Assembly: GCA_026702755.1 (NCBI GenBank)
Contig: JAPPBX010000013.1
Coordinates: forward strand, 1-50,054
Direction of reading: 5' to 3'
DNA: 50,054 nt
Origin: Candidatus Poribacteria bacterium
GTDB taxonomy: Bacteria > Poribacteria > WGA-4E > WGA-3G
Shown here in pieces: positions 1 through 50,054 of the stretch (its first letter is position 1; each line of letters starts with the position of its first letter). Position numbers and translations under genes: made by a program. Under the pieces are notes generated by a model. That model saw only the letters and a list, made by a program, of their open reading frames with translations, searched no databases and was not told the origin of the DNA.

Positions 1-2
1 TG

Positions 3-65
3 AAAATCCGCGATTCAGACAACAGAAGCCGCTATCATCTTGTGGAAGTTTATGGGGTGGGTTAG
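3..65 (+). CDS. Possible C-terminal tail of an upstream gene (partial)
   Basis: An open frame enters from the left edge and ends at a TAG after 20 codons, reading KIRDSDNRSRYHLVEVYGVG. The composition is protein-like, but the piece is too short to assign to a family. The 280 bases after it, up to leuB, hold no gene, which fits an upstream gene ending here. Confidence 0.3.
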   Translation, partial: KIRDSDNRSRYHLVEVYGVG

Positions 66-273
66 GTGTTCGTCTGTTTCCGGGTTGATGTCCGCTCCAA
101 TGCCTCTTGGAAATCACGAAAACTCGACACCACTGAAGCGTTAAAGATTTTGCAGCCGCTTGGAACTATTATACCGTGATTTCCCGTTGACGGTCAACCT
201 TTTTTCCACTTTTCAATCAAGAAAACCCCATAATCCTACGAATCCTTAGAACCCTGTCCATCCTGCTTCAGAT

Positions 274-302
274 TTGCAATATCACGCCAGATGTGGTAAA
301 AT
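274..302 (+). promoter_or_regulatory. Sigma-70-type promoter for leuB
   Basis: TTGCAA (274-279) and TAAAAT (297-302) are separated by exactly 17 bases. This would start transcription near 309, giving a leader of about 40 bases. The same hexamer pair and spacing recur at 9359-9387. Confidence 0.5.
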
Positions 303-347
303 ATAAGGAATCAAAACTCATGATACGAACATGTTAGGAGAAAATCT

Positions 348-1400
348 ATGTATAAAATCGGCCTCATCCCCGGCGATGGAATCGGCCCCGAAGTGACGCG
401 CGAAGCAATGAAAGTCTTCGGGGCAGCAGCCGCACAAGCAGGAATTCAATACGAAACAGTTGAATACGATGTCGGTGGCGACCGGTATCTTGCGACCGGT
501 GAAGTGTTACCAGATTCAGTTTTAGAAGAACTTCGCGGATTAGACGCTATCTACCTCGGTGCGATCGGACACCCCGATGTCAAACCCGGCATTTTAGAGA
601 AAGGCATCCTGCTCAAGGTCCGGTTTGAACTCGATCTCTATATCAACCTCCGTCCCGTCAAACTCTACCCCGGTGTCCCGACCCCGGTGAAAGATAAAGG
701 ACCTGAAGAAATCGATTTCATCATCGTCCGCGAAAATACCGAAGGTCTATACGCTGGCATCGGCGGTTTCCTGAAACGCGGGACACGCGATGAAGTCGCG
801 ATTCAAGAGATGATTAACACCTACAAAGGTGTAGAACGCTGTGTACGTTATGCGTACGAACTCACCAAAAAGCGCAACAAGGAAAACACCTTGACGCTCT
901 GCGACAAGGCAAATGTCCTCACTTATGCACACGATCTGTGGCGACGTGTTTTTGACGAGGTAGGCGAAGACTATCCAGACATCAAGAAAGAATACGCATT
1001 CGTCGATGCGACAACAATGTGGATGGTGAAAAACCCAGAGTGGTTCGATGTCGTTGTGACCTGTAATATGTTCGGAGACATTATCACCGACCTCGGAGCG
1101 ATGATTCAGGGCGGTATGGGTGTCGCAGCATCTGGCAATTTAAACCCAGAAAGCGTCGCTATGTTTGAACCGATCCACGGTTCCGCCCCACGCTATACCG
1201 GCAAAAATCAGATTAATCCTATTGCTGCAGTAGCCGCAGCCGGAATGATGCTCGACCACCTTGGACACGGAAAAGAAGCAGCAAAAGTAGAAAAATCTAT
1301 CAGTGATTTGCTCGCAAGCGGGAAAATCAAAGATCTGGGTGCCGGACGAATGGGCTACACGACTGAAGAAGTTGGCGATCTTATCGCAGAAGGACTGTAA
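348..1400 (+). CDS. leuB: 3-isopropylmalate dehydrogenase-family enzyme (LeuB)
   Basis: Beta-decarboxylating dehydrogenase of 350 residues. If it is LeuB it oxidises and decarboxylates 3-isopropylmalate with NAD in leucine synthesis, in the cytoplasm. The N-terminus [16 protein letters not shown] is the family signature. [12 protein letters not shown] (about 92-103) carries substrate-binding arginines, [13 protein letters not shown] (about 125-137) follows, and [13 protein letters not shown] (about 242-254) holds the metal-binding aspartates. [18 protein letters not shown] is the nucleotide loop. Length is normal for the family. AGGAG lies just before the ATG. Homoisocitrate, tartrate and isocitrate dehydrogenases share this fold. 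The GAIGHPDV and RFELDLY text resembles LeuB, but substrate is inferred. No other leu gene is in the window. Confidence 0.78.
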
Positions 1401-1483
1401 TCGTTTATAGGTAGACGCGTTTTCATTCGGTTTATGGGATATATTGAATGTTCTTGCCGGACAAACCAATTGGAGGTTAGCAA

Positions 1484-2464
1484 ATGAAAAGAGTTTACCA
1501 ACACTTCACGATTCTGTTATTGATCCTTGCCCTATTTTTCCCATCCGCCTATAGTAGGTCGGATTTACCCGAGGGTGCCAAGATGCGCCTCGGAAAAGAC
1601 CAAATACAGGATCTTCAGTTTTCGCCTGATGGCACGCAACTTGCTGTGGCATCTTGGATGGGCATCCAACTCTACCGTGTCTCTACCGGTGAAGAAATTG
1701 ACCTCCTCATCGGACATTCAAGTGGTGTCTATACTGTGTGCTTCTCACCCGATGGCGAGACCATTGCCGGTGGTAGTGGTAACTTTTACAGTGACAACTC
1801 CATTCGGCTATGGGATGCTATTCGGAGAAAACACCTGAACACCCTTATAGGGCATAAGAATTTTATCAATTTCATATCCTTTTCACCGGATGGCAGGACC
1901 CTCGCCAGTGCAAGTCATGACGATACCGTTTGGTTATGGGACATCAATACCGCGGACCACCTAAAAAGACTCAAATGGCACATGGGGACTGTCACCAACG
2001 CATCTTTTTCACCCGATGGTAAAACCCTCGTAAGTGGGAGTGAAGACAATACCCTTGTCCTATGGGATGCTGTCGCGGGAGAACACCTGAAAACACTTAG
2101 GGGTCATACGGGGTCTGTCCTGAGTGTCCGTTTTTCACCGGATGGCAAGATGATCGCCAGCGCGAGTGAAGACCACACCATCCGATTATGGGATGCTACA
2201 ACAGGAAAATCCACAGACACACTCATAGGACATGAGAGTTTTGTTTCCAGCATATCTTTTTCACCAGATAGCAAAACGATTGCCAGTGGAAGTTGGGATG
2301 CGACTGTTCGGTTATGGGATACTGTTACAGCGGAACACTTGAAAACGCTCACAGGACATACGACTTTTGTCGTCGGTGTGGACTTTTCGCCCGATGGTCT
2401 GACCATCGTCAGCGGCGAAAGTGGTGGCACAATTTTCTTATGGGACGCACCTTCAGTTGAGTGA
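1484..2464 (+). CDS. Secreted seven-bladed WD40 repeat protein
   Basis: A 326-residue protein with a signal peptide (about 1-25, hydrophobic core ILLLILALFF), so probably exported. Seven WD40 repeats follow, each with an FSPDG/FSPDS turn and a WD or equivalent end, enough for one closed beta-propeller. The first blade begins with LPEGAKMRLGKDQI, a motif shared with the WD40 proteins at 15793 and 17791. WD40 propellers are binding scaffolds and no catalytic residues are visible. GGAGG sits 8 bases before the ATG. The gene follows leuB by 83 bases with no terminator seen between them. The binding partner cannot be told from sequence. Confidence 0.85.
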   Translation: MKRVYQHFTILLLILALFFPSAYSRSDLPEGAKMRLGKDQIQDLQFSPDGTQLAVASWMGIQLYRVSTGEEIDLLIGHSSGVYTVCFSPDGETIAGGSGNFYSDNSIRLWDAIRRKHLNTLIGHKNFINFISFSPDGRTLASASHDDTVWLWDINTADHLKRLKWHMGTVTNASFSPDGKTLVSGSEDNTLVLWDAVAGEHLKTLRGHTGSVLSVRFSPDGKMIASASEDHTIRLWDATTGKSTDTLIGHESFVSSISFSPDSKTIASGSWDATVRLWDTVTAEHLKTLTGHTTFVVGVDFSPDGLTIVSGESGGTIFLWDAPSVE

Positions 2465-2587
2465 TGCATCTCTCCAAAGAAAACTGAAGGGTTATCAGTT
2501 ATTATACCATTCTATTTGGAGGGTTTCATAATAGGTCTTCCTTAGCAGTCCGCTGATTAAGAAGCGGCATCTGGACCTATCCATATT

Positions 2588-3346
2588 TCAAAGCAAACGC
2601 GCTGTAAAATTAATGCGATCTGAATAGCGGTTCCAACGGTTGAAGGTGTACATATCGTAAGCACTGAGCGGTTTGTAGCCAGCTGCCTTGAGCAGGTCAT
2701 TGACCGTACTCACTTCAAAGATTCGCTGCTGGTGAACCTCCTCATAACGCCTAAATAATTCACCTTCTCGGATAAAAAAAGTCAACACTGTGCGGCACAT
2801 TTTGGAGTGCTGGAGGTAGTTGTTTTTCCAAATGTAGGTATAATCGTCATGGTTTGAAGCGAACGTTTTATTGTGGAAATGCTCAACGATGTTCCGTTCT
2901 GTTGTCACGTCAAAGATAAACAAGCCGTCCGGTTCGAGATGCTCAGCAACACACCGAAAGACCTTGCTTAATTCGGTTTCATCGTAAGCATAGTTAATGC
3001 TATCATAAGTGCAGAGAACTGCGTCAAATTTTTGATTCAGTTGAAAATCGCACATATCCCCGTGATGGACTTCGATGTCTACCTCGTGCGCAGCCGCTTT
3101 CTCCTTCGCGATATCGAGCATGCCAACAGCCCGGTCCATGCCGCTCATTTCATAGCCTCTGAGCGCGAGTTCTATAGTCAAAGCACAAGTGCCGCATGCC
3201 ACATCGAGAACCGTGCGCGGTTTGTAATCATATTTCTCAAAAAGCGACTCAATGTAATGCGTCCAACGTGTATAGTTGACGTTCGTCATCATTCGGTCGT
3301 ATGCGTAGGCGAATTTTTCATAGGGGGGAGTTAGCTGTGTCCGCAT
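2588..3346 (-). CDS. Class I SAM-dependent methyltransferase
   Basis: A 252-residue Rossmann methyltransferase. SAM motif I is VLDVACGTC at residues 46-54. The acidic post-I region reads MSGMDRAVGMLDIAKEKA. HHGDMCDFQLNQKFDAVLC gives motifs II-III, and EPDGLFIFDV the following strand. The N-terminal YEKFAYAYDRMM text is typical of the methyltransferase 25/UbiE-like group that acts on small molecules. The substrate cannot be named. It is transcribed convergently with the WD40 gene upstream. The next gene on the same strand (3381-3770) starts farther upstream and ends 34 bases before this one begins, so the two may be co-transcribed. Confidence 0.8.
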   Translation of the reverse strand: MRTQLTPPYEKFAYAYDRMMTNVNYTRWTHYIESLFEKYDYKPRTVLDVACGTCALTIELALRGYEMSGMDRAVGMLDIAKEKAAAHEVDIEVHHGDMCDFQLNQKFDAVLCTYDSINYAYDETELSKVFRCVAEHLEPDGLFIFDVTTERNIVEHFHNKTFASNHDDYTYIWKNNYLQHSKMCRTVLTFFIREGELFRRYEEVHQQRIFEVSTVNDLLKAAGYKPLSAYDMYTFNRWNRYSDRINFTARLL

Positions 3347-3380
3347 TGTTTAAGCGTCCCTTGCAAATCAATCATGCAAG

Positions 3381-3770
3381 TCACTCAATTCCTCCTTTAA
3401 CTCCGACAGAGGCATCCATCATCCGTAGGAGTGTGTTAATCTCATCAGCATCCCAAGATCCATCATTGTTCGCTTCTTTTGCATATCTGCCAACGGCTCT
3501 GATTTTACGGAGACTGATTTTTCCGGTAAGAAAACTGAACGGCAGCTGCATCCCAGCCGTTTTGACGCGATCAAATGTAGCTTCAATGTTATATCGATCT
3601 ACACCTTCAGGGGCTTGCTGAATGAGCGCGTCCTCTACCATGTCTACACCAAAACCAAATAATTCTCTGATGATAAACCACTGTAAAACTGCGAGGCATA
3701 CCATAAAGATTAAGAGAATGGTTAAAGTTTTAACGATGTGCCGTTTCCATGTTCTCTTCTGGTCAGTCAT
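3381..3770 (-). CDS. Small single-pass membrane protein with a degenerate EF-hand-like loop
   Basis: Unrecognised 129-residue protein. The start at 3770 (MTDQKRTW) is preferred over an in-frame ATG at 3839 because AGAGG lies upstream and the extra residues look non-coding. One transmembrane segment (about 13-34, TLTILLIFMVCLAVLQWFII) follows a basic N-terminus, so most of the protein should face outward. Near the C-terminus EANNDGSWDADEI matches a calcium-binding EF-hand or dockerin loop at most ligand positions (N3, D5, G6, D9, E12), with E in place of D at position 1. The role is unknown. It probably shares a transcript with the methyltransferase. Confidence 0.55.
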   Translation of the reverse strand: MTDQKRTWKRHIVKTLTILLIFMVCLAVLQWFIIRELFGFGVDMVEDALIQQAPEGVDRYNIEATFDRVKTAGMQLPFSFLTGKISLRKIRAVGRYAKEANNDGSWDADEINTLLRMMDASVGVKGGIE

Positions 3771-3906
3771 GCTCAATTTACCTCTGCGTTGGATTCTATA
3801 ACTACCTCTTATACTAACACTTTGCACGGATGTTGTCAATAGATTTTCTGTAGGTACCGGTAGGGTTAGACCCTTCGTTAGTGAAACAAAATAGGTTCAT
3901 AAAAAA

Positions 3907-5001
3907 ATGAAGATAGGCATTGTAGGCAGACCACAGGTCGGAAAAACGACGGTGTTTAACACCTTAGCACAGTCCAACGCTGAAATTGGGGGCTACACCA
4001 GCCGCGGGCAAATAAACCTCAGTACGGCTAACGTTCCAGACGGACGTTTGGAACAGATAGCAAAGACATTTGAATCCCCTAAAATGACCCCCGCAACGAT
4101 TGATTATGTAGACGTTGCCGGGGTGACCAAATCTGATGTGGAACAGGGGGAGTTAGATGCTGGGATGCTCGCTGAACTCCGCACAGTCGATGCGCTTGCG
4201 CATGTCGTCAGACTTTTTGAAGATGAAGCGGTTCCGCATGTCGATGGAAGTGTTGACGCAGAACGGGATATCGAAAGTATTGCCCTTGAGTTTGTACTGG
4301 CAGATCTACAGATCGTTGAAGGGAGACTTACCCGACTCCGTAAGCAATTTCAAAATCAGAAACTTCCGGAACAGCAAAGCGAAATTCGGCTTTTGGAGAT
4401 GTGTCAACAAACCTTAGAAAAGGGCAAACCACTTCGCACCCTCAATTTATCTGCCAATGAAGAAAAGGTGATACGCGGTTACGGGTTTTTGACACAGAAA
4501 CCAGTGCTGTTAGTCTGCAATATCGGTGAAACACAACTGGACGCGGCTGACGAGATTCACAAACGTTTCACCAAATATGAAGCAGAACCACACACAGCGA
4601 TTATTGTACTCGCCGCACAGTTAGAAATGGAACTGTCGCAACTCGATGAAACGGATACCGAGATTTTTATGGAGGAGATGGGATTAGAGGAATCCGCTGT
4701 AGAACGGTTCATCCAGACTTCATACCAGTTATTGGGACTGCTCACATTCTTTACAACCGGTCCAGTCGAAACACGGGCATGGACACTGCAAGACGGACAA
4801 ACCGCCGTTGCGGCAGCCGGTCGCGTCCATACCGACTTTGAAAAAGGCTTCATCCGTTCGGAAACAATTAACTGGGCTGACTTGGTAGAATGTGGTAGTT
4901 ATCCGCAAGCACGAAGTAAAGGGTTGCTGAGAGCCGAAGGCAAAACCTATCAAGTACAAGAGGGGGATGTCTTACTGATTCTGGCAAATCCAGCTACCTG
5001 A
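3907..5001 (+). CDS. YchF/Obg-family nucleotide-binding protein (divergent)
   Basis: A 364-residue P-loop protein. Walker A is GRPQVGKT (7-14) and G3 is DVAG (69-72). The base-specificity motif is NIGE (205-208), the NxxE form that makes YchF prefer ATP over GTP. A helical hairpin follows (about 125-180). The C-terminal 80 residues match the YchF TGS-type domain (AAGRVHTDFEKGFIRSE, then GLLRAEGKTYQVQEGDV). YchF is a ribosome-associated ATPase. The N-terminus MKIGIVGRPQVGKTTVF differs from the usual GIVGLPNVGKSTLF, so this may be a paralogue rather than the housekeeping copy. Its stop overlaps the plsC stop by 8 bases on the opposite strand. Confidence 0.8.
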   Translation: MKIGIVGRPQVGKTTVFNTLAQSNAEIGGYTSRGQINLSTANVPDGRLEQIAKTFESPKMTPATIDYVDVAGVTKSDVEQGELDAGMLAELRTVDALAHVVRLFEDEAVPHVDGSVDAERDIESIALEFVLADLQIVEGRLTRLRKQFQNQKLPEQQSEIRLLEMCQQTLEKGKPLRTLNLSANEEKVIRGYGFLTQKPVLLVCNIGETQLDAADEIHKRFTKYEAEPHTAIIVLAAQLEMELSQLDETDTEIFMEEMGLEESAVERFIQTSYQLLGLLTFFTTGPVETRAWTLQDGQTAVAAAGRVHTDFEKGFIRSETINWADLVECGSYPQARSKGLLRAEGKTYQVQEGDVLLILANPAT

Positions 5002-5674
5002 GTAGGTTATCCCGCAAGTCCGCAATCGCTTCCATCATCTGATTGCCCATCTGTTGATACATTTCACGCTTCGTCTCAAATCCTTCGGTAGTAAGTTCAA
5101 GCGGGTTCCCAAAGGCGACAGTCAATTTTGCTCGGCGTAGCCGCTTACTGTTCCGTGGTAACATCCGTTCCGCGCCGCTGTGGAAAACAGGAATGGTCGG
5201 TACGCCTGCCCGGTGTGCAATAAAGCAGGCACCGTCCCGCGCTCTTCCCAACGTGCCATCAACGCTACGGGTCCCTTCCGGAAATATAAGCACCGCGTGC
5301 CCCTCTTTCAAAAGCGAAATCGTCCGTCGCAACGCCCCTAAATCAGGGGCACCCCTATTTACAGGATAGGCATTATACGCTGTGATGAGTTTCCCTAAAC
5401 CCGGAATGTCGAATGCATTACTCCGCGCCATATAATGAATCTCACGGTTCGCAGCGGAACCGACGATAACCGGATCAAGGAAGCTGACGTGATTTGAAAC
5501 AAGTAAAACCCCACCTTCTCTCGGAATACGATCAACGCCGCGTGCTTCAAGCTGTCCCATCGTTTTACAGAAAAGATTTGTGAGTCGATGTCCCCATCGG
5601 TAGAGCGCACGGGATGTCCAGAACTGATTATTGGTATACCACATAACTTTACGGCTAACACGCCTCACTTCCAT
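4994..5674 (-). CDS. plsC: 1-acyl-sn-glycerol-3-phosphate acyltransferase (PlsC family)
   Basis: Membrane-associated acyltransferase that would convert lysophosphatidate to phosphatidate. Acyltransferase motif I is NHVSFLD (61-67), with the catalytic His and Asp four residues apart. PVNR (104-107) is motif II and FPEGTRS (131-137) motif III. At 226 residues from the start at 5674 it is of normal length. That start overlaps the 3' end of cmk by 20 bases. ATG 5644 and GTG 5668 are alternatives, because no strong ribosome site separates them. The cmk-plsC order is widely conserved and supports both assignments. Confidence 0.83.
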   Translation of the reverse strand: MEVRRVSRKVMWYTNNQFWTSRALYRWGHRLTNLFCKTMGQLEARGVDRIPREGGVLLVSNHVSFLDPVIVGSAANREIHYMARSNAFDIPGLGKLITAYNAYPVNRGAPDLGALRRTISLLKEGHAVLIFPEGTRSVDGTLGRARDGACFIAHRAGVPTIPVFHSGAERMLPRNSKRLRRAKLTVAFGNPLELTTEGFETKREMYQQMGNQMMEAIADLRDNLLR

Positions 5675-6332
5675 AGATATGTTCGACAATAAAATCAACC
5701 ACTTCCTCAACGGTTTTACATGTTGTATCAATAACAATTGCATCGTCAGCGGTACGCAACGGACTATGTTCTCGGGTTGTATCCTTTTCATCGCGAGCGC
5801 GAATCTCCGTTTCAACCGTTGCTAATGTTGCGTCTACGTTTTGTGCTTTGAGTTCGGCAAGTCTACGCTTCGCCCGTTCTGTTACGGACGCATCAAGGTA
5901 GAATTTAAAATCGGCATTGGGAAAGACAATGGTTGTTAGATCCCTACCTTCAGCAACAATGTTGCCTTCTGCGCCGATGCGTTGTTGATGTGCCACAATT
6001 TCACGGCGAATCTCGGGAATTTTTGCGACATCCGCAACCCGTCTGTTGACCGCTGGTGTACGGATCTGGACAGATACATTTTCCGCATTGAGTAAAATCG
6101 TTTTGCCATTATCCGAGAATTCAATATGACACGCCTTGACACGGTCGATGAGTTTAGGACTATTCGCTTCAAGTCCTTCCTGTATCGCCAAAAACGTCAC
6201 CGCCCGATACATCGCGCCGGAATCGAGATAAAGCAAGCCGAGTTTTTCTGCGATGCGTCGAGCCACCGTACTCTTCCCAGACCCGGCAGGGCCATCCATC
6301 GCAATCGTCACCTGAGATCCTGTTGTTTTCAT
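5655..6332 (-). CDS. cmk: Cytidylate kinase
   Basis: Phosphorylates CMP/dCMP with ATP in the cytoplasm. Walker A is GPAGSGKS (14-21). LYLDSGAMYRAVT binds the substrate, and VAEGRDLTTIVFPNADFKFY is the typical Cmk segment with the lid arginines after it (AKRRLAE). Length (225 aa) is normal. Start 6332 is chosen because AGGAGG sits just before it. A longer in-frame reading to 6404 would overlap tyrA. The ribosome site lies on the tyrA stop region (gap 7 bases), so translation is probably coupled. Confidence 0.93.
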   Translation of the reverse strand: MKTTGSQVTIAMDGPAGSGKSTVARRIAEKLGLLYLDSGAMYRAVTFLAIQEGLEANSPKLIDRVKACHIEFSDNGKTILLNAENVSVQIRTPAVNRRVADVAKIPEIRREIVAHQQRIGAEGNIVAEGRDLTTIVFPNADFKFYLDASVTERAKRRLAELKAQNVDATLATVETEIRARDEKDTTREHSPLRTADDAIVIDTTCKTVEEVVDFIVEHIYGSEAC

Positions 6333-6339
6333 GCGCCTC

Positions 6340-7236
6340 CTATGCTTCCCTCCGCTTTTTAACGATAACCTGCGCCTCGAAAAGGACACGCTCAATCTCA
6401 GCACGGTTATCCGTTTGAACCAAGGTTTTGAATTCGGTTAAGTTGTCAACGATGTCATCAATGAGTGATAAAAGGACATCGCTATTTTGTGTGAAAATAC
6501 CGGTCCATAAGTCCGGTGACCCCGCAGCGATACGGGTGGAATCCCGAAAACCGGTCGCAGTAAAATCCAACGCCTTTGTCCCTTCCGTTTCGACATTCGC
6601 AACGGTGTTCGCGAGTAGACTCGCCATGAGATGTGGGAGATGGCTTGCAGCACCGATGAGTAGATCATGGGTTTCGGGTGAGAGGAGATATGGCACCGCA
6701 CCGACAAATTCCCAGAGATCCTTAACCAACTGTAAGGAATCCGCATCGGTATTCTCTGTGGGTGTCAGAATACACGTTGCGTTTTCAAAAAGCGTCGCGA
6801 GTGCTGCGTCAACACCAGTTTCGTGTGAGCCTGCCATCGGATGCGCACCCACAAAAGAAACAGCATCCGAACCGCGTTTCGACAACTGTGCCTCAATTGT
6901 GTTTACCAACACCGATTTCGTACTGCCCACATCCGTCAACACCGGACGGTGCGGCTGTGTATCAACAAACGCAACGATACGCTGCACCAAAACTGGAACA
7001 AGTTCAACAGGTGTACACAGGACAACAAGGTCGCTCCCGCGTAACCCTTCTGTTACCTCCGTCGTAACGGTATCAACCGCATCGTGTTGAAGTGCCTTCT
7101 CAAGTCTGCCGATGTTACGTCCTAACCCGACGCGTTGCCCCTGAAATCCGTTCTCCTTCAGAGCAAGCCCAAGCGAACCGCCGATTAAGCCGACACCCCA
7201 TATTGTAATTCGACGAAGTTGTTGTATGTGTCCCAT
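6340..7236 (-). CDS. tyrA: Prephenate dehydrogenase
   Basis: First gene of a tyrA-cmk-plsC operon, 298 residues. It would oxidise prephenate to 4-hydroxyphenylpyruvate for tyrosine synthesis. The Rossmann motif is GVGLIGGSLGLAL (14-26). FVGAHPMAGSHETGVDAA holds the conserved catalytic His, and SHLPHLMASLLAN and GFRDSTRIAAGSPDLW are standard for the family. No chorismate mutase or ACT domain is fused, so this is the monofunctional form. The ribosome site is weak. Confidence 0.9.
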   Translation of the reverse strand: MGHIQQLRRITIWGVGLIGGSLGLALKENGFQGQRVGLGRNIGRLEKALQHDAVDTVTTEVTEGLRGSDLVVLCTPVELVPVLVQRIVAFVDTQPHRPVLTDVGSTKSVLVNTIEAQLSKRGSDAVSFVGAHPMAGSHETGVDAALATLFENATCILTPTENTDADSLQLVKDLWEFVGAVPYLLSPETHDLLIGAASHLPHLMASLLANTVANVETEGTKALDFTATGFRDSTRIAAGSPDLWTGIFTQNSDVLLSLIDDIVDNLTEFKTLVQTDNRAEIERVLFEAQVIVKKRREA

Positions 7237-7358
7237 AACAAGTCTTAGAAACCTTCAATCTGCAAACGTCCCGCGGCATACCCGATACACAAAAGCCTCA
7301 GTATATTCTAAGAAGTTCACGCATCCCTGTCAAGTGAAAAACGGTAGATGTGTCTTCC

Positions 7359-9269
7359 TCACCAAATAAATCGATACATCGGCTTTTCAAGGAAGATACC
7401 GAGCAGTCCCCAGACGCTCCCCACTAAGAACTCCCCTAAAATCAGCCCGAGAAAGAACGGTGCCATCCGTCGAAACATCCGCACGCCACCGAAACGCAGA
7501 ATCGCTAACTTGATGAAATAACTCACAAAGACCGAAAACCAGAAGAAGTTTACAGCCCATGTCCCAGAGATGGCATACCCAATCGGATATAGGGGCCACC
7601 AGAAAAAGCGGAGTCGAATTAAGGTGAGACCAAATGCAAACAGAAGCCCGAACATCATAGCAATCAAAGACGGAATGTTAACAGGCATCGGATTCGTTAA
7701 CCAATTCTGGGTGCGGTTAAACACAGAACCCGACCAGACCTCTATCGCTCCACTCTCATAACCGAGATGCAGTGCTCCCCAAAACGCAGCAAAGGGACTC
7801 AGCACCATGGCGAGGAGCATCGCGATTGCCATCCGTCGCGAAGAACTTCGCGACCGTTCCGCCAATTTTAAGCCCTCTAATTGATGCGGCATTGTATTCC
7901 CGCGATAAGCACGATTGAAGCAGAACACAAGCGAAAAGAGTGCCAGATTCTGCCCGCCGAGTCTGCGCATCCCAAACATCTTCGGGAGTAAGACATCAGG
8001 TCCCATGGAACGTAAGTCATGAATCGGTGGACCCAATTCAGCACGGACACGGGTAATCACCGTCACCGTCGTCAGATGGATAACGAAAACGAGTACCGCT
8101 ACCCAGAAAGACATCCCCGCCACCCACCAAAAACCTGTCAGCAGCAGAAACCCACCGATCAGTCCTATCACCGCCGTGCGATAGGATATCGGTTCGTTTG
8201 CTGCCGTCTCTCTATTCGCACGCCATGCTTGTGTAAACACATTTCGTAAATGTTTCCGCGCACTCCATAAGGTCATCCCCAATACACCGACACAAACCCC
8301 AAACGACTGGTCGAAAATGAACGGAAACCCCGGAATTCGCTGCAAGCCAGCAATACTACCGAAGATCATCTCAAACTTCCAAAAGATATAGAAAAACCAG
8401 AATGTAAATGAAAGGTCGAGCGGAATAAAATACGCCATCCCGATAACGAAAGGAAACAGGACAATCGGGGTCCAACCAATAGCGTTCCACGGCTTTGTTG
8501 TAAACAGCGGACGCAAATCATAGAACTCCCCACCAAGTCCAGGGAAGCTTGGATAGAGAAAATGCAGTCCGTTAACCACATCTATCCCACCGGCAAGGAT
8601 GATGCCTATCCACAACGGTTTTGAGCGAAAGAAACGCGCCGTTGTCATCTGGTACGGCAACTCAATAATCGGATAACTGAGCCGTTCCACTTCAATCCAC
8701 TGCTTCCGCAGCATAACATTGATGCAAAACGTCGTGGAAAGCAGAACAATGATAAAGCCACTCCAGGCAAGCACAGGTTGCCACCACAACTGGAGATGTG
8801 GACGCAGATAAAGACTGGATTCCCCCGTAAAATAGACAGTCAAACGGCTCTTATCCGTCAAGGCGAGCCATTCGGGAAGATAGCGGTGGAAAAGCGTGCC
8901 CCACTCATTCTCTTCTGTTGCCAACCAACCAACTGTGGCGATATTCGTAATGATAACTTCAAACAGATCATGTCCGCAGATAGCAGATGCCACAGATAGC
9001 ATTGCATAAAGCACCAGCAATTCGCCTTGGGTGAGCACAGCACGCGGTGCCAATCGATGGAGAAATGTATTGAGGGCTATCAAGATGGTAAGCGCGAAGA
9101 TGGTGTTGAAAAAGAGGGACATCGTCGTCGGGAACCCCTGATCCCAACGTAACGAGGCAAAGACCCAATAGTTATTGAACGGAATGAGCACAAGTCCAAG
9201 CCAAATAATCCGCCAACGGATTTTCCTGCGAGGAACAGAGGTAGAGTGGGCAGGCGAGTGTTGCAGCAT
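7359..9269 (-). CDS. Polytopic membrane protein, DUF6785/DUF6784 type
   Basis: A 636-residue protein with about a dozen or more hydrophobic segments. It resembles proteins annotated with DUF6785 followed by DUF6784, known mainly from Planctomycetes and Poribacteria-like genomes. I recognise it by the pattern WRIIWLGLVLIPFNNYWVF at the N-terminus, RKQWIEVERLSYPIIELP in the middle, and RVRAELGPPIHDL, NTMPHQLEGLKLAER and MAPFFLGLILGEF near the end. The same landmarks occur in the protein at 38167-40056, so the two are paralogues. A transport role is plausible, but no substrate is known. It stands alone between tyrA and a divergent TPR gene. Confidence 0.75.
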   Translation of the reverse strand: MLQHSPAHSTSVPRRKIRWRIIWLGLVLIPFNNYWVFASLRWDQGFPTTMSLFFNTIFALTILIALNTFLHRLAPRAVLTQGELLVLYAMLSVASAICGHDLFEVIITNIATVGWLATEENEWGTLFHRYLPEWLALTDKSRLTVYFTGESSLYLRPHLQLWWQPVLAWSGFIIVLLSTTFCINVMLRKQWIEVERLSYPIIELPYQMTTARFFRSKPLWIGIILAGGIDVVNGLHFLYPSFPGLGGEFYDLRPLFTTKPWNAIGWTPIVLFPFVIGMAYFIPLDLSFTFWFFYIFWKFEMIFGSIAGLQRIPGFPFIFDQSFGVCVGVLGMTLWSARKHLRNVFTQAWRANRETAANEPISYRTAVIGLIGGFLLLTGFWWVAGMSFWVAVLVFVIHLTTVTVITRVRAELGPPIHDLRSMGPDVLLPKMFGMRRLGGQNLALFSLVFCFNRAYRGNTMPHQLEGLKLAERSRSSSRRMAIAMLLAMVLSPFAAFWGALHLGYESGAIEVWSGSVFNRTQNWLTNPMPVNIPSLIAMMFGLLFAFGLTLIRLRFFWWPLYPIGYAISGTWAVNFFWFSVFVSYFIKLAILRFGGVRMFRRMAPFFLGLILGEFLVGSVWGLLGIFLEKPMYRFIW

Positions 9270-9358
9270 AGAGATTCTCAGTCGAGGCGTGCGTTGTTGT
9301 ACCTATAAACGCTCAACAGCATTATACAGCAGAACCGAACCTCACTCAAGATTTTTGT

Positions 9359-9387
9359 TTGCAAAATTAAAGCAAATCTGATAAAAT
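9359..9387 (+). promoter_or_regulatory. Sigma-70-type promoter for the TPR gene
   Basis: TTGCAA (9359-9364), 17 bases, TAAAAT (9382-9387). The hexamers and spacing are the same as in the leuB promoter. Predicted start of transcription is near 9394. Confidence 0.5.
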
Positions 9388-9438
9388 GACCGTAAAAATT
9401 AATGCGAAAATAACCTTCTCTTTTCCTAACCTAAATAA

Positions 9439-11616
9439 ATGGACGCTATAAAAGAAGCACACTACAACCTCGGTATTGCTTATCTGGAAGCAGGACAATA
9501 CAACAGAGCTGTCCCTGAATTTGAGGCAGCTATAAAACTGGATGCGAATTTCATAAGTGCGCACTGTGCGCTCTGTCGCGCCTACCTCGAACAGGACGAA
9601 TTAGAGAAAGCAAACACAGCCGTCACAGAAGCCTTAAAACTCGATGCCACGTACCAACCCGCGATGCTGTTGTGCGACACTATAACACAAGCATACTACA
9701 ACAGAGGCAGACAACATCTCGACGCCGGACGCTACACTGAAGCGGTTCCCACATTCCAGAAAGCCTTAACCCTCGATGCCGATTTAGGGCGCAACCCAGA
9801 GGTTTCCGACACTGAAAATAAGCATATCCATGCCCACCTCGGTGCCGCTTATATTGGACTGAAGGCGTATCAGGAGGCAATCAAGGCATTAAAAAACGCG
9901 ATAGCCTTAGATGCCGATCTTGTCGATGCACACTACAACCTCGGTTATGCTTACGTTGAACAAGGACACCCTGATAAAGCGGTCCCGCATTTTGAACGTG
10001 CTATAGCCATCGCACCGAATTTCAAACGGGCACACTACAACCTTGCCCGCGCACACCGAGAATCGGGCAATTTAGAAGCGGCGACATACGCTGTCACAGA
10101 AACACTAAGACTCGACCCCAACTATCAACCCGCCCACGACCTCGCAAATGCGATAAAACAGGCACACTACAACAAAGGCATCACTTACTTCAACGGTGAA
10201 CGCTATAGTGAAGCTGCGACAGCCTTTCAGAACGCCATAACCCTCGATGCCGATTTTATGACTGCGCACTACAACTTGGGGTTAACCTATCTCAAAATGG
10301 AAACGTATCCCCGTGCGGTCGAAGCACTGCAGAAAACAATAGCCCTTGATAGTACCTATACGGCTGCACATCACGCGCTGGCTCTCGCTTACCTTGGACA
10401 GCAGGAACTTGGAAAGGCGAGAGAAGCAGCGAGAGAGGCGTTGAAATTGGATGCAAATTATCAACCTGCACACGCTCTTCTGGAAGCCATCGATCCAAGC
10501 TTCACACCTCTTGAAACACAGACGACGACACCCCCAAAACCGGAGCAACCTATAGACCGACAATCAACCGCAAAATCAAGTCAGGGAACACACTATGAAC
10601 TCGGCATCGCTTATCGAGACGCGAACATGCTTACAGAAGCGATTGCGGAGTTCCAAAAGGCGATAGATTTGGATCCAGATTTTGTAACCGCACACGTCAG
10701 TTTAGGTGAAGTCTATCTTGAAACAGAACAACTTGATGACGCAGAAAACGCAGCGAACGCGGCACTAAAGGTTGACACTAACTCCCAATCGGCGTACCAA
10801 CTCTTAGAGAATATAAAACAGGCGCGCCCCACGCCTCCTCAACCCACACCGACGAAGTCAGTAAGTACACCGCCATCAGATACATCCGATGTGAAGCAAG
10901 ATTTAGAGCGAGGACTCGTCTTTCTCAGCAATAAGCAGTATAATCAAGCCGCCGCAGCGTTCAAAAAAGTAATAAAGGTAGATCCCAGTTTGGTAGAGGC
11001 GCACTACAGTTTAGCGCAGGCTTACCTCGAAATAGGGGCATTTGACGATGCAAAAGCCGCCACGGATGAAGCATTAAGGCGCAATCCAAACCATCGGCAA
11101 GCACGCGAATTCCTCCAAATCATCAAGTTCGCCAGAAACTTAGAGAGAAATAAAAAAATTTGGAAGAAAGTCAGGGTCTATGCTCTTATTTTGGGAATCA
11201 TCGTGGTTGGCGCGTTTGTTGCCTTCAGGTTTAATATAATTCCGCTGCCTGCATTTTCTCCAACACCTCCTGACCTCTCAATAGCAGTTTCTTTAGAGGA
11301 ACCTTCAGGGAATGGCTTTCTTGACGCTGGTGAAACAGGTCGTCTTAGGCTCGTAATTAGGAATAGTGGTGGCACAGTTCGCAATGTAGGGGTCAGAATT
11401 GATCCGCCCTTTATCTCCGGAGTGCCTTATAACCAACCGGCACAAATTTCAAAACTCGGTAAGAATAACCCAGAAACTATCGCAGTCTCAATATCAGCAG
11501 ATAAGAAGGTGCGTGAACGAGACCAATCCTTGGAGATCCAACTGTTCAGCAAGGATGGACAGCTACTCGGTAGTAAACAGTTTACTTTGAAAATAAAGCG
11601 AATGAGGAAAGGGTAA
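9439..11616 (+). CDS. TPR protein with one membrane segment and an external Ig-like domain
   Basis: A 725-residue protein with about 13 tetratricopeptide repeats (about 7-570), many reading AHYNLG...A...F..AI.LDA. The repeats form a higher-order pattern: pairs of TPRs end in a linker helix YQPAxxLxxxIxQA, seen about five times. A proline-rich break lies near 350-385. One transmembrane segment (about 578-598, YALILGIIVVGAFVAF) is followed by an Ig/CARDB-like beta domain (NGFLDAGETGRLRLVIRNSG). Having no signal peptide, the TPR part should be cytoplasmic and the Ig part outside. It may link a cytoplasmic complex to the envelope. No clear ribosome site precedes the ATG. Confidence 0.8.
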   Translation: MDAIKEAHYNLGIAYLEAGQYNRAVPEFEAAIKLDANFISAHCALCRAYLEQDELEKANTAVTEALKLDATYQPAMLLCDTITQAYYNRGRQHLDAGRYTEAVPTFQKALTLDADLGRNPEVSDTENKHIHAHLGAAYIGLKAYQEAIKALKNAIALDADLVDAHYNLGYAYVEQGHPDKAVPHFERAIAIAPNFKRAHYNLARAHRESGNLEAATYAVTETLRLDPNYQPAHDLANAIKQAHYNKGITYFNGERYSEAATAFQNAITLDADFMTAHYNLGLTYLKMETYPRAVEALQKTIALDSTYTAAHHALALAYLGQQELGKAREAAREALKLDANYQPAHALLEAIDPSFTPLETQTTTPPKPEQPIDRQSTAKSSQGTHYELGIAYRDANMLTEAIAEFQKAIDLDPDFVTAHVSLGEVYLETEQLDDAENAANAALKVDTNSQSAYQLLENIKQARPTPPQPTPTKSVSTPPSDTSDVKQDLERGLVFLSNKQYNQAAAAFKKVIKVDPSLVEAHYSLAQAYLEIGAFDDAKAATDEALRRNPNHRQAREFLQIIKFARNLERNKKIWKKVRVYALILGIIVVGAFVAFRFNIIPLPAFSPTPPDLSIAVSLEEPSGNGFLDAGETGRLRLVIRNSGGTVRNVGVRIDPPFISGVPYNQPAQISKLGKNNPETIAVSISADKKVRERDQSLEIQLFSKDGQLLGSKQFTLKIKRMRKG

Positions 11617-11882
11617 GGAGTTATCAAATATCCCTACGCTCTTTCTCATAACGACAAACCTACCTTGGACTAATTTTTTCACATCTCTCCTTCATTGGAA
11701 CCAGTAGACGAGGTTTCAACTACCCCTTGCCAACTTGTAGAACCCGCAGATTTGTAGCAGTACTTCTATTGAAAAAGGAAGCCCATTCCCATTGTCCAAT
11801 GCCGCTCACCGAACCAGTCCTCTGAGCCGAGTACAAATGCTACATGCCGAATTTATAATCCCAACCAAAGAATACAAAGCAC

Positions 11883-12012
11883 TTATAGTAAAATCCGAAA
11901 ATAAGTTTACATTTTGAAAAAACGCGTCCTGCTTCATGAACCTTGTAGGAGGGAATTCCGATTCCCGACGCTTCTCCTGGAGGTGTATAAGTAATTACGG
12001 GATCTACTATAA
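11883..12012. repeat. Short inverted-repeat element, family A copy 1
   Basis: A 130-bp element with ends TTATAGTAAAATCC and (reverse complement of the right end) TTATAGTAGATCCC. Inside is the module CTTGTAGGAGGGAATTCC...ATTCCC with an internal palindrome. Its left end is nearly identical to the elements at 12027 and 48140. Confidence 0.65.
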
Positions 12013-12026
12013 AGCACCAGAGCCAT

Positions 12027-12146
12027 TTATAGTAAAATCCGAAAATAAAAGGGCACTTTGGTAAACACAAAACACTTCACCACCGCTGGCGAGGTTTGTA
12101 ACCTCGCCCTTCCATAATGTCTAATTAATTGTAGGTTTTACTATAG
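12027..12146. repeat. Short inverted-repeat element, family A copy 2
   Basis: A 120-bp element with terminal TTATAGTAAAATCC and inverted CTATAGTAAAACC. It lies 14 bases after copy 1. The interior carries CACCGCTGGCGAGG and the palindrome GGCGAGGTTTGTAACCTCGCC in pieces, the same module that is tandemly repeated at 40188-40359. Confidence 0.65.
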
Positions 12147-12286
12147 TTTCAGTTTTTTCCCTGAAAATTCGATATAATTTTTTAGTTAGACACAAATTTA
12201 ATTACTCTTTTTCTCCTTGCATAATTATCAAAATTGACCTATTATAACCAACGTAAGCTTGATAATTAAAAATGCGAATAGGGGAC

Positions 12287-12468
12287 CTGTAGGTTGGGTT
12301 GAACGGTAAAGCCGCCTGTGTTTACAGAAGAACGGATGCCCTCCATGAGTCGTTCATAGTCAAAAAGCGTTGGGTTTCACGCGGTCTTTGGTGTGTTGAA
12401 GTTTCCTTGTGTTGAGAAGTCTCTTGTGTATGCACGTTTACTTGATCCGCGCTCAACCCAACCTACAG
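12287..12468. repeat. 182-bp inverted-repeat element (family D)
   Basis: Perfect 16-bp terminal inverted repeats: CTGTAGGTTGGGTTGA at 12287-12302 and its reverse complement at 12453-12468. No coding capacity. The GTAGGTTGGGTTGA text is a common dispersed intergenic repeat in other bacteria (recollection, not searched). Confidence 0.65.
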
Positions 12469-12712
12469 ACTGGAAATTCGTTGTTGAGTTCCCTAAGTTC
12501 CCATAGCTTCAGTAGAGTTTTCTTCTCAAAATACGTATAAGCCATCAATGCAAAGACGACAAAATCTATCCATGGGTAACCAACATGAGAAACCGATGTA
12601 TTAATGCCGCAGTTGAAAAAGTTAATATGCAAGCCAACGAGCTTCCGCTATTGTGGAGATCCAAACCATCTGTGTATTGGCACCCACTTAGTTTTAACTA
12701 TACATTAGTTTA

Positions 12713-12726
12713 CCCCCCCCCCCCCC
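12713..12726. repeat. Homopolymer tract of 14 C
   Basis: An unbroken C run in AT-rich DNA, 411 bases before the DUF4159 gene. A similar run of 13 C lies at 49248-49260 upstream of another exported-type gene. Confidence 0.8.
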
Positions 12727-13107
12727 GAAAAATTTAGCGTTTCGCAAAATTTAGCGTTTCTAACAATTTACATCATCACGAGGACAGCAGTGGCAGGAGC
12801 CACCTTTCTGTCATTAAAAGTAACCGCACGCGTTCTATCTCATACAGGATGTTCCGCCGCGGTTTTTGTTTGCATGGGTTCAAACCCAGTAGGTGTTTTG
12901 CTTTTAACAAAACGAAAATACATCAGCGAGAACAACTGTTGTTTTCACTGTTCGTAAGTTCCAGGACATTCTTTGAATGTCCATAATGATGCTTATTTCA
13001 AACTCACGTTACTATGCATAAAAATAAAAACACGGCGGGTGCTACTTAAAAATTTGACCGTCCCTTGGCACTAAATTAGTTCTGCTTTCAGCATACCGCC
13101 CTAATAT

Positions 13108-13113
13108 TATAAT
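13108..13113 (+). promoter_or_regulatory. Possible -10 box (TATAAT) for the DUF4159 gene
   Basis: Perfect TATAAT 24 bases before the ATG. The -35 region at the expected distance (CTTTCA/TTTCAG) is poor, so this is tentative. Confidence 0.3.
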
Positions 13114-13137
13114 TCAAACCCCAATAAAGGAATAATC

Positions 13138-14526
13138 ATGAACACACGAATGATCGAAAAATACTACGCTAAACAACGTAGAAACAGAGCACTGGTATTC
13201 TCTTTGATAGCACATGCAATCGCAATTATTTTCACAGCGATATGGTTATTGAAACCGTTGGTAGAACAGATAGAAGATACGATTGCTGTAGATTTTATTC
13301 CACCACCGCCTCGGATACACAAACCAAAAAAGATAATCCGAGAGGTCAATCAGAGTGCTGCTGCTGCCACGGCATCCATTCAGAGTCCAGCAGCGAAGCG
13401 GCTACCCTCATTAATGTCCTCAATTCCGAAAGTCAACGAAGAACCGAAGTTAGAAGCACCACCGCTTTCGACAGTGGTAAAACTCGCGCCTTCACCGGAG
13501 TCCATCCTTGCAGCCACTAAAGCGAACTCAGCAACAATAGAAAGAGGAAGTGGAGAAATTAAGGACGGGCGAGGTTATCGTCAGGATGGAACAGGCTCTG
13601 GATACGGAAATACCCCTGGTAAAGGTACGGGAGGTGGCGGTTCAGGGAAAGGTCTTGGAAATTTAACACAATCAGGAGGCACAGGACAAGATGCATTCGC
13701 TGAAGGAATCTCGGACCTTGTTGGTACTTACGCAGACGAAATCGGCGATCAACTCGGCAGCATTATTGATGAAGAGGACGGCATCGTACGAGGGCATATT
13801 CGCCTGATCCGTCTAAAGCATCAGATGAGCGACTGGTGGCAAGATCCGACAGCGATCCCATCCCTAATAAAATGGTTGCGCGATCACACGCCATCAATCA
13901 CTGCTGATATGAAATACGCCGGTGGCGCGCTATCACTAACAGATGAGGACATCATGAATGCACCACTAATGATAATGACAGGGCACGACCAAGCGATGTC
14001 CGTATCCTATCAACGGTTAGCCGACCGCAATTCACAAGCATCAGGGTTCAGCAGTGAGGAGCGCGCAGCCCTTCGGAAATACATTCTCGATTACAACGGC
14101 ATGCTGTTTTTCGACTATTGTGGTGATGGCGGTAACGAGAAATCGTTTGCGAGACTCGTAGAAAACGAGTTACGCACGGTGTTCCCTGAGTATCCGATGA
14201 AAACCCTGGATGATATACGACATGAGATTTTTCAGTGCTATTTCAAACTGAAAAAAACGCCTGTCGGCGGCTCAACGTTCTGGGGAACAGGGTACGAGGG
14301 TGGAAACGTCCAATGGCGATATATTAAAGGTATTTTGGTACCAGGGCGGTTAGGCAAACCTCGCTTGGGGGTCGTATTTTGCCCGCTCGATTACTTATGT
14401 AGCATGGAAACCGCCGAGGTCGATAGCCGGGCTCCCCTCGCATCACGACGCTCTTCGGATGTCTATCGGTTCATGACGAACATGTTTATTTACCAAATGC
14501 GACAGAGAGCAGCAACAGAAAAATAA
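13138..14526 (+). CDS. TonB-like N-terminus fused to a DUF4159 domain
   Basis: A 462-residue protein. The N-terminus (1-70) is TonB-like: short basic cytoplasmic tail, one membrane anchor (about 18-38, ALVFSLIAHAIAIIFTAIW), then VDFIPPPPRIHKPKK. A Gly-rich linker follows (about 140-185). From about 218 to the end it matches DUF4159, a domain with a glutamine-amidotransferase-like fold: APLMIMTGHDQ, ALRKYILDYNGMLFFDYCG, and FARLVENELRTVFPEYPMKTL before IFQCYF. The bulk should be periplasmic. AAAGGA lies 7 bases before the ATG. DUF4159 has no settled function. The TonB C-terminal receptor-binding domain is absent. Confidence 0.75.
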   Translation: MNTRMIEKYYAKQRRNRALVFSLIAHAIAIIFTAIWLLKPLVEQIEDTIAVDFIPPPPRIHKPKKIIREVNQSAAAATASIQSPAAKRLPSLMSSIPKVNEEPKLEAPPLSTVVKLAPSPESILAATKANSATIERGSGEIKDGRGYRQDGTGSGYGNTPGKGTGGGGSGKGLGNLTQSGGTGQDAFAEGISDLVGTYADEIGDQLGSIIDEEDGIVRGHIRLIRLKHQMSDWWQDPTAIPSLIKWLRDHTPSITADMKYAGGALSLTDEDIMNAPLMIMTGHDQAMSVSYQRLADRNSQASGFSSEERAALRKYILDYNGMLFFDYCGDGGNEKSFARLVENELRTVFPEYPMKTLDDIRHEIFQCYFKLKKTPVGGSTFWGTGYEGGNVQWRYIKGILVPGRLGKPRLGVVFCPLDYLCSMETAEVDSRAPLASRRSSDVYRFMTNMFIYQMRQRAATEK

Positions 14527-14536
14527 TAACAAAAAC

Positions 14537-14559
14537 GGGCGCGCTTACAAAGCGCGCCC
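14537..14559 (-). terminator. Rho-independent terminator of fpr
   Basis: A 9-bp perfect stem (GGGCGCGCT / AGCGCGCCC) with a 5-base loop. Read on the minus strand it is followed by GTTTTTGTTATT, so it fits the end of fpr, 54 bases downstream of its stop. On the plus strand no T-run follows. Confidence 0.65.
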
Positions 14560-14583
14560 AGTTCAGCCAAAACCTTGTAAAAC

Positions 14584-14600
14584 CCACGCCGTAAGCGTGG
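14584..14600. repeat. Small hairpin between fpr and its terminator
   Basis: CCACGC, loop CGTAA, GCGTGG. On the minus strand GGTTTTAC follows. It could be a weak first terminator or a palindromic repeat. Confidence 0.35.
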
Positions 14601-14612
14601 ATTATCTATCCA

Positions 14613-15386
14613 CTATTCTTCCTTAATCACAAAGAATTTTTCCTCTTTAATCCGCTCTTCAGGATAACGCGCACGCGCCCAGATCGCTTTCGCATTCTCA
14701 ATCATCTGTGGATGTCCACACGCATAAACAACAGCATTGGTGTGGTCATAACCGAGTTGATCGCCGTACTTTCGGATCACATCTTCAGCACGTCCGCTCT
14801 CGCCTTGCCACTCCGGATCCTCCCACGGACGACTCACCGTCGGAACAAACGTGAACCACTCCTCCTGTGCCGCGAGTTCGTTGAGTTCATCCATGTAATA
14901 CCCAAGTTCCCACGAACGGCTTGCACCGACAATTGCTAAGATCTGATGTGGACTCGTCTTGCCCTGTTCCTGCTCAATTTTTTGCGTTCGCGCAATACTA
15001 ATATACGGCGCAGCTCCGGTTACAGTGCCTGCCATAACATGGCGTGTCATTCCGCTCTCCGTGTCCATCACGAATTTCCCGACGAGGCGTTCCCGAAAAA
15101 ACACAGTGTCTCCCAACTTCAATGCCCAAAATAGGGGCGTGGTTGCCCCTTCTGGCACCAATTCCACGAAAACCTCCATAAACGGTTCGTGTGGTGAAGA
15201 TACTATTGAATAGGGACGTTGGACAATCTTCCCATCAACCTCAAAGCCGATAGTCGCATATTGCCCTGGTATAAATGGCAACTCTTTATCAACACGGAAT
15301 TTGAACGCGGCTAAATCTTCAGAAAAGTCCTCACGTTCAATTAACTCACCTTTACAATATTGCGTCCTGGCGCGTCTTCTTTGCAT
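14613..15386 (-). CDS. fpr: Ferredoxin/flavodoxin-NADP reductase
   Basis: A 257-residue FAD enzyme moving electrons between NADPH and ferredoxin or flavodoxin. RPYSIVSSP (57-65) is the FAD-binding motif. GTVTGAAPYISI (about 119-130) starts the NADP domain, and VYACGHPQMIENAK is the conserved C-terminal nucleotide segment. Start 15386 is used because AAGGG lies 7 bases upstream. The TTG five codons earlier would put that site inside the gene. Length is close to bacterial Fpr. Confidence 0.85.
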   Translation of the reverse strand: MQRRRARTQYCKGELIEREDFSEDLAAFKFRVDKELPFIPGQYATIGFEVDGKIVQRPYSIVSSPHEPFMEVFVELVPEGATTPLFWALKLGDTVFFRERLVGKFVMDTESGMTRHVMAGTVTGAAPYISIARTQKIEQEQGKTSPHQILAIVGASRSWELGYYMDELNELAAQEEWFTFVPTVSRPWEDPEWQGESGRAEDVIRKYGDQLGYDHTNAVVYACGHPQMIENAKAIWARARYPEERIKEEKFFVIKEE

Positions 15387-15792
15387 AATTTTTCCCTTCA
15401 AATTTTTTATAACAAGTTCAGTCCGTTCCCAGTAGCGAGTAGGAACCCCGGCGTAGCAAACTACACCGAACTAAAAATGATGGAATTTTGATGACTTCCC
15501 CACATATTATACTGAAAACGAAAATCAAGGTCAAGTCTTTTTATTCGGTTCTAACACTTCTGTGCTTGATTTCAGACACTTTTCGTGATAAACTGAAATA
15601 CAAGCAACAAATTAAATCTGCCCGATTTCGTGCAATTCCGTACAAGGTACGCCCAATTTTGTGCAGTACTTCCTGTGCATTTTGCTAAGAACTTCACCAA
15701 TGTGGTATCGCGCAAATCGGCACGGAATTTGCTATCCAATATGATATAGATATTTCAACACTAAAACCATTTCCCAAAAGGAGTTCAGGTTG
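15387..15792. other. Intergenic region between fpr and the WD40 pair
   Basis: About 400 bases between divergent genes, so it must carry both promoters. No clear hexamer pair is visible and no repeat family of the window is present. The reading frame at 15488-15688 has no ribosome site and unusual composition. AAGGAG at 15777-15783 is the ribosome site of the next gene. Confidence 0.4.
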
Positions 15793-17781
15793 ATGAAAAA
15801 GACCCACCTTCTCTATATCGTATGCCTTCTACTTACCAACTTACTCTTATTCGAGAGTCTTGCACAAGACTTCGCAGCACAGTGGCACCTACCCGAAGGT
15901 GCGAAAGCGCGTCTCGGAAGAGGTAAATTGATTAACATCAAACTGTCACCGGACAGTACCCGAGTCGTCGCCTCAACAACTGTCGGCATCTGGATTTATG
16001 ATGCCCAAACCGGCGAAGTCGTTTCACTGTTCACAGAGAAACAAACTAAGAAAAAAGATGGTTTCTTTATCAAAATACCACCAGAGACACTGACCTTCTC
16101 AACTGACGCATTAATTATAGCGACTGCTCATGGAAACAGTATTTACGTCTGGGACACCTTCACAGGCAACGCGTTCGCCATGCTCGATGAACACCCGGAT
16201 TCAATTAACGCACTCGCACTTTCACCGGACGGCGCGAAACTTGCCACCGCAGGTGGAGATTGGACGGTGCATCTATGGGAGGTCAACACCGGCAAATATA
16301 TCAAAAGCCTAATGGGACATCCGAGTGCAGTAAACGCAGTCGCTTTCTCACCCGACGGTAAGATTCTTGCGAGTGCGGGAAGCACGCTCCGTCTGTGGGA
16401 TGCTAACACAGGTGAGTTGCTACATGCCGACAGCAAAGACTTGGGATCCATTGATCTGATCGTCTTTTCACCCAACGGTAAAATACTGGCAACTGGTGGG
16501 GGCTGGGATGACACGGTGCATTTGTGGGATGTCGATACCGGTACGCTCCGAACGGGTCTCAAAGGACACACCGATACAGTTCGGGACATCGCCTTTTCAC
16601 CAGACAGCAGCACACTTATCACCGCGAGTCGCGATAAAACAATGCGGCTCTGGGAGGTCAACACTGGCACCGAACAGAAAAGCCTCCCTACGCCGGATGA
16701 TGCAATCAATCCACTTGTGGCAGCAAACCGAATGCTCAAGTTACTTGAGCAGGGCATCCTTCCCAAAAAACGGGATGACGTTCATAGTGTGAAATTCTCT
16801 AAAGACGGTAGCCAACTCATCAGCGTTAGTAGCGACGGTAGCCTCCATGTCTGGGATGTGAACACCGGACGCTACCAACTATCCTTCTCTCTTGGTGCGT
16901 ACGCGAAGTGGGTAAGTGCCCTCACCTTTTCCGCAGACAGCAAATACCTTGTCAGTGATAGTACAATTGAAGAAAGAGCGCACGTTTGGAGCGTAGAAAC
17001 CTTTACACAAGAGGCCATCCTTACACCCCCTCAAGATGTTATGGGACTCACGTTCTCTCCAGACCTCAAAAAACTTGCGGGACGTATTTTTCTCGATGGA
17101 ATTCAGGTGTGGGACGCTACAACGAAAGAACATCTGGCTACCTTGGAAGGCGCAGACCGGATGCATGACTACTGGCCCCTGCTATTTTCACCAGACGGGA
17201 CAATGCTTGCGGGTAGGGGTAGAATAGGAGCTTTGGGCAACAAGGTGCGGATTTGGAAGACAGACACCGGTGCCGAGCTATTCACACCCAAGGAACACAC
17301 ACACAGTGTGAGCGAATACACATTCTCACCCGACAGCACAATCCTCGCAAGTGGCGGCGAAGACGGAACCATCATTTTATGGGACGTCGAAACGGGCAAA
17401 AGCCTATTGAACCTCATCACGGGAAACACGAAGCCTATCAGTGCGTTAGCCTTCTCCGCAGATAGCAAAGTGCTCGCAAGCGGAAGCGGAAATAAGATTT
17501 ATCTATGGAACGCCCACACTGGCGATCCGATGGGCACCATCGGTGTTCGGGAAAACGTGCATGCGTTAGCCTTCTCTCCAGATGGAAAGACGCTTGCAAT
17601 TGGAGGTGGGGACGGGGAAGGATCAATTCAGGTATGGGAATTAGAACCCAATCACAAGATACAAACCGTCTTCACAGGACATCAAGGATCCATTTATGTA
17701 CTGATGTTCTCTCCAGATGGCAAAACCCTCGCAAGCGGAAGTGCCGATGGCACAATCCTCCTCTGGGATATGAAACAGTAG
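15793..17781 (+). CDS. Secreted WD40 protein, 14 repeats (two propellers)
   Basis: A 662-residue protein with a signal peptide (about 1-24, YIVCLLLTNLLLFESLA, then QD). I count 14 repeats with FSPDG-type turns and WD/WE/WN ends, enough for two seven-bladed propellers. A non-repeat insert of about 30 residues (LPTPDDAINPLVAANRMLKL) separates repeats 6 and 7. The first blade opens with LPEGAKARLGRGKL. Start at ATG 15793; a TTG at 15790 is an alternative with the same AAGGAG site. It is followed after 9 bases by a similar gene, so the two form an operon and probably arose by duplication. Function unknown. Confidence 0.85.
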   Translation: MKKTHLLYIVCLLLTNLLLFESLAQDFAAQWHLPEGAKARLGRGKLINIKLSPDSTRVVASTTVGIWIYDAQTGEVVSLFTEKQTKKKDGFFIKIPPETLTFSTDALIIATAHGNSIYVWDTFTGNAFAMLDEHPDSINALALSPDGAKLATAGGDWTVHLWEVNTGKYIKSLMGHPSAVNAVAFSPDGKILASAGSTLRLWDANTGELLHADSKDLGSIDLIVFSPNGKILATGGGWDDTVHLWDVDTGTLRTGLKGHTDTVRDIAFSPDSSTLITASRDKTMRLWEVNTGTEQKSLPTPDDAINPLVAANRMLKLLEQGILPKKRDDVHSVKFSKDGSQLISVSSDGSLHVWDVNTGRYQLSFSLGAYAKWVSALTFSADSKYLVSDSTIEERAHVWSVETFTQEAILTPPQDVMGLTFSPDLKKLAGRIFLDGIQVWDATTKEHLATLEGADRMHDYWPLLFSPDGTMLAGRGRIGALGNKVRIWKTDTGAELFTPKEHTHSVSEYTFSPDSTILASGGEDGTIILWDVETGKSLLNLITGNTKPISALAFSADSKVLASGSGNKIYLWNAHTGDPMGTIGVRENVHALAFSPDGKTLAIGGGDGEGSIQVWELEPNHKIQTVFTGHQGSIYVLMFSPDGKTLASGSADGTILLWDMKQ

Positions 17782-17790
17782 GAACAACCG

Positions 17791-19887
17791 ATGAAAAAAT
17801 CACGCTTTCTCCTTATACCACTGTTGTTCATCTGCGGCGTGCTGTTGCTCAGTCTGCTACTCCGTTGGATAGGTTCACGGTATTTAGCAGAAACCCCACC
17901 AGACTCCCAAACACAAGTAGCGGCTCCTGCTTATGCCCAATGGCAACTGCCTGAGGGTGCGACGCTACGTCTCGGGACGGGGCATATCACGGACATAAAG
18001 TTTGTACCGGACGGCACACAGTTCGTCGTAGTGACGAGTATCGGTATTTGGTTATACGATGCACACACCGGCGTAGAAATCGCACGCCTCAACGAAAAAG
18101 TGAGAAATATCAAAACCATAGCCTTCTCTCCAGACGGAAAAACACTGACGAGCAGCGATTATACAGGGGACATCCAGACGTGGGATATATCCACAGCCAA
18201 GCTTCGCGCAACTTTCCCAGGTCCCAAAAGAATCACGAATGCAGTCTCTGCCGTCTCCGCAGATGGAATCACGCTTGCCAACGAACGAAATAGACAGATT
18301 CGTTTATGGAAGTTCAGACCCAACACAACCGAACCCATTATTACGGAAACAAAATCGGATTCTAAATTGGGATACAGGGTCGTCATAGCGCTCTCACCGG
18401 ATGCTACACGCCTTGCAACCGTTTCATCATCGGAATATACAATTCATCATCCGATTCAGATATGGGATGCGAATACCGGGGAACCGTTGTTTAGTTTGGA
18501 GAAGCACACGCTACCGGTTAAGATATTGGCATTTTCACCCGACAGCAAAACACTCGCAAGTGGTGATACAGGCAACAGAATTCGGTTGTGGAATGTGGAT
18601 ACCGGTACCTTTCGCGCAATCTTCAAAACATCTACAGGCAGCTTTGACGCGTTAACCTTCTCACCGAACGGCAAACTCCTCGCAAGTGGAGGTAGTGACG
18701 GAAAAGTTCGGTTGTGGGATGCCACCGCCAAAGAACAGGAGAGCTCGGGCATGCTCGGACAGTATACCCCTCTGCTAACGCTCAAAGGACATAAGAATCA
18801 AGTCTCCGCGTTAGCATTTTCGCCGGACGGGAAAACGCTTATCACAGCCAGTCGCTACGGTAACATCCGAGTATGGGATACCACCACCGGAAGTGAGCGC
18901 TTCACCTGCTCAGGACACTTCGGAAATCCGTTGGGGCTGGTCTTCTCTGAAACGGGGGCCACTTTTACAAGTGTGTATCCTCTCACTTGGAACAGCGTTC
19001 AACTGAAGGATTGGGATATCAACACAGGAAACCGAATATCCGTTCGCTTCTTGAATATAGAGAACGCGTTTGCGGCAATTTCACCTGATGGTAAAACAAT
19101 TGTCGCTCACGAATACTGGAAAAGGAACATAACACAGTTGTCGGATGTGACCGCAAAACGCGTGTGTGCCACCCTGAAGGGACCACCGAAGGAGAAAAGA
19201 AGGGTAGCAGGTGCATCCTCCTTCCAAGCTGGATTCACTTTCTCCCGCGACAGCACAACCGTAGCAAGCGGCGGCAAGGACAATGTGGTCCGTTTATGGG
19301 ATGCCACTGCGCGGCAACCCTCTGGCATCAAGAAATTTTTCGGTTTTGCCGACACACGCCATCCTCAACTGACGATTCAAGGACACCCGGTTCACGTCCG
19401 CACATTGACATTTTCACCCGATGGAAAAATGCTCGCAGGGGGTAGTAACTTGGGAGCCGTTCATTTGTGGGATGCACACACAGGCACAAAACTTTTCACA
19501 CTCAAAGAACATAACAACAAGATTCGAGCATTGGCGTTCTCACCGGACGGGAAAACACTCGCGAGTGGAAGTGCAAATGGGAAAATCATCTTATGGGATA
19601 CAGAAAACGGTAAGCAAAATAGCACCAATATCACCGAGCCGCGGGTAACAGTGAGCCAGTTGCTATTTTCACCGGATAGCAAAATCCTTGTTAGTGGAGA
19701 CGGAAGCGGTATACTCCACCTATGGGATGTCCACGCGGGCAGACTGTTATCCTCACACGCAGGGCACACAGATTTAATACAGATGCTGCTACTATCCCCA
19801 GATGGCAAAACACTCGCAAGTGGAAGTACCGACGGCACAATCCTCCTCTGGAATTGGGAGGAATTCAAAAAGGTAAATGACAAATGA
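17791..19887 (+). CDS. Membrane-anchored WD40 protein, 14 repeats
   Basis: A 698-residue protein. A strong N-terminal hydrophobic segment (about 5-26, FLLIPLLFICGVLLLSLLL) is a signal peptide or anchor. Fourteen WD40 repeats follow, some degenerate (repeats 3, 8 and 9), from LPEGATLRLGTGHITDIKF to LASGSTDGTILLWNW. AGGA at the stop of the previous gene is the ribosome site, 9 bases between genes, so the two are translated in sequence. Near-identical segments such as FSPDGKTLASGS recur within and between the two genes, which would favour recombination. Partner unknown. Confidence 0.85.
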   Translation: MKKSRFLLIPLLFICGVLLLSLLLRWIGSRYLAETPPDSQTQVAAPAYAQWQLPEGATLRLGTGHITDIKFVPDGTQFVVVTSIGIWLYDAHTGVEIARLNEKVRNIKTIAFSPDGKTLTSSDYTGDIQTWDISTAKLRATFPGPKRITNAVSAVSADGITLANERNRQIRLWKFRPNTTEPIITETKSDSKLGYRVVIALSPDATRLATVSSSEYTIHHPIQIWDANTGEPLFSLEKHTLPVKILAFSPDSKTLASGDTGNRIRLWNVDTGTFRAIFKTSTGSFDALTFSPNGKLLASGGSDGKVRLWDATAKEQESSGMLGQYTPLLTLKGHKNQVSALAFSPDGKTLITASRYGNIRVWDTTTGSERFTCSGHFGNPLGLVFSETGATFTSVYPLTWNSVQLKDWDINTGNRISVRFLNIENAFAAISPDGKTIVAHEYWKRNITQLSDVTAKRVCATLKGPPKEKRRVAGASSFQAGFTFSRDSTTVASGGKDNVVRLWDATARQPSGIKKFFGFADTRHPQLTIQGHPVHVRTLTFSPDGKMLAGGSNLGAVHLWDAHTGTKLFTLKEHNNKIRALAFSPDGKTLASGSANGKIILWDTENGKQNSTNITEPRVTVSQLLFSPDSKILVSGDGSGILHLWDVHAGRLLSSHAGHTDLIQMLLLSPDGKTLASGSTDGTILLWNWEEFKKVNDK

Positions 19888-19926
19888 TTTGGCTATTGGC
19901 TGACTGCTGACCGCTGATAGCCACTT

Positions 19927-21363
19927 CTACATCTCCGCCAATTTCTTCTGAAGCCACCGCGTCATCGGCGCGTGCCCCGGATCACAGACCTCAATGAAAT
20001 GCCCCGGCAAGGGTTGTCCGATCAACGCTTCAATATCTCGTCTTCGTTCCGCAACAACTGTGGGATGGTCACTCGCGACATTCACCTTCTCTTCGGGATC
20101 GTTTCGGACATCAAAGAGCTCATCACCCTTTTCATCGTTATAACCTACCGAAGTACAGAAGTTCCAGTGATTATCGCGGACACTGACGCGTCCACGCGCA
20201 TTACCCGTAGCAAAGCCTGCCCAACCCGTGATAATCCGTTGACGGAGGAGTGCTTTCTCCTGCGTAACGAGCTGCCACATATCCTCACCATCCGTCCAAC
20301 CGCACGGAATGTCAAGTAGATTCAGGAGCGTCGGCATCAGATCGTGGTTCTGCACAAATGCGAAAATCTCCTTGTCGTTCGGTCCCTCCGGATGCCGTAT
20401 CATGAGATTGAGTTGCGTATTGAACGGATGCAGTTTGTTCGCGCCCTTCCCGAAACTCCCGTGATCGCGAAGTTGTGTGCCGTGGTCGGACATCAGCACA
20501 ACCAATGTATCGTCTTTGATGTTCAGCTGCTCTATCTTATCAAGTAGCACGCCAACCCATTTATCAACAAACGTAACCTCTCCGAGATAGAGAGCCTCAA
20601 TGCGGCGCAGTTCATCTTCCGTAGGTCCATCGCCTTCGTTCCCACTGCCCGGTGTGATGAAATCCTTGCCCGAATAGTCCGAAAAATAGATGTCTGCGTA
20701 AGACTTCGGCGGATCCCACGGTTCATGCGGATCGAAACTATCCACCCATAAAAAAAACGGACCGACAGTATGATTATCCTCAAGCCAGTCAGAAGCAGCA
20801 CGAAAAACGCGCGCACAACTATAGTCGTCCTCCGATTGGCGATGCCGTTGCGACAACAGGTAGTTGACGAGTCCAGCATGTCGCTGCCAATTGATCGGTT
20901 CACGGACATGTTTTCGGAGCTCCGCTTCAATCAGTCTCGGATCGCCGCTGTGCCAGTTATCAGACTCTTGCCCGCGGATGAAATCGAAATGCGCAAATCC
21001 CCGCGAGAAATTCATCGTCGGCTTGAACATGTGATAGGTATCGGCAATAAGGGCAGTGAGGTAACCGCGTTCGAGTAGGACTTCGGCAATCGTATCTTGC
21101 TCCGGTGGAATCTTGTGCCAGCCGGGTGCGTGGTGCCAATGTCCGCGCCGATCGAAGTTATACCGCCACGGAAAACTCCGCATCCCCGTAAAGTTACCAC
21201 GACGGATCTGAAGTGTCGGTTGCCCCTCACCAAACGCGCGCGTAAAACGGACAGACTCCGATGCAAGGGCATCGAGGTTAGGCGTTTGAACGTGGCTATA
21301 TTTCTTACCTTCGCCGATGATGTCGGCACGAAACGTGTCCAAACAAATACAGACGATATTCAT
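19927..21363 (-). CDS. Sulfatase-fold (alkaline phosphatase superfamily) hydrolase, Thr at the nucleophile position
   Basis: A 478-residue enzyme. VCICLDTFRAD (4-13) is the first metal site, TPNLDALASESVRFTRAF follows as in sulfatases, and VLMSDHGTQLRDHG is the second metal site. The active-site loop reads GQPTLQIRRGNFTG (47-60). Aligned on the conserved R and TG, Thr50 occupies the place of the Cys or Ser that becomes formylglycine in true sulfatases. A phosphodiesterase or phosphatase with a Thr nucleophile is therefore possible. No signal peptide, so cytoplasmic. It starts 4 bases after the pyrF stop and is likely co-translated. Confidence 0.75.
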   Translation of the reverse strand: MNIVCICLDTFRADIIGEGKKYSHVQTPNLDALASESVRFTRAFGEGQPTLQIRRGNFTGMRSFPWRYNFDRRGHWHHAPGWHKIPPEQDTIAEVLLERGYLTALIADTYHMFKPTMNFSRGFAHFDFIRGQESDNWHSGDPRLIEAELRKHVREPINWQRHAGLVNYLLSQRHRQSEDDYSCARVFRAASDWLEDNHTVGPFFLWVDSFDPHEPWDPPKSYADIYFSDYSGKDFITPGSGNEGDGPTEDELRRIEALYLGEVTFVDKWVGVLLDKIEQLNIKDDTLVVLMSDHGTQLRDHGSFGKGANKLHPFNTQLNLMIRHPEGPNDKEIFAFVQNHDLMPTLLNLLDIPCGWTDGEDMWQLVTQEKALLRQRIITGWAGFATGNARGRVSVRDNHWNFCTSVGYNDEKGDELFDVRNDPEEKVNVASDHPTVVAERRRDIEALIGQPLPGHFIEVCDPGHAPMTRWLQKKLAEM

Positions 21364-21367
21364 ATTT

Positions 21368-22081
21368 TTAAGCCTCTCTCATCTCATCAAGGATCATTTC
21401 GGCAGCTTCCAAAGGATCCTCCGCCTCAATAATAGGTCTACCCACAACAATGTAATCTGCGCCGCGCCGAATCGCCTCCGCTGGCGTGGTGATACGACGT
21501 TGATCGCCGCTCTCTGCCCATTCTGGTCGAATGCCCGGTGTCACAATCAAAAAGTTATCGCCACACGCTTTCCGAACCGATTCAATCTCCAACGGCGATG
21601 CGACGACACCGTCTAATCCGGCTTCCTGTGCTAATTGTGCGAGATAGACGACCTGCTCTGAGAGCGTCCGTGCCGAGGCAAAACTCAATCGAAAGTTGGT
21701 TTCTTCGATGCTTGTCAGAATCGTCACACCGAGTAGAATAGGTCTCGGTATATTTGCTTCGTATGCGGCATCATCCGCGCTTGCTCTTGCCGCCTTCATC
21801 ATCATAAGTCCACCGGAGGCGTGCATGTTAATCATATTTGCGCCGTATTTCGTCATCATGCCGACATCGCGCGCCACCGTGTTCGGGATATCGTGGAATT
21901 TCAGATCAACAAAGACTTTATGCCCGTTCTGCTCGAACCACGGAAAAGCTTCCATCCCAAGCGCACTGAACGCCTGAAAGCCCATCTTAAACCAACGGAC
22001 TACATCCATAAGCGTTCCAGATAACCAATCAATCTCTTCACCATCATCCGTATCCAATGCGACGATTAATCTATCTCTCAA
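21368..22081 (-). CDS. pyrF: Orotidine 5'-phosphate decarboxylase
   Basis: Final step of UMP synthesis. LIVALD at the N-terminus and DLKFHDIPNT (59-68), with the catalytic Asp-x-Lys-x-x-Asp array, define the family. VTPGIRPEW and ADYIVVGRPII bind phosphate. 237 residues is normal. The start codon is TTG, with AAGGAGG 6 bases upstream. It lies 11 bases after the higA-like gene, so it seems to be read from the same transcript. Confidence 0.92.
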   Translation of the reverse strand: MRDRLIVALDTDDGEEIDWLSGTLMDVVRWFKMGFQAFSALGMEAFPWFEQNGHKVFVDLKFHDIPNTVARDVGMMTKYGANMINMHASGGLMMMKAARASADDAAYEANIPRPILLGVTILTSIEETNFRLSFASARTLSEQVVYLAQLAQEAGLDGVVASPLEIESVRKACGDNFLIVTPGIRPEWAESGDQRRITTPAEAIRRGADYIVVGRPIIEAEDPLEAAEMILDEMREA

Positions 22082-22092
22082 TTTTCGCCTCC

Positions 22093-22500
22093 TTATCCGT
22101 GTTTAAGAGTATTGGTGTTTTCTGGATCTTGCGCTTCAGAGTAGTGAGTGGGACCGGATTTCGCGTTAGGTACCTGTTGTGCTCTACAGTTTTCAATATG
22201 CGCAGCCAGTTCTGGCATCTGTACATGGTCATATTTTTCAATAAGCAGGATAGCAAATTCCATCAATGGCGCGAAAATGTGATTTTCGTCTTCACGCACG
22301 ACATCGGTTAAGTCACCAAGCAGGACTACAAGGTGTTCGTAGTCGTCTTCGGTCACAGTCGGGATATTGTCGTCTTTGTAGGCACCAACCGCGTGAATTA
22401 AAACTTCTAAGGCTGCCGCAAGTGATTGCGGATTGCTACGCGGGTCGTGCGTTAATTCTACTCGCGATACGTCAGATATACGGCGTTCTTCAGTTACCAT
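22093..22500 (-). CDS. HigA-like antitoxin lacking the DNA-binding domain
   Basis: A 135-residue acidic protein. TEDDYEHLVVLLGDL...DENHIFAPL and LLIEKYDHVQMPEL match the N-terminal helical region of HigA antitoxins. The helix-turn-helix that normally follows is not visible, and the last 35 residues (from AAHIENCRAQQ) look disordered. It follows a HigB-like toxin by 40 bases, in the usual toxin-first order of higBA. AGGAG is 7 bases before the ATG. The family call rests on the pattern and the partner. Confidence 0.6.
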   Translation of the reverse strand: MVTEERRISDVSRVELTHDPRSNPQSLAAALEVLIHAVGAYKDDNIPTVTEDDYEHLVVLLGDLTDVVREDENHIFAPLMEFAILLIEKYDHVQMPELAAHIENCRAQQVPNAKSGPTHYSEAQDPENTNTLKHG

Positions 22501-22540
22501 AATTTACTCCTAACATTTTTCAGTAATAGATTTCACTCTC

Positions 22541-22822
22541 TCAGGACCTCCATCTATCATATTCGGGGTGTGTCAACACACGATGGATAGAAACCGTTTG
22601 CCGCCCATAGTGGATGAATGCTATAAGGCGAGCCTTGTTCCCTCCGATATTGAAAACAGTCCAACCTTCAACTCGATCAGCGTGAGGAAAAACCTCACGC
22701 AATTCTGCAATCGAACGAAAATTTCTCCCGCTTATCAATCTATACCAATGATCAAGTGCCGATCTGGTATTCGGATGCTTCTGTGCAAAATCCCGCAGTA
22801 GTGTGTACGGACCTGTATGCAT
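22541..22822 (-). CDS. higB: HigB-type mRNA interferase toxin
   Basis: A 93-residue protein matching HigB toxins, ribosome-dependent mRNA endonucleases. Landmarks are LLRDFAQKHPNTRSALDHWY, ELREVFPHADRV, VFNIGGNKARLIAFIHY and VLTHPEYDRW. Length is slightly short at the N-terminus but complete through the catalytic region. It starts 33 bases after argH ends and is followed by the HigA-like gene. Whether it is active without a full antitoxin is unknown. Confidence 0.82.
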   Translation of the reverse strand: MHTGPYTLLRDFAQKHPNTRSALDHWYRLISGRNFRSIAELREVFPHADRVEGWTVFNIGGNKARLIAFIHYGRQTVSIHRVLTHPEYDRWRS

Positions 22823-22855
22823 CGATTCTTTATATTCCTTCGCTTACAATATTAT

Positions 22856-24352
22856 CTAAACCGGCACTTTTAAAACTTCATTAACGATTCGGAGGGTCTC
22901 TTGATGCGCGTTCTCAATTTGGGTCTGACAATTATAGATATGCAACGCGATTTCACCCAATTGTTTCTCAAAATTAGTTATCATCCGATGAACTTCCACA
23001 GGGGACGTGCCGCCGAGGCTCTGGTTATTCTGAATCGCTAACTCTGCATCCAAAATCTGTTTCAGCCGCGAAATCGGTATGTCAATATTTTTTTCTCTCA
23101 AGAATTCCTGCGTTAACTCCCAATCGGCAAATGTCTTTTCTGACTGAACCAGTTCCCCGACAAGCCATCCGACAACTTCGTGGCACTCCCGAAAACTCAT
23201 CTGATGCTCTTTAACGAGATAGTTCGCCAACTCCGTTGCCGTGGCAAAGTTCGCATTCGCCAATTCAGCCATCCGTTCTGTCTTGAAATCTGTCGTCTTG
23301 AGGAGTTCCGGTAGCAGACCGAGGCACGCCTTCACAACATCGAATGCCTCCCACAGCGGCGGTTTATCCTCTTGAAAATCGCGGTTATAGCCCATCGGCA
23401 ACCCCTTGAGGTTCGTCAACAAGTCAAGCAACGCTCCGTAGACGCGTCCTGTACGACCCCGCGTAAGTTCCGCGATGTCAGGATTTTTCTTCTGTGGCAT
23501 GATGGAGCTCCCGAAACTATACGCATCGTCAAGCACCGCCATCCCAAATTCATAAGTTGTCCAATAGACCAACTCCTCGCTAATCCGTGAGAGGTTCGCC
23601 ATCACAAGCGATAACGCGAAAAGCACCTCTGCAATAAAATCCCGACTGCTGATAACATCAAGTGCGTGTTCGTGTGGTGCGTCGAAACCGAGCAGTTTCG
23701 TTGTCAATTCTCGGTCAATTGGGAAGGTTGTACCAGCCAAAGCACAAGCACCGAGCGGATTCGTATTGGCGAGTGCGTATGCAGACTGTAGACGTTTCTG
23801 ATCCCGCAGGAACATACTCACGTACGCCGTTGCCCAGAAACCGAGACTAATCGGTTGTGCGTGTTGCGTATGCGTATAACCCGGCATCACAGTGTCAGCG
23901 TGTTTTTTGGCAATCCGCAGAAAGGCATCGCAGAGCGTAGAAAGTCCACGCTGAATGTTGAGAATCTCATCGCGGATGTAGAGGTGTGCATCCACGAGTA
24001 CCTGATCGTTACGAGAGCGGGCAGTGTGGAGTTTGCCCCCGAATTCGCGTCCAGCATTCTCAATCAGATACGATTCGACGTTCATGTGCACGTCCTCTTT
24101 ATTCGGATCAAGGGTAAAATCACCGTTCTGGAAATCTGTCGCTGCTTTCTGGAGCCAGCGCAAAATTTCGCGTAGATCGGCATCGGAGATAATCCCTTGC
24201 CGCGCGAGCATAATCGCATGCGCTTGGCTTCCCCAAATATCGTATCCAATGAGGCGCGTATCGGCTTCAATGGAGTGCGTGAAGGCTATTGTTTCTGTAG
24301 TGAGGCTCGTGCTAAAACGTCCACCCCAGAGCGTCTTTTCAGGTTTTCCCAT
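22856..24352 (-). CDS. argH: Argininosuccinate lyase
   Basis: Splits argininosuccinate into arginine and fumarate. The fumarase/aspartase signature GSSIMPQKKNP is at 281-291. KLHTARSRNDQV (107-118) and GYTHTQHAQPISLG (158-171), with the catalytic His, are present. 498 residues, slightly longer than usual, with an ordinary C-terminus. The ATG lies 6 bases after the stop of a truncated mazF, and no promoter is visible between them, so expression may depend on the upstream antitoxin transcript. Confidence 0.93.
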   Translation of the reverse strand: MGKPEKTLWGGRFSTSLTTETIAFTHSIEADTRLIGYDIWGSQAHAIMLARQGIISDADLREILRWLQKAATDFQNGDFTLDPNKEDVHMNVESYLIENAGREFGGKLHTARSRNDQVLVDAHLYIRDEILNIQRGLSTLCDAFLRIAKKHADTVMPGYTHTQHAQPISLGFWATAYVSMFLRDQKRLQSAYALANTNPLGACALAGTTFPIDRELTTKLLGFDAPHEHALDVISSRDFIAEVLFALSLVMANLSRISEELVYWTTYEFGMAVLDDAYSFGSSIMPQKKNPDIAELTRGRTGRVYGALLDLLTNLKGLPMGYNRDFQEDKPPLWEAFDVVKACLGLLPELLKTTDFKTERMAELANANFATATELANYLVKEHQMSFRECHEVVGWLVGELVQSEKTFADWELTQEFLREKNIDIPISRLKQILDAELAIQNNQSLGGTSPVEVHRMITNFEKQLGEIALHIYNCQTQIENAHQETLRIVNEVLKVPV

Positions 24353-24358
24353 ATTCCA

Positions 24359-24499
24359 TCAATTTATGTTTGTTGTGCGTGGTATAACTGTTATTAAAGC
24401 ATAATCTGAATCTGAAAAAGGCACACTCAAAACCAGAACAGGTCGCGTCTTTGCTACGAATCCGAGGTCGGCTAACCAGATCTCACCACGTTTAGGCAT
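24359..24499 (-). pseudogene. Truncated MazF/PemK-type toxin
   Basis: A 46-codon frame starting MPKRGEIWLADLG, then KTRPVLVLSVPF and ALITVIPRTTNIN before a TGA. This is the N-terminal half of the MazF fold, including the GEIW and RPVLVLS strands. MazF proteins are usually about 105-115 residues. It overlaps the upstream antitoxin by 8 bases (ATGCCTAA), the coupling seen in intact mazEF pairs. The missing half does not continue in another frame; argH begins instead. Confidence 0.7.
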
Positions 24500-24716
24500 C
24501 AATATTGCCCTCTAAATCTTCATCTTTCTCAAACATTTGAAAAACCTCCGCTGCTACAGAAACCTGATCTTGCTCCGTCCAGATTCCATAGTCATCATCA
24601 TAAATGATAGTTTCATGACGAGCTCGATATAACTCGCGAATAACTCGCTCAATGTGTTGCAGTTCATCAGTACTAAGGTTCGTCAACGACGCTTCTATCT
24701 CTTGAACCGTAAGCAT
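24492..24716 (-). CDS. Antitoxin-like small protein paired with the truncated mazF
   Basis: A 74-residue acidic protein (MLTVQEIEASLTNLSTDELQ..., then IIYDDDYGIWTEQDQ). The N-terminal helix pair and acidic tail fit a MazE-type or related antitoxin, but I cannot name the family. The call rests mainly on the 8-base overlap with the MazF fragment. Two ATGs are adjacent. The second (24716) is 6 bases from AGGAGG and is preferred. Confidence 0.55.
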   Translation of the reverse strand: MLTVQEIEASLTNLSTDELQHIERVIRELYRARHETIIYDDDYGIWTEQDQVSVAAEVFQMFEKDEDLEGNIDA

Positions 24717-24761
24717 CATGAACCTCCTTTGCCTTTCACAGATAAAGACATAATTCGCCTG

Positions 24762-25616
24762 CTATGTAACCCGCGGCGGACGACGTATCGATGTCGGTTG
24801 GATAATCTTACGTTGGTCTGGGGTTAGACGTGCCAACAACTCGTCTGAATGCGGATAGTCAAAACGTTCGCGGACATACCTCGGAGAATAACGATAGACA
24901 ATCGACCGGCGATACCCCTCATTCGTCCGTTCCGCCGAACCGTGCGTAATCGCGTCTGTGAACATGACGACATCCCCCGCTTTGAGATAAATCTCCTTCG
25001 TCCCAAAGGCTGTTCCTGCGGGTTTACCGGTTATGCCATCGTAAACCAAGCCTTTCCCGTCATGCTTCAAACGCGGGTGAATCTCCGTGCATTTATGGCT
25101 TCCCGGCACCAGCACAGGCGCGCCATCTCCCGGTCCAATATCGTTCAGTGCCATTAGGACGTTAATCTGTCCTACCATCCATTCGCCCGTGTTCTCCTGC
25201 CGGAAGGTCAGATAACTTAGAGGGACGTGTCCACCGCAGTGGATATGAATGAAACCGCCGGGACCGCGGACGTTAAGGAAATTCTCGTGGATAGAAAGCC
25301 CATTGACTTCATGGACGTATTTCCGTACCAGCCCAACCCATGCGGGATGGTCAATCAACTTCTGAAAAACCTCACCACCCTCAATGATATTCTGGAAATT
25401 CACGCCATTTTCAATATTGTAAGTATGCGTTTCAATGTTCCCAATCCAACGCGGAATCCGTCTGTCGTCTCCGTTTTCCTCCCACGGATGCTCAACGTAC
25501 TCCCAATGTCTATCAATCCATTCGTTCATTTTATCCAGATCGTCTTCTGAGATGGCATTCTCCAAAAGCAGATAGCCTTGTAGGTCGAACAGATAATCCT
25601 GTATCTCTTGATCCAT
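24762..25616 (-). CDS. Phytanoyl-CoA dioxygenase (PhyH)-family protein
   Basis: A 284-residue protein of the Fe(II)/2-oxoglutarate PhyH family. GYLLLENAISEDDLDKM is the N-terminal family signature. GPGDGAPVLVPGSHK precedes the second metal His. LKAGDVVMFTDAITHGSAER contains distal His225, and YRRSIVYRYSPRY the 2-oxoglutarate-binding Arg. At the first metal site the sequence is FIHIHCGGH (122-130), where no HxD is visible. GGAGA is 6 bases before the ATG. Substrate unknown. Confidence 0.8.
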   Translation of the reverse strand: MDQEIQDYLFDLQGYLLLENAISEDDLDKMNEWIDRHWEYVEHPWEENGDDRRIPRWIGNIETHTYNIENGVNFQNIIEGGEVFQKLIDHPAWVGLVRKYVHEVNGLSIHENFLNVRGPGGFIHIHCGGHVPLSYLTFRQENTGEWMVGQINVLMALNDIGPGDGAPVLVPGSHKCTEIHPRLKHDGKGLVYDGITGKPAGTAFGTKEIYLKAGDVVMFTDAITHGSAERTNEGYRRSIVYRYSPRYVRERFDYPHSDELLARLTPDQRKIIQPTSIRRPPRVT

Positions 25617-25787
25617 GTTCTGTCTCCTTAGTCATATCATTTCTGATTGAAAATTTTTCAATAGGATTTTAACGAGAAGGTTCCGCCTTGTAGCATAAAC
25701 TGTTAAGAGAAAATTCACTTCGTGAAGTTCGTTAGCAAGCACACGCCTTTAACTGTGCCATCGGGGCTCCATTGGATTTCTTTACAA

Positions 25788-26729
25788 CTACAGTCCGAAA
25801 TACAGCTGCGGCGGTTCTGGCTGTGCGCGTGCCTTGGCTTTGCTAACCAGTTCGCCATCAACAAATGAGACCCCTTCGGGCACAGGAACAGGGCGCAGCT
25901 TCATGACCATGGACGGATGATTGATGGCATCCCATGCCTGTGAGACGCTACCTGTCAGGGCGCGCGCCAGTCGTTGCAAGGACTCCAACGCCTGTTTGCG
26001 GGTCCGACTCACCCAGGAAACCGAGCGACTAAACAGCGTCGCCAGCTCAGCGTCCGACACCTCCACCGGTATTCCATACGACCGCGTGAGGATGAAGCGT
26101 TCGGTTTCTGGCAGAAATCCCAAAAACCAATCCAAATCGTATTTGATCTCCATAAGTTTAATGTCGGTATCTTCTACCGGCAGAATGTCCGAAAGGGTCA
26201 TCCTTTTGTCATCCGCGTCAATTACTGGTGCATCCAGCGAGACGAGCTCTCTGGCATCAAGAAGAGCGTGGAGTTCGACGTGCCGCAAGGAAACACCTGA
26301 TACGGCGGCGATCTCCTCAAAAGATGGCGCATCATTCCCCGATGCCGCTAAGGTCTTTTTGGCTCTTCGAATCTTGCCTTGCCCCTCACGTACCCACTCG
26401 GGGAGCCGGATAATTCCATTAAGCAAGGGGCTGCGTCCAACAGCATCATGTATAGCCAGATATGCATACGTTGAGAGCCGACACCCCATTTCAATAGAGA
26501 ACTTGTCAATCGCTCGCATCAACCCCTCCACGGCATCACCCATCAGGTCTTCAGCGAGAATCCCCTGATCGGGGCGTGCATAACCCAAGGCGATCTTATG
26601 GCAGAAACGCATATTTAACAGAATCAGACGTTCGCGACTCATCTCATTCCCCGACTGCGCCTCACGAATGAGTTGAAACTCTTCGGAGCGACTGAGCAGA
26701 TCATGTTGAAGTAATTGACTATAGTTCAT
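25788..26729 (-). CDS. Sigma-70 family RNA polymerase sigma factor
   Basis: A 313-residue sigma factor with regions 2 to 4. Region 2 contains EDLMGDAVEGLMRAIDKF and GCRLSTYAYLAIHDAV, then IRLPEW. Region 3 has FEEIAAVSGVSLRHVE. Region 4 has FLPETERFILTRSYGI and a helix-turn-helix (VSDAELATLFSRSVSWVSR). Region 1.1 is absent, so it is probably an alternative factor. Start 26729 (MNYSQLL) is used because AAGGA lies 8 bases upstream. An in-frame ATG at 26825 would add a Cys/Trp-rich segment unlike sigma factors. No anti-sigma gene is adjacent. A tail of about 45 residues after region 4 is unusual. Confidence 0.85.
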   Translation of the reverse strand: MNYSQLLQHDLLSRSEEFQLIREAQSGNEMSRERLILLNMRFCHKIALGYARPDQGILAEDLMGDAVEGLMRAIDKFSIEMGCRLSTYAYLAIHDAVGRSPLLNGIIRLPEWVREGQGKIRRAKKTLAASGNDAPSFEEIAAVSGVSLRHVELHALLDARELVSLDAPVIDADDKRMTLSDILPVEDTDIKLMEIKYDLDWFLGFLPETERFILTRSYGIPVEVSDAELATLFSRSVSWVSRTRKQALESLQRLARALTGSVSQAWDAINHPSMVMKLRPVPVPEGVSFVDGELVSKAKARAQPEPPQLYFGL

Positions 26730-26828
26730 CAGATGCTTCCTTGCGAATCTCTGTGAGAACCAGATGATGCACCAGCACATCAACTGTTTCACCAGAAAGA
26801 ACGAGGTAAGATTGATTTTCTTCAACGA

Positions 26829-27632
26829 CTACAGATACGCGTCCAATTCTGCTTCCGTCGGGGTTGGCGTAGAGATACCCGCTTCAGGGATTTCCACCTT
26901 CGCTGTCCATGCGATTGCGTTGAGAATAAACTTACGGAGTGTGTCATCCGCCCAATTCCGATGGAGGTGTCCGCCAGTAAATCCAAAGCCACGTCCACCA
27001 TCTGGACGCTCCACACACCATCCTAAGTGCTGTGGCTCACCCTTTGCCACTGATTCTCGGACATGAGGGTTGCCGCTATGCGGGCCATCCGGTCTTTCGA
27101 GCGTTGATGCGGGGGCGATTGCACTCAACACAGGTGTCACACCTTCCATATTTTCACGAAACCGCATGTGATAATACCACTCGTCTTCCAACGAAAACGG
27201 TTCTACCCCGCGTGTTATCGGATGGTCAGGAAAGCCAGTAAACGTCGCTGTCCAGTAGGGATTGACTGAAAGGTGCGTCTCAAAGTAGCCACCGATCCAA
27301 TCCAAGAAGCGATTCCCCGGTTCACCCTTCGGCACTTCGACTGCATAGTGCAACATCGCAAGTCCCATGCCCTGATCCATTAACCCAGAGATCTGTTCAA
27401 GATGCGGAATGCTAAGATGCCCAGCACCACCATCTGAATAAACAATAATTGCATCCGTATCGGCGAAAGTTGCTGGATCTTCGGGCCACCCTTGAGAGAC
27501 GACGGCTTCCACGCCATCCACATTTTTGTTCAATTGATCCGCGAAAAAAGCACACCCAGCGGGATGTTCATGCGAACCACCACCATGACTTGCGCTTCCT
27601 GCCACCATAACAATTCGAGATTTTTTTGACAT
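26829..27632 (-). CDS. ThuA-like (class I glutamine amidotransferase-like) protein
   Basis: A 267-residue cytoplasmic protein with the ThuA fold. RIVMVAGSASHGGGSHEH opens it, then DAIIVYSDGGAGHLS, LAMLHYAVEVPKGEPGNRF and the HPITRGVEPFSLEDEWYYHM stretch typical of the family. GRGFGFTGGHLHRNW is the C-terminal landmark. ThuA-domain proteins often accompany sugar oxidoreductases; none is adjacent here. The exact reaction is unknown. Confidence 0.8.
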   Translation of the reverse strand: MSKKSRIVMVAGSASHGGGSHEHPAGCAFFADQLNKNVDGVEAVVSQGWPEDPATFADTDAIIVYSDGGAGHLSIPHLEQISGLMDQGMGLAMLHYAVEVPKGEPGNRFLDWIGGYFETHLSVNPYWTATFTGFPDHPITRGVEPFSLEDEWYYHMRFRENMEGVTPVLSAIAPASTLERPDGPHSGNPHVRESVAKGEPQHLGWCVERPDGGRGFGFTGGHLHRNWADDTLRKFILNAIAWTAKVEIPEAGISTPTPTEAELDAYL

Positions 27633-27749
27633 ACTTCTATTAAATCCTCCATTCGGAATATCTATCAGTTTACCATATCCTACGTCTTTCTGCCCCCTTC
27701 AAGGAGTCCCTACCAAACTGTCACCATTGTGTGTCCAACAGGTATCTCA

Positions 27750-28424
27750 CTACATATACTCCCTAAATTCTGGGAGCTCAGCGTCAAAATCGTCAGCGAT
27801 CTTGATAAGTCCTTTGAGGGTACCCGCTTGACGAGGGGGTTGCAAGGTTTTTAGACCCTTCCTATAAAACAGCTCGTGATATTTCACGTAGGTCTTATCC
27901 AACAATTTAAAGCAGGCATCGAGTTCCTTAGATAGCGGTATATTTTTCGACGCATGCTTTGCGCAATAGACCAGTCGTTCATCAGCAAACGCTTCGCATG
28001 CTTCTAACGCCGATGTAAGTTGTTCTATGTCTTCAGTTACCATCTCTGGACAAATATGCGTACTTATAACATCTGAACATGAAGCGGAATCGGACATATC
28101 CTTCGGATCTGAACGGTCAGAATTACAGGAGGTGTGGGGCAATTCTTGCGGATTTTCAACAATCTCATGGAGTAATCCCACAAAGGAGATATGCCCTTTA
28201 TGTGGCTTAAGTTGTCGACGCAGACTGGCGATCACATGATCAAGATACGAGCGTTCGAGATATCCATAGTGAAAATCCTGGGTGCGTCGATGTCCATCAA
28301 TTATAATTTGGATTTCCCAGAACACTCTGGCATCCCGAAGCAGTAACCGAATCTCTGGTTCAATAGTCGTCATCCATTCACGCCACTTCTGAAATTTTGA
28401 ATTTATCAACTTCTTCTCGCTCAT
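27750..28424 (-). CDS. Unknown helical protein, possibly AbiU2/HEPN-like
   Basis: A 224-residue, mostly helical protein. The layout, a helical block with VFWEIQIIIDGHRR, then a low-complexity middle, then DERLVYCAKHASKNIPLSKELDACFKLLD and KYHELF, recalls the AbiU2 group of abortive-infection proteins, but no catalytic RxxxxH motif is certain. Start 28424 is preferred over an upstream TTG, since AGAGGA lies 8 bases before it. A Cys/Ser-rich insert (near 105-125) is odd. Family call is weak. Confidence 0.4.
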   Translation of the reverse strand: MSEKKLINSKFQKWREWMTTIEPEIRLLLRDARVFWEIQIIIDGHRRTQDFHYGYLERSYLDHVIASLRRQLKPHKGHISFVGLLHEIVENPQELPHTSCNSDRSDPKDMSDSASCSDVISTHICPEMVTEDIEQLTSALEACEAFADERLVYCAKHASKNIPLSKELDACFKLLDKTYVKYHELFYRKGLKTLQPPRQAGTLKGLIKIADDFDAELPEFREYM

Positions 28425-28570
28425 AATCAAGTCCTCTAAAATAAAAGAGAAGCACAGTTGCAGTAGGATCCTGCAGATTCAAATGTGAAAACTGTGAAAA
28501 ACAGAAAAATGTCTTTATCGCAACGCTAAAGTATTATACACCTTCTCGTTGCGGATGTCAATTTTTCAAC

Positions 28571-28599
28571 TTGACAATCCTGCATAGCAGCCTTAAAAT
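28571..28599 (+). promoter_or_regulatory. Strong sigma-70-type promoter for the amidohydrolase gene
   Basis: Consensus TTGACA (28571-28576), 17 bases, TAAAAT (28594-28599). AAGGAG (28621-28626) then sits 7 bases before the ATG at 28634. Confidence 0.65.
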
Positions 28600-28633
28600 A
28601 CTCCCAAACGCAATACAATGAAGGAGTACCACA

Positions 28634-29491
28634 ATGGAGAAATTTCCAATCGTTGACACACACGTTCACCTCTGGCACCCCAAACAACTGAGATATCCGT
28701 GGCTTACGGAAGCACCAGCCCTAAACAGACCTTATCTCCTAAAAGATTACGCCGACGCGTACGGCGAACTGGAAATCGAATCCATGGTCTTCGTGCAGTG
28801 CGATACACATCCCGATGACGGCTTGAAAGAGACAGCGTGGGTTACCGATCTCGCGACGACAGTAGAACCTCGGATTCAAGGCATCGTTGCCTGGGCACCG
28901 CTTGAAGAAGGCAAACAGGTAGCCCCTTTCGTTGAAAAATTGGCACAGAACCCGCTCGTCAAAGGTATCCGTCGCCTCATCCAATCCGAAAGCGTGGATT
29001 TCTGCGTTCAACCGAACTTTGTAAGTGGTGTCAAAACGCTCTCTCGCTACGGATTGAGTTTCGACATCTGTATTTTCCACCCCCAACTCGCCAATGCAAT
29101 TCGCTTAGTCGAACAGTGTCCGCATGTCCAATTCATCTTGGATCATATCGGCAAACCCGACATCAAAAACCAACTTTTTGATCCGTGGAAGCAGGAAATC
29201 CAGACACTTGCAGCGTTACCGAACGTTCACTGCAAAATATCAGGTCTGGTAACAGAGGCGGACCTTGACACGTGGACACCCGACGACCTACAACCCTATA
29301 TTGAACACATCATCGCCTGTTTCGGTTTTGACCGCGTCATATACGGCAGTGACTGGCCCGTCTCCACGCAAGCGACTGATTATCCACGATGGGTGCAGAC
29401 ATTGAAAGAGGTTGTATCAGGATGTTCATCCGAGGAATTGCGCAACCTCTTCCGTGACAACGCCATCAAATTCTACAGACTCGATTCGTAG
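28634..29491 (+). CDS. Amidohydrolase-2 family hydrolase (fuconolactonase/LigI-like)
   Basis: A 285-residue TIM-barrel hydrolase. The metal site DTHVHLW has His10 and His12. LDHIGKPD carries His171, and VIYGSDWPV has Asp240, the general base. The N-terminus FPIVDTHVHLWHPKQLRYPW is typical of L-fuconolactonase and 2-pyrone-4,6-dicarboxylate lactonase relatives, so a sugar lactone is a likely substrate, but this is inference. It has its own promoter and a hairpin just after its stop. Confidence 0.82.
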   Translation: MEKFPIVDTHVHLWHPKQLRYPWLTEAPALNRPYLLKDYADAYGELEIESMVFVQCDTHPDDGLKETAWVTDLATTVEPRIQGIVAWAPLEEGKQVAPFVEKLAQNPLVKGIRRLIQSESVDFCVQPNFVSGVKTLSRYGLSFDICIFHPQLANAIRLVEQCPHVQFILDHIGKPDIKNQLFDPWKQEIQTLAALPNVHCKISGLVTEADLDTWTPDDLQPYIEHIIACFGFDRVIYGSDWPVSTQATDYPRWVQTLKEVVSGCSSEELRNLFRDNAIKFYRLDS

Positions 29492-29560
29492 AGGAAAAAG
29501 GAAAGGGGAAGCACAGAAAGATAGATCTTCCATACTTCCCCTTTTGTAGTAATTTTCCTC
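29491..29560. terminator. Bidirectional terminator hairpin
   Basis: Between two convergent genes. Inner stem AAAGGGGAAG (29502-29511) with CTTCCCCTTT (29535-29544), outer stem GAGGAAAA (29491-29498) with TTTTCCTC (29553-29560). T-rich bases follow the inner stem in both directions. Confidence 0.6.
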
Positions 29561-29561
29561 G

Positions 29562-31745
29562 TTAACTGCCAGATTTAACCTCCCGTCGGCGCGGATGTAG
29601 CACAAACTCCGTATACCCGTTCGGCAGCTCACACCCCTTGAACACGAGGTCCAAAGCCGCCTGAAATGCGACACTCTCGTCATAGTTTGGCGACATGTCC
29701 CGATAATTCGGGTCACCAGCGTTCTGTCCGTCAACAATCTTTGCCATCCGTTGGAACGTCTCGGTTACCTGCTCCTTCGTAACGATCCCGTGGTGCAGCC
29801 AATTCGCAATGTGTTGACTTGAAATCCGTAGGGTCGCCCGATCCTCCATCAAGCCGACATCGTTAATATCCGGGACCTTTGAGCAGCCGATACCTTGATC
29901 CACCCATCGGACAACATATCCTAAGATACCCTGTGCGTTGTTGTCCAATTCTTGCTGAATCTCATCGGGTTGCAACTGGCGTTCCCTTAATAGTGGTGGG
30001 GTCAACAGATCTGCCATACTCGCACGCTGTCTCGCGGACAATTCCTTTATCCAGTTTCCGACATCAACCCGGTGGTAGTGCATCGCATGAAGCGTTGCGG
30101 CTGTCGGCGACGGCACCCATGCGGTTGTCGCCCCTGCTAACGGATGATTCACCTTCGTTTCAACCATCTCCGCCATGTGGTCAGGTTTCGTCCACATCCC
30201 CTTCCCAATCTGTGCGGTACCAAGCAAGGCGGTTTCAATTCCGATATCGACGTTCCAATCCTCATAAGCAAGCATCCACGGCTCGTTGCGGATGTCCATT
30301 TTGGGGGTCATGGGTCCCGCTTCCATACTCGTATGAATTTCATCACCGGTCCTATCCAAAAATCCGGTGTTAATAAAGACGAGTCGCTCCTGTGCCACCC
30401 GGATCGCTTCTTTGAGGTTGACCGTCGTTCGGCGCTCTTCATCCATAATCCCAATTTTAATAGTATTCGTCGGAAGCCCAAGTGCAGACTCTATCCACTC
30501 AAACATCCGAATTGTCATATCCACTTCTTCGGGTCCATGGAACTTCGGCTTGACGATGTAGATACTACCCGTTTTGCTATTGGTATGGAGACCATTACCT
30601 TGGAGGTCATGCATTGCGGCGAAACTCGTTACCATGGCATCAAGGATGCCTTCGGGGATTTCGTCCCCTTCTGCTGTCGTGACAGCATCTGTGTACATGT
30701 GGAGACCAACGTTCCGAATCAAGAGAAGACTCCTACCCGGTAACGTCAGCGTGCTTCCATCGGGGGCGGTAAATGTCTTATCCGGCGCGAGGCGACGGGT
30801 CAGCATCTCGCCATTTTTCTCAAATGTCGTCTCCAGCGTCCCCTTCATGATACCGTTCCAATTACTATAGACGCGCACCTTATCTGCCGCATCTACTGCC
30901 GCGACGGAATCCTCACAATCCTGAATCGTCGTGATCGCAGACTCAAGGATAACATCGACAACCCCAGCAGGATGTGCTTTCCCCACCGGATGTTCTCGGT
31001 CTATCTGTATATCAATGTGCAGCCCGTGGTTTCTAAGCAGAATAGCACTGAGTTCGCCACCGTTTTGTGTAAAACCCACGAATTTGGTCGGATCCGCCAA
31101 ACCCACCTCACTGCCATCGCTGAGTGTCGCTCGCAACTGTTGCTCACCGTGAACGGCTTTGAGGGCAAATTCTGTAACGTCAGAGAAACTCCCAGTTTCA
31201 AGCCCTGTCATTTCATCTAAAAACTGCTCGGTGTACGCGATGACCTTCGCCCCTCGGACAGGGTTATAGGTCGTTCCTCGTGTAGCACCGTCCGACTCAT
31301 CAATAACATCGGTGCCGTAGAGCGCATCGTAGAGGCTTCCCCAGCGCGCGTTCGCCGCGTTTAGCGCATAGCGAGCGTTATCGGTCGGTACAACCAACTG
31401 TGGACCTGAGATGAGCGAAATCTCTATGTCAACGTCCTCGGTAATCACAGTAAAATCCCGTCCTTCAGGGAGCAGATAGCCTATCTCGGTAAGGAACGCT
31501 GCATACGCCTCGCCATCAATCGGTTCATCTTGGCGTGCCAGATGCCATGCGTCAATCTGTTGCTGAAGCACATCCCGTTTTTCCAATAACGCCTTGTTTT
31601 CAGGCGCGAATGCCGTAACGATGTCGCCAAACGCTTTCCAAAAGGCATCTGCTTCTATGCCTGTGCCGGGTGCGATCTCATCTCGCACCAATGCGTACAA
31701 ATCTCTATCTATTCTGAGGTTACCGATTTCAATTCGGTTTCCCAT
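29562..31745 (-). CDS. glcB: Malate synthase G
   Basis: Condenses glyoxylate with acetyl-CoA to malate. 727 residues matches the single-polypeptide G form. The segment [20 protein letters not shown], with the catalytic Asp in MEDRATLR, is nearly identical to the family. [16 protein letters not shown] and [10 protein letters not shown] are also typical, and HTSMEAGPM lies near the substrate site. GGAGA is 8 bases before the ATG. No isocitrate lyase is in the window, so a complete glyoxylate shunt cannot be claimed. Glycolate use is an alternative role. Confidence 0.93.
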
Positions 31746-31898
31746 GCTATTCTCTCCATTCTAAGGTGCTTTCATAGGATGTTGGATCTCTGTCAACTGA
31801 TGCTTCGTTGCACCGACAAATAATTCCGCCTGAGTTGCCATTTATCATAGCAATGTATCCATAGTTTGTCAATTGTTTTTTTCATAAATTATGGCTTT

Positions 31899-32666
31899 TT
31901 AGTTTGGAGATTTTCGCCGATCCTTCCGCCGCGATTTAAACACATCGCTCGTCTGTTCAATATGTTTAACACGATCAAGGAAATACAAGCGCATGGGTGC
32001 CGCAGATTTATAATGCGGGTTATCGAGAAAAACATCTGGCTCACCTAACAATTCATTGATGAGACCTTTTGTCCAACCACGTTCAGAGATGAGCCGTGTC
32101 TGAGTGATTTTTTCTTTCTCGCGTATTGCCTTACGTGCTGCAGCTTTCTCCTGCTTTTCGGTTTGCCACAACGTTTTGTAATCGTCTGAACGTTCGACTT
32201 TGCGAACATCGGATTTTAGATAAATTGAATAGGTTAAGCGCCCTCCTAAAAAAGTTATAGAGAAAGACTCAGACGACAAGAATCTATTCACGCGTTCGGG
32301 AGTCCAATGTCCACGCTCCAACAATTCTTCGTGCGAAAAGTGAGTGTCGGGATGTTCTTCCATTTCTATATTCCAAATCTGGCAAAATCTTTTTCGCATT
32401 GAAACATCGTTAAAATTCTCAAGCATTAATTTTTTTTCTGCTTTCTCAATATCATTGTAGCGAAAGAGCCGAACCGTGTTTAAATCCTCTAATGTAATCA
32501 CAGTAACATCACCTACCTTTCTCCCTAATTTTCTTTCGACTTCAAAATCATGGAGTTGGGATTCAGAGAGAATCGTGCCACGTTTTCCGAGTTGAGATTT
32601 GGTAATGTATCCACCTTTTCTTATCGTAAAATTACGCGCGGGTTTCCGATGCTTTTGCTGTTTCAT
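31899..32666 (-). CDS. Unknown protein with three copies of a helical module
   Basis: A 255-residue basic protein. Two clear copies and one weaker copy of a roughly 50-residue module are visible. The clearest is RGWTKGLINELLGEPD ... AAPMRLYFLDRVKHIE near the C-terminus. The second reads RGHWTPERVNRFLSSES ... SIYLKSDVRKVE, and the first, degenerate, ends RLFRYNDIEKAE. WTxxxIN.LLGEPD looks like a helix-turn-helix pair. A highly charged linker (EKQEKAAARKAIREKEK) lies between copies 2 and 3. Nucleic-acid binding is plausible. Start 32666 has GGAGG upstream. No function known to me. Confidence 0.55.
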   Translation of the reverse strand: MKQQKHRKPARNFTIRKGGYITKSQLGKRGTILSESQLHDFEVERKLGRKVGDVTVITLEDLNTVRLFRYNDIEKAEKKLMLENFNDVSMRKRFCQIWNIEMEEHPDTHFSHEELLERGHWTPERVNRFLSSESFSITFLGGRLTYSIYLKSDVRKVERSDDYKTLWQTEKQEKAAARKAIREKEKITQTRLISERGWTKGLINELLGEPDVFLDNPHYKSAAPMRLYFLDRVKHIEQTSDVFKSRRKDRRKSPN

Positions 32667-34910
<2,244 letters not shown>

Positions 34911-34944
34911 CAGAACAAATTACGATCCGACCCCAGTTAAGGTA

Positions 34945-35247
34945 GGTGCGGTTTCCTAACCGCACCATAACTGTCAATTTTACAAAAAATAATCGTTGTA
35001 GTCCAGGACCGGTAGGCGCTGTTTCCAACTGCGCCGGGTTTTAGCCATGAACTTTGTACACGCCAGAAACCCTCTTCAGTCCCGTAGGGTTTATTTGCTT
35101 GGGTATTTCTGCAGCATCTGTGTAGAAAAACGGTCGCGCCCCCGATCAAGCCCCGTAGGGGCGGCATTTGAGGGGACATTACCCCAAAAGATGGTTTCCG
35201 TGAAAATCCCTAAATTGACACCTATGGTGCGGTTTCCCAACCACACC
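34945..35247. repeat. Inverted-repeat element family C, copy 1
   Basis: About 303 bp. It opens with the hairpin GGTGCGGTTTCCTAACCGCA and CCATAACTGTCAATTT, and closes with the inverse (AAATTGACACCTATGGTGCG...). Inside are two CCCGTAGGG-type boxes and one 19-base variable segment (35129-35147). It lies directly before the first oxidoreductase copy. Confidence 0.7.
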
Positions 35248-35309
35248 GGATAGTTATGTAGGTCAGATTGAATCGAAACTGATAAGCATCTGAAAGGCAA
35301 ACGTAATAT

Positions 35310-36389
35310 ATGAAGATTGGAATTATTGGCTGTGGCACAATCAGCAGTGCCTATTTTGAGGGGGCGCGAAAAACCGACATCTTAGAAATTAAAGCCTGCG
35401 CAGACCTCCGAATGGAAGCAGCGCAGGCACAAGCCGAAAGATACAACAGTCACGCATGTACCGTCGATGAACTGCTTGCGGATCCAGAAATAGAACTCGT
35501 TGTGAACCTCACCATTCCGAGAGCACACGTTGAAGTCGGTTTACAGGTCTTGGAAGCAGGCAAACACGTCTACAGTGAAAAACCGCTCGGCGTGGATACC
35601 GAAAGCGGAAAGCAATTGATTGACACCGCAACAGCAAAAGGGCTCCGCGTCGGATCGGCACCCGATACCTTTCTCGGCGCAGGAATCCAAACGTCGCGAC
35701 AAACATTGGATGCTGGGAAAATTGGTAAACCAATTGCTGGAACAGCGTTCATGTGTGGACATGGACACGAGAGTTGGCACCCGAACCCCGCCTTCTACTA
35801 TGACCTTGGCGGTGGCCCAATGCTGGATATGGGACCTTACTACGTGACGGCACTTGTCAATGTCCTCGGTCCCGTCAAGCGCGTCGCAGCGATTACAACG
35901 AAAGCCTTTGAAGAACGTATCGCAACGAGTCAAGCCGTGCGTGGCTTACGTATCCCGGTCAAAATCACGACCCACCTCACCGGCACCATTGAATTCCAGA
36001 ACGGCGCGATTATCACGATGATCATGAGTTTCGATATGTGGCGACATAGCCTCCCCTGTATCGAAATCTATGGCGAAACCGGTTCAATGACGGTGCCTGA
36101 TCCGAACGGATTCGGTGGACCCGTAAATGTCTGTCCAGCCGGAGGCGATTGGGAACAAGAGGAAATCCGTTTCCCCAACAACGCTCGGATGATTGGGGTC
36201 ATCGATATGGTATCCGCCATCCTTTCGGGACGAACGCATCGGGCAAACGGAGCGTTAGCATATCACGTGCTTGAGGTGATGTGTGCCTTCGACAAATCCT
36301 CCGAAACAGGTGAACACGTCGTTATTGAAAGCACAACGGAACGTCCCGAACCTGTCCCACTCGGTTTAAAAGAATGGGAAATAGACTAA
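35310..36389 (+). CDS. Gfo/Idh/MocA family oxidoreductase (copy 1)
   Basis: A 359-residue NAD(P)-dependent oxidoreductase. The nucleotide site is GIIGCGTIS (4-12). EKPLGVD (90-96) holds the family's conserved Lys91, and the C-terminal substrate domain includes GGPMLDMGPYYVTAL. Such enzymes oxidise or reduce sugars or cyclitols; the substrate is unknown. It is duplicated at 36960-38039. By eye about 40 residues differ with no gaps, near 88 percent identity. The ribosome site is weak (AAAGG 12 bases upstream). Confidence 0.85.
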   Translation: MKIGIIGCGTISSAYFEGARKTDILEIKACADLRMEAAQAQAERYNSHACTVDELLADPEIELVVNLTIPRAHVEVGLQVLEAGKHVYSEKPLGVDTESGKQLIDTATAKGLRVGSAPDTFLGAGIQTSRQTLDAGKIGKPIAGTAFMCGHGHESWHPNPAFYYDLGGGPMLDMGPYYVTALVNVLGPVKRVAAITTKAFEERIATSQAVRGLRIPVKITTHLTGTIEFQNGAIITMIMSFDMWRHSLPCIEIYGETGSMTVPDPNGFGGPVNVCPAGGDWEQEEIRFPNNARMIGVIDMVSAILSGRTHRANGALAYHVLEVMCAFDKSSETGEHVVIESTTERPEPVPLGLKEWEID

Positions 36390-36420
36390 ACTATATCAAT
36401 CCGACTCCACAACCCCGATA

Positions 36421-36716
36421 GGTGCGGTTAGAAATCGCACCATAACTGTCAATTTTAGAGCAAATAACCGTTGTAGTCCCAGGTCCGGTAGGGTTTTTGC
36501 TGGGGTATTTTTTCACTGTTTCTAACTGCGCCGGGTTTTAGCCATGAACTTTGTACACGCCAGAAACCCTCTTTAGTCCCGTAGGGACGGCATCTATGTA
36601 GAAATGGGAATCAAAGCAAGATAAAGCCCCGTAGGGGCGGCATTTGTAGGGACATTCCCGCAAAATACCGCCAAAAATCCCTAAATTGACAGTTATGGTG
36701 CGGTTTCCAACCGCAC
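36421..36716. repeat. Inverted-repeat element family C, copy 2
   Basis: 296 bp with perfect 20-bp internal inverted repeats, CGCACCATAACTGTCAATTT (36436-36455) and its complement at 36683-36702, each inside a hairpin end. Interior: two boxes (36577, 36627) around a 19-base variable segment (36605-36623). Much of the sequence matches copy 1. Confidence 0.75.
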
Positions 36717-36747
36717 AGGATAAATATGTGAGGATGAAGCATAACTT

Positions 36748-36858
36748 TTGTAGGAGGGCAATTTATTGCCCGTTAGCAGACATTTAGAACGTGCGATGAA
36801 TCACACTACTACAAACTTAAGGGCAGCAGTCGGGATTCGGAAGTCCTTCCTACAAGAC
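36748..36858. repeat. Short inverted-repeat element (TTGTAGGAGGG module)
   Basis: Begins TTTTGTAGGAGGGCAAT with a hairpin GGGCAAT, TT, ATTGCCC, and ends CCTTCCTACAAG, the inverse of its left end. The same left module occurs inside the element at 11883. It accounts for most of the extra spacing before the second oxidoreductase copy. Confidence 0.5.
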
Positions 36859-36959
36859 GAATTTATGTTAGACCGCACGAATCCTTAAGCACGCTCGAAT
36901 TGACCCAAAACCTGCCTGAAACGAAGTGGAAGGCAGTCCAGGAGCTCATAATTAAAAAA

Positions 36960-38039
36960 ATGAAGATTGGAATTATTGGCTGTGGCACAATCAGCGGTGC
37001 CTACTTTGAAGGGTCCCGAAAAACTGACATCTTAGAAATCAAAGCCTGTGCAGACCTTCGAATGGAAGCCGCACAAACGCAAGCTGAAAGATACAACTGT
37101 CACGCATGCACCGTCGATGAATTGCTCGTAGATAGTGAGATAGAACTCGTCGTGAATCTCACCATCCCGAGAGCGCATGTAGATGTTGGACTCCAAGTCT
37201 TGGAAGCAGGCAAACACGTCTACAGCGAAAAACCGCTTGGCGTGGACATCGAAAGCGGAAAGCAGCTTATTGACACTGCAGCAGAAAAAGGGCTCCGCGT
37301 CGGTTCCGCACCCGATACCTTTCTCGGCGCGGGAATCCAGACATCGCGACAGGCGTTGGATGCGGGGAAAATTGGGAGACCCATCGCTGGCAGTGCGTTC
37401 ATGTGTGGACACGGACCGGAAGGCTGGCACCCGAATCCTGCTTTCTTTTACGACATCGGCGGCGGACCGATGCTGGACATGGGACCATACTACGTGACGG
37501 CACTCGTCAACATCCTCGGTCCCGTCAAGCGCGTCGCAGCGATTACGACAAAGGGATTTGAGGAGCGAATTGCAACGAGTCAAGCATTGAATGGCATGCG
37601 TATCCCCGTCAACATCACAACGCATCTGACAGGCGTGATGGAGTTTGAAAATGGGACAATTGTCACGACAATCATGAGTTTTGATATGTGGCGACAGAGT
37701 TTGCCTTGTATTGAAATCTATGGTGAGACCGGCTCAATGACAGTCCCCGATCCAAATGGATTCGGCGGACCCGTAAATGTTTGTCCCGCGGGTGGCGATT
37801 GGGAAGAGCAGGAAATCCATTTCCCGAACAACGCTCGGATGATTGGAGTTATCGATATGGTGTCCGCAATCCGTTCAGGACGCACACACCGCGCAAATGG
37901 CGCATTGGCATACCATGTACTTGAAGTCATGCTCGCCTTCGATAAATCCTCCGAAACCGGTGAACACGTCATCATCAAAAGCACAACAGAACGTCCTAAT
38001 CCTGTCCCACTCGGTTTAAAAGAATGGGAAATAGATTAG
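36960..38039 (+). CDS. Gfo/Idh/MocA family oxidoreductase (copy 2)
   Basis: A 359-residue near-copy of the gene at 35310, with the same GIIGCGTIS and EKPLGVD motifs and the same ends. Start 36960 is fixed by the match to copy 1; an in-frame TTG 20 codons earlier adds repeat-derived sequence. Most differences are conservative and all core motifs are kept, so both copies look functional. Differences cluster near HGPEGWHP, the LNGM region and the C-terminus, which may tune the substrate site. Confidence 0.85.
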   Translation: MKIGIIGCGTISGAYFEGSRKTDILEIKACADLRMEAAQTQAERYNCHACTVDELLVDSEIELVVNLTIPRAHVDVGLQVLEAGKHVYSEKPLGVDIESGKQLIDTAAEKGLRVGSAPDTFLGAGIQTSRQALDAGKIGRPIAGSAFMCGHGPEGWHPNPAFFYDIGGGPMLDMGPYYVTALVNILGPVKRVAAITTKGFEERIATSQALNGMRIPVNITTHLTGVMEFENGTIVTTIMSFDMWRQSLPCIEIYGETGSMTVPDPNGFGGPVNVCPAGGDWEEQEIHFPNNARMIGVIDMVSAIRSGRTHRANGALAYHVLEVMLAFDKSSETGEHVIIKSTTERPNPVPLGLKEWEID

Positions 38040-38166
38040 ATTTTTAGTTGCTGGTTGTCAGTACTCAGTTGTCAGTTAAAGAGAGGTTCTTTGACCAAGA
38101 CACCTCTTAACTGATAACTAATAACTGAAAGATTTTTCGCAGAAAAATCGTACTGAAAACTAATTC
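38040..38166. repeat. Inverted repeats between convergent genes
   Basis: Contains AGTTGTCAGTTAAAGAG with the inverse CTCTTAACTGATAACT, and a perfect hairpin GATTTTTC, GCA, GAAAAATC (38131-38149). It could end transcription both ways. A related CAGTTGCCAGTTATCAGTT lies at 40076-40096 on the other side of the membrane-protein gene. Confidence 0.45.
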
Positions 38167-40056
38167 CTACAAATTAATCGTTATATACGTCTCCACTCGG
38201 AACAGAATCGCCACTGTGCCCCAGAAGGTCGTTACGACGAATTCACCCAACACCAAACCGAGGAAGAAAGGTGCTGCCCTCCGAAAACCACCGATCCCGC
38301 CATGCTTCGTAATAATCCATTTCAGGATGAAACTCACAAGGAGCGAAAACCAGAAGAAATTCATCGTGAAGGTGCTGGTAACGGCATAACCCGCTGGATG
38401 GAACGGCATCCACATCCACCGTCCGCGTAGGAACGCCAAGAGCACAGCGACAACTGTCCCAACACTGACCGCACTCAGCACTGCGGTATCGGGACCCGCC
38501 GGTTGCACGAGCCGTCTACCGAGTCGACTGAAGGTCTCCCTGCCTGCCCACGCTGTATAAACACCGTCCTGATAAGAGACGTGCAGATATGCCCAAATCG
38601 TCGCGACAATACTCACACCGATAGCAACAATCACCGCCCTTGCGAAGGTCTTGTTTTCGATGCTGGCACGCTCGGCTATTTTCAATCCCTCAAGATGGTG
38701 TGGCATCAACAGGCAATCGTACGCACGATTGAAAAAATAGAGATACGCCAACCCTGTCAGATTGCTCGCACCGAGCTGTTTCGCCCCAAAAACCGAATAC
38801 ATCATCCTGTCAGGACCGGCGTAATGCTGGTCGTGAACGGGTGAACCGAGTTCGGCACGCATTCGCGTAATCCCCGTCGCCAACCCGAAGAAAAGTCCAA
38901 AGAAGGTCGCGATCACCCACAACGACATCCCGAGCTTGTAGCAGAACCCGACAAGGAACACCACACTCAACACCATCCATACCACGGCTGCACGGTAAGA
39001 AATCGGTTCGTCCGTGTCTGTGAATGAAGATTGCATACCAAACAACCGACGAAGCACTTGTGTCAAGTATCGGCGCGCACTCCACACCGCAATGATACCG
39101 ATACCGATATAGGCACCGAAGGATTGCTCCGCCGCATACGGGAAGGGTGCCGACAAACCAACCGCACTGCCTAATACACGGAGTGCTTGCCAATACAGAT
39201 AAAAGAACCAACAGGAAAACGACAACTCCAACGGCATGAAAAACGCCAAGCCAACGGCAAATGGATAAATGCCAATCGGGAACCACGTGATTGCGTTCCA
39301 CGGACGGACGGTAAAGAAATCGGCGATGTCATAAGCGCGGATACCGCTCAGTCGCGGCACCTGTGGGAACAGGTAATTAACTCCGTTGAGGAGGTCAATG
39401 CCAGCGGCAACTGCAAATCCGATCCACATCGCTTTGCTACGGAAAAACCCGCTCCTCGGATTCGCCATCGCCAACGGCAATTGGATCAACGGATAACTCA
39501 ACTTCTCATTCTCGGTCCACTGCCTTCGGAAAATGAAGTTGATACTGAGCATCACCGAAAACAGCGCGGCGAGAAAGAGTCCCCACCACAACAACGGGAT
39601 GCTCCATGCCACCAAGTGTGGATAAAACGTGGAACCACCGTCGAAAAAATTAGCAAGCCCGCGCTTATCGGTCACCGATGTCCATGACGGGATATAGTGC
39701 CAGAACAAGGATTGCCAATCGTTCTCCGGTGTCGCGTAGGCGAAAGCGTAACTAATAATCGGAAGGAGAATCTGTACGCACATGTGCCCACCGATAGCCG
39801 TCGAGAGGCACAGCATCACATAAATTGTTAGGAGTTCAGCGGTGGAAAGAGATAGTTGCGGCGAGACTTTTTTCGTGAAGCGGTTTACGATTGTCAGTGC
39901 GAAGAGCAGCGTGATCGTGTTATAGAGCAGGGAGATCATCGACATGTGCGCGATGTCCCAGCGCAGTCCCATCATCTGCCACATCGCATTCATCGGAATC
40001 AGCAATAGCCCGATGCAAACCGCTTTCAAACTGAGAGGAGAGCGTTGATGTTTCAC
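38167..40056 (-). CDS. Polytopic membrane protein, DUF6785/DUF6784 type (paralogue)
   Basis: A 629-residue protein with about a dozen or more hydrophobic segments. It shares landmarks with the protein at 7359: LKAVCIGLLLIPMNAMW, RRQWTENEKLSYPLIQLP, RMRAELGSPVHDQ, LMPHHLEGLKIAER and RRAAPFFLGLVLGEF. The two are clear but distant paralogues. A transporter or channel role is possible, but no substrate evidence is present. It lies convergent to the duplicated oxidoreductases. Confidence 0.75.
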   Translation of the reverse strand: MKHQRSPLSLKAVCIGLLLIPMNAMWQMMGLRWDIAHMSMISLLYNTITLLFALTIVNRFTKKVSPQLSLSTAELLTIYVMLCLSTAIGGHMCVQILLPIISYAFAYATPENDWQSLFWHYIPSWTSVTDKRGLANFFDGGSTFYPHLVAWSIPLLWWGLFLAALFSVMLSINFIFRRQWTENEKLSYPLIQLPLAMANPRSGFFRSKAMWIGFAVAAGIDLLNGVNYLFPQVPRLSGIRAYDIADFFTVRPWNAITWFPIGIYPFAVGLAFFMPLELSFSCWFFYLYWQALRVLGSAVGLSAPFPYAAEQSFGAYIGIGIIAVWSARRYLTQVLRRLFGMQSSFTDTDEPISYRAAVVWMVLSVVFLVGFCYKLGMSLWVIATFFGLFFGLATGITRMRAELGSPVHDQHYAGPDRMMYSVFGAKQLGASNLTGLAYLYFFNRAYDCLLMPHHLEGLKIAERASIENKTFARAVIVAIGVSIVATIWAYLHVSYQDGVYTAWAGRETFSRLGRRLVQPAGPDTAVLSAVSVGTVVAVLLAFLRGRWMWMPFHPAGYAVTSTFTMNFFWFSLLVSFILKWIITKHGGIGGFRRAAPFFLGLVLGEFVVTTFWGTVAILFRVETYITINL

Positions 40057-40187
40057 GCAGAGTAGTTATCAGTATTCAGTTGCCAGTTATCAGTTAATCG
40101 TCTGAATCTGGATTTTCAAGATTAGAGGATTTACAGGATTACATCCGTCTCACGTTTCAACCTCCAAGGTTTTGTATAAAACCGCTT

Positions 40188-40359
40188 GACCCACCGCTGG
40201 CGAGGATTGTATCCTCGCCTCTTTCGTTTTGACCCACCGCTGGCGAGGATTGTATCCTCGCCTCTTTCGTTTTGACCCACCGCTGGCGAGGATTGTATCC
40301 TCGCCTCTTTCGTTTTGACCCACCGCTGGCGAGGATTGTATCCTCGCCTCTTTCGTTCC
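40188..40359. repeat. Four tandem copies of a 43-bp palindromic unit
   Basis: Units start at 40188, 40231, 40274 and 40317 and are identical except for the last few bases of unit 4. Each holds the palindrome GGCGAGGAT, TGT, ATCCTCGCC. Because 43 is not a multiple of 3, all three minus-strand frames are open and encode repeating peptides, which are unlikely to be real. There are no unique spacers, so it is not a CRISPR array. Confidence 0.9.
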
Positions 40360-40438
40360 GTTTCGGTGTATACAAAGTTTATGCCCAAGTTCCAGTTCGG
40401 TTAGAAAACCGCACCTACCCAGCATCCATTTGGTACGA

Positions 40439-41401
40439 TCAACGCCCGAGTAAACTACTGCTTTTGAGATACCGATAGAGGTCGCTATCCGTTGTCAGGA
40501 TGAGTTTCGTACTCTCACCTACCGTCTTTCGATACGTCTCCAAGGTTTGAATAAAGGCGAAAAACTCTGGATCCTGACCGTGTGCCTCCGCATAGATTTG
40601 GATGGCTTGTGCGTCTGCGTCTCCCTTAATCTGCTCCGCTTCCTTATAGGCTTCAGATTGAATCCGCTCTAACTCTTTCTGTTTCTGCCCCATGATGTCA
40701 GCGGCTTCACCCGCACCCTCCGATTTGTACTTCTCAGAGATACGTTGACGCTCCGAAATCATTTGGTCAAAGACTTTCGTTCGGACCTCGTCCACATAGT
40801 TAATCCGTTTTATCTGAACATCAACGAGTTCAATGCCGAATTGCGGAACGGTCTCTTGTACCTTCTCAAGGATCATGCGTGTAATCCGTTCCCTGCCAAT
40901 CTGAATTTCCTCCAAAGGTTCACCCGTCTGTCCCTCCTCACCTTCAAGGACTTCCAGATCCAAGGTTAAGACCCGATTTGAATCCCGCACGACTTCAATC
41001 AAGAGTTGTGCCGTAACTAAATCCCGCGCAGCGGAATCAATAATGTCATCTAAGCGGGACTGTGCGAATTGTTCCGTGCCGAGTGCTTGATAGAATTTGA
41101 GTGCATCTGTAATACGCCACCGCGCCGTAGTATCCAACCAGATGAATCTCTTGTCCTTTGTCGGAATCTGGTTAGGGGATCCATCCCATTCAAGCACCCG
41201 CTTTTCAAAGCGGTGCACCTGCTGAATAAAGGGTGTTTTTATTTTCAACCCAGCGGTGACGATCGGTTGCCCGACAGGACGACCAAACTCGGTAATGATG
41301 ACTTGTTCACCTTCATAGACGGTATAGAACACACCTGACACAACCAGCAATACCAGAACTATAACGACAATTAAGGGGATGAGAACTATTTTCGACTTCA
41401 T
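40439..41401 (-). CDS. hflC: HflC, band-7/SPFH protein
   Basis: A 320-residue inner-membrane protein. N-terminal anchor (about 5-25, VLIPLIVVIVLVLLVVSGVF), then the SPFH domain (YEGEQVIITEFGRPVG, KDKRFIWLDTTARWRI) and a coiled coil ending QIKGDADAQAIQIYAEAHGQ. HflK and HflC form a complex around the FtsH protease. Start 41401 is chosen on AAGGAA and the usual HflC N-terminus. Confidence 0.9.
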   Translation of the reverse strand: MKSKIVLIPLIVVIVLVLLVVSGVFYTVYEGEQVIITEFGRPVGQPIVTAGLKIKTPFIQQVHRFEKRVLEWDGSPNQIPTKDKRFIWLDTTARWRITDALKFYQALGTEQFAQSRLDDIIDSAARDLVTAQLLIEVVRDSNRVLTLDLEVLEGEEGQTGEPLEEIQIGRERITRMILEKVQETVPQFGIELVDVQIKRINYVDEVRTKVFDQMISERQRISEKYKSEGAGEAADIMGQKQKELERIQSEAYKEAEQIKGDADAQAIQIYAEAHGQDPEFFAFIQTLETYRKTVGESTKLILTTDSDLYRYLKSSSLLGR

Positions 41402-41577
41402 ATTTTTAATTTTCCTTGCGGTTCGATTAGGCGGGTTTGAAGAATAATGTGCTTCTTCGTACATCCGCCCTCCATTACATTACGGGCTACGGGTTTCAAT
41501 GCCCCGTATAAAGAAATAAAGGAAACTTTTGTGAGACGAACACCTCTTCACCGACTTCTAATTTTACCGGACGGTTT

Positions 41578-42546
41578 TTATTCCTTGAGTTGCAAAAGTG
41601 GGATAGGTGCGTTGGCTTTACCGTCAATGACATAAATCTCTTTCACCTGTGGCAACACTTCTCGCATCGCTTCCAGATAGAGTCGGCGACGGGTAACCTC
41701 TTTCGCCTTCTGATATTCCGTGCGAATCGCTTTGAACCGGTCCGCATCGCCCTGCGCTTCGTTCACCCGCTTCAGCGCGTACCCTTGTGCCTCCGAAATT
41801 CGCTGTGCCGCCACGCCTTTGGCTTTTGGAACGGATTGGTTGTAATCGCGCCACGCCTCGTTGATTAACCGCTCTTTCTCTTGCTTCGCCTCGTTAACGG
41901 CGTTAAAAGCGGACTTCACCGCTTCCGGTGGATTCACATCCTGCAAGGTCACGGTCGCCACATCTAATCCGGTTTGGTAGAGATCCAACGATCGCTGAAG
42001 ATGTTCTTCAACTTCTGCCGCGATTTCAATACGACCGACAGTCAACACTTCGGTAACAGTCCGATCGCCTACAACCCGACTCATGACCGATTCTGAAAGG
42101 TCGCGCAAAGCGCGTTGCGGATTCCTCACAGAGAACAGGAACATTTTCGGATCTTTGATTTTATACTGAACCACCCATTCGACATCGGCGATACTCAGGT
42201 CCCCCGACAGTAAGAGGGATTCCTCCGAATAGTCGCGGGTGTCATACTGCGTCCGAACCCCGGCTCGCAGCGTACGGAAACCGAATTCCTCTTTGAAGAC
42301 TTTGCGGACAGGCACGTTAATCGCCCTCTCAATACCGAGAGGCAGCTTGAAGTGGAGTCCGGGTTCGGCTTGTCGGACGGATTTGCCAAACATCAGCACA
42401 ACAGCGATCTCGTCCGCCTCAACCGTATAAAAACTCGTTGCTAAGCACGCTAAGACTATCACACCGAGAATCACAAACAGAATCCGTTTAGGCGTGATGA
42501 GACGCGTGTAGGGTTGCCGTGTAATTAAATCTTGGAGGTCTTGCAT
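41578..42546 (-). CDS. hflK: HflK, band-7/SPFH protein
   Basis: A 322-residue partner of HflC, upstream of it in the usual order (gap about 176 bases). Membrane anchor about 22-44 (ILFVILGVIVLACLATSF), SPFH domain with EIAVVLMFGKSVRQAEPGL, LLSGDLSIADVEWVVQYKI and VTLQDVNPPEAVKSAFNAV, then a long coiled coil. The Gly-rich N-terminus of enterobacterial HflK is missing, as in many other phyla. AAGGAG precedes the ATG. Confidence 0.9.
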   Translation of the reverse strand: MQDLQDLITRQPYTRLITPKRILFVILGVIVLACLATSFYTVEADEIAVVLMFGKSVRQAEPGLHFKLPLGIERAINVPVRKVFKEEFGFRTLRAGVRTQYDTRDYSEESLLLSGDLSIADVEWVVQYKIKDPKMFLFSVRNPQRALRDLSESVMSRVVGDRTVTEVLTVGRIEIAAEVEEHLQRSLDLYQTGLDVATVTLQDVNPPEAVKSAFNAVNEAKQEKERLINEAWRDYNQSVPKAKGVAAQRISEAQGYALKRVNEAQGDADRFKAIRTEYQKAKEVTRRRLYLEAMREVLPQVKEIYVIDGKANAPIPLLQLKE

Positions 42547-42587
42547 AAGATTTTCTCCTTTTTTATTTTTGACATTTATTATTTAAC

Positions 42588-42805
42588 TATAGTTTGGACG
42601 GTTTCTGTCGGCTCGCGCTTTGTTTCCGCCGCCTTTTCCTTTTTCTTTGAGTTCCGTACACATACGCAACCCGCTAAAAAATAAACTCGGATGCCCCCAT
42701 GAACAGCCCCGTAGGGGCGAAATGTCTATAGAAAAGGCGGACCCCCCGCGGCCAAGCCCCGTAGGGGCGAAATTCTATCCCGTAAAAAAATTGTCCAAAG
42801 TCTAG
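42588..42805. repeat. Inverted-repeat element family B, copy 1, with 11-bp target duplication
   Basis: 218 bp with imperfect ends TATAGTTTGGAC and (inverse of right) CTAGACTTTGGAC. It is flanked by the exact direct repeat TATTATTTAAC (42577-42587 and 42806-42816). Interior: boxes at 42707 and 42757 around a 19-base variable segment (42735-42753). It sits just upstream of hflK and may carry or displace its promoter. Confidence 0.7.
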
Positions 42806-42905
42806 TATTATTTAACGAATACACCCTATTTTAATGCTGCAATAAACGCCTATAATCATAACCGATTTGGTAAAAAGGGTCAAGGGAAGATGTCGGGAAT
42901 CGGAG

Positions 42906-45896
42906 TTAGGAAGATCGCGACGCGGAGGCCGCTTCTACAGAAGAGGACGATTGCTCAAGATAGGCTTGATAGAGTTGACGCTTGAGATCCTTATTGATCT
43001 CCGGTTGCGATAATTTCGTGAAGAGATCCAACCTACTATTGACGAAACTCAATAAAATCTCATCAAACACCTGATTAAACTTATATTCTTTGTTCGTCTC
43101 CGTATTATCTCCGGCGATTACCTGTCGCAGTTCCTCGTTTTCGTGCATCTTTTGGTGAATGGTCTCAATGTCAACCTTATCCTCCACCGTGAAATCTGTC
43201 TGATGCGCACTGTTCAGATTCTCAAGGATATTGGAGAGGAAATCCTGCTCAGGTTCCCTAATCGGACGGACATCGCTGCCAATCCCTTCAACCTCACTAT
43301 CCTCGGCTTCAAGGGAGAGTTGTAACTCTTCGTATGTTCTCTGCACACGAAACGAATCCAAGTCCACAGATGCCAAAACATCTCCTAAGTCCGGGTGATC
43401 CCGTTTCGGCAGCTTCTTGTTGAGACTGCGACCAAAAATATACAACTTTTCTAACGCCACATCGGTGAAGGTCATCAACTGTGAAATATACCCATAGAGC
43501 CGAATATAACTCTGCAAAGTAGAACGAAACGCCTCTCTATCATCTGTTTCAAGTGCTGCCCATCGCTCAACAACACCATCAAGGACACCTTGCAGAAGTT
43601 CGTCAGGCTGATAAGGGTCATAAAAGATACGACAGAATTGATCGATGGTACCTTCATCATAGAGGTCAAAACTCTCCAACTGACGCTGTAGGTCATACAA
43701 CCGATTCGGGTCAGTCTCCTCCGCGAGCATCGTGGTCTGATAGTACTCCTGAAAAGCTTCCTGTATCTGCTCCGGTTCATTCACAAAGTCAAGCACTAGC
43801 GTGTCCGTCTTACCAGTGGCGACGCGGTTCAGACGGCTCAAGGTCTGGACACACTGCAGCCCGTCCAACCGTTTATCGACGTACATCGTCTGTAGCAGCG
43901 GTTCATCGAAACCCGTTTGGAACTTGCTCGCGACAATCAGAATCCGATACTCAGGACTCTTGAAACTGTCCGCAATCGAAGTGCTTGGTGGCAACGCATT
44001 CATCCCGTTTTCTGTGTAATCCTGCCCCTTGTCGGTGTCGTGCACCGTGTCGCTGAACGCTACCAGACACCCGTAGGGGAGACCCATTTCTTTCATCTGT
44101 TTATCAAATTCCAACTTGTATTTGACGCAGTGCAGTCGGGACGGCGTAACCAACATCGCCCGCCCCTTCCCTTCGATCGTCTTTGCAGTGTGTTCAGTGA
44201 AGTGTTCCAGCATAATCTTGGTCTTGGTCTCAATGCTATGGGGTTGCAAATCAACGTAATTGGTCAATGTCCGCAACGTCCGCGCTTTCTCGTACTCTCT
44301 ATCCTCCGGCACACTCTTAACCAGTTGGAAGTACCTCTTAAAGGTGGTGTAGTTCTGCAGCACGTCCAGTGTAAAGCCCTCGCTGATACTCTGGCGCATC
44401 GAATAGACATGGAACGGGATAAATTTTCCGTCTTCATCCTTCCGTCCAAAGAGTTCTAAGGTCTTGTTTTTCGGTGTGCCGCTGAAACCGAAATAGGAGA
44501 TATGCTCCTGCATTCTGCGTTGTTCCATCACCTCAAGGATTTTAGCGTCTATATCTGATACTTCTTCGGCATCATCTTCCGGTACGCCCAGATCAATCCC
44601 TTGCGAGAGCGAAAGCCTGAGGTTCCTTGCAGATTCACCACTCTGCGAGGAGTGCGCTTCGTCAATAATCACGGCGAAGGTCTTGCTTCTGAGTTTGCCA
44701 ATTTCCTCGGCAATCACGCTGAACTTCTGAATCGTCGAGATGATAATATCTTTGCCGGATTCGAGGAAACCTCTGAGTTGTGCTGAGGTCTGATCAACGG
44801 CATGCACCACACCGTCGACCTGCTCCACCTGTTTGATTGTGTCCTGCAGCTGCTTGTCAAGCACACGCCGATCCGTCACAACGATGATGGAGTCGAATAT
44901 CCGATTTGTAGTGTCCGAAGTGCTGAACAGATGCGTCAGCAGGTGCGCCAACCACGCGATAGAGTTCGATTTGCCGCTCCCAGTTGTGTGTTGGATGAGG
45001 TAGTTATGCCCAACCCCCTCTGTCACGATAGCCGCCCGCAATTGACGAATCACATCCAGCTGATGGTATCGCGGGAAAACAAGCACACGGTGCCTCTCAT
45101 CTCTCACCATCTTAGTTTTGGTATCGTAGACCTTCTCTGTAGTCTCCTGCTCATGGATAAAGTTGTTGATCAGTTCAATCAGGTTATCGGGCTGCAGGAT
45201 GTCCTCCCAAAGATAGGCGGTCTTGTGTCCTTTTGGATTTACGGGGTTTTCAATGTCCTTGTTGAAGGGAAAAAAACGTGTCTTGCCACCCTGCAAGTGC
45301 GTTGTCATCGAAACCTTCTCGTTGCCCACCGCAAAGTGCACCAGACACCGCTTGAATCGGAACAACGGCTCCCTCGCATCCCGAGCTGTTCGGTACTGTT
45401 TCTCCGCATCTGTGAAAACCTGACCGGTGAGGCTGTTTTTCAGTTCCATTGTCACCAACGGTAACCCATTGAGAAACAAGGTCATATCCAGCGATTTCTC
45501 GTTCTTCTCCGAATACTTTAACTGTCGAATGAGGGAGAATCGGTTCTGCGCGTAGAGTTCTTGATGGTCGGGGTTCATGCCACTTGAGGGCAGGAAGTAG
45601 ATCAGCTTAAAATGACAACCTCTATCCCTAACTCCTTTCCGAAGCACATCCAATACCCCGCGATTTTTAATCTCCCTGCTGACACGATCAAGGAGTTTAT
45701 CTGGTGTATCCGCGTCGTATTGGCGTTCCAGTTTCTGATACTCCATCAGTTGCGTCATCTGAATAAACCGCAGTGTCTCACTGGATATTAGGCAGCGGGA
45801 TTTATTGTAATGGAAAGATTTTAATGACTGGTAGCCCGACCGATTCAGGTGCGCTTCAATGTGGTCCTCAAAATTTTGTTCTGTATACGTCGGCAC
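42906..45896 (-). CDS. hsdR: Type I restriction enzyme, HsdR subunit
   Basis: A 996-residue motor/nuclease subunit. The nuclease core has Asp137 and ELK (151-153), a PD-(D/E)xK site. Walker A TTGSGKS is 304-310 and the DEAH box 412-415. SFYGFSGTP-type motif III (ISYFGFSGTPKN) and SKFQTGFDEPLL, then LSRLNR (motif VI), complete the helicase. The start is GTG with no clear ribosome site. The frame is intact. hsdS lies upstream on the same strand but no hsdM is in the window. Confidence 0.92.
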   Translation of the reverse strand: MPTYTEQNFEDHIEAHLNRSGYQSLKSFHYNKSRCLISSETLRFIQMTQLMEYQKLERQYDADTPDKLLDRVSREIKNRGVLDVLRKGVRDRGCHFKLIYFLPSSGMNPDHQELYAQNRFSLIRQLKYSEKNEKSLDMTLFLNGLPLVTMELKNSLTGQVFTDAEKQYRTARDAREPLFRFKRCLVHFAVGNEKVSMTTHLQGGKTRFFPFNKDIENPVNPKGHKTAYLWEDILQPDNLIELINNFIHEQETTEKVYDTKTKMVRDERHRVLVFPRYHQLDVIRQLRAAIVTEGVGHNYLIQHTTGSGKSNSIAWLAHLLTHLFSTSDTTNRIFDSIIVVTDRRVLDKQLQDTIKQVEQVDGVVHAVDQTSAQLRGFLESGKDIIISTIQKFSVIAEEIGKLRSKTFAVIIDEAHSSQSGESARNLRLSLSQGIDLGVPEDDAEEVSDIDAKILEVMEQRRMQEHISYFGFSGTPKNKTLELFGRKDEDGKFIPFHVYSMRQSISEGFTLDVLQNYTTFKRYFQLVKSVPEDREYEKARTLRTLTNYVDLQPHSIETKTKIMLEHFTEHTAKTIEGKGRAMLVTPSRLHCVKYKLEFDKQMKEMGLPYGCLVAFSDTVHDTDKGQDYTENGMNALPPSTSIADSFKSPEYRILIVASKFQTGFDEPLLQTMYVDKRLDGLQCVQTLSRLNRVATGKTDTLVLDFVNEPEQIQEAFQEYYQTTMLAEETDPNRLYDLQRQLESFDLYDEGTIDQFCRIFYDPYQPDELLQGVLDGVVERWAALETDDREAFRSTLQSYIRLYGYISQLMTFTDVALEKLYIFGRSLNKKLPKRDHPDLGDVLASVDLDSFRVQRTYEELQLSLEAEDSEVEGIGSDVRPIREPEQDFLSNILENLNSAHQTDFTVEDKVDIETIHQKMHENEELRQVIAGDNTETNKEYKFNQVFDEILLSFVNSRLDLFTKLSQPEINKDLKRQLYQAYLEQSSSSVEAASASRSS

Positions 45897-46078
45897 GGTC
45901 TAAACCCCGTTAAGCAGATAAAGGTTGCTGCTGCATCATCGGTATCATATAACTGTAGCATAGGCTGTTAGCCTGTGGCACATATCCCCTATAGCATAGG
46001 GGACCGTTGGTTTCCTGTGCAAAGGGATACGTCGTCGGTGCTACATCATCAGTATCACGTAACTCTGAATCGTCCATT
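45897..46078. repeat. Direct repeat and hairpins before hsdR
   Basis: A 27-base imperfect direct repeat (GCTGCATCATCGGTATCA at 45930, GCTACATCATCAGTATCA at 46040) and a hairpin CCCCTA, TAGCA, TAGGGG (45989-46006 region). Confidence 0.45.
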
Positions 46079-46330
46079 TCAGGGAGAGTTTAAAGAGAAA
46101 TGCGTATCTATTTCATCTAAACTTTGCGCGGTCATCGCTTGCTCTAAAAGCGTATCAAGGAGCGATAGGTTGTGGATATTGCTGATTTCACGTGAAAGCA
46201 CTTCAGGCACGCTCTGAAATCGGAGCTGCAGGAGTTTGAGTACCGCGTCCCGTTTACCTTCCACTTTACCTTGTTCTATGCCTTCTGCTTTGCCTTGTTC
46301 TATGAGAAACTCAGCCGTTGTTTGTGCCAT
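46079..46330 (-). CDS. C-terminal fragment of an Rpn/PD-(D/E)xK transposase-like protein
   Basis: An 83-residue frame reading MAQTTAEFLIEQGKAEGIEQ, GKVEGKRDAVLKLLQLRF and SREISNIHNLSLLDTLLEQA. This resembles the tail of Rpn-family recombination-promoting nucleases; the nuclease domain is absent. AAGGAG lies 9 bases before the ATG at 46330, so it may be expressed as a small protein rather than being dead. It sits between hsdS and hsdR. Confidence 0.6.
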   Translation of the reverse strand: MAQTTAEFLIEQGKAEGIEQGKVEGKRDAVLKLLQLRFQSVPEVLSREISNIHNLSLLDTLLEQAMTAQSLDEIDTHFSLNSP

Positions 46331-46407
46331 CGTTTCTAACTCCTTATCGTCTTGAAAAGTATAGCATAGAAACACCGAAAAATCAACGCTATATGTAGCG
46401 CACGCCA

Positions 46408-46748
46408 GGACTATTTAGTTTTCGGTTTTTTCGTCCAATTTTAGGTCCTCCAGGCCCGGTAGGTGCGGTTTGGAACCGCACCGGGACTAAAAAGGAAAAA
46501 TCAGACATCTATGAAATCCAATAATTTATCTAAAACTGAATGCCCTGTATCGCACGCCAGGGTCATTTAGTTCTTAAGAGCAGCGAAGAGGCAAAAACCA
46601 AGCGGTGGCTGCGCTCCATCCCCCTTCGCGCTTTAGTCCCGTAGGGACGCTATCTATGTAGAAAAATGACACCCACCAGACCTAAGCCCCGTAGGGGCGG
46701 CATTGAAACCTCCTCGGAAGTTCCAGTCCCTTTAAAACTAAATAATCC
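46408..46748. repeat. 341-bp nested inverted-repeat element
   Basis: Ends GGACTATTTAGTTTT (46408-46422) and AAAACTAAATAATCC (46734-46748) are inverted with one mismatch. Just outside lie direct CTATAT...CACGCCA repeats. Inside: a hairpin GGTGCGGTTTGGAACCGCACC in pieces near 46463 (family C end), two boxes (46638, 46687) around a 19-base variable segment (46665-46683). No gene. Confidence 0.6.
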
Positions 46749-46786
46749 TATATCACACGCCAACTCAGAAAATAAAAAGATAGGAT

Positions 46787-48079
46787 CTACACATCATTTC
46801 GGACATCTATTTTGCCGGTCACTGCTTCGGAAATGAGGGATTGACGGTATTCCTTGAGGAGTTCAATCTTTCGCTGCTCTGCGGATACCAGTTCGTCAAT
46901 CTGTCCGGTTTTGCGGTCAAGGAATTTGACGATTTGTTTCTGTTCTTGGCGCAGAGGAATAGGAAGCTGAAAATTTGAATACTTTTCGCCATTGACATTC
47001 TGGATTGTTGAGATGATTATCTGTTGTTCAAGCCAATTTCTATAAAAATGTGATAGTGTTACATAGTAGATAAATTTCGATGTCCAGTAATCATTAAAGT
47101 TAAATCTAACGAGATAGCCCGCACTGGTATATTTTCCTGTTTGAAGGTGCAAATAAGATTTTCCTACTGTTGCGCCACTACGAGAGAAAAGCAAATCATA
47201 ACTATTAAGCATCTGTTCTTGAGGGACACAATCTTCAGGTAGATAAACTCCTTTCTGTGCGAGACTTCCTCCTTCACCAATATCAGTAATTCTGATTAAT
47301 CTGATCCCCTCTGTGGTATATCTATCTGCCTCAATATTAAGACCATAAGTCACCGGAATTTTGGAAATATACTTCAATCTTGTAAGAGTCCAATGCTTCG
47401 GTATCTCCCCAATCCACTCCACGCCCGACGGTTTCATCTCCACATTCGGGTCAAGCCCCTTCGTCACTGCCTGATTTATCAGTACGGTGCGTTGTTCCTG
47501 CAGCAGTTCTATCCGTCGTTCTTTGATGCGGATGAGCTCGTCAATCTGTCCCGTCTTCCGGTCGAGAAAGTTAGCGATTTGGGTTTGTTCTGACAAAGAC
47601 GGATAGAGAACAACAATATCCTTGAAATCCTCAAATCGTAGTTCCCATTGGCCTATTCTCACCCCATAGGATAATCTGTTAAACTCCTGAATGTAAGGCT
47701 GAGACCTAAGCAAATAATGGAAATATTTCCCATGAAAATGTCTCTTAGGCTTACAGACAGTATAAGCCGGACTGACAATTCCTCTATATTCCGAAACTCC
47801 TAAAGAACCTTGCCAACACTTCATTTTGTTAAACACAAAATCCCCGGGCTCAACGAGTTTATAGTTTGATGTGTCCTCTGATACTCTGTTGTAATTATCA
47901 TCTCTGCTGTCTCGCTTAATGACTCCATAATCTCTGTAAACAGATAAATTGATTTCCCCAGATGTATTTTTTATATGTTTAAGTTCAAACAGATGAGTAC
48001 ATCTTATCATATTCCAACCCTTCGGTACCTCTTCAATCCACTCCACACCACTCTCTTTATATTCAGGGTAACGATTCAT
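46787..48079 (-). CDS. hsdS: Type I restriction specificity subunit HsdS
   Basis: A 430-residue DNA-recognition subunit with two target-recognition domains. Each half opens with the same text (GVEWIEEVPKGW at 11-22, GVEWIGEIPKHW in the second half) and ends in a long helix (FLDRKTGQIDELIRIKERR, FLDRKTGQIDELVSAEQRK) that sets the spacing between half-sites. The frame is intact. AAAGG lies 10 bases before the ATG. Its partner HsdM would be expected upstream or downstream but is absent. Confidence 0.92.
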   Translation of the reverse strand: MNRYPEYKESGVEWIEEVPKGWNMIRCTHLFELKHIKNTSGEINLSVYRDYGVIKRDSRDDNYNRVSEDTSNYKLVEPGDFVFNKMKCWQGSLGVSEYRGIVSPAYTVCKPKRHFHGKYFHYLLRSQPYIQEFNRLSYGVRIGQWELRFEDFKDIVVLYPSLSEQTQIANFLDRKTGQIDELIRIKERRIELLQEQRTVLINQAVTKGLDPNVEMKPSGVEWIGEIPKHWTLTRLKYISKIPVTYGLNIEADRYTTEGIRLIRITDIGEGGSLAQKGVYLPEDCVPQEQMLNSYDLLFSRSGATVGKSYLHLQTGKYTSAGYLVRFNFNDYWTSKFIYYVTLSHFYRNWLEQQIIISTIQNVNGEKYSNFQLPIPLRQEQKQIVKFLDRKTGQIDELVSAEQRKIELLKEYRQSLISEAVTGKIDVRNDV

Positions 48080-48139
48080 AATTCCAATACCTTTTTGTCT
48101 GAATCGCGGATTTCGCGGATTACACGGATGACGCGGATT

Positions 48140-48259
48140 TTATAATAGAATCCGAAAATATGTTTACAGTTCGTCACGGAACAAACCCTCACTACTGCTG
48201 GCGAGGATTGTATCCTCGCCTTTGTGTTGGTGTATAAATAATTACGAGATTTACTATAA
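48140..48259. repeat. Short inverted-repeat element, family A copy 3
   Basis: 120 bp, ends TTATAATAGAATCC and (inverse) TTATAGTAAATCTC. Interior module CTGCTGGCGAGGAT, TGT, ATCCTCGCC is the same as in the 43-bp tandem array. Confidence 0.65.
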
Positions 48260-48404
48260 GATGTCCTCGTGTCAAATCATTGGCTCTAGCGGGGTTGAAA
48301 CCCCTCCTAATCCTCAAGGAGGAAGAGGTGTCCAACGACAAGTTTTGGCTTTTTCATTTCGGGCCCCTGTCGTAAGGATTATGTTAATGAAGTCTTCATT
48401 AGAC

Positions 48405-48645
48405 TTTACTAAAGTTTGGACAATTTTTAAATACTAAACAGGTTTCCGCCCCTACGGGGCTTAGCTGCGCGGGGGACAACGTTTCTATTCTCACTGCGAA
48501 GCAATGTCGCCCCGCTCGGGCTGCGCTTCCTTCTGCTTAGAATCTTTTTCCGTCAGTTATCGGTGTGTGCAAAACTCATAGGAAAATAGAGAACGCTTTG
48601 AAAACACAACACGCACGCGACACGGATTGTCCAAACTTTAGTAAA
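48405..48645. repeat. Inverted-repeat element family B, copy 2
   Basis: 241 bp with perfect 20-bp terminal inverted repeats: TTTACTAAAGTTTGGACAAT at 48405-48424 and its complement at 48626-48645. The cassette inside is on the minus strand, with its 19-base variable segment at 48463-48481. Confidence 0.75.
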
Positions 48646-48904
48646 TTATAAGACTACATCTAACTAATATTATACAATATTTTTAGGGAAAAGCAAGAAA
48701 ATTCTGTGCTGTGTGCGATTTTTAGGAGGTCTCCGTTCCACCAAAGGGAAACACCCAAGCAAAAACACCTACAGGAACTCCAAAGCACTTTGTAGCCTCC
48801 GCTGTTAGGTTGTGCATAGGTCTTTTGCCCCATAATCTCATCTTCCCTCGCCTCTGCTATGAAATATGTATCCGAGCGGTCTTGGGAAAAGTCGCGTCAA
48901 TCGC

Positions 48905-49008
48905 AAAGTGTTAGATAAAGTCATTATTATTTTGTTATTTATGTCAAAAAATATGACCTAATACAACATTTGAATAAACCTTTATAATAATTGACTTTAT
49001 CGCACTTT
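48905..49008. repeat. AT-rich inverted repeat
   Basis: AAAGTG...GATAAAGTCA (48905-48923) and TGACTTTATC...CACTTT (48992-49008) are inverted. About 100 bp in all, very AT-rich inside. Confidence 0.5.
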
Positions 49009-49112
49009 TAATTTGATTAATACCGAGATCTGTGATACCATATACATTAACAAATGTGAAAATATGAAACTTCTGACACGACGATTCCCTAAAACTTCAC
49101 AAAGCCGACAAC

Positions 49113-49274
49113 CATGCCAAACGGACACATTGAAGTCAACATCAACAAAGCGATTTCCACCTCGACTGGAGCAGGTATCTCCGAAGACCCAGCTCCGCGT
49201 CGCACCGTCGCGTCATCTGTAGAGACTACTAACAAGCAGTTAGGCTGCCCCCCCCCCCCCACTTTACAAATATA
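49113..49274 (+). CDS. Doubtful small frame spanning the C tract
   Basis: A 53-codon frame (MPNGHIEVNINKAISTSTGA...) that runs through the 13-C tract as four Pro codons and stops soon after. No ribosome site. Residue mix is protein-like before the tract. A change in C number would alter its end. Confidence 0.15.
49248..49260. repeat. Homopolymer tract of 13 C
   Basis: Uninterrupted C run 180 bases before the fibronectin-III gene. Confidence 0.8.
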
Positions 49275-49330
49275 AAGTATTATTCTTCAGAATACGGTAT
49301 CAGCAGTTATCGTTGTTCGCGATGCTTCGC

Positions 49331-49380
49331 GCCCGCGCCGCCTCCGTCTCGCACGGAGTCTCTCGTCGCGGGCTATTTTT
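49331..49380 (+). terminator. GC-rich hairpin with T-run upstream of the FN3 gene
   Basis: Outer stem GCCCGCG (49331-49337) with CGCGGGC (49367-49373), inner stem CTCCG with CGGAG, then TATTTTT. It lies 60 bases before the ATG, so it could end an upstream transcript or act as an attenuator. Confidence 0.45.
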
Positions 49381-49440
49381 CGTGTCGCATGACACACCTA
49401 AACGCCAATTTGATTGCAAAAACGACAAGGAGATTTAAAA

Positions 49441-50054
49441 ATGAAAAGAGTCATACCTTTACTCATACTCATGAGCCTATTGATATTGATCACTGAAACT
49501 GTCGCTCAAGATACCCCAGGACCCCCTACAAATTTTACGGTAACACAAGGGGACCGCCAACTTACGCTGGAGTGGGCACATCCAAGCAATATAAACATTG
49601 CTAATATTAGCCGCTATCGACTTAGATCGAGAGCGGCCGGGGCCTCCGCGCCGACGACTACTACTTTATGGCCGGGAGCGACTCTCAATCCTGAGGCTTT
49701 TACAGAAAATCCGTCTTACAAATTTATTCACCTTATCAACGGAATAGAATCTACTTTTACGATAGCAGCTGTAAATGACAATGGCCAGGAAGGCACAATA
49801 TCCGCAGCCAAAACAGGGACACCTATGATGCCAGCACCTGAAGATTTCACCGCAACTTTAGATGCCCCAACTACAGATGATAGGACAGTTACGCTGAGTT
49901 GGACAGGCATACCTCAATTACCCTTTCACGCCACCAATCGTGACGTCACCGATTACGAATACAGTCAAAATGGTGGAGCTTGGACATCTATAGGTAGTAC
50001 CAGCACGAGCCATCTTGTAACTGGATTGGAAAATGGAAGGTCATATACTTTTAG
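49441..50054 (+). CDS. Secreted fibronectin type III protein (partial, runs off the window)
   Basis: At least 204 codons with no stop before the edge. Signal peptide about 1-22 (VIPLLILMSLLILITETVA, then QD). Two FN3-like beta domains begin at PGPPTNFTVTQGDRQLTLEW and at PAPEDFTATLDAPTTDDRTV, each with the LxWxxP/W core. FN3 modules in bacteria usually bind carbohydrates or other surface targets or act as spacers. AAGGAG lies 8 bases before the ATG. The C-terminus, and any enzyme domain, is outside the window. Confidence 0.85.
   Translation, partial: MKRVIPLLILMSLLILITETVAQDTPGPPTNFTVTQGDRQLTLEWAHPSNINIANISRYRLRSRAAGASAPTTTTLWPGATLNPEAFTENPSYKFIHLINGIESTFTIAAVNDNGQEGTISAAKTGTPMMPAPEDFTATLDAPTTDDRTVTLSWTGIPQLPFHATNRDVTDYEYSQNGGAWTSIGSTSTSHLVTGLENGRSYTF

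Follow-up and report, generated by a model that had tools for sequence, protein, structure and literature searches.

Gene content of the locus

The window is the whole of contig C13 (50,054 bp) of a Poribacteria MAG (G000), which has 126 contigs and a size of 5.84 Mb with a completeness of 96% and a contamination of 4%. The source bacterium is a sponge symbiont. The window contains hsdR and hsdS of a type I restriction locus with a short Rpn-like gene between them (Table 1). The closest loci by HsdR come mostly from MAGs named Candidatus Poribacteria (27 of 30); the other three HsdR-related loci are from Neomarinimicrobiota, Muribaculaceae and Thiodubiliella. Rfam gave no match across 40000-50054.

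Table 1. Features of the type I locus and its flanks on contig C13
Feature	Position	Strand	Basis or remark
hflK-like SPFH gene	40439..41464	-	conserved downstream neighbour
hflC-like SPFH gene	41578..42546	-	conserved downstream neighbour of hsdR
hsdR, type I restriction subunit, 996 aa	42906..45896	-	domains, motifs, dN/dS 0.13-0.19 vs relatives
rpnS-like gene, stand-alone, 83 codons, start MAQTT	46079..46330	-	Rpn C-terminal part, residues ~263-389 of full-length homologue
24-nt direct repeat within rpnS	46257..46304	-	variable repeat region
AAGGAG ribosome-binding site of rpnS	46340..46345	-	identical to internal site of full-length rpn genes
sigma-70-like promoter TTGATT-17-TATACT, TG before -10	46358..46386	-	full-length rpn promoter, retained
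hsdS, 430 aa, two target recognition domains	46787..48079	-	91% identical to G018 HsdS
short dispersed repeat directly upstream of hsdS	48080..48141	.	copies also in other loci
fibronectin type III gene	49438..50052	+	runs off contig end; position of variable M-S cargo

Both genes had been called intact from the sequence alone, and both are open throughout. The hsdR frame has no internal stop, and a profile search finds HSDR_N, SWI2_SNF2/ResIII and T1R_D3-like domains in its product, with a score against TIGR00348 of 224 bits that is under the cut-off of 284 bits. The motifs of a PD-(D/E)XK nuclease and an SF2 helicase are present, and the protein aligns with the HsdR of EcoR124 at D137 and E151-L-K153 (the D...ELK motif). 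HsdS matches the PADLOC type I specificity profiles along its whole length. The dN/dS of hsdR is 0.13-0.19 in six comparisons with close relatives, a truncated copy on contig C41 included; the dN/dS of hsdS is 0.175 against G018 and 0.51 against the more distant G031. These low values argue against a long decay of the two genes, but not against a recent loss of hsdM, since dN/dS averages over the whole branch.

Contig C117 of the MAG carries another intact hsdS from this family. Contig C41 (3.8 kb) carries another hsdR (83% identical), a full rpn gene and the end of an hsdS. This contig may be a second copy of the locus, but its identity of 91-95% with the G010/G009 lineage makes contamination equally likely. 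Copies of the dispersed repeat precede hsdS in other loci as well, and some lie next to hsdM.

A stand-alone rpnS-like gene between hsdS and hsdR

The Rpn-like fragment pointed out in the sequence-only reading is real. The frame matches the C-terminal part of TIGR01784 (21.5 bits, under the cut-off of 52.1) and aligns with residues 263-389 of the full-length Rpn on C41 (389 aa, PF04754). The RpnL nuclease domain (YhgA-like, PF04754) is not found in cis in the window, so the gene is filed as a solo rpnS and not as a toxin-antitoxin pair. The rpn promoter is joined directly to the internal start of the full-length gene. The match of DUF4351 to the RpnS is weak (19.5 bits, with a cut-off of 25), and the predicted structure is helical with a pLDDT of 74. 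The model has no match in the PDB at E<=0.001 and the profile has none among PDB sequences below E 0.2; a structural link between this RpnS and RpnAS was therefore dropped as unsupported.

The C-terminus of Rpn in E. coli is translated separately as RpnS, which blocks the full-length nuclease (Zhong et al. 2023, PMC10327210). The part of that paper drawn on here describes an RpnS that varies by four-residue repeats, located 8-20 residues after the start, and that is also found as separate genes, both stand-alone and as tandem second copies. The gene in the window fits this description and is read as a toxin-less solo rpnS, not as debris. Its predicted product is the small Rpn antitoxin alone, a role suggested by analogy with the published E. 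coli work. RpnS pairing is repeat-specific in E. coli, and the Rpn on C41, which is the sole close full-length Rpn in the MAG, has many more repeats than the rpnS of the window.

The full-length rpn genes of the relatives have a conserved promoter (TTGATT...TATACT) and an internal AAGGAG-N9-ATG at the codons KELETM. The window shares this AAGGAG and the codon of the ATG, the predicted separate start, with the relatives. A deletion of the toxin part that keeps both the promoter and the internal start is found with three junctions in six genomes; the junction of the window is shared by G009, G029 and G035, and the two other junctions are in G031 and G030. In G034, G026, G017, G021, G018, G025 and an old site in G019, an additional stand-alone copy that starts at the same ATG comes after a full rpn. 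The AAGGAG is kept in 10 of 13 stand-alone copies and is slightly different in G031, G018 and G019. All 20 aligned frames start with MAQTTA, and short EG-type repeat units vary after about residue 13.

Over 31 loci, the rpn gene is full with a tail in six, full only in seven, tail only in six and missing in nine, with one truncated longer form (G016) and two genes cut by the contig start (G005, G011). These classes are the authors' own, with five script labels corrected by hand (G030, G036, G016, G005, G011). The tail of G030 lies between hsdS fragments and not directly before hsdR. Solo rpnS has a median dN/dS of 0.21 over 15 pairs, which is no proof of selection on the solo form since the time before the deletion is included.

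A possible but tentative reading is that the rpn at the hsdS-hsdR junction in Poribacteria has been trimmed repeatedly, by independent deletions, to a selected free-standing antitoxin, with the window as one case. Selection, as part of the same tentative reading, might favor an antitoxin that protects against other Rpn nucleases, or against killing once the toxin is lost. Three kinds of deletion that take out the Rpn nuclease yet keep the promoter, the internal ribosome-binding site and the antitoxin frame give natural support, from an uncultured phylum, to the published rule under which the Rpn C-terminus counts as a gene product in its own right. The sequence-only reading had seen nested repeats and a rearrangement between hsdS and hsdR. 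The repeats identified here are two conserved hsdS regions and the 24-nt repeat inside the Rpn frame. The rearrangement is a specific one, the deletion of the Rpn toxin part between hsdS and hsdR that recurs in the relatives, and it is not tied to a loss of hsdM.

The missing hsdM and the ends of the contigs

Type I cutting needs HsdM. The absence of hsdM from the window, as first described from the sequence alone, is confirmed; the cognate poribacterial HsdM (581 aa, with N6_Mtase and HsdM_N domains) gives no tblastn match upstream of hsdS even at E<=10, and this includes 48080-49440, where in-frame remains might have been expected. Contig C13 stops 1,975 bp upstream of hsdS, so that the end of the window is the end of the contig. 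The suggestion that hsdM might be elsewhere in the genome is borne out only in part. The MAG has 14 matches to PF02384, none of which is the cognate HsdM, and the cognate gene was not found in any of the 126 contigs. The best matches, on C81 and C117, are 29% and 27% identical to it, and each lies within its own M-S-R cluster. A literature search for hsdR and hsdS together lacking hsdM gave no match.

The usual order in the relatives is NTase-bioD-hsdM-[cargo of 0-6.6 kb]-hsdS-[rpn]-hsdR-hflC-hflK. The cargo between hsdM and hsdS consists of pAgo with a DUF4365 partner, SIR2/STAND genes or AAA pairs. The distance between hsdM and hsdS, taken from the 17 genomes that show both ends, ranges from -4 to about 6,560 bp, with an overlap of 4 nt in three genomes; the value of G036 was set by hand to about 5.6 kb, as the script value rested on an hsdS fragment. 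Since the distance is more than 1,975 bp in 12 of the 17 genomes, it means little that the terminal 2 kb of the contig contain no hsdM.

By the authors' reading of the match table, 24 of the 37 other genomes of the genus have an intact cognate HsdM and five have a broken or fragmentary one (G002, G003, G004, G009 and G010), while none was found in eight (G005, G013, G014, G017, G018, G022, G023 and G025). Three of these eight (G013, G014, G023) also lack this hsdR. The five genomes assembled into at most three contigs (G033-G037) all have the cognate hsdM. In 11 relatives bioD and hsdR are on one contig (G003, G019, G021, G027, G029, G031-G034, G036 and G037, with only remains of hsdR in G036), and hsdM is intact in 10 of them; in G003 it is broken and hsdR is kept. 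G018, which has the closest HsdS (91%), shows 16.6 kb upstream of hsdS without hsdM except for a doubtful trace (E 0.027) that adjoins a MATE gene; this interval contains SIR2 and STAND genes. The hsdR of G018 runs off its contig at residue 694. Together with the broken gene of G003, this indicates that loss of hsdM does occur in the relatives. Thus hsdS, and perhaps hsdR too, exists without hsdM in the genus, in G018 at an apparently different site.

G000 also lacks bioD, the gene that usually lies next to hsdM. Of 37 relatives, 35 have bioD, and the completeness of the two exceptions is 78% and 84%. The NTase gene, next beyond bioD, is on contig C63, where it is kept only from residue 123 toward the contig end. 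A simple contig end inside this gene was ruled out, since the homology stops 81 bp before the end of C63 and the final 57 bp match the end of an IS, which is inserted within the NTase gene. The same IS is whole in G034, between hsdM and bioD, with 23-nt inverted repeats and a DDE transposase. IS elements are a usual cause of assembly breaks, and they also cause deletions. On the other side, the hflC-hflK pair downstream of hsdR in the window marks the same site as the bioD-hsdM locus of the relatives. A join of C13 to C96 through MATE, the hsdM neighbour in G035 and G018, was rejected because the MATE gene is at 54,910-56,211 of the 163-kb C96 and not at a contig end; the hflC-hflK flank, which points to the bioD site, contradicts this join as well.

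Because C63 breaks off in an IS and the whole content expected from there to C13 is absent as a block, hsdM is likely to be present in an unassembled stretch between these contigs. Synteny suggests the join of C63 and C13, and the missing stretch would be at least about 3 kb. The window would then be the S-R end of the normal poribacterial locus bioD-hsdM-cargo-hsdS-rpn-hsdR-hflC-hflK. Its HsdM2-HsdS complex would methylate a single bipartite site, and its HsdR2-HsdM2-HsdS complex would cut DNA that lacks the modification. As points against the unassembled stretch, hsdM itself is never seen in G000 although the MAG is 96% complete, and the IS at the break may also reflect an IS-mediated deletion.

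A deletion mediated by an IS, extending over bioD and the first part of the NTase gene, is one way in which hsdM could truly have been lost. A true loss would leave hsdR and hsdS as recent inactive leftovers. The lack of cognate hsdM and bioD in all 126 contigs, the break of C63 at an IS end and the relatives with real loss or breakage (G018, G003, G002, G009 and G010) are consistent with it. However, both contig ends coincide exactly with the presumed gap, nearly all relatives have bioD, 10 of the 11 relatives with a contiguous site have an intact hsdM, and hsdR and hsdS are themselves intact; such a loss is therefore unlikely. It is very improbable that HsdS and HsdR pair with an HsdM encoded at a different locus in G000; two other HsdMs exist, but the proteins from C81 and C117 are distant from the cognate one and belong to clusters of their own. 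Least probable of all is a true S-R system that does without a methylase and protects itself in a new way. Its sole support is the lack of hsdM on the contig; against it, the same family has hsdM in most relatives, and restriction requires two HsdR and two HsdM subunits assembled with one HsdS, according to the part of PMC11411939 used here.

The most likely reading is an ordinary type I locus that is interrupted by a contig break and holds a solo antitoxin-like rpnS gene. The sequence-only reading had offered an hsdM elsewhere or a remnant, and this was a fair dichotomy. The evidence favors an hsdM just outside, in the unassembled gap, and dN/dS gives no sign of the decay expected of a remnant; the earlier inference of an M-less enzyme or a remnant is probably wrong. 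A contig break at an IS in a MAG can mimic a type I system without a methylase, and a near-universal neighbour gene such as bioD provides a test for this artefact.

Comparison with known systems

The window shares the HSDR_N nuclease and helicase and the two-domain HsdS with known type I restriction-modification systems; its HsdR is related to that of EcoR124 (PDB 2w00), and the HsdM of the relatives, with N6_Mtase and HsdM_N domains, is related to the EcoR124 M subunit (PDB 7bst). Unlike in these systems, hsdM is not visible on the window contig, an rpn gene lies between hsdS and hsdR, and relatives carry cargo between hsdM and hsdS. As in the RpnL/RpnS system, to the extent described in the part of PMC10327210 used here, the window has a C-terminal product with its own ribosome-binding site and ATG and variable repeats after the start. 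It differs from that system in that the toxin part is deleted, the rpn promoter is kept and the gene is located between hsdS and hsdR.

Among open-licence PMC papers, none was found that describes a stand-alone rpnS in a type I locus. Type I loci with toxin-antitoxin or restriction modules inside them are already known. In EPEC, DarTG2 is located between hsdS and hsdR and the S-R junction is proposed as a hotspot (RptR paper, PMC12255303), and in Vibrio cholerae TgvAB is inside a type I cluster (PMC11411939). Based on the parts of these two papers used here, the window resembles both systems in having a defence or toxin-antitoxin module within a type I locus. It differs from them in having a lone antitoxin-like gene, and its relatives carry pAgo, SIR2 or AAA genes between hsdM and hsdS.

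Additional hsdS and hsdR sequences in the same MAG

The MAG holding the window has an intact solo hsdS on contig C117, which belongs to the same family as the window hsdS. The two genes share 41% identity overall, with near-identical central and C-terminal conserved regions. The neighbourhood of the C117 gene has neither hsdM nor hsdR. It is possible that this gene provides a second specificity serving the same HsdM as the window hsdS. The small contig C41 carries a full-length rpn (389 aa) and an hsdR with the initial 769 aa present, at 83% identity to the window hsdR. Sequence comparison places C41 nearest to the lineage of relatives G010 and G009, suggesting that it may be a contaminant or a second copy.

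Coordinates of the features discussed
Feature	Genome	Position
hsdM remnant	G019	L098:1130-1636
Full M-S-R set	G019	L098:13340-19290
hsdR end pieces and 566-aa ORF	G036	L096:2005-4916
Solo hsdS	G000 (window MAG)	L042:6502-7791 = G000:C117:24501-25787
hsdS 3' end, rpn, partial hsdR	G000	L044, G000:C41:1-3769
Short pAgo + DUF4365 partner	G031	L090:7178-10038
Short pAgo + DUF4365 partner	G035	L093:6159-9007
Short pAgo + DUF4365 partner	G017	L085:6491-9389
Inverted repeat	G000	window 48399-48424 / 48626-48651
13-C run	G000	window 49248-49260
Tandem array	G000	window 40131-40425
28-nt array unit, found again	G000	window 48194-48221

Remnant genes in relatives

G019 has an hsdM remnant adjoining bioD, in which an internal deletion fuses residues 1-98 to 509-581; a complete M-S-R set is also present ~12 kb away. 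In G036 hsdM is intact, and only two end pieces of hsdR are left, adjoining a 566-aa ORF.

Repeats in the window

Upstream of hsdS is a 26-nt inverted repeat (92% complementary, spacing 201 nt), possibly a small non-autonomous mobile element. The 13-C run upstream of the fibronectin III gene could be a slippage tract. A tandem array upstream of the promoter-distal side of hflK is open in several frames, whose ORFs are 72-91 aa long and contain repeating motifs; the 28-nt unit of the array recurs elsewhere in the window.

pAgo cargo beside hsdS

In G031 and G035 a short pAgo/DUF4365 pair separates hsdM from hsdS, and in G017 such a pair lies upstream of hsdS; the profile search covered the G031 pair only, and the other two were assigned by sequence appearance. 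We take these pairs to be SPARDA-like.
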